Below the pieces are notes generated by a model. The model did no database searches and was not told the origin of the DNA. It saw nothing but the letters and a program-made list of their open reading frames with translations. From a virus: a stretch of DNA of 39,192 nt. Below are positions 1 through 39,192 of the stretch, piece by piece. A program made the translations under genes and the position numbers. Every line of letters begins with the position of its first letter. The first letter of the stretch is position 1. Where the stretch lies: positions 1 through 39,192 of IMG/VR virus record IMGVR_UViG_3300037071_002924. One strand, written 5' to 3'.

Positions 1-198
1 AGGAGCCGCTTCGCCGTCACCAGCGCAGACCGGACAACGCCCGCCGCACTCGCCGCGCACAAAGAGTCGATCGTCTGATACTTCCTGCCATCCCGATGCA
101 TCGATTGATGCAAGCACGGCATCCGTATCGTATCCAGAGAACAACTTCACTGCTCCGCACTTGCAAAACAACCGTAGAGCTTTAATACGGACGCCCAT
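1..198 (-). CDS. Cys-rich small protein, 3' end cut by the window edge
   Basis: The first 66 codons of a leftward gene start at the ATG at 198-196, which overlaps the TAA of the gene before it (TAATGG). The protein begins MGVRIKALRLFCKCGAVKLF. It has a C-x-C pair near residue 13 and a second cluster, ECGGRCPVC, near residues 50-58, so a zinc-binding fold is likely. The start is supported by an AAGGCGG ribosome-binding sequence in a repeated junction. The family is not recognised. The end lies beyond base 1. Confidence 0.6.
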   Translation of the reverse strand, partial: MGVRIKALRLFCKCGAVKLFSGYDTDAVLASIDASGWQEVSDDRLFVRGECGGRCPVCAGDGEAAP

Positions 199-434
199 TA
201 GCGCACCGCCTTTTCGATTTCAAAGTCTGAGCAGCCGCACCCAAAGGACTTGCACCGAAACGCGCCAGAGGATACGTAGGTGTGCTGATGCTGCGCGTGT
301 CCGCAGATGCAGAGCGTGTCGAAAATGTCGCGGAGCGGCACTTGCGCTAAGCGCCTATTCTCGGCCGCGAGCCGTTGAATCTCGGCGTTCAGATCGTGGA
401 TCGACATCTCCGAATAATCCTTAGTGACGCCCAT
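198..434 (-). CDS. small zinc-binding protein (CxCxH...CxxxxCxC)
   Basis: A 78-residue protein. Residues 1-33 form a charged helix that may be coiled coil. The rest carries C42, C44, H46, H49, H51, C61, C66 and C68, spaced as in small phage proteins with a CxCGHxxxxH/CxxxxCxC metal site. The reading frame stays open upstream to a TTG near 551, but the ATG at 434 sits behind an AAGGCGG ribosome-binding sequence in the repeated junction, and another gene fits the upstream stretch better. The protein ends KAVR. Its molecular role is unknown. Confidence 0.65.
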   Translation of the reverse strand: MGVTKDYSEMSIHDLNAEIQRLAAENRRLAQVPLRDIFDTLCICGHAQHQHTYVSSGAFRCKSFGCGCSDFEIEKAVR

Positions 435-591
435 TAGCGCACCCGCCTTTTGATTTGCTGTTTCGGTCTGCTTCAGGAGCCATGCCGCGTATGCTGCTTT
501 TGCGAAGCGCGAGCGTGTCATACGAGGCGATCCCGGCTTCCACTTGTTCAACTGACAGGCCGTGATGACGTGGGTTGAGTGTGTCGGCCAT
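421..591 (-). CDS. small hypothetical protein, 56 aa
   Basis: The ATG at 591 overlaps the TAA of the preceding gene in the repeated AAGGCGGTGCGCTAATGG junction, which argues for translational coupling. The product begins MADTLNPRHHGLSVEQVEAG and is polar with no recognised domain. It ends 14 nt inside the next gene, because the junction copy here carries one extra G relative to the other two copies. The competing reading is an in-frame TTG-started extension of the downstream gene through the same bases. Confidence 0.45.
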   Translation of the reverse strand: MADTLNPRHHGLSVEQVEAGIASYDTLALRKSSIRGMAPEADRNSKSKGGCANGRH

Positions 592-836
592 TAGCGCACC
601 GCCTTGTGAGCCTGCGTGCGTTGTTCAGAATCCCACCGCAGGAACGAAAGCCAGCCGTCATCAGCGTTCACTTTCGCGCGATACGCCGCTTTCACTTCAG
701 GACAGTTCCAATCCGCCATCGTCATCGTCCACCGATCCCGCTGGCCGTCCGATCGCGACTTGACCGTCTCGGAGAACCGCGCGTCCGCTTGCTGCGCGAT
801 CGCGTAGAGCACGTGTGGTGTGTTCGTCTTGTTCAT
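591..836 (-). CDS. hypothetical protein, 81 aa
   Basis: The start is ATG at 836. A TTG 36 nt upstream is in frame but lies inside the -35 box of the promoter. The ATG is only 7 nt past the -10 hexamer, so the message would be leaderless. The protein begins MNKTNTPHVLYAIAQQADAR, contains a WNCPEVKAAYRAKV segment and ends KAVR. No known domain is recognised. It leads the four-gene leftward cluster that runs to the window edge. Confidence 0.6.
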   Translation of the reverse strand: MNKTNTPHVLYAIAQQADARFSETVKSRSDGQRDRWTMTMADWNCPEVKAAYRAKVNADDGWLSFLRWDSEQRTQAHKAVR

Positions 837-843
837 GTCTACT

Positions 844-872
844 ATCTTAGATAATAACGTTATCACTGTCAA
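844..872 (-). promoter_or_regulatory. sigma70-like promoter with palindromic operator
   Basis: On the minus strand TTGACA (872-867) and TAAGAT (849-844) are separated by exactly 17 nt. The spacer contains the perfect palindrome ATAACGTTAT (854-863), a likely operator. The -35 box includes the TGA stop of the upstream zinc-ribbon gene. The -10 ends 7 nt before the ATG at 836, so transcription would begin at or next to the start codon. Confidence 0.7.
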
Positions 873-1057
873 GCGGTTTGTTCTGTAGGACTAACCCCTA
901 CGCTACTGGCGCGACGGGGCACGTTCCACCGCATGGACTTGCACCCTGGACACTCCACAGGCAGGCGGTCTGAGAGCCGAGGCACCCACGCATGGGCACA
1001 TCGGAGACACGACAGAGAGGATTTGATGGGTTTCGGGCGTTGCGCTCGTTTGGGCAT
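869..1057 (-). CDS. zinc-ribbon protein, 62 aa
   Basis: The protein begins MPKRAQRPKPIKSSLSCLRC and has two Cys pairs, CLRC at residues 17-20 and CPGC near 36-39. W24 and R27 lie between the pairs and a basic tail follows. This is the pattern of small phage and actinobacterial zinc ribbons with the form CxRCxHxWxPR...CPxC. It may bind nucleic acid or protein. The ATG at 1057 is 9 nt past a strong -10 box, so the leader is at most a few bases. Its stop overlaps the -35 box of the next promoter. Confidence 0.65.
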   Translation of the reverse strand: MPKRAQRPKPIKSSLSCLRCAHAWVPRLSDRLPVECPGCKSMRWNVPRRASSVGVSPTEQTA

Positions 1058-1066
1058 TAGATAATA

Positions 1067-1095
1067 ATAATACGCCTTATGGCAGTATCAGTCAA
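1067..1095 (-). promoter_or_regulatory. strong sigma70-like promoter, leftward
   Basis: TTGACT (1095-1090) and TATTAT (1072-1067) on the minus strand are spaced by 17 nt. The ATG of the zinc-ribbon gene starts 9 nt after the -10. The box sits inside the 5' end of the rightward HNH gene, so the two genes diverge and overlap here. The motif TTATTATCTAA is shared with the promoter at 844-872. On the plus strand AATAAT (1066-1071) lies 7 nt before the HNH start and could be a weak rightward -10, but it has no good -35. Confidence 0.65.
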
Positions 1096-1435
1096 CCCAA
1101 CGACGTTCAGGGAGAAATTGGCTGAATTCAAACGGCGCGCGGTCGCCGCGCACGATGAACCCGCGCGGCTTGCGCTCTGCCGTGAATTCGCAACCTATCG
1201 GTTAGTGGACCATCGGTGTAAGTCGTATGCGGAGCGGCGGGAGCAATGGGCCAATCGCACGCAGAAAATGCACCGGCACGACTGGCGCGGGCAAACGTGT
1301 TTCGTCTGTCACGGCGCGGCGACTCAGCGCCATCACATCATCGCGTTGATCAACGGAGGATTGCCGACAAAGCGAAACACCGTCTGGATTGATGCTAAGT
1401 GTCACGCCAGAATTCACCCGTGGATGGTGACTTAA
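1079..1435 (+). CDS. HNH endonuclease
   Basis: A 118-residue protein on the strand opposite both neighbours. The C-terminal third is an HNH nuclease: C-x2-C (CFVC, about 75-78), HHI near residues 86-88, a GG turn, an NTV/ID segment and KCHARIHPW at the end. The basic helical N-terminus (residues 10-65) could contact DNA. HNH enzymes of this size in phages are either free-standing homing nucleases or packaging and recombination helpers. The sequence does not decide between them. It is convergent with the end of the late block, overlapping by 4 nt. Confidence 0.75.
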   Translation: MAVSVNPTTFREKLAEFKRRAVAAHDEPARLALCREFATYRLVDHRCKSYAERREQWANRTQKMHRHDWRGQTCFVCHGAATQRHHIIALINGGLPTKRNTVWIDAKCHARIHPWMVT

Positions 1436-1650
1436 GCCGCGTTTTTCGGTCGAGGCAACCGGGGCAGATGACTCAGGTTCCACGCAGTGATCCGCCGTTC
1501 CATTTCTTCGCGGATCGCCGGTTCCCCCCGGCTGCGCCAGTCCTGTTCCCAGTCACAGACCGCGAGCACTCCCGATGGATCGGCCCGGTGCGCCCGCGCA
1601 TGGGCCAGATTGTCGCGCCACGCCCGTTCCGTCAGGGCGCACAGGCTCAT
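1432..1650 (-). CDS. hypothetical protein, 72 aa, last gene of the late block
   Basis: The ATG at 1650 follows 5 nt after the stop of the DNRLRE gene. The product begins MSLCALTERAWRDNLAHARA and is rich in Arg, Trp and Glu with predicted helices. No domain is recognised. The frame stays open upstream to 1827, but that part is the shadow of the DNRLRE gene. The ribosome-binding site is weak. Confidence 0.5.
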   Translation of the reverse strand: MSLCALTERAWRDNLAHARAHRADPSGVLAVCDWEQDWRSRGEPAIREEMERRITAWNLSHLPRLPRPKNAA

Positions 1651-1655
1651 CCAGG

Positions 1656-2615
1656 TCACACCACGAGCGCGATCCGCAGGTAGGGCCAGTCGCGCACATC
1701 TGGCGCCGACAAGCCCGCGAAACTGCGGAACCGGTCTCCGAGTTTCGTCAGATCCGGATTGAGCAGCAAGCCGAAGTTGCCGGCCGGGTTCGCAATCCAC
1801 TCCTGCACCATCGCCGTCAGGTTCCACGCTTTCGCTTGTGCCTGCCCGACGCCCACGTTGATCGCGTCATAGGCCGTGGTGATATCCGCTTGCGCCATCG
1901 GCACCGTGCCCGCGCAACAGGCAGTGGCCGTCCACGGCGACTCGACGCCAGCGAGAAACCCGGTCGCTGTCTCCACGTCCACCGCTCGCAGGAGTTTGTG
2001 GGCGCTGACGCGATAGGCATTCGTGCCGAGCTCGTCCGCGTCATCCAAGGTGAGGAGGAGCGTGGCCGATTCCACGGTCGTCGTGAGCGGTAACACCGGG
2101 AAGGCGAACTTGAGAATCACGGCGTTGCCCACCATGCGCACGGGCCAGGTCGTCACGACGAGATGCCGCGTGTTCGCGTGCGGGTCGTGAGGTTCACGCA
2201 CGTTGAGGACGGTCGTCTCAGGGAAGACATCGAGCAGCATCGCAATGCGGATAATGGAGGGCGCATTCGGGGGCGGGTTGTTCGTCCACGTGAACGCCAG
2301 CGGCGCCGACTTCGCGCTTTCCGCCGTCACGTTCTGCGCCGTGGCGGTAATGCTGTGCGCCCCGACCGTTTGCACGGGAAACGGGGCCAGACACGTAAAG
2401 GGCGAGACCGTGCCCGTGCAGACCGCTGCCAGCACGACGCCGACCGTCTGCGCGTCCGTATAGGTCCGGTAGGTGTAGCTGACGGCCGTCGCGAGATCCG
2501 GCGCCACGATGTCAAACTGCGCCTTCGCGCCAGGATAGGCGAAGACGGTCTGCGCGGAGGCCGGGAGCGCCGAGAGCACGAGCGCCGCGACGACGACGGA
2601 CAGCACCTTAATCAT
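1656..2615 (-). CDS. exported protein with Ig-like and DNRLRE-type domains
   Basis: A 319-residue protein with a classic Sec signal peptide (residues 1-22, basic start, hydrophobic core, ending ASAQ). Residues 23-112 look like an Ig-like beta-sandwich. Residues about 165-319 match the DNRLRE pattern: an AWNLTAMVQEWI helix, a GLLLNPD strand and a PYLRI strand near the end. DNRLRE domains occur in secreted wall- or polysaccharide-associated proteins. In a phage this suggests a late protein sent to the periplasm or cell surface, or a virion protein with a cleaved leader. The start is fixed by an ATGA overlap with the preceding gene. Confidence 0.6.
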   Translation of the reverse strand: MIKVLSVVVAALVLSALPASAQTVFAYPGAKAQFDIVAPDLATAVSYTYRTYTDAQTVGVVLAAVCTGTVSPFTCLAPFPVQTVGAHSITATAQNVTAESAKSAPLAFTWTNNPPPNAPSIIRIAMLLDVFPETTVLNVREPHDPHANTRHLVVTTWPVRMVGNAVILKFAFPVLPLTTTVESATLLLTLDDADELGTNAYRVSAHKLLRAVDVETATGFLAGVESPWTATACCAGTVPMAQADITTAYDAINVGVGQAQAKAWNLTAMVQEWIANPAGNFGLLLNPDLTKLGDRFRSFAGLSAPDVRDWPYLRIALVV

Positions 2616-2947
2616 GCGAGTCTCCCTGTAGACGAGTTCCGCGCCTTCGCGTCCGCAATCGCCGTCTTCAGCGAGACGAACGCTTCATGCACTTGTCGGG
2701 TCGCATCCAACACGAGGGGATCGTTCACGACGTCTTTGCCGATGCCCGCTTCGATCGCCTGAATCCCGGCTGCCGCGAAGGCGTCGATCGCCACGCCGAT
2801 TTGTGCGTCCCCAGTCGCCGCGACAATCTCCTGCGCCCGTTGCAAGGCAATCAGGATGTAGGGCAACACCGCCACCACGTTGCCGAGGTTCAACGCCCGA
2901 TCCGCGCTTGCCTTCGATCGCTTCGCCGGTTTCTTCTTGTTCGCCAT
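2612..2947 (-). CDS. helical hypothetical late protein, 111 aa
   Basis: The preferred start is ATG at 2947, preceded by AGGGAG with a 7-nt gap. The protein begins MANKKKPAKRSKASADRALN and is then almost wholly helical. The segment NVVAVLPYILIALQRAQEIV is mildly hydrophobic. The ending, with NDPLVLDATRQVHEAFVSLK, resembles small hypothetical proteins found near phage tail and lysis genes. The function is unknown. It overlaps the downstream exported gene by ATGA. Confidence 0.6.
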   Translation of the reverse strand: MANKKKPAKRSKASADRALNLGNVVAVLPYILIALQRAQEIVAATGDAQIGVAIDAFAAAGIQAIEAGIGKDVVNDPLVLDATRQVHEAFVSLKTAIADAKARNSSTGRLA

Positions 2948-3270
2948 TGGATGACTCCCTACATAGCGGCGCAGCGCCGCATACAGATCCGCTTTGTTCA
3001 AGACGAGTTCGCCGGTCCAGTCGTGATCGTTCAACACCGACGGTGAGATGACTTGCGCACCAGACGGAAACGCTTTCGCCGTCGTGAGTGCCGCAATCAA
3101 CGCCCGCCGATCCCACAGCGCCGACGCGTGACTACTGAGCGGGGGCGTCCCAGGTCCGACGAATCCCACGCCGATGCGCCGCCGCGAGGATCTGCGGGCC
3201 ATTCGTTCAAGGTCTTGAGCATGTCACGTTGGCGCGCGTGCTGCCTGTCCTGAACAGCACACCCCGATCG
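2948..3270 (-). other. open but uncertain coding stretch between two late genes
   Basis: The frame of the 111-residue gene stays open upstream to an ATG at 3202, adding 85 residues (MARRSSRRRIGVGFVGPGTP...). There is no clear ribosome-binding site at 3202. The extra part shows no domain, though GELVLNKADLYAALRRYVGS looks protein-like. It may be an N-terminal extension, a remnant, or non-coding. Nothing else was recognised in 3203-3270. Confidence 0.3.
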
Positions 3271-4215
3271 TCAGCCGTTCCGCGCTCGCACGAGGTCTAA
3301 ATAGCGCGTGCCCCACGCATCGCGCCGATAGAAGCCGGCGGATTCTTCGATGTTCGTCAATGACTCCAAGAAGCCATACGTCACCTTGGCCTTCCGCCAG
3401 CCGCGAAACGCGTCCCGCAACGTCTCCCCGTCGCGACGATCGATCTGTCGCTGCCCATCGCTGTAGTTGCGGAATCCCGGCACGGCCATGCCCGTCACGA
3501 TCCCATTGCGCGGATTCCTGTGCGTGGACCAACTTGCAGTCGGCGGGGTGAACCACGCATGGATCCCGTAGGCGGTGATGGCCGCTGGCCAGCTCGTGTC
3601 GACGATGTGGTCGGGCCGCCCGAAGCCTTCTTGTTCCATGCGAAACGAGATGTGGTCGAGCAGCCGCTGCGCCGAGGCCCAGTGCTCCATGCCCTGCGGC
3701 ACGACGCCCTGGCCGATGCCCCACCACCAGACGAGCGGCCGGCCGTTCGGCGTGCGCTCGAGCCGCAGCCGATCGGCGCTGTCATCGAACACCTGAAAGA
3801 ACGGCCGCAGCATGTGCGTCCAGATGCGCTCGCAGTGATCGACGTTGTCGAAGTCGATCCCGACCGGATAGTCTGGGGTGCTCAATACGTCGCCGAGCGC
3901 CGCCGTATCCATGAACGGTGCCCAGGTCGGGAAGGGCGCGGTCCACCCGTCTGGAAACAGAAATGTCTCGGCGACGTCTCGCATCATCGACACGCACGGG
4001 AAGCCCGCATCCTGGACTCCGCGCAGCACAGGCGTGAGGCCGTCAATCTGCGCGAGACACGCCGCTTCGTAATACAGGTTCTCCCAGGTGGCGCGATCAA
4101 ACCGATCCCACGTCAGTCGGCCGTCATCGGTCCACGGCCACTCCGTCCACGGATGATTCTGCTCGTGTAGTTCGTGGATATTGAACCCGTAACCCACGTT
4201 CATCAGCGTGCGCAT
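3271..4215 (-). CDS. putative glycoside hydrolase-like protein
   Basis: A 314-residue protein beginning MRTLMNVGYGFNIHELHEQN. It is rich in Trp, Asp and His, with alternating strands and helices as in a TIM barrel. The segment WTHMLRPFFQVFDDSADRLR followed by GRPLVWWWGIG resembles the 'loading to a barrel strand with xGKPVxxxW' pattern of GH99/DUF5010-like hydrolases. No catalytic pair can be assigned with certainty. It lies directly downstream of another hydrolase-like gene, so the pair may act together on host glycans during entry or release. Confidence 0.45.
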   Translation of the reverse strand: MRTLMNVGYGFNIHELHEQNHPWTEWPWTDDGRLTWDRFDRATWENLYYEAACLAQIDGLTPVLRGVQDAGFPCVSMMRDVAETFLFPDGWTAPFPTWAPFMDTAALGDVLSTPDYPVGIDFDNVDHCERIWTHMLRPFFQVFDDSADRLRLERTPNGRPLVWWWGIGQGVVPQGMEHWASAQRLLDHISFRMEQEGFGRPDHIVDTSWPAAITAYGIHAWFTPPTASWSTHRNPRNGIVTGMAVPGFRNYSDGQRQIDRRDGETLRDAFRGWRKAKVTYGFLESLTNIEESAGFYRRDAWGTRYLDLVRARNG

Positions 4216-4226
4216 GACGGCGAGGT

Positions 4227-5429
4227 CTACCCGCGTAAGCCTTCCACGAACGCCGCCGCACACGCGCGCTCCAACGGGTTGAACAGTCGCGAGATCGGCA
4301 CGTTCGGATCTTGATTCCCGGTGCCCGCCCAATGGTGGAACCGTCCGCCATTCGCCGCCCGCGCTTCCGCGCCGCAGCGCTCGTAGACGCGCGGTTGATT
4401 ACATTCGCCGTTCCCCGTGCCGGGTTTCATGTTCTCATCGCAAATCGAAATGATCGGGCCCGATCCGTCGTCGGCCCCGTAGAGATATTCAATCGGGCCG
4501 TATTCCATGATCGACTTCGGCAAATCGCGCCGGCCGGAGAACCCGTAGTAATCCCACTTCGCGCCGCCAATCGGTTTCATATTGGACGCATTCGCGGCGA
4601 GGCGATCCGTCGGGCGGCTGAACGTCGCGGGGTCAAACCCGTTCTTGTCGTATTCGTTGCCGAGCTGTTCGAGATGATTGGCGATGCCCTTCGTCGCCGC
4701 GCGCACGTCAGCGACACGACGCTGCTGATCGCTGGCGTTCGGATTCACCACTTGGCAATCGGCCAGAATGCACCCTTGCACATACATCTCATACTCGTTG
4801 CAGAGTGCCAGAAACGGCCGCAGTTTGTCTAAGGGCATCTGCCACTTGTCGCCGCGATTGCGAATGTCCTTCTGCCAGAGCACGCGGAGATTGTTAAACC
4901 CGAGATCGTGCCGTTCCTGCAACACGGGGCGACACGCGTCCGGTCCTTGCCGATCGTAAATCACGCCGAGCAGCAATTCCGTCGATCCGATCACGACATA
5001 CCGATCGCCGGCGGCCGTCACGAAGTCTTTGTCTTCGATGTGCAACGCGGGGAGCTGCACCGGATCGGCTTCCACGATCGTGACCGCAAACGCGATGGGT
5101 GTCTGCGAGGTCGCTTCCACCAGCAGCGCGTGATCGACGCACAGGTAGCCGCGATCTCTCGCCGCGATCGCCGTGGCGGGTGCGTGCGGATTCAGCTTCC
5201 ACAACTGCCATGCGCTCAAATCCGTGCCGCGCGTGTTCACCTCGCCGCCGCCGCCGTCTTCGGCTCTGAGGTAGCCGCCGTGTGCCGATCGCAACCCGAC
5301 TTGATTCGAGTCCGTCTTGATCACGTCCCAGGTTTCCCACGAGGCGATCGTCATGCGGGAGGCCGTCACGGAGCCATCCGCTTCCGCGCAGACATACAAA
5401 CCGTTCGGCGCGCAGAGGGCGATCTTCAC
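4227..5429 (-). CDS. beta-trefoil (fascin-like) plus TIM-barrel hydrolase-like protein
   Basis: A 400-residue protein. Residues 1-80 repeat a 'LCAPNGLYVCAEADG' and 'LRSAHGGYLRAEDG' pattern typical of fascin-like or ricin-like beta-trefoils, ending AWQLWKL. Residues about 135-400 look like a glycoside-hydrolase barrel, with RHDLGFNNLRVLW, the Glu-containing LGNEYDKNG near a strand end, and WDYYGFSGRRD. It is probably a carbohydrate-binding enzyme, either virion-bound or acting at lysis. No classical endolysin was recognised elsewhere, so this or the next gene may fill that role. It overlaps the preceding gene by 4 nt. Confidence 0.5.
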   Translation of the reverse strand: MKIALCAPNGLYVCAEADGSVTASRMTIASWETWDVIKTDSNQVGLRSAHGGYLRAEDGGGGEVNTRGTDLSAWQLWKLNPHAPATAIAARDRGYLCVDHALLVEATSQTPIAFAVTIVEADPVQLPALHIEDKDFVTAAGDRYVVIGSTELLLGVIYDRQGPDACRPVLQERHDLGFNNLRVLWQKDIRNRGDKWQMPLDKLRPFLALCNEYEMYVQGCILADCQVVNPNASDQQRRVADVRAATKGIANHLEQLGNEYDKNGFDPATFSRPTDRLAANASNMKPIGGAKWDYYGFSGRRDLPKSIMEYGPIEYLYGADDGSGPIISICDENMKPGTGNGECNQPRVYERCGAEARAANGGRFHHWAGTGNQDPNVPISRLFNPLERACAAAFVEGLRG

Positions 5430-6049
5430 GCGTCCCCGTCGTCCAGCCGGAGCCGCGCGTTCAGGGCGAGCGGCAAGACTTCCGCCGTCTCTGGCGGCAC
5501 GGTCACGAGTTTGAACAGCACGGGTTTCCCCTTCATTAATTCCGCTTCCGCCTTCGCCCGCGTGATCACAAGCGGGAGAATATGCGCCGCGTCTCGTTCA
5601 CTGGCCGTAATCAGTTCGCCCATATCCGCTTCCCGCTGGAGCAGGGCCACCGCGAGTTCCCGTTCTTCGTCGGCCGTGAGGGTGCCCGGCCCCACTTTCG
5701 CCAGGAGTTCATCCATGCGCGGCGTGTGGAAGTGCGTGAGTTCCTTGATCAGAATCGCTTGAAACGCCGTGCTGATCGGCACGACCGCCGCCGAGAGCAC
5801 CGCCAACTTCGCTTCCATCGCCCGAAAGTCGGTGACGAGTTGCGCGTGATCCTTGGCGAGTTGCACGGCCGCCGCTTCCCGGTCCTTTTCGATTTGCTTC
5901 GCCAAGTCCACGCGGGTGTCTTCGAGCTTCTCGGCCATCTTCTGCGCGACGTTGCGATTGAACCAGTAGCGCGCCGCGACCCACGTCAACGCCGATCCGA
6001 CGAACATCAAGAGAATCGAGATGCCGACGGCGTTGATCTGGATCGTCAT
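5426..6049 (-). CDS. membrane-anchored coiled-coil protein
   Basis: A 207-residue protein with one N-terminal membrane segment (about residues 9-29, ISILLMFVGSALTWVAARYW). A long charged coiled coil follows to about residue 105, then a helical C-terminal region. The N-anchored coiled coil just after a holin-like gene resembles inner-membrane spanin or lysis accessory proteins, but it is longer than usual for Rz. It overlaps both neighbours by 4 nt, so the three genes are probably translated together. Confidence 0.5.
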   Translation of the reverse strand: MTIQINAVGISILLMFVGSALTWVAARYWFNRNVAQKMAEKLEDTRVDLAKQIEKDREAAAVQLAKDHAQLVTDFRAMEAKLAVLSAAVVPISTAFQAILIKELTHFHTPRMDELLAKVGPGTLTADEERELAVALLQREADMGELITASERDAAHILPLVITRAKAEAELMKGKPVLFKLVTVPPETAEVLPLALNARLRLDDGDA

Positions 6050-6243
6050 CGCACCCGCAAGACCGGCCCGCCCGTATTCAACCCCAAGGCTTGCAGCAAA
6101 TAGAGCACGGCGACAATGACGAGCAGGACATAGATCACGGTCACAATCGGCGCCGGGATGCCGAAGGCGCCCGCAATCGCACGCACGGCCCAGAACACCA
6201 AGCCGATGATGATCACGAACACGAGCAACGCCATCAGATTCAT
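6046..6243 (-). CDS. small two-helix membrane protein, holin-like
   Basis: A 65-residue protein with two hydrophobic stretches, residues 3-21 and about 32-51, joined by a short Gly/Pro turn and followed by a short basic tail (VLRVR). The size and topology fit class II holins. The position next to a coiled-coil membrane protein and hydrolase-like genes supports a lysis role. Many phage small membrane proteins look alike, so the role is inferred. Confidence 0.5.
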   Translation of the reverse strand: MNLMALLVFVIIIGLVFWAVRAIAGAFGIPAPIVTVIYVLLVIVAVLYLLQALGLNTGGPVLRVR

Positions 6244-6292
6244 CCTGTGCTCCTATCGACTCATCTGGTGATACGGCAACCGTCGATTCACC

Positions 6293-7489
6293 CTAGCGAC
6301 CCATCATCGGCGTGGATCGCCGCAGTTGATCCAGTAACGCCCGTTCCGAAGCCGTCAACGCTTGCCCGCCGCCCGTGTTCCAGGCGCCGACGTTCGTCTT
6401 GAACAGCGCGTCGTGCCGCGCTTGTGCCGCGTCTCTCAGTGCCTTGATGCCGGCCGGATCGAGGCCAGAGGCCGGATGTGCGACTCCGGTCAACGCTTGC
6501 CGATTCGCGTCGACGGCTGACATGGTTGAGCCGGAGCCGGTATCGACCATGTGCTTCTGCCACGCGAGCGGCGCATCGAGTTTCGGCGGCGCGACTTTCG
6601 GCGGCAGTCCGGCCGCGCGTTTCTCCATCGTGAAGGCTGACGCGGTATCCGATCGCGGATAGGACAACGCTTCATCAGCCCGCGTGCGAATGGAGGACAT
6701 GCCCCACTTGTCGGGCGCGGTCGTCACCATCCCGCGCGACACTTCGGGATTCATCGTCACGCCTTTGCCAGACAGCGGACGTGTCACGCCGCCGACTTTC
6801 ATCGGCACATCGGACGCCGTCGCTTCCTTCAACGCCGCGATCAGTTCGTCGTTAAGTTGTGGCGCTTTTCCGACTAAGCGCCCCGACCCTAACGCTTCCC
6901 GCGCAAGGCGCTTCGCTTGCTGATCTTCGATCGAGGATCGCACCGCACCGATGATCGGCATTTGCTTGCTCACAAGACTTTTCGCGCCGCCGATCGCGAC
7001 GTCACTGACCGAGGGAAGCACCTTCCGCAATCCCCGCACGAGTCGCGTGCCGCCGATGATCGCCGCCCCGCCAAGTCCTTCCAGTGCGCCTTGTGTGGCT
7101 GCTTCGCCGCCGATCGCGCTGGCCGCTTCGCCCGACGTGGCTGGTGCCGCGTTGCCGCGAAACCGCTGCACGAGCTGCCGCGCGGCTTCACCCGCCCCGC
7201 CGCCGAGGGCCGCGCCGCCCATCGATCCAGGAATCCCACCGACGCCCAACCCAAAGGCCGCGCCCCCAATCCCGCCGATCGTCGCGCCAGCCATGCCGCC
7301 CAACATCGGCAACGCATCGACGGCTGTATCAGTCCAGGTGCGTTCTGGAGCGGCTGGCTTAGCGGGTCCGCTGAGATCCTTGTATTGCGGATACTTGGCA
7401 ATGACACGCGACTCTAACGTCGCGTCGTCCATGTCGTCATAGACGCCGGGATGTTTCGCACGGAGTTGGGCCGCGAGGCCAGAAGGCAT
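6293..7489 (-). CDS. putative internal virion / DNA-ejection protein with glycine zippers
   Basis: A 398-residue protein. Residues 1-45 carry a motif common at the N-terminus of phage internal proteins (RAKHPGVYDDMDDATLESRV, ending YPQYKDL). Residues about 60-105 are a Gly/Ala-rich membrane-active stretch (GGMAGATIGGIGGAAFGLGV). A helical remainder follows. Such glycine-zipper regions are typical of podovirus ejection proteins that line a channel across the host envelope. It is followed by the lysis-like genes and preceded by other internal-protein candidates. Confidence 0.5.
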   Translation of the reverse strand: MPSGLAAQLRAKHPGVYDDMDDATLESRVIAKYPQYKDLSGPAKPAAPERTWTDTAVDALPMLGGMAGATIGGIGGAAFGLGVGGIPGSMGGAALGGGAGEAARQLVQRFRGNAAPATSGEAASAIGGEAATQGALEGLGGAAIIGGTRLVRGLRKVLPSVSDVAIGGAKSLVSKQMPIIGAVRSSIEDQQAKRLAREALGSGRLVGKAPQLNDELIAALKEATASDVPMKVGGVTRPLSGKGVTMNPEVSRGMVTTAPDKWGMSSIRTRADEALSYPRSDTASAFTMEKRAAGLPPKVAPPKLDAPLAWQKHMVDTGSGSTMSAVDANRQALTGVAHPASGLDPAGIKALRDAAQARHDALFKTNVGAWNTGGGQALTASERALLDQLRRSTPMMGR

Positions 7490-7726
7490 TTACGTCGGCT
7501 CCGAGACGTTGTGAGTCGGTGCAAGACTTGGCACCCAAAAATAATAGAGATATCTGGAACCGAGGCGACAGCGTGTGCAGTTGTGGATCGTGATCACATA
7601 ACCGCTGGTGACTCGCTTGCGGTCGAACTGTGGCTGATGCCATTGACGGTGTAACCAACAATGCACCCATCCAAGGTGGTTCGTTGCCTGTCGCTGTCTC
7701 CCGAGAATGAGCCACTTCATAAACAT
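7490..7726 (-). CDS. small His/Trp/Cys-rich protein, 78 aa
   Basis: The ATG at 7726 has a strong upstream AAGGGGA. The product begins MFMKWLILGRQRQATNHLGW and includes HCWLHRQWHQPQ and a CTRC pair. That pattern recurs in small phage proteins that probably bind zinc. Its stop abuts the next start (TAA then ATG). The frame extends upstream to 7849, but that part shadows the next gene. Confidence 0.5.
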   Translation of the reverse strand: MFMKWLILGRQRQATNHLGWVHCWLHRQWHQPQFDRKRVTSGYVITIHNCTRCRLGSRYLYYFWVPSLAPTHNVSEPT

Positions 7727-7736
7727 GGTGTTCCCC

Positions 7737-8804
7737 TTATCTGATTCCCAAGGGATCGCTATCGTCGCCCTTGTAATCGGAATCGTCGGACATGCCGCCG
7801 CGACTGTTAACCTGCATCGTGTTCCGTCGCTTCGTCGCGATGAAATCATTCAACGCGATCATTTTCGCTTTGATCGAGTTGGGATGTTCATCCTTTCCAG
7901 GCGTGTAGGTATCGAGCAACGCTTGTTCGTTCGGCGTAAACGACGTGCCGCCGCGCAACTTCGCGATCGTGCCTTTGATCTGGCCGATGTAGCTGCGCAG
8001 TTTGATTTCTTCCGGCGTGCCCGTGCCGAAATGCTTCGTCCCGAATTCCGCGATCGATCCCTGATACATGCCGCCGATGCCTTTCCAACCCGTTTGCTCG
8101 CCGAGTTCTAACGCCGTGCGGCCCAAGTCTTCGACGGTTTTCATCGTGGCCAGATCGTCTTTGGCGCCGGGACTGAGCTTCGTCATGCCGCCGCTAGGCC
8201 CGAGCACATCCAGTGCGCTTTTCGCCGCGATGTTAGCGGCATCGGTGCGGCCCTTCGCTTCAATCTCTGACGACAGCACACCAGGCGCCAGTCGGGCGCG
8301 CGCTTCCACACCCATTGCAGCATCGGGATCGGTGAACTTGTTATCTGAGCCGAAACGGCGGATCGTGCGCGTCTGGGGCGATGTCCCAAATTGTGTCGTG
8401 ACGTTCTCCCGGCCCGTCGGCGGTTCGCCCGTGTCGCCGTGCAACCCGAGATTCTGCACCTCACGCGGTGACGATCCGAATTGCGGCACCGTGCGCGTGA
8501 GAAAGTCGCGCGCCGATTCACCAGAGGGCGGCATCCCATCCACGGAGCCGCGCTTGATTGTGCGCATCGGCTGCGGTGTGGGTGCGTCGATAAAGTCGCC
8601 GCCGCCAAGTTCCGTGACGCCGGTTCGCTGTTCAAAGTTGCGGACACTCGCCTCCATGTGCGCTTTCTCCAGCGGATCTTGGAGTCGCGTTTTCATTTTC
8701 TCCTGCGCGAGCAATTCATCGAGTAACGCTTGCTGGCGCTGATCTTGCGAAAAGGCGACATCGCGGCGCGTGCCGTATGACGACGGCATGAGGGTTCCGG
8801 CCAT
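7737..8804 (-). CDS. hypothetical virion-associated helical protein
   Basis: A 355-residue protein, polar, with Gln-rich helices at residues 20-60 (SQDQRQQALLDELLAQEKMK) and a less ordered middle. No catalytic motif was seen. The sequence style and its place between internal-protein candidates suggest a virion component or morphogenesis factor. It abuts the upstream gene at 8804. Confidence 0.5.
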   Translation of the reverse strand: MAGTLMPSSYGTRRDVAFSQDQRQQALLDELLAQEKMKTRLQDPLEKAHMEASVRNFEQRTGVTELGGGDFIDAPTPQPMRTIKRGSVDGMPPSGESARDFLTRTVPQFGSSPREVQNLGLHGDTGEPPTGRENVTTQFGTSPQTRTIRRFGSDNKFTDPDAAMGVEARARLAPGVLSSEIEAKGRTDAANIAAKSALDVLGPSGGMTKLSPGAKDDLATMKTVEDLGRTALELGEQTGWKGIGGMYQGSIAEFGTKHFGTGTPEEIKLRSYIGQIKGTIAKLRGGTSFTPNEQALLDTYTPGKDEHPNSIKAKMIALNDFIATKRRNTMQVNSRGGMSDDSDYKGDDSDPLGIR

Positions 8805-9418
8805 CAGCGCCTCCCTTGCTTCTGCATTTCGCTCAACAGGAGCCGTTCGCGCGGCGTCATGCTCGCATAGGCTTTCGTCATCTGCGGCGTTTGCGAACCG
8901 AAAAAGCCAGGCTGCTTGGTATAGGACGTGATTGTGCCAGCCTGCTGCTCCCCTTTCGCTGGAGTCGTCACGCTGCCCATGTTGACACGCCCGCCTTCGC
9001 CCATGAGGCTGTCGGCCCCCGATTCATACAACGCTTGTAACAGCGCGTCCCATTGCGAGGACTGCGTCACCATTGGCGCAAGGGCGGACTGGCCCGTATT
9101 CCCCGCCAACGCTCTGCGCTCCGCTTCGCCTGCGTTGTATTGCGCGCTGTGTTCTCGAGCCCGTTGCGAGAGCGCGACGTTTTGACTCAGGGCGGATTCG
9201 CCCGACTCGCCACTCGGCCGATACAGCATCGACTGAATCTGACTCCCCGGCTGTGTCGTTTCTTCCCCGCCGATGGGCGCTTGGGTCGGCCCCAGGTTCC
9301 GCTTGCGGATCTCCATCGCGTCATTCGGGTTCGGTTGCTTCGCGCGGGAGTAGCCGCCTTGGGCATTCGCCGTGACCCCGAAGCGGGAGGCGCCGACGCG
9401 TTCGGTCACATCAAACAT
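8804..9418 (-). CDS. hypothetical virion-associated protein
   Basis: A 204-residue polar protein rich in Gln, Ser and Gly, beginning MFDVTERVGASRFGVTANAQ. It contains helices such as SSQWDALLQALYESGADSLM and a basic C-terminus (LLSEMQKQGRR). No domain is recognised. It shares composition with the genes on both sides, so it is likely part of the same internal or tail-associated group. Confidence 0.5.
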   Translation of the reverse strand: MFDVTERVGASRFGVTANAQGGYSRAKQPNPNDAMEIRKRNLGPTQAPIGGEETTQPGSQIQSMLYRPSGESGESALSQNVALSQRAREHSAQYNAGEAERRALAGNTGQSALAPMVTQSSQWDALLQALYESGADSLMGEGGRVNMGSVTTPAKGEQQAGTITSYTKQPGFFGSQTPQMTKAYASMTPRERLLLSEMQKQGRR

Positions 9419-9423
9419 CGGCG

Positions 9424-10464
9424 TTACCCTAATCTCATGCCGCCGCGTCGCGCTGGCGAGTTCTGCGCGCGGAGGCGATCTTCTTGTTGCTGTTTGAACA
9501 ATGCATCTTCCCGCGCGAGGCGTTCGCGCTCTTGGCGCACCTGCTCGCTTTGCGCGGCCGACTGCGACGCCCGATCCTGCGTGCGGCCCTGTTCCCCAAG
9601 CAACGTCGCCAGTAACGCTTCGTCACTTTGCCGGTTCATGCCTTCGCGTTGAATCTGTTGGCCGCGTGCGTCCGACTGTTGCGCCGCCAGCGTATTCATC
9701 AGCGCATTCAGGGACGCGGTATTGCCTTGGCCCACATTCGATTCCACCGATAAGGCATTCAACTGCGCGGCCCGATCCTGCTGTTGCCGCTGCAAATCCG
9801 CGAGCGTCAACGACGCCCCCGACTTCGCCGTGTCCAACGCTTCCGCCCGGCGCTTGCCCGTGAGTTGCGCTTCAAACCCCGCGATGTCTTCGCCGGTCTG
9901 TTCCCCGATCCCCGCAAGCCGGGCGTCAAATTCGCCCCCGCCTGTCACGGAGCCTTGCGCCGCTTGCCGGTTCGCCGCCGCTTCTCGCGCGCGGGCGCCT
10001 TCGCGCGTCTTCGCGATGCGATACGCCTGCGCTTCGGGATCGTTCGTTAAGGGGGCGGTCTGAATGCCTTCGCCTTTCATCAACTGTGATAAGAGCGCGT
10101 TCAACTGTTGACTTTGCGGCGTCGGTCCCTGCTGGCCGGCTAATCCCCCAATGCGCGCCTTCAGCGAATCCTGCCCCGTTTGCGCGGTGCGGATCTGCTG
10201 TTGGAGTTGATCCATCAGGCTTGTGTAACGCGCGTCTTCGCCAGGATTGATCGCGGCGGGCGATTGGATCTGCTGTTGCAATTGCGCAATGCGCGGATCG
10301 GGGGCGGCGGGCGCGGCCGGTTGAAACGTTGGCGGCGCGGCCGCGGGCGCGGGCGCGGCGGGCGCGTTGTAGGAGCCGAGCTGTGGCAGCCCACTCGATT
10401 TGGGCGGCGCCCCAATCGGCGGCAATTTCATCGGCCCTTGCGTCGTTTGCATTCCGCCTGCCAT
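9424..10464 (-). CDS. Ala/Gln/Pro-rich coiled-coil protein, probable internal virion protein
   Basis: A 346-residue protein. Residues 1-60 are low-complexity Ala/Pro (PAAPAPAAAPPTFQPAAPAA). The rest is mostly long Gln/Arg/Glu-rich coiled coil (QQQQDRAAQLNAL, QVRQERERLAREDALFKQQQ). Such proteins in podoviruses are commonly internal core or ejection proteins. Base use in the low-complexity part is strongly GC-biased. No enzymatic motif is visible. Confidence 0.5.
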   Translation of the reverse strand: MAGGMQTTQGPMKLPPIGAPPKSSGLPQLGSYNAPAAPAPAAAPPTFQPAAPAAPDPRIAQLQQQIQSPAAINPGEDARYTSLMDQLQQQIRTAQTGQDSLKARIGGLAGQQGPTPQSQQLNALLSQLMKGEGIQTAPLTNDPEAQAYRIAKTREGARAREAAANRQAAQGSVTGGGEFDARLAGIGEQTGEDIAGFEAQLTGKRRAEALDTAKSGASLTLADLQRQQQDRAAQLNALSVESNVGQGNTASLNALMNTLAAQQSDARGQQIQREGMNRQSDEALLATLLGEQGRTQDRASQSAAQSEQVRQERERLAREDALFKQQQEDRLRAQNSPARRGGMRLG

Positions 10465-10478
10465 ACCTGCCTCCTAGT

Positions 10479-11765
10479 TTACGTCCCAAACGTGCAGAAG
10501 TGCCGGGAAATACTCAGATGCTTCGCGACGCCTTCGGTCGTGACCAACATGATCGCAAAGCCCAGGTTCACCGTGACGGGCGGGAGGTTCGTCGCAATGC
10601 TGATTTCTGTTCCCCCGTCCACGGAGAAATACGCCGTGAGCCCGTCACTCGCCAGGCGAATTTTCATCAGATATTCGGTGTCGGCCAGGATATCCGCGAC
10701 TTTCGCCGTCACGCTTTGCAGCGCCGCGTTGCCATCGCGCACGACCCCGACCCAGCCCGTATCGGGCACCACGGTGGAATAGCGGAACGCCGCGTAATGC
10801 GCCCCCGCGACTTCATCCGCATTCGTGAACACGGTTTCCGTCAAGCCGATCCAGTAGCGCACGGCCGTAATCACGGAGCCGGTTTTGATTTTCGCGATGA
10901 ACGTCGGCCCATGCCGCCCCTGCACGCCGACATTGGAGACGAGATGCACGCCGGCCGTTTGCGCAATGACCGCGCCGGACGTGTATTTCGTGAACGTCGA
11001 GGAGGCCGTATTGAGCACGGCCGGGGTGCCGAGCGCCGTCGCGTTATTGATCCCCGTGCCGATCAGATCGTAGGTCGTGTCTTGGCCGTTCGCCCGGCCG
11101 CCCCACCAGTTCTGACCGGCGAAGCTTGGCAGATCCCCGGACGGTGCTGGAGTCGTCGCTGGAACCGGCGCGGCACTCGCGGGCAGGCCGCCCGTTCCAG
11201 GCACCACGATCGCGCCCGAGGATGATTGCAGTTGGTAGCCTTCGATGCCGGTATACGACGTGTCCAGCGTCACGGCCGCCGCGCCCGGCAACACACGGAC
11301 GTAGAGTTCTTCGCCGCCGACGAATTGCCCAATCCACGCAATGCTGCCCTGATTAAAGAACATCACGGATCGGCCATTGACGACGAGCTCCACCGAGATA
11401 TTATTTTGCGGGCCATCCTGTTCGACATGCGCGGTAATCACATACGTGCCCGGCACCGTGATCGTGATCCGACTGCCGCTGCCGGGGAAAAAGTTGTCGG
11501 TGTCGACCGCCTCTACATCCCATGTCACATCGGTCCCCGCGCCCGCCGCGCAGACTTGGCCGGGAGACGACTTGTAGAGCCGGAACGCCGCGCCGGTTTT
11601 GATGCTGACGACTTGGCCGTTGACGAGTCCTTTTTCCGCCCGCGCTTGCGTCAACGCCCCTTCCTGCATCCCCGCGAGATAGGCGGCCAGTCGCTCGAAT
11701 TCCTTGACGACGGGTTCGTCTTTCATGAGCGCCGTGTAGCCGGGGGTATACGGTTCGGCGCTCAT
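10479..11765 (-). CDS. virion appendage protein with jelly-roll and lectin-like domains
   Basis: A 428-residue protein. The start is ATG at 11765, overlapping the tail-hub stop by ATGA. Residues about 55-165 form a C1q/TNF-like beta-sandwich pattern (TGAAFRLYKS, TVPGTYVITAHVEQ, ISVELVVNGRSV). A Pro/Ala/Thr linker (190-215) follows. Then comes an all-beta domain with WWGGRANGQ, YWIGLTETVF and YFSVDGG that resembles concanavalin-like lectin folds. A receptor-binding or fibre role is likely from its position after the tail hub. Confidence 0.5.
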   Translation of the reverse strand: MSAEPYTPGYTALMKDEPVVKEFERLAAYLAGMQEGALTQARAEKGLVNGQVVSIKTGAAFRLYKSSPGQVCAAGAGTDVTWDVEAVDTDNFFPGSGSRITITVPGTYVITAHVEQDGPQNNISVELVVNGRSVMFFNQGSIAWIGQFVGGEELYVRVLPGAAAVTLDTSYTGIEGYQLQSSSGAIVVPGTGGLPASAAPVPATTPAPSGDLPSFAGQNWWGGRANGQDTTYDLIGTGINNATALGTPAVLNTASSTFTKYTSGAVIAQTAGVHLVSNVGVQGRHGPTFIAKIKTGSVITAVRYWIGLTETVFTNADEVAGAHYAAFRYSTVVPDTGWVGVVRDGNAALQSVTAKVADILADTEYLMKIRLASDGLTAYFSVDGGTEISIATNLPPVTVNLGFAIMLVTTEGVAKHLSISRHFCTFGT

Positions 11766-13687
11766 GGGCCCGCATCCAAGGGCAGCATGGGAATCCAGAT
11801 CGCATCGATCTGCCACGTGTTACTGACGGCCGCTGAATCCCCGATCGAGAGTTGCATACAGTGATCGCAACTGAGATCGATCCCTTCGACTTGCCGGAAC
11901 ACGTAGGGCTCCGAGCCATCGGCGGTCAGGAGGATCGTGCCGGTTTGCGTTTTGAAGCCGAGATCGGCATCGCAAATGACGGTCAGCGTCACGCCGCTTT
12001 GCGCCTTCGCCAAGATCCACGGGCCCGTCATGCGAAACGGTTTCCCGTTGTTCAGCGCATACGGTTTACTTTTCACGAGCGCTTGAAACGTCGTGCTGTC
12101 ATCGGCGGTGTCCGTCGTATCGCAGCGCAACAGCTTGTTCGCGGTCGAGGAATAGCTCACATACGGCACCAGATCCCGCGACATGGATGCGCCGAGCGTG
12201 CGCGCAAAGGCTACGGCCGCCCGCGCTAATCGAATCTTGCCGCCCGTATCGCACACCGTCCAGCCGCCGGTGGTTTTGTCGTAGATCCCCAAGACGGTCG
12301 GTTCATTCCCGGCGCTGATCGCCCACGCGAACCACACTTGGCCTTTGCCGGGATAGTCGAGCACCCAGCCGACGCGAATCGTTGCCGCGAGGTTCACGAG
12401 ATCCCATTGGTCCCGCACGCCATCGCCGATCGCCGTCGGCGTGGTGGGGCCCGTGACCATCGGCCCGATTTGGGAATCGAGAAAGTAAATGCACGGCCGG
12501 TTCTGCGCGTCTTCCCCGACGTCGATCGCTTCCTGATCGATCGCGCCGCGCGTGAGGGATTGCTCGAGCACGTTGAACACCGGATCAGACGCGCCGGTCG
12601 GCTGGAAGTTGTGAATCTGCGAATACTTGAACACATACACGGAGCCATAGATCGGTCCCGCAAACCCAGTGATATCCCCGCCCGTGCCTTCTTGAATGTC
12701 AAACGAGTTGCGCAGCCCTTCCGTGTTCGGGATGCGTTCGTCGTCCGCAATGTCGGTCGTGCCCAAGGCGGTCGTATACCAGACGCGCGATTGCTTCGCC
12801 CCGCTTTCCCACCCGCCCGCGCCGAAGACGCGATTGAACGCCGCGATCACATATTTCCAGGACGTGGCGACGGCATACGCCCCCGCGACGGCGGAGATCG
12901 TGCCTTGCGCATATGTCGCCACGAGGGCGGTATCGAGATACGTCGTCGTGCCGACCACGATTTCGGATAACTCGAAAAACGTCACGTTATCCGGCGAGCC
13001 TTCGAGCACCCAATGCGTTTCGAGTTCGCCGCTGGCCGCCGCTTTGGTCACGGTCGCATTCAGCTTGTTCCCCGCTGGCGTAAACGCAACGGAGGTGGAC
13101 GGTTCGGATTGGGCGAGAATCAGCGTGCCGTTCTTGATCCGGTTGCGGACGCGGTAGTAGCGGATCGTCGCGGGATACGTGCCGCCCCCGGCAGAGTCCG
13201 CCACGGTCGGCGGTGACGGCGTGCCCAAGCCGAAGCGCCGCACTTGCGGACTGCTCAGGGTCGGATCGTAGACGTGCATCCGATCGACGGCCGAGTCATA
13301 CGCCAGATACAATTTGCCACTAAAGCTCGCGCCTCGCACGCGATAGCCGCCCCCGGTGGACACCGCATCGAGCATCGTCACGGCGCTGAACGTCGTCGCG
13401 GCCGCCATGCGGCCGACGATCGGCGGGGTCGCATCATCCACGCCCCACAATTCCGCGAGCGCTTGATTGTTACTCGGCAGATGACTGATCAGGCTGGAGA
13501 TGACGCCGGTGAACACGGAGCCGATCGAGGGCGCCGTGGCGCCGCCGCGTTTGCGAAACAGATGGGTGCGGAAGAAATCCCCGTTCCGCGCTTGCACCAC
13601 TTCACTGTCTTTAAGCGAGATCGGCGCCTCGGCCGCATGGCGGCCGCCTAAGAAGCTGGCGAGGGGGAGCCACTTATACGCGGACAC
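11762..13687 (-). CDS. tail hub / DNA-stabilisation-like protein
   Basis: A 641-residue protein, almost entirely beta-strand with many Gly/Asp turns, as in a beta-propeller. It begins MSAYKWLPLASFLGGRHAAE. The segment RIPNTEGLRNSFDIQEGTGG followed by GFAGPIYGSVYVFK is typical of P22 gp10-like packaged-DNA stabilisation or podovirus tail-nozzle proteins. It lies downstream of the adaptor and fibre-like genes and upstream of an appendage, consistent with a tail-hub role. Confidence 0.55.
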   Translation of the reverse strand: MSAYKWLPLASFLGGRHAAEAPISLKDSEVVQARNGDFFRTHLFRKRGGATAPSIGSVFTGVISSLISHLPSNNQALAELWGVDDATPPIVGRMAAATTFSAVTMLDAVSTGGGYRVRGASFSGKLYLAYDSAVDRMHVYDPTLSSPQVRRFGLGTPSPPTVADSAGGGTYPATIRYYRVRNRIKNGTLILAQSEPSTSVAFTPAGNKLNATVTKAAASGELETHWVLEGSPDNVTFFELSEIVVGTTTYLDTALVATYAQGTISAVAGAYAVATSWKYVIAAFNRVFGAGGWESGAKQSRVWYTTALGTTDIADDERIPNTEGLRNSFDIQEGTGGDITGFAGPIYGSVYVFKYSQIHNFQPTGASDPVFNVLEQSLTRGAIDQEAIDVGEDAQNRPCIYFLDSQIGPMVTGPTTPTAIGDGVRDQWDLVNLAATIRVGWVLDYPGKGQVWFAWAISAGNEPTVLGIYDKTTGGWTVCDTGGKIRLARAAVAFARTLGASMSRDLVPYVSYSSTANKLLRCDTTDTADDSTTFQALVKSKPYALNNGKPFRMTGPWILAKAQSGVTLTVICDADLGFKTQTGTILLTADGSEPYVFRQVEGIDLSCDHCMQLSIGDSAAVSNTWQIDAIWIPMLPLDAGP

Positions 13688-13693
13688 ACGGCT

Positions 13694-14626
13694 TCAATTC
13701 GCGCTGCACACGATCACGCGCGTAAAGGCGCTGCGATTGTCAAAGCTGGCGCCCGTGAAGACGGGCGTATTGATCGTGCCCGTCGCCGTGACGGCATGGA
13801 GATGCGTGCCGAGGATCGTGCCGGTGAAGGTGACGGCACCAATCGTGCCCGTCGGCGTGCCCGCGCTGACCGCTTGCGTCAGGGCGACGGCCGCACTGGT
13901 GGTATTCGCGGTGTGCGTGACGGTGGACGTGGCGGCCCGTGATGTGCCGGTGCCGAAGGTCGCTGCTGCAATCTGTCGAAAGATCAGCGTAGACGCGATT
14001 TGAAACGGCAGTTCATGCGCGTGCGTCGCCAGCGCATTGCCCGTAAACGTCGGCGTATTGATCGTGCCGGCCGGGGTGCCCGCACTCACGGCGGACGTGT
14101 TCGCACTGGTGCCGGTGAAGACGAGCGCGGAGTTGGTGCCCGTTGGCGTGATCGCGTCCAGACCGCCCGTGGTCCCGACGTTCAGATTGGCGGCGAGCGT
14201 GCCGACGAGCGTCTTGCCGTTCAACGCGGCATTTTCAGTGAAGCCGACGGGACACGTCCCGCTCGTGATGAAGACATTCGCCCCGGAGGGCACACCCGAT
14301 CCCCCGCCGCCCACTTGCACCCAGGTATTCACGATCGGACAGATATAGAACGTCTGCGTGGGAATGACGGTGAAGATCGCCCCAACCAGACACGTCGCTG
14401 GTAATGCTGTGCCGCTGTTGATGACGACGGCGGGCACCGCCGTCCAGGTATTCGGCGCCGTGCAGACATAGAAGCCGACGGGCGTCCCGGTCTGATAGCC
14501 GATGTTCCCGAGCACGCACGTCAGCGTATTCAGATCGCCCGCCACGAACGGCGTGCCCAGTTGCGCGGAGGCCGCCCGAGGCAGAAACAGCAGAGCAAAG
14601 GCGAGAATCGCGAGGCGGAGTTTCAT
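13694..14626 (-). CDS. exported tail-collar/fibre-like protein
   Basis: A 310-residue protein with a Sec signal peptide (residues 1-22, MKLRLAILAFALLFLPRAAS then AQ). Two similar beta units, each with TxTFYIC/GFYVC and NTW motifs, fill residues 25-120. A repetitive beta region then repeats 'GTIxxPxFTGxxLxTHxH'. The HxH pairs (THAHELPF, GTHLHAV) recall metal-binding collar or needle domains of phage fibres. It ends RVIVCSAN, a typical fibre-tip ending. A cleavable leader on such a protein is unusual. Confidence 0.55.
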   Translation of the reverse strand: MKLRLAILAFALLFLPRAASAQLGTPFVAGDLNTLTCVLGNIGYQTGTPVGFYVCTAPNTWTAVPAVVINSGTALPATCLVGAIFTVIPTQTFYICPIVNTWVQVGGGGSGVPSGANVFITSGTCPVGFTENAALNGKTLVGTLAANLNVGTTGGLDAITPTGTNSALVFTGTSANTSAVSAGTPAGTINTPTFTGNALATHAHELPFQIASTLIFRQIAAATFGTGTSRAATSTVTHTANTTSAAVALTQAVSAGTPTGTIGAVTFTGTILGTHLHAVTATGTINTPVFTGASFDNRSAFTRVIVCSAN

Positions 14627-15306
14627 GGGACGGTCCCGGTGACGGTCGCTGGCTTGACGATGAGGTGCCAGCGCAACGAGTCCTGAGAGATGGCAAGATA
14701 TTTCGCTATAGATGCCAAGCTGATGCGTTCGCCGGTCAACGTGCGACGGTTTGTCCAGTGGCCCACAAATCGTTGGTCCCGCGCGGCTTGTTTGGCGTGA
14801 AATCTCCGATTCATGCTGACGCGTTGACACACGCGGCACGCGCCATACCTATCGTCGCTGGACCCATTGCTATGAACGCCACGGTTATACGAAAACTCGT
14901 CGCGTGGCTTCACAGCCTTACACTGACAGCACACCTTGTCCCTCCAAGCGTTGCCGCCAGCGCGAAGGATACGGAGCCGCCGATGAAGTCCGAGGTGATA
15001 GGCCTGATCTTGGCAAATCACGAGCGGGCTATCGGCGTGCGGTATCCCGTCCACATGATGCACGATAGCCGCTGCTGGCAACGGTTTCCCGAGCGCCAGC
15101 ATGGCGCGCACACGATGCTCTAAAAGAATCTTGCCGCCAAAACTCCGCGCCGAATAGTGGCCGGTGCGTTGCTGATGAGCGTGGTTATGCCCGACGATGA
15201 AGCGAATCGGTCGCCCCTTCACCCAGCCAGTCTTTGTGTTGCTTTGCGGCGCAAGTCTGGTCGGTTGCCCGCAGCCACATTCGCAGAGCTTATCCATGTG
15301 GGACAT
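14623..15306 (-). CDS. HNH homing endonuclease in the fibre cluster
   Basis: A 227-residue protein with CECGCGQPT at the N-terminus, FIVGHNHAHQQR, an HHVDG core (residues about 79-83) and a second zinc site (CCQCKAV...CRVCQR). The C-terminal region ISLASIAKYLAISQDSLRWH looks like a helix-turn-helix. These are features of phage HNH homing nucleases. Its last eight residues (ATVTGTVP) nearly repeat the end of the gene before it, which suggests insertion at that 3' end. The start ATG is 1 nt after the previous stop, and the stop overlaps the next start. Confidence 0.7.
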   Translation of the reverse strand: MSHMDKLCECGCGQPTRLAPQSNTKTGWVKGRPIRFIVGHNHAHQQRTGHYSARSFGGKILLEHRVRAMLALGKPLPAAAIVHHVDGIPHADSPLVICQDQAYHLGLHRRLRILRAGGNAWRDKVCCQCKAVKPRDEFSYNRGVHSNGSSDDRYGACRVCQRVSMNRRFHAKQAARDQRFVGHWTNRRTLTGERISLASIAKYLAISQDSLRWHLIVKPATVTGTVP

Positions 15307-15307
15307 T

Positions 15308-15643
15308 CTACGGCACTGACCCCGTGACGGTGGCTGAGATACACCCATCAGCGATAATTCTGTCGAAAATTCTTTGACTCAAACTGCGGCTGGTCAGATT
15401 CGCTTTGTTGAGCGCGATCATCATCGTGGTCGCGGTCGCCCCGTGATATTCGCACGTCAGGATGTCCGTCGGCACGGTAAGGCTGGTGAGCCGCACCACA
15501 ATAGCCGCCGCATCCCAATCGAGCGTCAGCGTGGAGAGCCGATAGACCGAGGTCGTCGCCACACGCGGCGTGGTCAACGTCGCCCGTTCCTGCGCGAAGA
15601 CGTTTGCACTTAACAGCACCGCGAGCAGTAGTATGTGTTTCAT
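15308..15643 (-). CDS. small exported protein
   Basis: A 111-residue protein with a Sec signal peptide (MKHILLLAVLLSANVFAQ). A beta-rich mature part includes LTLDWDAAAIVVRLTSL and one pair of Cys residues. The start at 15643 has GAGAGG upstream; an earlier ATG at 15676 would bury the leader. It ends ATVTGSVP, echoed at the end of the following HNH gene. The function is unknown. Confidence 0.5.
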   Translation of the reverse strand: MKHILLLAVLLSANVFAQERATLTTPRVATTSVYRLSTLTLDWDAAAIVVRLTSLTVPTDILTCEYHGATATTMMIALNKANLTSRSLSQRIFDRIIADGCISATVTGSVP

Positions 15644-15657
15644 CGTTGCCGTGCCTC

Positions 15658-16758
15658 TCAGTATGAGGGATTCCACTTACTGCCGTCCCAGACGAAGACC
15701 ATCACTTTACTGATCAACGCCAAGCCGCCCCCGACAGGCACGGTCACATTGCCCGTGGCATCGTAGGTATAGGCCGCCGTGGGAATCGCCATGAAACTGC
15801 ACGTCGGGGTGCAAGTCGCGGGCACGGTGATCGTTTTGATCAACCCCGCGCCGATCGTGTGGATGCTACTCGTCGGCGCAATGGTGTTCGTGGAAAACGT
15901 GAGGGCCGAGAGCGTGGACGAATTATAAATCGACGCCCGGACGGCGGCATCCGCATTGTGTGCCCGGACGCGCACCGCGAGGATATTATCCGTCGCGATA
16001 TCGAGCCCGACACCCGTCGTGCCCGCCCCATTGGTGACGACGAGGAGCCCCGTTGTCGTCGGATTATTGAAGACGATCATGGGCGTCAGCGCATTCGCCA
16101 ACTGCAGCGTGGCGCTGTTGACAATGACGGACCCATTCGCTTCGAGGAGATACGCCCCACCATCCGGCGCCAGAAAGCGGTTATGCGTGGCCCCGGTCGT
16201 GCCGTATTCCGTGACCTTCAGCACGCCGCCAGAGGTCAGCGTCATGGGATACGTCGCCGCGGCCCCATTCAACGAACTGCCAAATTTCAATAACCCGCTG
16301 GGCGTCGCGCCCGTGACCGGCACACTCTCAAGAAAGAAATCATTCGTATTCGTGATCGCCGTGACGGTGGAGTTCCACACTTGCGATCGGAACCGCAAGC
16401 GCCCTGATTGCTGCACGGGCACGCCGGCGGTGGCCGCCGTCGCATTGCTGAGAATCAACGCATCGGTGGAGGTCGTAATGATGCCGTCATTGGAGAGCGT
16501 GAACGGGGCCGTAAAGCTGCTGCCTGCCACCAGCGTCACCGCGAGCGCCCCCGGTGAATACGCCCGGAGTTGCATGTTCCCGAGACTCGTCAACGGCCCT
16601 TGCGCCCCGGCCGCGACGCCATACACGAACAAGGCCCCGTTGCTGTCGCTCCGCAGTTGGAGATTCAGCGCATTGGTGAGCGGACCTTGGCCCGTGACAA
16701 TCCGCAAGCCCGCAAAGAGCAATGTCAGCAGCATCGTGGCGAGAAGGACTCGTTTCAT
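15658..16758 (-). CDS. exported beta-rich fibre-like protein
   Basis: A 366-residue protein with a hydrophobic leader (MKRVLLATMLLTLLFAG). The mature chain is Ser/Thr/Gly/Ala-rich beta structure, with NLQLRSDSNGALFVYGVAAG partly repeated as NMQLRAYSPGALAVTLVAGS. It resembles virion fibre or particle-display domains (LSNDGIITTSTDALIL, TNTNDFFL, LLEANGSV). It ends WDGSKWNPSY. A fibre or surface protein is likely, and the leader again implies export. Confidence 0.5.
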   Translation of the reverse strand: MKRVLLATMLLTLLFAGLRIVTGQGPLTNALNLQLRSDSNGALFVYGVAAGAQGPLTSLGNMQLRAYSPGALAVTLVAGSSFTAPFTLSNDGIITTSTDALILSNATAATAGVPVQQSGRLRFRSQVWNSTVTAITNTNDFFLESVPVTGATPSGLLKFGSSLNGAAATYPMTLTSGGVLKVTEYGTTGATHNRFLAPDGGAYLLEANGSVIVNSATLQLANALTPMIVFNNPTTTGLLVVTNGAGTTGVGLDIATDNILAVRVRAHNADAAVRASIYNSSTLSALTFSTNTIAPTSSIHTIGAGLIKTITVPATCTPTCSFMAIPTAAYTYDATGNVTVPVGGGLALISKVMVFVWDGSKWNPSY

Positions 16759-16770
16759 GCGGGCTCGTTT

Positions 16771-17715
16771 CTAGGTCACGGGTAACTGGATCGTTTCTTC
16801 AAACGAGCGTTCGCGATAGACCGGCGATTCCGGCCATTCCAGGATCGCGCCGCGCAGATCCCGAATGCGTTTCTCGATTTCGATCCGCAAGTCGCGCGCA
16901 TCCGCACTGCGGCCCTTGGATTTCCATTCGTCATGCACCGCCCCGTCGACCAAGATGTCATGAAAGTCGGGATACGGGAACGGTTCGTCCGTCGCAATCG
17001 TCATGTCCGAGAGTTGCGCGATCCCGTCGATCGTGTAGGTAATCACGGCCGACGGCGTGGGCACGAGCGCATACCGAAAGAAGCGTTGATACGTCGCGCC
17101 GATCGGAATACGGGCGAGTTCCGTCCCCGCCCCGGATGTCATGTGCAACGTGATCGTCCCGACCGCGGCGGCCGACACGTAGAAGTCGAGCACGTCAATC
17201 GCATCGGTGATCGCCGTATCGAAGGACACGGCCGTCACGCCCGTCATGACTTTCGAGAGCGTGCGCTTATAGCCGTCGCTGCGGATCACATCCACATAGG
17301 CGGTGTTCGTGTCGCCGGCGGCGGTGGATTTGACGAAGAGTTCGGCTGCCGCCGTGGGCCGGGTATGAATCCGCGCGAAGCCCATCGGCACATAGAACAA
17401 CGGCGTCCCGCTGAAGTTGGCCGGCGCGGGGTAGGACTCCCGATACCAGCCGAGTGTCTGTTCCCGCAATCGGCGTTGCGACGTGGACTCCGTCATAAAG
17501 CGAATCGACTGCACCGCCAAGCCGTAGGTCTGCTGATCCACCACGGAGGCTTGCGTCAAGAGCACGCGCCGGAGGCTTTCCATGCCTGGACTGGTGAGAA
17601 TTTTTCGGTTCCACCGATTGAGCCACGCCTTGATCCTGCGCACCACGGCCGCATCGGGCGACTGGAGCTGCCCGATCCGATCAAAGACGTCCGATTGCAT
17701 CTCGGCAAACGTCAT
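16771..17715 (-). CDS. head-tail adaptor-like protein
   Basis: A 314-residue protein with helical N-terminal part (MTFAEMQSDVFDRIGQLQSP, RIKAWLNRWNRKIL). A beta-rich middle follows, then a helical C-terminus with FPYPDFHDILVDGAVHDEWK and an Arg/Glu-rich helix. This architecture matches phage adaptor proteins that sit between portal and tail hub (DUF6682-type). It adjoins an unknown structural gene at 17715. Confidence 0.55.
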   Translation of the reverse strand: MTFAEMQSDVFDRIGQLQSPDAAVVRRIKAWLNRWNRKILTSPGMESLRRVLLTQASVVDQQTYGLAVQSIRFMTESTSQRRLREQTLGWYRESYPAPANFSGTPLFYVPMGFARIHTRPTAAAELFVKSTAAGDTNTAYVDVIRSDGYKRTLSKVMTGVTAVSFDTAITDAIDVLDFYVSAAAVGTITLHMTSGAGTELARIPIGATYQRFFRYALVPTPSAVITYTIDGIAQLSDMTIATDEPFPYPDFHDILVDGAVHDEWKSKGRSADARDLRIEIEKRIRDLRGAILEWPESPVYRERSFEETIQLPVT

Positions 17716-18329
17716 CAGCCGGCGGCCGTCATCTGTTCCAGCTTCGCTTTGAGGTCATCGATCTGCTTCTGCATCGTGAGCGGATTCACGGCTTCGGCCC
17801 CGCCCAAGAGCTCCGCGAGGATCAACGTGAACGGCGGCAGGCCCATCCGTTCATCAATCGAGAGGGACGGCACTTTGATGATCAACCGTTCGCGGCTCGA
17901 GCCGGGCTGTTCGAGAATCGCTTCCCACAAGCCATCACGACACGACTTGTCGCGCGTGAACTGGTTGCACAACTGGATTTCTTCTTCGGTTTCCAGTTCG
18001 CCCCCCAGGCGCACGCCGTTGTAGTAGGTCGGCCGCGTGAAGGTCGCTTTGGGCGGCAGCGCATTGCCGAGATCGTCAAACTTCCCGCGCGGGAAAAACA
18101 CGCTTTTTTCGGGATAATTGGGATTCTCTTTGCGCTCATGCCGCAGCGTTTCCTTGACGGACGCGGCCGACACGGATTGCATGGACGCCATGATCGTTTG
18201 AAACGATTCAGGCGTGAACCCTTGCGTCGTGGGCACGACCCCGGCCCGCGTCAAAATCTCCCGCAATTCCTCCGGCGTCGCCTTTTTCAATTCGTCAATG
18301 ATCGACAGCGGTTTCTCTTTCTCAGCCAT
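17715..18329 (-). CDS. hypothetical structural-region protein, 204 aa
   Basis: The start is ATG at 18329 behind an AGGAGA ribosome-binding site. The protein has helical ends (LSIIDELKKATPEELREILT at the start and a coiled coil QKQIDDLKAKLEQMTAAG at the end). Its central part carries NPNYPEKSVFFPRGKFDD and two Cys. No family is named with confidence. It may be a minor head protein or assembly factor. Confidence 0.5.
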   Translation of the reverse strand: MAEKEKPLSIIDELKKATPEELREILTRAGVVPTTQGFTPESFQTIMASMQSVSAASVKETLRHERKENPNYPEKSVFFPRGKFDDLGNALPPKATFTRPTYYNGVRLGGELETEEEIQLCNQFTRDKSCRDGLWEAILEQPGSSRERLIIKVPSLSIDERMGLPPFTLILAELLGGAEAVNPLTMQKQIDDLKAKLEQMTAAG

Positions 18330-18343
18330 AGGTCTCCTGTGTG

Positions 18344-18640
18344 TTACCGATCGAGTCGGTAGATCCATTTGCCGTCATCGGTCTCGCTGACGTGGTTGAA
18401 GGTGCGGGTATCAAGCCGCACCATGCGCCGTCGCGATCCGTCTCGGCTCATCAGATGTTCATAATCGAGCCACGCATACGGCATCCCGTCATCGGTGACC
18501 AGACCCGGCTCGAGTTCAATGGTGCCCTCGTCTTCCAAGGTCAGCCGTTCGCCTTCGTCAGCCGGCGGCGCGGGTTCCGCGACGGGTGCCACGGGCAACG
18601 GCGGATCGATGAATTCGGTCTCGTGCTGTTTCTTCCGCAT
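18344..18640 (-). CDS. acidic hypothetical protein, 98 aa
   Basis: The N-terminal half is Pro/Glu-rich and disordered (FIDPPLPVAPVAEPAPPADE). The C-terminal half, MPYAWLDYEHLMSRDGSRRR followed by a short beta stretch, ends WIYRLDR. It overlaps the membrane-protein gene by one base. It is not recognised. Confidence 0.5.
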   Translation of the reverse strand: MRKKQHETEFIDPPLPVAPVAEPAPPADEGERLTLEDEGTIELEPGLVTDDGMPYAWLDYEHLMSRDGSRRRMVRLDTRTFNHVSETDDGKWIYRLDR

Positions 18641-18858
18641 TACGGCCCTTTCGGTGCGGGCGCCGATTGCGACGCCGTCACTTGCTTTTGAAGATACTCA
18701 AATGCCTGTTGTCCGTTCAAGGCCCGTTGCCGCACGAGGCTGTAATCGTTCAACAGATACGACACCACAAAGAGAATCAACCCGAAGGCGAACGCCCATT
18801 TGACGCCGACCACGATCCCGTCCTGGGCCGCCTGCGAGACGCGATCAGGAAACGTCAT
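18640..18858 (-). CDS. single-span membrane protein, 72 aa
   Basis: One membrane helix (about residues 17-36, VGVKWAFAFGLILFVVSYLL) is followed by a short polar helix and a Pro/Ala tail. It overlaps the end of the glycosyltransferase-like gene by 14 nt, so it could be a partner of that membrane enzyme or a small virion or holin-like protein. Nothing more specific can be shown. Confidence 0.5.
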   Translation of the reverse strand: MTFPDRVSQAAQDGIVVGVKWAFAFGLILFVVSYLLNDYSLVRQRALNGQQAFEYLQKQVTASQSAPAPKGP

Positions 18859-19825
18859 GCGCGAACTGCCGCTGGGCCAGCGCCGCGATCACGAGCGAAA
18901 CGCCCACGAGCGCCAGATAAAAGCCGTGCTCGTTCAGATAATTGCGCGGCGACTGCACGATCCAGCGCGGCGCACAGACGATCAGCACCCACGCGATCCC
19001 GAGGGCTTCGATCCGATACCGCTGCCACAGCAACGGCACGAGCAACGCCAGACTGAGCACGCCGAAGACACTGGCGATCTGCATCGCGCGGGCGGCGTGG
19101 TCGTAGTCGTAATCGACGGTTTGCCCGAGCGGAAGCACGGCCAGACACACGAGGCGAAACGTCGCCGTCATCTGCGAGAGCGCCCACGCGCCAGCGTGAA
19201 TCGACGTGTCAGCGGTCACGAGGTCCGTTCGGATAACGCCGATCATCACGGCGGCGATCAGACTGGCGATCAGCAACATGCCCCACACCGCTTTCGTCGG
19301 CCGCGCGGCCAGCAAACACAACGGCGCGAGCACGATCGCCAGTCCCGCGCTTTCCTTGCCGAGCACGCCCAACATGAGACAGCCGAGCGCGACGATCGCG
19401 CCGCTGATACGCGGGAGACGGAGCAGCGCCAGGCAGGCTCCCACCACGCCCAGCGCTGCGAACAGTTCCGCCCGTCCGGAGATCGTCGCAAGGGATTCCA
19501 CGGTCAACGGATGCACCAGCATGACGGCACTCGCCATCAGGCCAGAGACGTTCAGCGACGTCGCGAGCCATCCCACGAGCACCGCGACGATTCCGCTCAA
19601 CAGCAAATTGACTGCCCTCATGCGCCACGGTGCAGGCGCGATCCGAAACTGATGCCAGAGCGTCCAATTCGTGAGCCAGCGGCGACTCGTCACGCTGAAC
19701 GCCGGCGCCGTGCGTGTGCCCTGTGCGTTCGCGAGATGAATCGTGTCTTCATACGTCCCTTGCGTCGTGCGCACGATCCAACTCTGACTCGCCAACCACA
19801 CCAGCACAAGCAGCGTGACGGTCAC
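18845..19825 (-). CDS. multi-span membrane protein, TMTC/GT-C glycosyltransferase-like
   Basis: A 326-residue protein. The GTG at 19825 overlaps the TPR gene stop by GTGA. About ten membrane helices are visible. The first loop has an acidic TYEDTIHLANAQG, where GT-C enzymes keep catalytic acids. Residues 105-125 carry MLVHPLTVESLATISGRAEL, matching the 'HPxxxEaVxxIxGRaeL' signature of TMTC-like O-mannosyltransferases. LGKESAG (154-160) and LNEHGFYLALVG (298-309) match two more conserved blocks. These enzymes move sugars from lipid carriers to exported proteins. The TPR tail expected after this domain is encoded upstream instead. Confidence 0.6.
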   Translation of the reverse strand: MTVTLLVLVWLASQSWIVRTTQGTYEDTIHLANAQGTRTAPAFSVTSRRWLTNWTLWHQFRIAPAPWRMRAVNLLLSGIVAVLVGWLATSLNVSGLMASAVMLVHPLTVESLATISGRAELFAALGVVGACLALLRLPRISGAIVALGCLMLGVLGKESAGLAIVLAPLCLLAARPTKAVWGMLLIASLIAAVMIGVIRTDLVTADTSIHAGAWALSQMTATFRLVCLAVLPLGQTVDYDYDHAARAMQIASVFGVLSLALLVPLLWQRYRIEALGIAWVLIVCAPRWIVQSPRNYLNEHGFYLALVGVSLVIAALAQRQFAHDVS

Positions 19826-20142
19826 CGAGGCGCGACGCGCGCGATCACGAGCCGGTTCGATCGAATGGCGTCGAGCGCTTCGCGCCGATCCAGATCGGGC
19901 ATCGCCGTATCGCTCGCGAGTTGCGAATCGACGCGGTTCAACAACTCCCAAGCTTCCGCCCATCGCCGTTGCTCCATGAGCGCCAACGCCAGATTGACCT
20001 GTGGACGCGGCTTGCGTGGCGCCTGCGCTGCCGCCCACGTCCACAACGTCAACTCGTTTTGCCAGACCGATCCATACCGAAAGGTCAACGCGCCCCAGGC
20101 GATCACGATCGCGCAGAGCGCCACGCCCGTTTTACTGCACAC
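19822..20142 (-). CDS. TPR fragment with N-terminal membrane helix, TMTC C-terminal-like
   Basis: A 106-residue protein with GTG start at 20142 inside the end of the previous gene. Residues 5-20 are a membrane helix. Next comes FRYGSVWQNELTLWTWAAAQ, then a TPR-like pair beginning PRPQVNLALALMEQRRWAEA. This is the block that in TMTC-family proteins joins the last membrane helix to the TPR domain (R...W..E..LW..A...P....NL...L). It is encoded directly before the membrane domain rather than after it. Confidence 0.55.
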   Translation of the reverse strand: MCSKTGVALCAIVIAWGALTFRYGSVWQNELTLWTWAAAQAPRKPRPQVNLALALMEQRRWAEAWELLNRVDSQLASDTAMPDLDRREALDAIRSNRLVIARVAPR

Positions 20143-20623
20143 ACACGGCCCGATACGCCGTCGTGCTCGTGAACATGATCATCACGTGCATGGCTTTGCT
20201 CGTCGCCAAGGCGGTGCTGCACGGCGTGGCATACGTCACGCCCGTGCTGGCCCCGTTGATCGTCACGCTCGCATTGGTATCCACGACGAAGTCAAACGAC
20301 GTGCCCGCAATGACGCCGGGGATCGCCGCCGCGAGATCCGCCGCCGTGGGCAACACGTCCGTCCCGGCCGAGACGGTATGCGCCCGTTGCACCAGTCCCG
20401 AGAGGATTTGCGCCGCCGTATACGTTTGGCTCAAGCCGGACACGGCAGACGACGTGCGGAAATCCCGCGCCAGGCCTGCGCCGGAAATCGCGACGCCGCG
20501 CGAAATGGTGACGTTGCCTTGGGTCACCGCCAATGGGCGATTGATTTGCTGAGGCTCCTGCGCCCACAGCGTCACCACGAAGGCGCCCACGAACACGCCG
20601 ATGACGAGTCCTTGCGCCGACAT
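20132..20623 (-). CDS. exported or membrane-anchored protein, 163 aa
   Basis: The ATG at 20623 follows AAGG. Residues 1-22 (MSAQGLVIGVFVGAFVVTLWAQ) form a signal peptide or anchor. The mature part is beta-rich with Ser/Thr/Gly and a late pair of Cys (ATPCSTA, AVCVQ). The pattern FDFVVDTNASVTING is seen in fibre-like phage proteins. It lies between the decoration-like gene and the glycosyltransferase-like pair, and could be the target or partner of those genes; that is inference. Confidence 0.5.
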   Translation of the reverse strand: MSAQGLVIGVFVGAFVVTLWAQEPQQINRPLAVTQGNVTISRGVAISGAGLARDFRTSSAVSGLSQTYTAAQILSGLVQRAHTVSAGTDVLPTAADLAAAIPGVIAGTSFDFVVDTNASVTINGASTGVTYATPCSTALATSKAMHVMIMFTSTTAYRAVCVQ

Positions 20624-20634
20624 GAGGCGCCGCC

Positions 20635-21366
20635 TTAGAGCGTCCATCGCACACCCTGCACCGTCTGATCGACGCCCAGTTCCATCATCGTGCCGATGAT
20701 CGGCAAGGTGCCTGACCAAATCGCCGCCGCCCCCGCTGCCGCGCCGACCGAGGTCACGATCGCCCCGATCGCCGGGGTGCCCGTGATCAACGTGCCAAAC
20801 GGCCCGTTATCCCCGAGCCAGCCGTATTCCGCCGCCGCGATGATGAACTGACAGACGCCCGCCGTCGGACCAGAACCGGTGGTAATGGGTGACTGAATCA
20901 CGTTCCGATACGGATTCGGATAGAGCGTCACTTTGGACGTGGCCGCCACGAGCGCGACGACGATCGGCCAGCCCGGTTGCAACTGCACGACAAATGCGGT
21001 GGACGCCGTGATTGCCAGATGCGTTTTGATCGGATACGAATACCCGATCCCCGCCGTGACCGAGATCACGGCCAAGCCATCCGCATAGAGATCCGCCGCT
21101 CCAGCGGCTGCGGCCGGCGTGACGGTGATCGACGTGGCCCCAATGGCAGCCGCCGCCGGGGTCATCGACTGATGTTCGGTGATTTCGGCTTGCGCTTGGA
21201 TGCAGTTCCCGACGACGAGCGCCGCGCCTGGGGCGGCTAAGGCGAAGCGATACTGTCGGCCCCACCGATCACGGCCACGGGCACCGAGCGGATGCGGCAC
21301 GAGATTGGGACTGGCATACGCCCGCGACGAAAAGACCGGCTGCGCATTTGACGGACTGACCAACAT
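20635..21366 (-). CDS. capsid decoration / head protein-like
   Basis: A 243-residue protein with a good AGGAGA ribosome-binding site. It is Ala/Gly/Ile-rich beta structure, with AEYGWLGDNGPFGTLITG, VDQTVQGVRWTL and repeated GATSITVTPAAAAGAADLYA-type strands. Proteins of this style (YGWLQ...GP...) commonly lie next to the capsid gene in podoviruses and act as decoration or head-fibre proteins. Only the HNH gene separates it from the capsid gene. Confidence 0.5.
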   Translation of the reverse strand: MLVSPSNAQPVFSSRAYASPNLVPHPLGARGRDRWGRQYRFALAAPGAALVVGNCIQAQAEITEHQSMTPAAAAIGATSITVTPAAAAGAADLYADGLAVISVTAGIGYSYPIKTHLAITASTAFVVQLQPGWPIVVALVAATSKVTLYPNPYRNVIQSPITTGSGPTAGVCQFIIAAAEYGWLGDNGPFGTLITGTPAIGAIVTSVGAAAGAAAIWSGTLPIIGTMMELGVDQTVQGVRWTL

Positions 21367-21477
21367 GGCGGATCTCCTGTCGTCCGATTGGACGTGTTAC
21401 ATCGTGAGAACGAACGGGCCGCGCCGCGTGATTACGGACACGGTCCGACTTGGACGCTGATAGACTTACGGATTCAC

Positions 21478-21954
21478 ATGACTCCTGAATACAAAGCACG
21501 GTTCTGGGCGAAGGTTCAGAAGACGCCGACCTGCTGGTTGTGGACGGCTGGCCGTGGGTATCACGGTTACGGCCAAGCCACGCATCCCGACAAGCCGACG
21601 TTTCCTATTGGTGCCTATCGAGCCGCGTGGATCATCGCGCACGGCCCTGTGCCGAAAGGACTGGCCGTCTGCCACAAATGCGATAACAAACTGTGCGTCA
21701 GACCGAGTCACTTGTTTCTCGGCACACAGCGCGACAATCTCGCGGATATGCGCGCAAAGGGTCGCGGCCATTTGCCGCCACGAATCGCGGGCATCTTGAA
21801 CTGCAAAGCCAAGTTTACGGAAGACGACATTCGAGACGTGCGTCGCCTGTATGCGGAAGGCTTGAGCCTTCGGCAGTTGGGCCGTCGCTACCGTGTTTGG
21901 TATACGACGATCTCGCAGATCGTCAACCGTAATACTTGGGCGCATGTGCAATAA
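21478..21954 (+). CDS. HNH homing endonuclease, antisense between head genes
   Basis: A 158-residue protein starting MTPEYKARFWAKVQKTPTCW. It has the HNH_3-type core CHKCDNKLCVRPSHLFLGTQ followed by RDNLADMRAKGRG. A C-terminal FTEDDIRDVRRLYAEGLSLR then a helix-turn-helix form a DNA-binding tail. This is the typical layout of phage free-standing homing nucleases. It is transcribed against the late block, between the decoration-like and capsid genes, so it is a likely late arrival. No convincing own promoter was found. Confidence 0.8.
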   Translation: MTPEYKARFWAKVQKTPTCWLWTAGRGYHGYGQATHPDKPTFPIGAYRAAWIIAHGPVPKGLAVCHKCDNKLCVRPSHLFLGTQRDNLADMRAKGRGHLPPRIAGILNCKAKFTEDDIRDVRRLYAEGLSLRQLGRRYRVWYTTISQIVNRNTWAHVQ

Positions 21955-21957
21955 ACC

Positions 21958-22926
21958 TCAGGTAATCGCCGAGACGACGCCCAGGTGCCGGCGGGCATTT
22001 GTGGCGAGGTTGAACACGGTCATGACCTTGTGCACGCGCGTGAGTTGGTTGTAGGGATCGCGCGGTTCAAAGTTCTTCATCCACCCACCTGAGAGATAAT
22101 CCACTTTCAGATTGGTGTTGTTGTAGAAATACATGTTGCCCGCCGGCGCGTCTTCATCGAAGAAGCACTGCGCGCCTTTGAACTTCAGCATTTCGTTCTT
22201 GAACGCGACATCGGCATCGAGCTTCATCCGCGCTTCCGCGATTTGTTCGATCGCGACGAGGATCTGCTCATACCCCTGGAACGACGGCCGATCGGCCAGC
22301 ACCCACCGCGGCGTGTTTTCCACCCCGCCTAAGCTGCACTGGTTGTAGGTGGTCGTCATGGCGGATCGTAGGTTGTCGAACGCGGAGACGGACTGCGCGC
22401 CGGAGTTCTGCCGATTGCGCCAGAAGGGGAACGTCGATTGATTGATGCCGCCAATCGAGGCGGAGACCGTCGGCGTGGTCGAGATCAAGACCTGAATCCC
22501 GTTCGCGTCAGTGCCCGTCGTGGCCGAGCCGAGCAACTGCCGGTTCATGTCCGCGATGTGCGAGTTCTTGCCGTTCTGGATCTTTCCCGCCACCAGATCG
22601 ATCTTGCCGTCCTTGGCGCGCAGGAGTTCCAGTTCGGAAAAGACGATCGTGCCGGCCGCGATCTTCTGGTCGAATCGCGCCGCGTCGAACACCGGAATGC
22701 GGCTCGTATCCAGTTCGTCCATTTCCCCGTAGGAATGGAAATTGGAGTTTTCCGCAAACTCGATCGTGTGCTCAAACACGCGCCCGCCGTCGGACTGTTC
22801 CTTGAACCCGTCTGTGTTCATCGAAAAGAAAAACGCCCGCGAGTTGAAAATGTTGTCCGTGGGCTTCGTGCCCATGTGACTTTCCCAGATCGTAGAAACG
22901 ACTTCGCCAAGGGAGGGGTCGGCCAT
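21958..22926 (-). CDS. major capsid protein
   Basis: A 322-residue protein with AGGA upstream of the ATG at 22926. It begins MADPSLGEVVSTIWESHMGT and contains an N-arm and long helix (KIQNGKNSHIADMNRQLLGS, residues 115-134), a STFPFWRNRQ segment (164-173), FDNLRSAMTTTYNQC, and a closing domain with VDYLSGGWMKNFEPRDPYNQ. These match HK97-fold capsid proteins of podovirus-like phages. It follows the scaffold-like gene. Segments around residues 109-137 and 158-200 recur in two small genes elsewhere in the late block. Confidence 0.8.
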   Translation of the reverse strand: MADPSLGEVVSTIWESHMGTKPTDNIFNSRAFFFSMNTDGFKEQSDGGRVFEHTIEFAENSNFHSYGEMDELDTSRIPVFDAARFDQKIAAGTIVFSELELLRAKDGKIDLVAGKIQNGKNSHIADMNRQLLGSATTGTDANGIQVLISTTPTVSASIGGINQSTFPFWRNRQNSGAQSVSAFDNLRSAMTTTYNQCSLGGVENTPRWVLADRPSFQGYEQILVAIEQIAEARMKLDADVAFKNEMLKFKGAQCFFDEDAPAGNMYFYNNTNLKVDYLSGGWMKNFEPRDPYNQLTRVHKVMTVFNLATNARRHLGVVSAIT

Positions 22927-22961
22927 TTTCGATTCCTAGTCTGTGCAAAACCGCCGTGGTG

Positions 22962-23777
22962 TTACGCCGTGCTTTTTTCCCGGAACACGTCCGCTGTCAG
23001 TTCCTTGATGCTCATCGCACTTCGGTCCTTGCGGGTCGAGGCCGGACGTTTTCCTGGGTGCAGATCGTCTTTCACCACGTCGGAGGTGTGGTTCAATTCA
23101 GCGAGCCATTTCTTTTTCTTTTCGGCATCGCTGGCCGCGCTCGAGCCTGCGAGGATCGGAGCGACGACGGTGATATACGCTTCGTGCAGCGTCAGTTTCT
23201 GGCCGCGCGCATTCGCGTCGGCGAGCGCCTTCGTGACAGCGTCCACGTGATCGGTAAAGCCCGGCCACGTTTTCGCTTGGTCGATTTGCTGTGTGAGCGA
23301 GTGGACTTTCTGCTGTTCGGTGAACGTGGCTTCCATCGGGCCGAGGCGTTGCTCGAATTCATCGCGCAACGTCGCTTCCCGCTGGCCCGCTTTCCAGTCC
23401 GCCCACTTCGCCGCTTGCTGCGGGGAGTAGAACAGATCCCCGCGTTCGTCTTTCACGTCGGGTTGCGGTTCCGTGCTTTGCTTTTCGCGTTGCGCCAGTT
23501 GTCGGCGAATCGCGAGGGCTTCGCGCACGTCGTCCGCATCGAGGCCTGACGCCCAACTCAGGGAATCGAGCCGTTTGTGATACCCGTCCAGAATGCGTTC
23601 GTGATCACTCAGGGGAATGCGGGTGATCTCCGGCTCCGTCCGCTCCGGCGTCACTCTCGTGGACGCGTCCGCTGTTTCGGGCGTGGACTGAGGGCGCTCT
23701 GTTGACGAAGCAGAGCCATCGGCCGCTTTGTTGGCGGCGGATGTGATCTCGTCACTCAAACTGTGGTCGTTCTCCAT
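22962..23777 (-). CDS. scaffold-like protein
   Basis: A 271-residue protein, start ATG 23777. It is highly charged and helical. A disordered Ser/Thr/Glu-rich N-terminal third precedes coiled-coil stretches (EALAIRRQLAQREKQ, LRDEFEQRLGPMEATFTEQQ). It ends with a basic segment and KELTADVFREKSTA. The composition, size and position directly before the capsid gene identify it as a likely capsid scaffold. It is the first gene after the terminator at 23861-23907. Confidence 0.65.
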   Translation of the reverse strand: MENDHSLSDEITSAANKAADGSASSTERPQSTPETADASTRVTPERTEPEITRIPLSDHERILDGYHKRLDSLSWASGLDADDVREALAIRRQLAQREKQSTEPQPDVKDERGDLFYSPQQAAKWADWKAGQREATLRDEFEQRLGPMEATFTEQQKVHSLTQQIDQAKTWPGFTDHVDAVTKALADANARGQKLTLHEAYITVVAPILAGSSAASDAEKKKKWLAELNHTSDVVKDDLHPGKRPASTRKDRSAMSIKELTADVFREKSTA

Positions 23778-23860
23778 AAAGCTTCTCTTTGCGTTTGGTG
23801 CCGCGCTCTCGTGCGTGGCCAACGGCAACCCGGCCATCCAAGCTCAACGTCCACAAACGC

Positions 23861-23907
23861 AAAAAGCGCCACACGCTGCCGGGGGCTCAAAGCCGGACGT
23901 GTGACGC
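23861..23907 (-). terminator. rho-independent terminator upstream of scaffold and capsid genes
   Basis: On the minus strand a 10-bp stem (GCGTCACACG with CGTGTGGCGC, one G-U pair) encloses a loop with its own CCGG pair, and is followed directly by TTTTTG. It lies after the portal-region genes and before the scaffold gene. It would reduce or end read-through, so scaffold and capsid would need a start site downstream of it or antitermination. Confidence 0.7.
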
Positions 23908-24008
23908 TTCCTTGGTGAACGTCAAAGGCTTGGATGTGCCGAGTTCATGTCAAGCAGGCCAAATCCTGCGGTTCGCCCCGTCGGGCTAGACACAACTGAA
24001 AAGGGTTG
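23908..24008 (-). other. non-coding stretch with short hairpins
   Basis: No convincing gene is seen between the terminator and the small capsid-like gene. A GCAGG-ATTTGG-CCTGC hairpin and a GC-rich CCCGACGGGG are present on the minus strand. A TTGACA occurs near 23945 but has no good -10 at the right distance. A tRNA was considered and rejected because the arms do not fit. Confidence 0.35.
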
Positions 24009-24287
24009 TTACGTCAGATACTCATCTCCGCGTTTGCACTGGTTGAATGCGTCGCGCATGGCTATGTCAAATTGTTTGGTTGTCAGATCGTCGTAACGGC
24101 TGCTGCCCTGATTCTTCCAGAAGGGAGCCGTCGATTGGCTTACGTCAACGCCAAGCCAGAAGGCGCGATTGCGCCAGAAGGTGAAGGTGGCTGGATCGAT
24201 GCCGCCGACCACCGGCTGACGGCGGAACAGGCGCCAGCCTGCGACCGCGCCGATCAACGCGCCGAAGAATCCGCGTCTGGTGATCAT
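24009..24287 (-). CDS. small protein: Tat-like leader plus capsid-like segment
   Basis: A 92-residue protein, ATG at 24287 overlapping the previous stop by ATGA. Residues 1-20 (MITRRGFFGALIGAVAGWRL) resemble a twin-arginine leader. The remainder contains GGIDPATFTFWRNR and QSTAPFWKNQ, then FDIAMRDAFNQCKRG. These align with residues 158-200 of the phage's own capsid protein (GGINQSTFPFWRNRQ, then FDNLRSAMTTTYNQC). It is either a partial capsid paralogue or a small protein built on a capsid segment. Confidence 0.55.
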   Translation of the reverse strand: MITRRGFFGALIGAVAGWRLFRRQPVVGGIDPATFTFWRNRAFWLGVDVSQSTAPFWKNQGSSRYDDLTTKQFDIAMRDAFNQCKRGDEYLT

Positions 24288-24664
24288 CGAGGTTTCGGCA
24301 CGCCTTGAATGAACGGATCGCGTTGCCCTGGACGGAGGCGGGTGCGTGTCGCCCACGGTGTGCGATCATCGCGATTGTAGCTGTTGTGCTCCGCAAACAC
24401 GAGGCCGCGCTCCTGCATGATCGCTTTCAACTCCGATTTGGTTTCTAGAAAAATCGGGACGTCGCCGAGATTGTGCATCCACCGTGCGCCGCCCGTCAAG
24501 GTGTCATCGATCACGTTCCGTTTTCCAAGGAACACTTGCGCCGTCGGTTCGCCGCAGTTGAGGCACGCCGGTGTTGGGTAGCCCATGTCTGGCACGTAGG
24601 ACGATAACTGAACCATGATCTCCGCGCTGTGCCCTTTTGCACACTGGATGTCAATTAACGGCAT
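24284..24664 (-). CDS. FmdB-like zinc-ribbon protein
   Basis: A 126-residue protein, start MPLIDIQCAKGHSAEIM. Residues 1-55 form a zinc ribbon with C8, H11 and the CLNC pair at about 41-44, matching FmdB-type regulatory ribbons. FLGKRNVID follows, then a helical C-terminal part containing SELKAIMQERGLVFAEHNSY. Such proteins are often found near portal and capsid genes of podoviruses. Their role is not known. Confidence 0.6.
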   Translation of the reverse strand: MPLIDIQCAKGHSAEIMVQLSSYVPDMGYPTPACLNCGEPTAQVFLGKRNVIDDTLTGGARWMHNLGDVPIFLETKSELKAIMQERGLVFAEHNSYNRDDRTPWATRTRLRPGQRDPFIQGVPKPR

Positions 24665-24899
24665 GGCTCTCCGCCGTCGGGGTCGCCTCGCCTTTGCGCA
24701 TCGCACTCACGCTGATTCCTAACCCGTCTGGGGTCGGTTCGGTATGCACGCCCCACACTTTCACTTCGACATCGGCCAAGGCTTCGCGCTCCACGTAAAT
24801 GCTGCCTTGGCGTCGCACGATCGTGACCAGTAACGCCAGCACTTCGTGATAGTGCTCCGTCATCAGCCGCAGTTTTACATCGGCTTCGCGGCGTGTCAT
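24651..24899 (-). CDS. hypothetical protein, 82 aa
   Basis: A helical N-terminus (VKLRLMTEHYHEVLALLVTI) is followed by a small beta region (SIYVEREALADVEVKVWGVH). No family is recognised. It overlaps the upstream gene by 4 nt and the downstream gene by 14 nt. Confidence 0.5.
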   Translation of the reverse strand: MTRREADVKLRLMTEHYHEVLALLVTIVRRQGSIYVEREALADVEVKVWGVHTEPTPDGLGISVSAMRKGEATPTAESHAVN

Positions 24900-25180
24900 T
24901 TGGATAGCTCCGGTTTATCAATGCGCACGCCGAAGGCCTTGATATCCGCCAGTGCGTCGTCCGGTGTCATCCCTGACCCGAGCAAGATGCGCTGACCGTC
25001 TGGACACTCAAGGCAGACGTAGTAAGGCCCCTGCAAGCCTGGGTCTTGATAGGTTTTCACGACACAGCGATCGGCCCATCGCCGCGCGGATCGCTTCGCT
25101 TCATCGGCGGTCGCATACGAGCCAATGAGTTTCTGAGAATCAGGAAAGTCCAAATACGCATCGTAGGTCTTGCGCGTCAC
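24896..25180 (-). CDS. small alpha/beta protein, 94 aa
   Basis: The protein begins MTRKTYDAYLDFPDSQKLIG. It has an alternating pattern of a strand, the helix ATADEAKRSARRWADRCVV, a strand with YYVCLECPDGQRILLG and the helix TPDDALADIKAFGV. This resembles small dsRBD-like or ferredoxin-like folds. It overlaps the portal stop by 4 nt. No function is assigned. Confidence 0.5.
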   Translation of the reverse strand: MTRKTYDAYLDFPDSQKLIGSYATADEAKRSARRWADRCVVKTYQDPGLQGPYYVCLECPDGQRILLGSGMTPDDALADIKAFGVRIDKPELSK

Positions 25181-27261
25181 GGGACGGCTCCGACGAGGCC
25201 GCCAGGCGAACGGTGATCGCGTTCATCGGCTTCGGCCATCCGCATGCGTTCGCGATCGACCACGTCGGCCGGGCCTGTCGCGGTGTCTTCGGTCGTTGCC
25301 GGAGCCGCGACGGGCGAGAGTTGCTCCGCCGGGATGCCGGAGGCAATCAGCACGCTCACGATGTTCGCATACTGCGGCATCGCGGGATTCAAATCGTCAC
25401 CGCTGATCGCCAAGCTGATCTTGGGTTTTTCGGGCGGCGCGGGTTCGGGCACGCGCACGAACCGATCGCCGTCGAGCCCGTATTCTTCGTAGACAAAGCG
25501 CGTCAGTTGTTCGCGGTTCGTAAACGGATCGTTCGCCAGTAGGTTATACGCATTCAACGCGAGATCCCGATCGGCGCTGGCATCGGGCGCCTTGCTCGAG
25601 TCTGTCACCACGTCAAAGAGAAATTCCCCTTGGATGTCGTCCTTCGTGAAGGCTTCCACTTTTTTCGCGCCGTCTTCCCCGAGCACTTCCACGTAGTCCT
25701 CGTGATCCATGTAGAGCTGCCCGAGGGCGCCGAGGTCTTCGATGATGCTCAACCAGAAGCGATTGACGATCTTTTCGCGTTCGCCGCCCATGCGCGTGCC
25801 GGTCGCTTGCGCGATCGAGGCGACTTCCGTTGCCGTCGTTTGCCCGCCTTCAGTGGTCCCGCTTTGGTTCGCCCCGAGGGCAAAGGCGCGATTGATGTCG
25901 TCCGTCAGCGCATCGTTGGTTTTCCAGTTTTCTTGCGGGTAACTCGGTCGGCCTATTTCGGCCGCGATGTTCGTCGGATTCCCCATGACGGGGATGTTCT
26001 CGTAGTGCGTGCCGTTCAACACCGCTTGCTTGATTTTATCGTTCGCGATCTTTTCCACGTCGATCGCCACCCGCGGGATCGCCTGCCGCCGATGAATGAC
26101 TTGACTCGTGCGGAATTCGGCCAGGGCGTCGGAGGCCGTGCGCGTGATCTGGCAATCGGAGGGCGGATGCGCGGAGTCCGAGACATAGCGCAACGTCGCC
26201 ACTTTGATCGGGTGCGTGCGGAGCCCGCCCGTGAAGCGCCCGCGATCATCGAAGCGCTGATGTCGGAAGTTTTCATGCACCACGGGCGTTTTGTTGCCGG
26301 CCAGAAACACGAGCCGCCGAATCCGATCGGGATGTTTCTCCGCGCTGTCGATCCGGCTGGCGTAGTAGAAGACTTCGCGATAGCGCATCTGGCCGGAGCG
26401 CGCGCCTTTGCGGGGGAGTTCCGTGATCCGATCGTCGTCGTCCGAGGGGCCGCCGTAGGTGCCCGCTTTCTTGTCGGGCAGCGGCCACTTGCGCCGTTTG
26501 ACTTCGGCTTCGGTGATCCAGTCGTCATAGCCGAGCCAGTCGCAGCGCGTGTAATCACTGCCGCGAAATTCTGGCGGGACTAAGCCGCAGGCGGGGGAGA
26601 TCCGCTCCGCGTAATATTTCTCCGCGATGACATTCGGCGCGGGCACGACTTCGGGAATCTGCGGAATCTGCCCGGCTAACGCAATCGCGGCGCCGGGCTG
26701 TTCCTGAAGATACTTCGCCAGTTCGGGATCGGGAATCATCGCGCCCGTCGGGACTTCCACTTGGCCGTCTTCATACCGCTCATAGCCCACTTTGACGAAC
26801 CCGATCCCCGACGGGCAGAGCACGTCAAAGATCACTTCCTCCATCGTCGGCTGCGTGTTCGCGCCTCTCGGCCCGGCAATGCGGGTGAGCCATTCGCGGA
26901 AGATGCTGATGGCCCGTTTCAAGTCGCGCGGCTGCTGCGGCGGCGCGGGCGGTTGCCCTTCGGTGGGAGTTTGCGGTTGCGCGTCACGAATCGTGCGGGG
27001 GGTCGCTTTCAGCTTCAGCGCGGGCAACCGGTAGAACAGTTGGTATTTCTTCTGTTCCGTTTTCTCGTATTCGATGTTGACGCGAATGCCGTCGGGTTGT
27101 GGCGGTTTCAGTTTGTCTTCGTAGGCGCGCGCATTCTTGCGCCACGCGGGGAGTAAGTCTTTGCGAATGTCGGCGGCCCAGTCTAATTGCTGACACCACC
27201 ACTCCCCCGATCCGATCCCATCGTCGGGTAAGCGTAACGCCTTGGGCTTGTCGTCGGGCAT
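25177..27261 (-). CDS. portal protein
   Basis: A 694-residue protein with the size and composition of podovirus portals. The N-terminus has WWCQQLDWAADIRKDLLPAW and YEKTEQKKYQLFYRLPALKL. A Pro/Gln-rich loop lies near 95-112. A middle domain has GIGFVKVGYE and the acidic ISPACGLVPPEFRG region. A long helical stem and crown include TEVASIAQATGTRMGGEREK. It forms the DNA entry ring at one capsid vertex and docks the terminase. It is encoded directly after terminase, the usual order. Confidence 0.75.
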   Translation of the reverse strand: MPDDKPKALRLPDDGIGSGEWWCQQLDWAADIRKDLLPAWRKNARAYEDKLKPPQPDGIRVNIEYEKTEQKKYQLFYRLPALKLKATPRTIRDAQPQTPTEGQPPAPPQQPRDLKRAISIFREWLTRIAGPRGANTQPTMEEVIFDVLCPSGIGFVKVGYERYEDGQVEVPTGAMIPDPELAKYLQEQPGAAIALAGQIPQIPEVVPAPNVIAEKYYAERISPACGLVPPEFRGSDYTRCDWLGYDDWITEAEVKRRKWPLPDKKAGTYGGPSDDDDRITELPRKGARSGQMRYREVFYYASRIDSAEKHPDRIRRLVFLAGNKTPVVHENFRHQRFDDRGRFTGGLRTHPIKVATLRYVSDSAHPPSDCQITRTASDALAEFRTSQVIHRRQAIPRVAIDVEKIANDKIKQAVLNGTHYENIPVMGNPTNIAAEIGRPSYPQENWKTNDALTDDINRAFALGANQSGTTEGGQTTATEVASIAQATGTRMGGEREKIVNRFWLSIIEDLGALGQLYMDHEDYVEVLGEDGAKKVEAFTKDDIQGEFLFDVVTDSSKAPDASADRDLALNAYNLLANDPFTNREQLTRFVYEEYGLDGDRFVRVPEPAPPEKPKISLAISGDDLNPAMPQYANIVSVLIASGIPAEQLSPVAAPATTEDTATGPADVVDRERMRMAEADERDHRSPGGLVGAVP

Positions 27262-27399
27262 CGTCTCGAAGGTCTGCTGTGGCAGGGTAGCACGATTGCA
27301 ACGGTCACCGCAGGAAGTTTCAGCGCCGATGCCGCGTCACGGGGAGACGCGGAACGACGGGAAAGGAGAATAACCCGTCTCATCGGCACCGTCAGATTA
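27262..27399 (-). other. short gap between terminase and portal genes
   Basis: No gene is seen. A CCGCGTC-TCCCCGT-GACGCGG hairpin is present near 27335 without a following T tract, so it is not a clear terminator. The portal gene begins directly after this gap. Confidence 0.35.
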
Positions 27400-28020
27400 C
27401 TACTTCCACGTCAGCCGCGATCGGATCGGCCCGTTGCGAATTTCATTCACCAGATGCCCGACGGCTTTCTTCGGCAACGGCGGTTTCTCAAACGGCTTCG
27501 GACTCGGCCGGGACATCGCCCCCACACGCAATGCTCGCAACGGTTGATCGGTGGGGGAGTCCAAGACATTCTCCGGGTCACTCGGATCGCTGACGGCATT
27601 CGTGAGGGAACGAATCAGCGCGACACACGACGGATCGATCGTGAGCCACGGCCGGCCATCCGGTCTCGAGCCGAGCAATTCCCCGACGCGCGTCCAGCCT
27701 TGCAAGTCATCAAACGCGATCTGGCGAATCCGGATGCCATTGTGGCGGAAGGTATCGGCGCGGGTTTCCCCGTCATCGTCGCTCGTTTGCGTGCCGACCA
27801 TTTGCGCTTTCAATGCGGCGGTGTAGCTCACGAGCTCGATGCGCAGCGCCTTTGTCTTGAGCCTGATGTCTCTGGCCAGATCCGCAATCAAGCCACTCGG
27901 TTTCACGAGTTCCGCTTTGACGTGCATCGACGTATCGGGGAACACCATCCACCATAAGCAGACATGCTGGCCGCCGTAGTGGAGCGAGCGAAACCACGTC
28001 ACATCCGGACGGGAGATCAT
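27400..28020 (-). CDS. large terminase, C-terminal nuclease-like part
   Basis: A 206-residue protein, ATG at 28020 overlapping the ATPase part by ATGA. It begins MISRPDVTWFRSLHYGGQHV. The RSLxYGG strand is where large terminases place the first catalytic Asp of the RNase H-like nuclease (usually RSLDWG), but here it is His14. Later acids are present: E37 in VKAELVKP and D129 in LTIDPSCVALIRSL. With the upstream gene it makes a normal-length terminase. Either the nuclease uses a changed site or it is weakened. Confidence 0.6.
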   Translation of the reverse strand: MISRPDVTWFRSLHYGGQHVCLWWMVFPDTSMHVKAELVKPSGLIADLARDIRLKTKALRIELVSYTAALKAQMVGTQTSDDDGETRADTFRHNGIRIRQIAFDDLQGWTRVGELLGSRPDGRPWLTIDPSCVALIRSLTNAVSDPSDPENVLDSPTDQPLRALRVGAMSRPSPKPFEKPPLPKKAVGHLVNEIRNGPIRSRLTWK

Positions 28021-29051
28021 GCGACGGACCGCACATGCAGCGCGGGATCGAACGTCGGGAAATACTGATCGACAATCGCGCTCCAATCGCCTTCCAACAG
28101 TTGCCGGCGCCGATCAGGATCGAGCAGATACAAACGCTCCTCATACGATCCGAAGCCCCCGTCCGAATCCATGAGATGCATGTTGTCAAACAGAGACGAC
28201 GGAATGAAGCGATACGTTTCAGGCCGATAGCGCGGGTTGCGCGTCAGATCGACTTTCTTCGTGATGAAGTGATCGACGCAGTCTTGATGCGACGGCCCGC
28301 CTGGATTCGTGGTGAGAATCATCCGGCCCTTGCGGCCGATTTTCGTATCGTTGCGCACGCGCGATTGAATGCCGGTGATTTGTTTCCACCGGAGCAACGT
28401 CGCTTCGTCGCCCAGGAACAGGTCATATTCCTCGCTGAGATACTTCAACTCGGAACCGTCCTCTGCCGCATGCCCGAAGATGATCTTGCCGCCCGTCGTG
28501 CGGAACGTCGCGCACGGCGGCTGACTCGTCACCTTGATCGCTTTGTCGTCTCCGATGGCTTCGCAGAGCCTGACCGCTTCGCCTTCGATTTTGTCGAGAT
28601 GCGACCGGCGCAATTCTTCCAGTTCGCGCCGGATCACGATCGCGCGGTAGCCGTCGCGGGGACTGAACAGGCATTCCGCGATCGCTTCCCATCGGGCCGA
28701 CATGGATTTGGCCCCGCCCGCACTCCCGCCCCAGAGAATATTCGACACGTCGGAATCACGCGTCTCATGCAGGGTGACGCCCTTCGGGGTCGGCGTGTAG
28801 AGCCAGCGCGTGCCTTTCTCATAGGCGTTGTGCGGTTGCGCTTGTGCGCCCGTCGCCGTGAACCCGACCCCGTAGCGAAATCGATCGGTATCTAAAAATT
28901 GCGCGACTTCGGCGGGACTGTAGCCGCGTTGCAGCATCCAACTCGACCAATGCGCTTCGGTCCACTCGGCCACTGGCGGCCAGGATGTGAAGCCTTTCGG
29001 CGGAAGGAAGCGCACGCGCCCAGCGGCATCGCGCGGCAGGACATCGATCAC
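28017..29051 (-). CDS. large terminase, N-terminal ATPase part
   Basis: A 344-residue protein from GTG at 29051. Residues 108-116 are a Walker A variant (GGSAGGAKS). An Arg-rich REL segment follows at 142-149, Walker B is at 210-218 (DLFLGDEAT) and the coupling motif MILTTNPGG is at 244-252. This is the packaging motor ATPase. The chain stops after the ATPase domain, and the nuclease domain is a separate overlapping gene. The frame is open to an ATG at 29141, which is less likely because it runs into the upstream gene. Confidence 0.7.
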   Translation of the reverse strand: MIDVLPRDAAGRVRFLPPKGFTSWPPVAEWTEAHWSSWMLQRGYSPAEVAQFLDTDRFRYGVGFTATGAQAQPHNAYEKGTRWLYTPTPKGVTLHETRDSDVSNILWGGSAGGAKSMSARWEAIAECLFSPRDGYRAIVIRRELEELRRSHLDKIEGEAVRLCEAIGDDKAIKVTSQPPCATFRTTGGKIIFGHAAEDGSELKYLSEEYDLFLGDEATLLRWKQITGIQSRVRNDTKIGRKGRMILTTNPGGPSHQDCVDHFITKKVDLTRNPRYRPETYRFIPSSLFDNMHLMDSDGGFGSYEERLYLLDPDRRRQLLEGDWSAIVDQYFPTFDPALHVRSVA

Positions 29052-29088
29052 GGGACGTAGAGTACCACGTTCTTGAACAGTATCCCAC

Positions 29089-29349
29089 CTACTCGAAATC
29101 GTAGGGATCGCGTCCGCGTAGCGCGTCCCACAGCGTCGCACAATAGCGAGCCGCGCGGAGTCGCCAGACGCGAAGCTGGCCGCGCCATGTGAGCACGACC
29201 GGCTGATACTCGCTGGCCGCCGTGCTGAACAGTTCTCGATTCAGATCCGCGAGGTGCGACTGCTTCGCCGCTTCCAACTTCGCCGCGATCAGATCGAACG
29301 ACTCGCTTCGTGTCGGCGCGATGAATTCTCCCCCGACTCTGTGGATCAT
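29089..29349 (-). CDS. small protein with capsid-like helix, 86 aa
   Basis: The start ATG at 29349 overlaps the previous stop by ATGA. Residues 18-46 (FDLIAAKLEAAKQSHLADLN...) resemble capsid residues 109-137 (IDLVAGKIQNGKNSHIADMN...), including the SHxADxNRxL core. The rest (VWRLRAARYCATLWDALRGR) is basic and differs from the capsid. It could be a terminase accessory, a capsid-derived remnant, or a chance helix match. Confidence 0.5.
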   Translation of the reverse strand: MIHRVGGEFIAPTRSESFDLIAAKLEAAKQSHLADLNRELFSTAASEYQPVVLTWRGQLRVWRLRAARYCATLWDALRGRDPYDFE

Positions 29350-29699
29350 GGCGTCGTATCTTTCGTGCGCAAGTGTTTCCGTCGAAAGCCGAGCGGGGTT
29401 TCATCCCCAAAGAAATCGAGTGGCTGTTTCAGAATGGTTTCGTCATACAACGGCGCTTCGATCGGTTCCACGATCGGCGCGAGCACTTCTCGAAAGACGC
29501 GTGCCACAAACGGCGGCTGATCGATCCGCGCCAGTTCGCCGTCCGTCTTCCAGGTTCTTGTTGGGCCACCGGCCGGGTTTGTTTCGAGAATTTCCTTGAT
29601 GCCCAACTGCTTCAGGAGGAAGGGCCGCAGTTTCCAACTGGTGAGGCCGTCGGGTTCCACGAAGTCCGGTTCCACGAGAAAGACGAGTTCTTGCGTCAT
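29346..29699 (-). CDS. first late gene, hypothetical, 117 aa
   Basis: The ATG at 29699 has AAGG 9 nt upstream. The protein begins MTQELVFLVEPDFVEPDGLT, is Pro/Glu-rich with helices, and contains FLLKQLGIKEILETNPAGGP. Its place just before terminase suggests a small-terminase-like or packaging role, but no helix-turn-helix is evident. It is transcribed from the divergent control region. Confidence 0.5.
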   Translation of the reverse strand: MTQELVFLVEPDFVEPDGLTSWKLRPFLLKQLGIKEILETNPAGGPTRTWKTDGELARIDQPPFVARVFREVLAPIVEPIEAPLYDETILKQPLDFFGDETPLGFRRKHLRTKDTTP

Positions 29700-29712
29700 G
29701 CGTCTGAGCCTT

Positions 29713-29752
29713 AGATTAGCCCTTGACGTGCGGGCCGTCAAGTGATTATCAT
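29713..29752. promoter_or_regulatory. overlapping face-to-face divergent promoters
   Basis: A perfect inverted repeat CTTGACG-N7-CGTCAAG (29722-29742) supplies a -35 box to each strand. Rightward: TTGACG (29723-29728), 18 nt, then TATCAT (29747-29752). Leftward: TTGACG (29741-29736), 17 nt, then TAATCT (29718-29713). Each -35 lies in the spacer of the other promoter, so two polymerases cannot bind together. This would make the early and late starts compete directly. Confidence 0.6.
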
Positions 29753-29770
29753 TATACCTATTGATTATCA
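29743..29770 (+). promoter_or_regulatory. paired TGATTATCA operators
   Basis: The 9-bp palindrome TGATTATCA occurs at 29743-29751 and 29762-29770, 19 bp apart. The first overlaps the rightward -10 box and the second overlaps the start of the RHH gene. Spaced small palindromes are typical RHH-protein sites, so the adjacent gene product may repress its own promoter and shift the balance to the leftward promoter. That last step is inference. Confidence 0.5.
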
Positions 29771-29919
29771 GTTTTCTCGTGAGAGGGATTGACCCCGCGC
29801 TCTGGCGGCGTGTCAAGGCTCGTGCGGCAATGGAAGGGCTCAGTCTGCGGCGCGTGGTGCTCGCGTTACTCGCCATGTATGCCGATGGGCTCAAACTTCG
29901 GATTAAGAAAGCGAGTTAA
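29761..29919 (+). CDS. ribbon-helix-helix regulator, 52 aa
   Basis: The predicted start is TTG at 29761, giving MIISFLVRGIDPALWRRVKA and including the N-terminal beta-strand that RHH proteins need. A GTG at 29779 would lose that strand. Next comes the typical Arc/CopG core: D-P-A-L-W, helix A RRVKARAAMEG, a turn at LS, and helix B RRVVLALLAMYADG. The TTG is 8 nt past the -10 box, so the message would be leaderless, which agrees with the lack of a ribosome-binding site. It is a likely transcription regulator of the divergent region. Confidence 0.55.
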   Translation: MIISFLVRGIDPALWRRVKARAAMEGLSLRRVVLALLAMYADGLKLRIKKAS

Positions 29920-29924
29920 GGCTC

Positions 29925-30134
29925 ATGGCAGGTTATTATCCATCCGACTACCTCGAACCCAACGACCCGCCCGACACCGATCCCGCACACGGCGCCCGCG
30001 TGAAAGAACAACTCGATGACGACGATCGCCCGATGGTGCTCTGCGGCTGGTGCTGTGCGTTGATGTCCGAAGGGAGTCAGCCGACCTCACATGGGATCTG
30101 CGCTAACTGCGCCGAGAAAGTGTTTGGCGCGTAA
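29925..30134 (+). CDS. small zinc-ribbon protein, 69 aa
   Basis: It begins MAGYYPSDYLEPNDPPDTDP, with an acidic disordered first half. It then has CGWCCALM and CANCAEKVF, two Cys pairs of a zinc ribbon, with a His between them. It is probably an early phage protein that binds DNA or host protein. The function is unknown. Confidence 0.55.
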   Translation: MAGYYPSDYLEPNDPPDTDPAHGARVKEQLDDDDRPMVLCGWCCALMSEGSQPTSHGICANCAEKVFGA

Positions 30135-30319
30135 TGCCGCCAGCGAATCAGCCGCATAAGCGGTATCTCGGCGACGGCGTGTATGTGGATTACGACGGGT
30201 ATGGACTTGTCGTGACCACGGAAAACGGGATCGATGTGACGAACACAATCGTATTCGAGCCGGAAGTGTATGCCGCGCTCGTGGCATACGTGGCCCAGTT
30301 GAAGACAGGGGAAGTGTAA
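30134..30319 (+). CDS. small conserved-type phage protein, 61 aa
   Basis: The central YLGDGVYVDYDGYGLVVTTE followed by GIDVTNTIVFEPEVYAALVA is a pattern seen in many small early phage proteins of unknown function. The fold is probably a short beta-meander with a C-terminal helix. Start and stop overlap by one base with the preceding gene (TAATG). Confidence 0.65.
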   Translation: MPPANQPHKRYLGDGVYVDYDGYGLVVTTENGIDVTNTIVFEPEVYAALVAYVAQLKTGEV

Positions 30320-31474
30320 ATGCTCTTGCAGCCCGCGTCGTTGGCGACGTCGCATCTGAAAGCGGCTTTCTTCGGGACGGGCGGAAGCGGAAAGACGTTG
30401 ACGTCGATCCTGATGGCGATCGGCTTGTCGAAAGAACGCCACCAGCACGCGCCGATCGCGTTTGTCGATCCGGAAGGCGTCGAGGAATTCGTCGCGCCGA
30501 TCTGCGCGGCCGAAGGCGTGCCGCTGGTCGTGCTCCGCAGTCGGACGTTTCTCGACATGCGCAACGCGCTCACCGAAGCAATCGACGTGAAGTGCTGCGC
30601 GTTCGTGGTCGATCACTACGACGGCATTTTCCGCGAATTGACGGAAGCGCAGAAAACCAAGACCGGCTTTGAAGGCAAGCGCTTGCCCTACCATCATCGC
30701 GAAGACTTGCAGATGATTTGGGACGACTGGGTCCGCACGTTCCGACTGGCGCCGTTGCATTGCTTGTTCAACGGGCGACTCGCCTGGGAATGGGGCGACG
30801 ATGAAGACGACGAAGGGAACGCCGTCAAAGTGAAGCTGGGGACGAAAATGCGCGGGGAGTCCGACGCTGGGTATGAGCCGAACCTGCTGATCGAAATGGA
30901 ACGACACGAACATTTCAAGCGCGACAAAGTCTCGAAAAAGAAAACCGGGGCGATTACGCACGTCGCCCGCGTGCTGAAAGATCGACGGCTAGCACTCAAC
31001 GGCTTGTCCTTCGAGTGGAAGGATCTCAATGCGTATGCGCCCGGCGCCTACAAAAGCGTCTACGACAAGCTGAGTCTCCATCTCGGGCCGGAACCGCAAG
31101 CGGTCGATCCGCGCGTGCAGCAATCGAGCGCGATTCTGTTCTCCGCGCCGAAAGGGGAGAGTGCGTTTGTCGAACGGTTGAAGCGCGTCACGATTGCCGG
31201 CGAAGACTTCAAAGCGACGTTGCAAGTGCTCTGGCCGGGCACGACGAATGACGCGAAGGCGTGCCACGCGGCGGCGATCGAAGCGATCTTCGGCGTCCGA
31301 TCGTGGGCGGCCGTGGAAGGCATGGAACCGGATCGGATCGAAGAAGGCGCACGGGTGTTGCGCGGGTATGAAGCGTCGGTGGCGGGCGGGCAGGCGATTG
31401 CGGCCACACGCGCCAGTGTGATCGCGGATCTGTTGATCACGCAGACGGAGCGGAAGGAAACCCAAATCACATGA
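30320..31474 (+). CDS. AAA/RecA-type ATPase (Sak4-like class possible)
   Basis: A 384-residue protein with a GGGGAAG ribosome-binding site. Walker A is at 19-26 (GTGGSGKT), VDPEGVEEF at 49-57, Walker B-like AFVVDHYDG at 94-102, and a sensor-like LFNGRLAWEWG near 149-159. The C-terminal third is a helical domain. Phage ATPases of this kind act in recombination or replication, some as Sak4-type annealing factors. Its place between small genes and nucleases supports a DNA-metabolism role. Confidence 0.65.
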   Translation: MLLQPASLATSHLKAAFFGTGGSGKTLTSILMAIGLSKERHQHAPIAFVDPEGVEEFVAPICAAEGVPLVVLRSRTFLDMRNALTEAIDVKCCAFVVDHYDGIFRELTEAQKTKTGFEGKRLPYHHREDLQMIWDDWVRTFRLAPLHCLFNGRLAWEWGDDEDDEGNAVKVKLGTKMRGESDAGYEPNLLIEMERHEHFKRDKVSKKKTGAITHVARVLKDRRLALNGLSFEWKDLNAYAPGAYKSVYDKLSLHLGPEPQAVDPRVQQSSAILFSAPKGESAFVERLKRVTIAGEDFKATLQVLWPGTTNDAKACHAAAIEAIFGVRSWAAVEGMEPDRIEEGARVLRGYEASVAGGQAIAATRASVIADLLITQTERKETQIT

Positions 31475-31704
31475 CGCCGGAGGAACACGAGCACGTTCAG
31501 CGATTGGAAGGGAAGGTGAAGCGCTATCGCAATCGGATCGCGTTGCTCAAAGAGGCGTTGATTACCGCGAAGCGCGTGATTCGCGACTGGCAGCACATCG
31601 AGAACGGCGGGGAAGCTGCGGAGGACGTCTGGCGTCTGTATCAGTCCTCGCCGGAGATGATCCAGATCAACGCGGCGATTGCGCGGAACACGGAGACGGA
31701 GTGA
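31471..31704 (+). CDS. coiled-coil protein, 77 aa
   Basis: Residues 1-45 form a clear heptad coiled coil (MTPEEHEHVQRLEGKVKRYR, then LKEALITAKRVIRDW). The rest is polar. It overlaps both neighbours by 4 nt, so it is translated with the ATPase and the HNH gene. No function is known. Confidence 0.55.
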   Translation: MTPEEHEHVQRLEGKVKRYRNRIALLKEALITAKRVIRDWQHIENGGEAAEDVWRLYQSSPEMIQINAAIARNTETE

Positions 31705-32015
31705 ACGCGCAACCGAAACCGAAGTCGTATCTGCTCACGAAAGCGAGGCACGATCGCCGGGAAGCGTCGTTGTCGAAAGCGGTCAAGCGCGCCGTCATGG
31801 AGCGGGATGGTCGCACCTGCCGGGTGTGTTTCAAGCGCGCGGCGCACGTCCACGAATTGCATTTCCGCAGTCTCGGCGGCGTCGTATCGCTCGAGAATTC
31901 GATCGCGGTCTGCGTGCGCTGTCATGCGCAGTTACAAGCGAATGCGCTGATTCCCATCGGTCGAGCCACGGGACGCATGCGGTTTCTGGACAATGCGCGC
32001 GGGCGCACACGGTGA
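31701..32015 (+). CDS. HNH endonuclease
   Basis: A 104-residue protein, GTG start at 31701. A basic N-terminal helix precedes an HNH domain: C40-x2-C43, a His-rich HVHELHFRSLGG, ENSIAV with N66, and C71-x2-C74-H75. It is small and in the early operon beside another nuclease, so DNA processing or recombination is as likely as homing. The GTGA overlap with the previous gene supports the start. Confidence 0.75.
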   Translation: MNAQPKPKSYLLTKARHDRREASLSKAVKRAVMERDGRTCRVCFKRAAHVHELHFRSLGGVVSLENSIAVCVRCHAQLQANALIPIGRATGRMRFLDNARGRTR

Positions 32016-32056
32016 GACATGCGAGACACCGACGCCGCACGATCCTGGAGCTGAGT

Positions 32057-32395
32057 GTGAGACGCGCCGCGAAGCAAGACGGCAATCAAGCGGCGATCGT
32101 GGCCGCGCTCCGGGTGCGCGGCGTGATCGTGGTGGACTTGTCGCGGTTAGGGTTTGGCGTGCCGGATTTACTCTGCGGCTGTCACGGACGGACGGCGCTC
32201 CTGGAAGTGAAATTGCCGCAATCGGACTACGTCGCGGGCGGGATCGCCGGGAAAACCAGACGCGCCGTGAGCGACTACGATCCGCAGTTTGGCTTCACGC
32301 CCGATGAAGTCGAGTTTCACGCGCGCTGGCGCGGGGAACCGATCGTGACCGTGCGCAGTGTCGGCGATGCGTTGAATGTGTTCGGGTTGGACTAA
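32057..32395 (+). CDS. VRR-NUC-like PD-(D/E)xK nuclease
   Basis: A 112-residue protein from a GTG behind GGAG at the right distance. A GTG at 32012 overlapping the HNH stop would add 15 residues. The chain has RRAAKQDGNQAAIVAALRVR then FGVPDLLCGC (D37) and LLEVKLP (E50, K52), the PD-ExK catalytic core of VRR-NUC nucleases. These cut branched or damaged DNA and may serve as Holliday-junction resolvases in phages. Confidence 0.7.
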   Translation: MRRAAKQDGNQAAIVAALRVRGVIVVDLSRLGFGVPDLLCGCHGRTALLEVKLPQSDYVAGGIAGKTRRAVSDYDPQFGFTPDEVEFHARWRGEPIVTVRSVGDALNVFGLD

Positions 32396-32419
32396 CGGCG
32401 TTCATTGGAGGAATCAGGC

Positions 32420-32812
32420 ATGAGTTACGCGGCGACGATTCAGCAGTTGAAGAAAGAAATCAGTCTGCGGCAGGCGGCGATTAGCGCGATCGAAGCGGCG
32501 ATCGGATCGACGGAGCCAGCGCCAACCCGAGCGCCGAAAGCCACGCATCGAAAACGGTATCTCCGCAAAGGGAAGCCGGTTGCACGCCAAGCCAAACCCG
32601 AGCGCACCGCGAAGCGCACGCGGCCGGCGAAGGTGCAGGACGATGATATTTTGCGCACCTTGGAATCGTCGGTGATCGAGGCCGCGAAGTTACTCGGGGT
32701 GAGCTCGCAGACGATCTACAAGCGGCGCGCGGCCTTGCAACAGGCCACGGAAGCGGCCTCCCATGCGAGCCGTGACGGGGACCGCGCGACGGACGACTTC
32801 CGCGTAGACTGA
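32420..32812 (+). CDS. helix-turn-helix protein, 130 aa
   Basis: The ATG at 32420 has GGAGG upstream. An N-terminal helix (IQQLKKEISLRQAAISAIEA) leads to a basic linker, then DILRTLESSVIEAAKLLGVS followed by SQTIYKRRAAL, a helix-turn-helix like those in phage and transposon regulators. It is the last gene before the 490-bp control region and could regulate the promoter there. Confidence 0.65.
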   Translation: MSYAATIQQLKKEISLRQAAISAIEAAIGSTEPAPTRAPKATHRKRYLRKGKPVARQAKPERTAKRTRPAKVQDDDILRTLESSVIEAAKLLGVSSQTIYKRRAALQQATEAASHASRDGDRATDDFRVD

Positions 32813-32977
32813 ATCTGATCGGCGCGAGATTATTATGTCTTGCGGGTAACGGGGAGAGGGAACTCGATCGACCCACGCGATCGCAGGTGTTGAGCATTTG
32901 TGACGTGAAGGGGAGCATTGAAAACGCTCACGACCGGGCGCTGAACGTTGCGCTAAGCTCCGGGCCGGAACGAGATA

Positions 32978-33014
32978 CGATCGAGATTGCTCTCCCCCCG
33001 ATCGCTGTTTTTTT
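32978..33014 (+). terminator. possible rho-independent terminator
   Basis: CGATCG (32978-32983) pairs with CGATCG (32999-33004) across a 15-nt loop, followed by CTG and seven T (33008-33014). The stem is short, so strength is uncertain. It lies 165 bp after the HTH gene and before the next promoter candidates. Confidence 0.4.
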
Positions 33015-33031
33015 CTATCGTGCAAGTTTGC

Positions 33032-33063
33032 TTGACACCCTCTCACGCGCGGGCGTAGTGTCA
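33032..33063 (+). promoter_or_regulatory. promoter candidate within an inverted repeat
   Basis: TTGACA (33032-33037), 18 nt, then TAGTGT (33056-33061). An inverted repeat TGACAC (33033-33038) / GTGTCA (33058-33063) spans both boxes, a plausible operator. The -10 is weak, so this is tentative. The gene it would serve is the replication initiator 240 bp downstream. Confidence 0.35.
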
Positions 33064-33213
33064 GAATTTCGTCCCTGCACGACCTGGCCGCATGGCCGTC
33101 CCTGCACTACCGCCCCCTAGAGTCATTGGGCGTCAGACGCCCCGTTCAGGTATTCCCCGTGTGTTCCTAAATCGCCGGTTGTTCAAAAGTGAACAGCCTT
33201 TCTGTTTTTGGCT
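33064..33213. other. non-coding region with two palindromes
   Basis: No gene is supported here. Two symmetric elements are visible: GGGCGTC-A-GACGCCC near 33127-33141 and TGTTCA-AAAG-TGAACA at 33180-33195. A direct repeat CGTCCCTGCAC occurs near 33070 and 33102. GC content drops towards 33213, in keeping with a control region. Confidence 0.4.
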
Positions 33214-33295
33214 CATTACAGTAACGGGCTTGACTCCCTCCCCTCTTTTCGGCTTGACTTGTAATGAAAAATCATTACAGTAATGCCGGGTAATC
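33214..33295 (+). promoter_or_regulatory. initiator-gene control region with inverted GTAAYG pairs
   Basis: CATTAC-A-GTAACG (33214-33226) and CATTAC-A-GTAATG (33273-33285) are the same inverted pair. Extra GTAATG (33261-33266) and GTAATC (33290-33295) flank the second, forming a GTAATGA-N4-TCATTAC palindrome. Two GGCTTGACT copies lie between. TTGACT near 33254 with TACAGT 16 nt later is a possible promoter. The same hexamer builds the iteron array in the gene that follows. Confidence 0.55.
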
Positions 33296-33304
33296 GGACG
33301 GCCC

Positions 33305-34219
33305 ATGTATAACAAGTTGTTCAGTAAAATCCTCGACTCATCGGTCTGGTTAGAGCCCACCGCTACAAGAATAGTTTGGATGACGTTTCTGGCCGTGATG
33401 GACGAGGCGGGCTTTGCTCAGTTCGCGTCGGTCGCCAACGTCGCCCATCGGGCGCGCGTGAGCCTGGATGAAGCCAAAGAAGCCGTCGGCAACCTCGAAG
33501 CGCCCGACGAAAATTCCTCCGATCCGGAGTTTGAGGGACGGAGAATCGAGCGCGTGCAGGGCGGCTGGATGGTGCTTAACGCTGGTAAATACAAGGACTT
33601 AGTGACGCGTGCTGAAATGCAGCGATTGAATCGTATCCGGGTGCAACGGTTCCGTGAGAAGAAGAAGAATGGTAATGGTAGTGTAATGGAGGGTAATGGT
33701 AGTGTAATGGATGGTAATGATGATGTAACGGACGGTAACGCGCCTGTAATGAATGGTAACGCGAAACAGGCGTTTGGTAATGGATCGGTAATGCAATCAG
33801 ACACAGACATAAATACAGAAGCAAGATCAGACACACAGGTGATCGGAGAGAGATCTGCGATCAAAGAAAAACAAGACCTGAGACAGAAGCACCTTTCGTC
33901 CGCTGACGCGGACTTTGCAACGTTTTGCACGGCCTATCCGGCCTCTCGACGGATTACGGGCAAGAAAGGCCGGACCGCCTTCCAGTCGGCGGTCTTGGGA
34001 AAAAACGGCACACACTTCGCGATGATGCTGGAGGCGTTAGAGCAACAGAAGCGCTCTGAGCAATGGCAAACCACGAAACTGATTCCGCTGATGACGACGT
34101 GGCTGAGTCAAGAACGCTGGAATCAAGTGCTTCCTGAACCCGCCAAATTCGGCACCCATCCACGGACGGCCGGCAATCAAGCCGCGCTTGAACGCTTCGC
34201 CAAAGGCGGGCGGTCGTGA
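33305..34219 (+). CDS. phage replication initiator (lambda O-like organisation)
   Basis: A 304-residue protein. Residues 1-100 form a winged-helix domain (MYNKLFSKILDSSVWLEPTA, ANVAHRARVSLDEAKEAVGN, EGRRIERVQGGWMVLNAGKY) seen in phage replisome organisers. Residues 101-120 are basic. Residues 120-165 are a seven-residue repeat (GNGSVME, GNGSVMD, GNDDVTD and so on), which is the coding face of the iteron array. A polar AT-richer stretch follows. Residues 195-285 form the C-terminal domain (FCTAYPASRRITGKKGRTAF, TKLIPLMTTWLSQERW). Origin inside initiator gene plus a loader gene next door is the lambda O/P plan. Confidence 0.7.
   Translation: MYNKLFSKILDSSVWLEPTATRIVWMTFLAVMDEAGFAQFASVANVAHRARVSLDEAKEAVGNLEAPDENSSDPEFEGRRIERVQGGWMVLNAGKYKDLVTRAEMQRLNRIRVQRFREKKKNGNGSVMEGNGSVMDGNDDVTDGNAPVMNGNAKQAFGNGSVMQSDTDINTEARSDTQVIGERSAIKEKQDLRQKHLSSADADFATFCTAYPASRRITGKKGRTAFQSAVLGKNGTHFAMMLEALEQQKRSEQWQTTKLIPLMTTWLSQERWNQVLPEPAKFGTHPRTAGNQAALERFAKGGRS
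33672..33793 (+). repeat. helically phased iteron array, probable replication origin
   Basis: GTAAYG begins at 33672, 33683, 33693, 33704, 33714, 33725, 33735, 33746, 33756, 33777 and 33788. Steps alternate 11 and 10 bp, with one empty slot near 33767. The mean is 10.5 bp, one turn of B-DNA, so all copies face the same side. An AT-richer tract (33795-33880) follows, as beside the lambda origin. The array also encodes an in-frame 7-residue protein repeat. Confidence 0.75.
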
Positions 34220-34710
34220 CTCCCGCCGATAAACCTCGTCTCGCGAGGATTCTCGCCGTCCTAGGCGATTACTTTGCGGAACCCATCTCTGACTTGCGCG
34301 CCGAAGCGTATTTCTTGGCGCTGGCCGATTTACCCATCGAGCAGATCGAACGCGGCGCCGCGCTCGCGCTCAAAGAGTCGAAGTTTTTTCCGCGTGCCGC
34401 CGAATTGCGCGAATTACTCCTGGGGTCGGCCACGGACGAAGCGGAACTCGCGTGGATGCAGTTATTGCAGGAGGTTCGTCGTGTCGGGTATTACCGGACG
34501 CCGGTGCTGCCCGAAGAAACGCTTGCGGTCGTGAATGGGTTGTGGGGCAGTTGGCAGACTGCGTGTCAGACCATGCCCGGCGAAGGCCAGGAATTACTGA
34601 ATTGGGCCAAAGCGTTCAAGCAAACCTATCTCGCCCGGCACGCCGCACTGACGAGACGCGCGTTACCGATCGACCAACCCCGACTCTTAATCGACAGCGA
34701 CGATGAGTGA
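34216..34710 (+). CDS. helicase-loader-like protein (P / G39P type)
   Basis: A 164-residue helical protein, GTG start overlapping the initiator stop by GTGA. Residues 20-65 (DLRAEAYFLALADLPIEQIE then ALKESKFFPRAAELREL) match the N-terminal pattern of phage helicase loaders and helicase-binding proteins such as G39P and lambda-P-type partners. The C-terminal half includes WGSWQTACQTMPGEGQ. It would bring host DnaB to the origin opened by the upstream initiator. Confidence 0.6.
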   Translation: MTPADKPRLARILAVLGDYFAEPISDLRAEAYFLALADLPIEQIERGAALALKESKFFPRAAELRELLLGSATDEAELAWMQLLQEVRRVGYYRTPVLPEETLAVVNGLWGSWQTACQTMPGEGQELLNWAKAFKQTYLARHAALTRRALPIDQPRLLIDSDDE

Positions 34711-35008
34711 CTTCGCGATCTCCACCGCTGATATCGAACGCGGCATTGTGCGCCGACTGAACGACTACACCAACCGGGAACGGCCCCAACTCAGCGCGAC
34801 GGGCACCGACAACTGCGTCTGGTGTGGCTTGCGGGCGCGTCATGGCCCAAATCTCTGTAGCGAGTGTCAGTCGTATCATCGGCGGTTGTTGGAGAAATAT
34901 CCCGACGAAGCACGACGGGCACCTGTGGCTCGAGCCACGGAAACAGCGCCGATGACGCGGTTAGCGCGGAGCACCCCGCCCTGGATGCCCTTCAAGGAAC
35001 CCGCATGA
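34703..35008 (+). CDS. zinc-finger protein, 101 aa
   Basis: Residues 38-41 CVWC and 53-56 CSEC, with a nearby His-rich turn (RARHGPNLCSECQSYHRRLL), form a zinc finger. The C-terminus is disordered. It overlaps the loader gene by 8 nt and the next gene by ATGA. It probably binds DNA or a replication protein; this is inferred from context. Confidence 0.55.
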   Translation: MSDFAISTADIERGIVRRLNDYTNRERPQLSATGTDNCVWCGLRARHGPNLCSECQSYHRRLLEKYPDEARRAPVARATETAPMTRLARSTPPWMPFKEPA

Positions 35009-35145
35009 GCTACGACGACAACCAAAACAACGCCGTGCTATTGAAGTGTAGTTTGTGCGGCAAAGCGTTCTATGCGACTCACGCCGATGCGACTCAGAAG
35101 GGTTGGGTGTGCCTGAAATGCCGCTCGCTTACGCCGACTTCCTGA
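35005..35145 (+). CDS. zinc-ribbon miniprotein, 46 aa
   Basis: ATG at 35005 overlaps the previous TGA. The product MSYDDNQNNAVLLKCSLCGK continues to a second CLKC pair, so it is a complete small zinc ribbon. It ends 28 nt inside the helicase gene, suggesting coupled translation. The frame is open further upstream but only as a shadow of the preceding gene. Confidence 0.55.
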   Translation: MSYDDNQNNAVLLKCSLCGKAFYATHADATQKGWVCLKCRSLTPTS

Positions 35146-36434
35146 ACTCCAAAAAGCGGGAGCAGTCGGGCATCGGGCCGATTGACGCGCCGATCGCGCC
35201 GGAACTCTACGAGTGGCAAGCGGCGATCACGCGCTGGGCTGTGCGGAAAGGCCGGGCCGCGTTGTTCGAGGATTGCGGGTTGGGGAAAACGTTTCAACAG
35301 ATCGCGTGGTTGAAGGCGCTGAACGTGCCGGCGATCATCCTCGCGCCTCTCTGTGTCGCGGAACAGACCGTCGCGGAAGGCGCGAAACTCGGCGTGCCGA
35401 TTACCTACGCGCACGATGAATCGGACATCCGCACGCCGATCACGATCACGAACTACGAACGGCTCGATCGGTTCGATGTGGATCGGTTCGAGGCCGTCGT
35501 GCTCGATGAAAGTTCCATACTCAAAAACTTCGAGGGGAAAATCCGGACGGCCGTGATCGACCGCTTCGCCCGCACGCGCTACCGGCTCTGTTGCACGGCC
35601 ACACCCTCGCCGAATGACATCGCGGAACTCGCGAACCATGCGGAATTTCTCGGCCTGATGACGCGGGCGGAATTTCTCGCGACGTGGTTCGTGAAAGTCG
35701 ATGAAGGGCACCGGACCACGGATCATCACGGCTGGCGCATGAAAGGGCACGCCGTGACGCCGTTCTATCGCTGGATGGCGTCGTGGGCGATTGCGTTGCG
35801 GCAACCGAGCGATATCGGGTTCGATGATGATCGGTTTTTGCTCCCGCCGTTGACGTTCCATGAAGTCGTGACGGACGGCTACACGCAAACGGACGCGCTG
35901 TTTCCGGAACTCGGGCTCTACGGCCTCAGTGGGCGGTTGCGGGCCCGACGCGGCTCGCTGGACGCGCGTGTCGCGGCGGCCGTGCGCTTAACGGAACGGG
36001 GCGGCCAATGGATGCTCTGGTGTGGCTTGAATCCGGAAAGTGAAGCCTTGGCCGCGGCGATTCCCGATGCGGTGGAAGTGACCGGATCGGATGCGTATGC
36101 CGACAAAGTGGGCGCGGTGCAAAAGTTTCTCAGTGGGGAGACGCGCGTGCTCGTGAGTAAGGCGCGGATTCTCGGGTATGGGTTGAATCTGCAATGCTGC
36201 CATCAAATGGCGTTTGTCGGGATCGGGGATTCGTTCGAGCAGTATTACCAGGCCGTGCGCCGCTGCTGGCGCTATGGGCAACAGCATCCGGTGGAGGCTT
36301 ACATCATCGTGAGCGATGCCGAGCGCGGGATTGTGGCGAATGTGCAACGCAAAGAGGCGCGACACAACGACCTGAGCCAGACCCTGTTGGAACACATGCG
36401 CGATTTTGAAAGGCGAGAGGTGATTGCGTGCTAG
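35118..36434 (+). CDS. SNF2-type superfamily 2 helicase
   Basis: A 438-residue protein starting MPLAYADFLNSKKREQSGIG. Motif I is EDCGLGKT (51-58), motif Ia includes ILAPLCV (74-80), motif II is VVLDESS (127-133), and motif III is TATPSPND (160-167). Motifs V-VI are LGYGLNLQ and QAVRRCWRYGQ near the end. This is a compact phage SNF2-like helicase, a translocase that works on DNA in replication, repair or remodelling. It overlaps the methyltransferase gene by 7 nt. Confidence 0.8.
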   Translation: MPLAYADFLNSKKREQSGIGPIDAPIAPELYEWQAAITRWAVRKGRAALFEDCGLGKTFQQIAWLKALNVPAIILAPLCVAEQTVAEGAKLGVPITYAHDESDIRTPITITNYERLDRFDVDRFEAVVLDESSILKNFEGKIRTAVIDRFARTRYRLCCTATPSPNDIAELANHAEFLGLMTRAEFLATWFVKVDEGHRTTDHHGWRMKGHAVTPFYRWMASWAIALRQPSDIGFDDDRFLLPPLTFHEVVTDGYTQTDALFPELGLYGLSGRLRARRGSLDARVAAAVRLTERGGQWMLWCGLNPESEALAAAIPDAVEVTGSDAYADKVGAVQKFLSGETRVLVSKARILGYGLNLQCCHQMAFVGIGDSFEQYYQAVRRCWRYGQQHPVEAYIIVSDAERGIVANVQRKEARHNDLSQTLLEHMRDFERREVIAC

Positions 36435-37315
36435 GTGACGTTTATCGCGGCGACGATTGGACGCTGATTCACGGCGACTCGTGCGAAGAACTCCCGAAGC
36501 ACGTTGCGGACAACTCGGTCGATCTCAGTTGCTATAGCCCACCCTTCCTCTCGCTTTTTACGTATACCGCGTCCGAGCGCGACATCGGGAATTGTTCGAC
36601 GCGGGAAGAATTCTTCGCCCATATGAAATTCGTGATTCTCGAACTGTTGCGCGTCACGAAGCCGGGCCGGAATACCTGTTGCCACATCGCGCAGGTGACG
36701 AGCACGAAAAGCACGCACGGCGTGATTGGCTTGATCGATTTGCGCGGCATGATGGTGCAGGCCTTTCTCGAGTGCGGCTGGATCTACCACGGCGATATCT
36801 GTATCGACAAAGATCCCCAGGCGCAAGCGATCCGCACGCACTCGAAAGCGTTGCTGTTCGTGCAGTTGAAAAAAGACAGCTCGTGGTTGCGGCCGGCGCT
36901 GGCGGATTACATCCTCGTGTTTCGGAAACCGGGGGAGAACCTCGTGCCGATTCATCCCGACTTGACGAACAACGAATGGATCGAATGGGCGCGGCCGATC
37001 TGGTATGGCATTTCGGAAACCGACACGCTGAACGTCGCGGAAGCGCGCGACAGTGACGACACGCGGCATATCTGCCCGCTCCAACTCGGCACGATCGAAC
37101 GGTGCATCCGACTGTGGAGCAATCCCGGCGAACTTGTGCTGAGTCCGTTTGGCGGGATCGGATCGGAAGGCTATCAGGCGGTGCTCTCGGGTCGGCGCTA
37201 CTTCGGCGTGGAACTGAAAGACACCTACGCGCAGACGGCCGTCAAGAATTTGCAGAATGCCGAGCGGCTGAAAACCCAAGGCACGTTGTTCGCGGAACCG
37301 GAGCCGGTCGCATGA
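36428..37315 (+). CDS. DNA methyltransferase, amino-group type (beta order)
   Basis: A 295-residue protein from GTG at 36428. Motif IV is SPPF (37-40), preceded by VDLSCY. Motif I is FGGIGSEG (241-248), and ELKDTYAQTAVKNL follows. Motif IV before motif I is the beta-class order. SPPF favours N4-cytosine or N6-adenine methylation, which cannot be decided here. No cognate restriction enzyme is seen, so protection from host restriction is the likely purpose. Confidence 0.75.
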   Translation: MLGDVYRGDDWTLIHGDSCEELPKHVADNSVDLSCYSPPFLSLFTYTASERDIGNCSTREEFFAHMKFVILELLRVTKPGRNTCCHIAQVTSTKSTHGVIGLIDLRGMMVQAFLECGWIYHGDICIDKDPQAQAIRTHSKALLFVQLKKDSSWLRPALADYILVFRKPGENLVPIHPDLTNNEWIEWARPIWYGISETDTLNVAEARDSDDTRHICPLQLGTIERCIRLWSNPGELVLSPFGGIGSEGYQAVLSGRRYFGVELKDTYAQTAVKNLQNAERLKTQGTLFAEPEPVA

Positions 37316-37710
37316 CGGCCGATCCACGAGACGCGCTGATCGCGCAGCTCCAGCAGGAGCGGGACACGCTCCGATCCGAATTGCAGATGGCCTACGGCAC
37401 GATCACGGCACGCGGGGAAGCCTACGACATCGCCGACCGGCTGTATCAAGAGGCCGAAACTGAAAACAGGCAGTTAGAGCAGCGGGTGATCGCGCTCACC
37501 CTCGAACTCGAAAGTGAAAAGAACTTGAAAATGCAAAGTGATCCGAAAACTTCGGCGCGCGTGGGAGAGCAGCCGTCGAGTGCACATGGGGATCTACCGC
37601 AGCGAGCAACAGGCCCGACCGAACGCCTGTATCACGAGATCGCGTGTCCGTCGTTGACGAAGCGCGGCCCCTGCACCTGCACGCCGGTGATCGTGGTGGA
37701 CGGCAAATGA
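37312..37710 (+). CDS. coiled-coil protein with C-terminal Cys pair, 132 aa
   Basis: ATG at 37312 overlaps the methyltransferase stop. Residues 8-75 are coiled coil (LIAQLQQERDTLRSELQMAY, ENRQLEQRVIALTLELESEK). The end carries CPSL, then GPCTCTPVIV. It contains a 30-bp tract (37472-37501) repeated exactly in a later gene. No function is known. Confidence 0.5.
   Translation: MTADPRDALIAQLQQERDTLRSELQMAYGTITARGEAYDIADRLYQEAETENRQLEQRVIALTLELESEKNLKMQSDPKTSARVGEQPSSAHGDLPQRATGPTERLYHEIACPSLTKRGPCTCTPVIVVDGK
37472..37501 (+). repeat. 30-bp direct repeat, copy 1
   Basis: This tract encodes LEQRVIALT and is identical to 38274-38303 in a different gene 800 bp away. Both lie in the same reading frame. 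Confidence 0.8.
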
Positions 37711-38120
37711 GTTTCCACGTTCCCGAAGGCGGGCGCGATACGACGCATCCGACACTCGGCACCACGACGGCCGATGGTAACAACGGTGCGTTCTCGGTCG
37801 CGTCACCAGAGCCAGGTTGGGTGCTCGCACTGATTTGCTCCGACTGTTCCGATCCGACGTTCGCGGAAAACGAAAAGTGGGAACACGTCAGCGTCCATGC
37901 GTGGAAAGGGCACGACGGCCCGACGTTGAAACTGCGGACGCCGACGTGGAAGGAAATGGCCTTCGTGAAGGATCTCTGTTGGGACGATGAGGACGTGGTG
38001 ATGCAACTCCATCCGCGCCGCAGCGAATACGTCAACCAGCATCCGCACGTCTTGCATCTCTGGCGGCCGTTGTTCACGGCGATCCCGGAACCGCCGAGTC
38101 ACTACGTGGGGATCAAGTGA
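37707..38120 (+). CDS. DUF7694-like phage protein
   Basis: A 137-residue protein, start MSFHVPEGGRDTTHPTLGTT. The second half, WKEMAFVKDLCWDDEDVVMQ followed by HPHVLHLWRP, matches a small domain common in phage early proteins of unknown function (DUF7694 pattern). One CSDC pair lies near residue 45. It overlaps both neighbours by 4 nt. Confidence 0.6.
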   Translation: MSFHVPEGGRDTTHPTLGTTTADGNNGAFSVASPEPGWVLALICSDCSDPTFAENEKWEHVSVHAWKGHDGPTLKLRTPTWKEMAFVKDLCWDDEDVVMQLHPRRSEYVNQHPHVLHLWRPLFTAIPEPPSHYVGIK

Positions 38121-38521
38121 GCCCGTTAGCCGCGAAGCTTGTCGATCTGATTGCGAATGGCGTCACGCGCAAGCGGTGGATCTACTGGCCCCCAGGTCCG
38201 ATGCTTGGGCAGGTGTTTGATCGGGAGCAATGCGCGAAGGACGTTGACGAACTCGTCACAGCAGAACTTGGAAAGTTAGAGCAGCGGGTGATCGCGCTCA
38301 CCCCTCCGCCCGCGTTGCTGAAACAACTCGGGGAGCAGATTCAAGACTTGCGACGGATGCGGTTCTTTCGGTGCTCGACCAACGGTTGCAAGACGGACGC
38401 GCCGACGTGCGAAGCCTGTCTGTTTCTCGCCGGGTTGACGAACACGCTCGAACAATTCGCCGCGCTGGACGCGACGAAGGCCCCCCATGACGGAGACACG
38501 CGCCAAAAAGTTTCGGGATAG
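38117..38521 (+). CDS. Cys-containing hypothetical protein, 134 aa
   Basis: GTG start at 38117. The first part resembles a domain of unknown role (WIYWPPGPMLGQVFDREQCA). Then comes KLEQRVIALT from the 30-bp repeat, and a Cys cluster (CSTNGCKTDAPTCEACLF) likely to bind zinc. It may derive in part from recombination with the coiled-coil gene through the shared repeat. Confidence 0.5.
   Translation: MSPLAAKLVDLIANGVTRKRWIYWPPGPMLGQVFDREQCAKDVDELVTAELGKLEQRVIALTPPPALLKQLGEQIQDLRRMRFFRCSTNGCKTDAPTCEACLFLAGLTNTLEQFAALDATKAPHDGDTRQKVSG
38274..38303 (+). repeat. 30-bp direct repeat, copy 2
   Basis: Identical to 37472-37501 and read in the same frame. Divergence begins at once on both sides. Confidence 0.8.
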
Positions 38522-38675
38522 TGAGCTGGACGGCTTCACGCCAGGTGAACAGCGGGGCATTCGGCGGGAGGCCCGACGCTTGCGGTTTACGCGCGGCGTC
38601 TGGCGCCGGCAGTTGCGGGCGTCTTGGCGCGGCGTCGTTGCGCGCGTATCCGGGCATAGGCTCGATACCCAGTGA
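38487..38675 (+). CDS. small basic protein, 62 aa, uncertain
   Basis: It begins MTETRAKKFRDSELDGFTPG and is very Arg-rich with helices. It overlaps the previous gene by 35 nt and the opposite-strand zinc gene by 89 nt. Both overlaps lower confidence. If real it ends the rightward operon. Confidence 0.35.
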   Translation: MTETRAKKFRDSELDGFTPGEQRGIRREARRLRFTRGVWRRQLRASWRGVVARVSGHRLDTQ

Positions 38676-39021
38676 CGCACACCTCACAGCGGCAATCGTG
38701 ATTGCGATAGCAGTTCGCCCCATGCTTCCACGGCCCGGCTGTCGTGACCTGGGCTTTGCCGGCCAGTCGGTGCTCGAGCGCGGCGATCCGGGCTTCCAGG
38801 GCCGATACCCCCAGAACCGCCACAGATGCCCCAGGAACGACGATCGGTTCTGGGGTAGGCTCAGGGATGGCTGGTTGGCCGTTCGTCGTTCTGGGGTGCG
38901 TTCTGGCCCATTGGGCGTGCCGGCAGGCTGGCGAGCAGAACCGGGACCACGGCCGGAGGGCGGGATAGGGCTCGTGACAGGTCTCGCACAGGCGTTCAGT
39001 CGGGGTCAGGGGTTCAGTCAT
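38587..39021 (-). CDS. two-site zinc-binding protein, leftward
   Basis: A 144-residue protein. Residues 12-35 form a zinc ribbon (CETCHEPYPALRPWSRFCSP with a following CRHAQW). A Pro-rich linker and a short coiled coil follow. Residues 95-130 form a second Cys/His module (WKHGANCYRNHDCRCEVC) with an Arg-rich tail, a pattern common in phage and actinobacterial small proteins. It is the only leftward gene at this end and lies beside the 10-bp repeats, which may regulate it. Confidence 0.6.
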   Translation of the reverse strand: MTEPLTPTERLCETCHEPYPALRPWSRFCSPACRHAQWARTHPRTTNGQPAIPEPTPEPIVVPGASVAVLGVSALEARIAALEHRLAGKAQVTTAGPWKHGANCYRNHDCRCEVCVTGYRAYARIRAQRRRAKTPATAGARRRA

Positions 39022-39049
39022 GCCGGGACGCTAGCACGGATGCGTCGTC

Positions 39050-39188
39050 AACGCAATGCAACGCAATGCGGCCCTAGCACTAACGCGTTAGCAACGCAAG
39101 CGCAATGCGTGACCATGGAGAATCGTGCCAAGAAAACGCTCGTCCCCCTGATTGAACGATTCGTTGATAACGCAATACAACGCAAGTG
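39050..39188. repeat. AACGCAATRC decamer cluster with CTAACGCGTTAG palindrome
   Basis: AACGCAATGC stands in tandem at 39050-39059 and 39060-39069. Related copies are at 39093-39099, 39101-39109, 39169-39178 and 39179-39188. The tandem pairs are 10 bp apart. A perfect 12-bp palindrome CTAACGCGTTAG lies at 39080-39091. This could be an operator set, a second origin-like element or a packaging site. It continues to the edge of the window. Confidence 0.6.
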
Positions 39189-39192
39189 TCTT
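39115..39192 (+). CDS. possible gene start, cut by the window edge
   Basis: From ATG at 39115 (or GTG at 39109) 26 codons stay open, MENRAKKTLVPLIERFVDNA and onward. They are helical and charged, like the start of a small DNA-binding protein. It lacks a clear ribosome-binding site, and the fragment is too short for a firm call. Confidence 0.25.
   Translation, partial: MENRAKKTLVPLIERFVDNAIQRKCL

Follow-up and report, generated by a model that had tools for sequence, protein, structure and literature searches.

The initiator gene and its surroundings

The window analysed here is the whole of a 39,192-bp stretch of viral DNA (IMG/VR record IMGVR_UViG_3300037071_002924), and the locus under study is a gene on its plus strand (33305..34219) that encodes a protein of 304 aa and holds an array of short repeats. 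Matches to PHROG 9474 and 270 ('replication initiation protein', E 5e-10 and 1.2e-8, respectively), which fall mainly in the C-terminal domain of the protein, together with homologues of the N-terminal domain, mark it as an initiator of the replisome-organizer type. This agrees with the original prediction, which had placed the array inside an initiator gene. The window protein gave no match to PF09681 at E up to 0.1, and a PDB sequence search with both N-terminal clades, that of the window and that of PF09681, returned no credible relative. Downstream of the initiator, positions 35055-37315 of the window hold a gene for a SNF2-type helicase followed by one for an N6/N4 DNA methyltransferase.

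In the AlphaFold (AF2) model, whose features are all coded on the plus strand, residues 1-90 (33305..33574) form a winged-helix domain with pLDDT mostly >90, and residues 93-121 (33581..33667) a 29-residue helix (pLDDT about 88-93) that ends in a basic region, N109-RIR-V113-QR-F116-R117-EKKK (33629..33667), proposed below as the reader of the repeats. If N109 is counted as position 0, R112 (+3) and R117 (+8) are invariant in the N-terminal alignment A1, and their equivalents are invariant in alignments A2 and A4. Residues 122-178, which include the array-coding segment, are modelled with low confidence and predicted to be disordered, and they are followed by a helical C-terminal domain (residues 179-300; 33839..34204). 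The AlphaFold model of the second clade (PF09681) has an equivalent helix at residues 106-132 with the same layout, and the order of winged helix, long basic-ended helix, low-confidence array-coding segment and helical C-terminal domain is common to the models of the two clades. The best VIA matches of the N-terminal domain are the winged helices of CRP-type regulators (Z 8.0-8.5), a common fold only; Foldseek and VIA returned generic winged helices and left the long basic helix unmatched, where the lack of a bZIP or initiator match is uninformative.

The C-terminal domain, as judged from the AF2 model, PHROG and alignment A5, is mosaic among relatives. In columns 200-500 of that alignment (window clade), some of the domains that follow the array and its adjoining tract are of a YPKK..WLNxxxW type and others are unrelated to these. 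This pattern would be expected of a recombination joint at the array.

Repeats within and upstream of the gene

The array (33672..33793, plus strand), which we propose as a set of initiator binding sites (origin iterons), comprises 11 GTAAYG hexamers starting at 33672, 33683, 33693, 33704, 33714, 33725, 33735, 33746, 33756, 33777 and 33788, that is, in steps of 11, 10, 11, 10, 11, 10, 11, 10, 21 and 11 bp. The number of hexamers, the steps, their 10.5-bp average and the single blank slot (near 33767) reproduce exactly what had been reported from the first reading of the sequence, and the periodicity analysis of the gene that was proposed at that time gives a best-fit period of 10.50 bp with a resultant length of 0.989. 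The word is non-palindromic, and its copies alternate between frame 0, in which they encode V-T or V-M, and frame 1, in which they encode [S/G/C/R]-N; in the third frame GTAAYG yields a TAA stop. Since the third frame is closed in this way and neighbouring copies occupy alternating frames, the alternation lets a coding sequence carry a 10.5-bp ladder. The 21-bp, 7-residue repeat described at first reading has a trace in detectable tandem 21- and 42-bp units, but the array is not a protein repeat: its copies alternate frames and selection operates at the DNA level. In the linker of the window gene, 11 GTAAYG are observed against a mean of 1.18 under synonymous resampling with local codon usage (p<0.0005), and the whole window contains 34 copies on both strands against 18.6 expected, a count reached by no shuffle.

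Five of these copies, absent from the original prediction, lie in the leader of the same gene. They form an inverted pair, CATTAC-A-GTAACG (CATTACAGTAACG, 33214..33226), a single GTAATG on the plus strand (33261..33266) and a perfect palindrome, CATTAC-A-GTAATG (CATTACAGTAATG, 33273..33285), which together with the copy at 33261 forms a proposed autoregulatory operator. This conserved leader layout, GTAAYG-N6/7-CRTTAC-N1-GTAAYG, is represented in the window by the copy at 33261 and the palindrome at 33273-33285, and 67 words are found upstream of 31 window-clade genes against 5.9 expected. A promoter-like TTGACT-16-TACAGT (33254..33281, plus strand) overlaps the operator sites; it is a consensus match only, with one occurrence against 0.4 in shuffles. 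Just upstream of the operator region, at 33177-33204, lies a terminator-like hairpin, GGTTGTTCAAAAGTGAACAGCC, followed by T-rich DNA.

In the F plasmid, RepE represses its own synthesis through inverted repeats at the promoter, and the origin carries direct ones (PMC13028717). Autorepression is therefore the natural guess for the window clade, where the initiator probably acts on its own gene in this way through the inverted promoter copies. The likeness is one of site layout, namely direct repeats at the putative origin plus inverted CATTAC-A-GTAAYG pairs at the initiator's own promoter, and it ends at the location of the iterons, which in F occupy a separate oriS, whereas the window array lies inside the initiator coding region. 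Autorepression is made less certain by the PF09681 clade, in which the promoter sites are absent and the array is present, and by two genes (L231 and L241) with a GTAACG operator upstream despite GTCAATGAC arrays. The same two genes break any tie between promoter sites and array class.

The array is followed by a tract rich in NAG trinucleotides (33794..33838, plus strand; CAATCAGACACAGACATAAATACAGAAGCAAGATCAGACACACAG), a proposed unwinding or single-strand region. Across 78 genes, codons that precede a G-starting codon end in A. This holds over a stretch of about 22 codons beyond the array but not over the 22 that follow, and on the coding strand it produces NAG trinucleotides at intervals of 3 or 6 bp. 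Within the tract, isoleucine is encoded by ATA in 67 of 70 cases (55/332 elsewhere), leucine by CTA or TTA in 47 of 50 (81/390 elsewhere) and alanine by GCA in 62 of 70 (96/399 elsewhere). Relative to the synonymous expectation, the 22 codons after the array in these 78 genes are enriched in A (0.47 versus 0.40) and in AT (0.63 versus 0.55), and the 6-bp periodicity of the tract extends to homologues that have no GTAAYG. The tract is thus selected at the DNA level. In a few genes (L042, L085) a CTT-rich tract takes the place of NAG. A crude and weak per-gene test of association between array and tract was not significant (p 0.35). Under a primase-site reading of the tract, in which CTG or CTA would stand on the opposite strand, the letter before AG gave no clean split by host GC content. 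Possibly the NAG tract serves, in a manner comparable to DnaA-trios, as a single-strand initiator site or primase site.

Resemblance to origins within initiator genes

Several phage origins are known to lie inside genes. The SPP1 oriL, in gene 38, combines direct repeats with an AT-rich unwinding element (PMC6316719); the repeats bound by TP901-1 ORF13 and Tuc2009 Rep2009 lie in the genes for these proteins and constitute the origins (PMC8965321); and the lambda origin sits in the middle of gene O, where initiator sites are followed by an AT-rich region (PMC7466680). These precedents place the array within a known kind of element, the in-gene phage origin, as the repeats lie inside an initiator-type gene and adjoin an A/AT-rich, strand-asymmetric tract. 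The likeness to lambda is one of site layout, with an AT-rich region after sites that lie midway through the initiator gene. Lambda has four longer iterons (six in Stx phages), whereas arrays of the window kind consist of 3-11 hexamers, each taking up one helical turn, and show a conserved pairing between basic helix and hexamer. SPP1, Tuc2009 and TP901-1 share with the window direct repeats inside the initiator's own gene and differ from it in the repeat words; in the papers searched, neither a helical lattice nor a basic-helix code turned up for them.

Inspection by eye of two further linkers suggests the same design with other words. The Tuc2009 Rep linker (L124:7435-7480) has CAACCAA words about 11 bp apart and that of Listeria phage A118 gp49 (L122:11955-12030) has ACAACG words about 12 bp apart, each followed by a purine-rich tract. 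A likeness exists also to the Phage_rep_org_N replisome organizers (PF09681), among them Streptococcus phage phiARI0131-2 gp29 and Staphylococcus phage 52A ORF015, which have a winged helix, a basic helix, a GTAACG or GTCACG array and a NAG tract; the window protein differs from them in belonging to another N-terminal clade and in having the promoter sites.

Given that lambda, SPP1 and Tuc2009 have origins of this kind, origin iterons are the likeliest role of the array. The sites might instead be operators, a partition or incompatibility determinant or a packaging signal, bound by a protein that only regulates or segregates, and the enrichment of the same word at the promoter in the window clade lends this some plausibility. 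We consider it unlikely, as the origins of lambda, SPP1 and Tuc2009 are likewise placed inside the initiator gene, beside an asymmetric A-rich tract, and the PF09681 clade maintains the array without promoter sites. A reading of the array as methylation sites sits poorly with a non-palindromic word that is linked to residues of the basic helix. The change in GC skew along the window coincides with the switch in gene strand and gives no independent origin signal; GC skew, being confounded with gene direction, was discarded as an origin mark.

Covariation of the basic helix with the array word

For the basic helix, 165 non-redundant proteins were aligned while positions 0, +4 and +7 were masked. 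The residue at +4 shares 1.09 bits of mutual information, and that at +7 0.80 bits, with the third base of GT[A/C/G]ACG, against within-family permutation maxima of 0.34 and 0.28, and none is seen at +6, at +9 or at the arginines in these 165 proteins. At +4, V or Q goes with GTAACG, K with GTCACG and N, T, M or A with GTGACG; K for GTCACG and N or A for GTGACG were predicted before scanning, and T and M were added after seeing the scan results. The residues do not overlap between words in the largest family (V48 and Q6 for GTAACG, K16 for GTCACG, N10 and T4 for GTGACG), where the +4 rule fits 84 of 84 proteins. In the other families it fits 67 of 80, and the 13 exceptions include register errors or antisense reads as well as real ones (L550, L214). 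The window helix, with V at +4 and F at +7, fits the GTAACG class, and V likewise occupies +4 in three bacterial contigs with arrays that a longer pattern brought to light afterwards. As the sets of GTCACG and GTGACG helices were picked by a pattern scan at 11/10 spacing, they reveal nothing new on spacing. Basic helix and word change together, and this covariation suggests that the array repeats are initiator sites, which the initiator would read one by one to start genome copying. Four genes (L231, L241, L243 and L250) combine GTCAATGAC arrays with a KQAEYR-type helix; in L231 and L241, where this Q/Y helix coexists with a retained GTAACG operator, the proposed code does not account for the reader of the array.

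According to the sequence comparisons, it is probably the basic end of the helix, N109 to K121, rather than the winged helix that does most of the reading. Winged helices are standard DNA readers, and the model of the N-terminal domain is well folded. One could therefore picture this domain reading the hexamer, with the role of the basic helix limited to non-specific contacts with phosphates. Yet N-terminal domains that are 83-97% identical over 95 aa occur with different helix/site pairs, and the helix is always changed. The nearest neighbour by N-terminal domain predicts the site class correctly in 101 of 152 cases overall and in just 50 of 84 in the largest family, where the helix rule is right throughout, and the helix signal is confined to +4, +7 and 0. 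A winged-helix reader is accordingly quite improbable.

The main worry for recognition by the basic helix is that helix and array adjoin each other, so that their match could reflect common ancestry of a recombining cassette of helix, array and tract, which clearly moves between N-terminal domains. When proteins of the same class with unrelated N-termini are compared, however, likeness is raised only at +4 (32.6x), +7 (2.9x) and 0 (2.1x), and the remaining variable helix positions have ratios of 0.7-1.2. This pattern points to recognition and makes shared ancestry as the sole explanation very unlikely.

The covarying positions 0, +4 and +7 coincide with the base-contact positions of bZIP proteins. 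In Pap1, whose motif is NxxAQxxFR, the TTAC half-site is touched by N, A, Q, F and R, and the G that flanks it by an Arg further upstream (PMC7261193). The phage helices resemble those of Pap1/Yap in having N or T at 0, Q or V at +4, an aromatic residue or H at +7 and R at +8, and the GTAAC of the window word is the complement of the Pap1 GTTAC. The window motif is NxxRVxxFR, with R at +3 and not the A of bZIP regions of the NxxAAxxCR type, and differs from a bZIP in that the helix hangs on a winged helix and that the sites are direct repeats, one per turn, as opposed to one palindrome. There is no leucine zipper after the basic region, where residues 122-178 have the predicted disorder described above. 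Lacking a zipper and having Arg at +3, the window protein is not a bZIP protein, and the resemblance appears to be one of motif only.

Distribution of the array and selection on word and phase

When IMG/VR was scanned for a word occurring three times at a spacing of 11/10 bp, arrays of GTAAYG came up in at least 120 viral DNA stretches, and of GTCACG and GTGACG in at least 120 each, while the same type of scan gave 55 for the backwards word in the whole collection and 30 for GTTACG. Most of the listed matches lie inside initiator-like ORFs, and array size across genes ranges from 3 to 11 hexamers. Named carriers are Streptococcus phage phiARI0131-2 gp29, with a GTAACG array, and Staphylococcus phage 52A ORF015, with a GTCACG array, both in genes that adjoin a DnaC-like loader gene. 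Since in-gene origins are already known and the array occurs well beyond the window phage, the initial description of it as an undescribed element finds no support in that form. Compared on its own with viral contigs, the window protein gave no relatives; these were recovered instead through the word and N-terminal-domain alignments. In other initiator families, GTGACG arrays fall at residues 37-46, inside the code of the N-terminal domain and not after the basic helix (L464, L488, L528, L548, L572, L577; L471, L477, L482, L494, L526, L541).

To avoid circularity, homologues were gathered with an N-terminal-domain alignment that ends before the array. The resulting 65 non-redundant genes contain 121 GTAAYG against 17.0 expected by synonymous resampling, and the hexamer that encodes [SGCR]N is GTAACG in 61 of 75 cases in the linker and in 5 of 42 elsewhere in the same genes. 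Distances between GTAAYG pairs are almost only 10, 11, 21, 31/32, 42 and 53 bp; those of 7, 8, 13 and 14 bp are absent, though the reading frames would permit them. In 33 homologues without GTAAYG, identical out-of-frame 5-mers recur at lag 10 (97 versus 8.9 expected) and at lag 11 (74 versus 8.1), and the array words found in their place include GTGACG, GTCACG, GTAATC and GTCAATGAC. As these genes keep the 10/11-bp DNA repeat, phase is more conserved than word. Steps in the PF09681 clade are 10, 11 and 12 bp, not strictly 10.5. In L216 and L075, the linker has an inverted array, CGTTAC at 10/11 bp, followed by a CTT-rich rather than an AG-rich tract.

The array is thus selected as DNA, both in its hexamer and in its phase. 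The original prediction of a 10.5-bp phase as a DNA element gains from the conserved spacing and the DNA-level selection across homologues, and the outcome that it regarded as adverse, a protein repeat kept while the hexamer or its step is lost, is the reverse of what is seen: hexamer or protein repeat is lost and the step is kept. That the protein repeat alone matters, with tandem duplication or codon bias producing the DNA repeat as a side effect, is almost certainly wrong in spite of the detectable tandem units, since neighbouring copies lie in different reading frames, the signal vanishes under synonymous resampling, repeats recur at out-of-frame lags and the backwards word and GTTACG are so much scarcer than the three array words.

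Proposed mechanism

The explanation that we favour, and regard as likely as a whole, is that the array is a block of origin iterons within the initiator gene, each GTAAYG being read by one initiator. The first reading had proposed a replication or assembly element, and an origin/assembly element is still the best interpretation in the light of the initiator-type gene, the DNA-level selection and the conserved 10.5-bp phase. The steps that we infer, comprising binding, origin activity, oligomer formation, melting, helicase hand-over and autoregulation, might proceed as follows. One initiator molecule would bind each GTAAYG, placing the basic-helix residues at 0, +4 and +7 and the invariant arginines at +3 and +8 in the major groove in a bZIP-like manner. 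With one site per helical turn, successive initiators would share the same face and orientation and could hence stack into a directional oligomer. This oligomer would open or occupy the adjacent NAG tract, which might then be handed to the helicase loader via the C-terminal domain. In the window clade, the inverted promoter copies would mediate self-repression by the initiator.

Significance for phage replicons

What is new here is the one-word-per-turn lattice as a widespread selected feature, together with the helix code; no description of a GTNACG ladder or of the helix code was found in the open-access literature searched, which is not proof of absence. We lean slightly towards the broader view that phages evolved, independently of eukaryotic bZIP proteins, a helix code in which the +4 residue selects the third base of GTNAYG, and that a matching out-of-frame array within the gene has given rise to a swappable cassette of helix, array and tract and to mutually blind replicons. 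Many phage replication genes annotated as 'hypothetical' become readable replicons in this manner: from the gene alone the likely origin can be located, and its site word predicted from one helix residue. Predictions of possible cross-replication or interference among phages, satellites and plasmids also come within reach. The system provides a simple case of a recognition code between protein and DNA that can be tested, and it illustrates how two DNA elements shape the disordered linker in a protein-coding gene. If true, origin specificity would be swappable as one gene-internal cassette, leading to replicons that are blind to each other.
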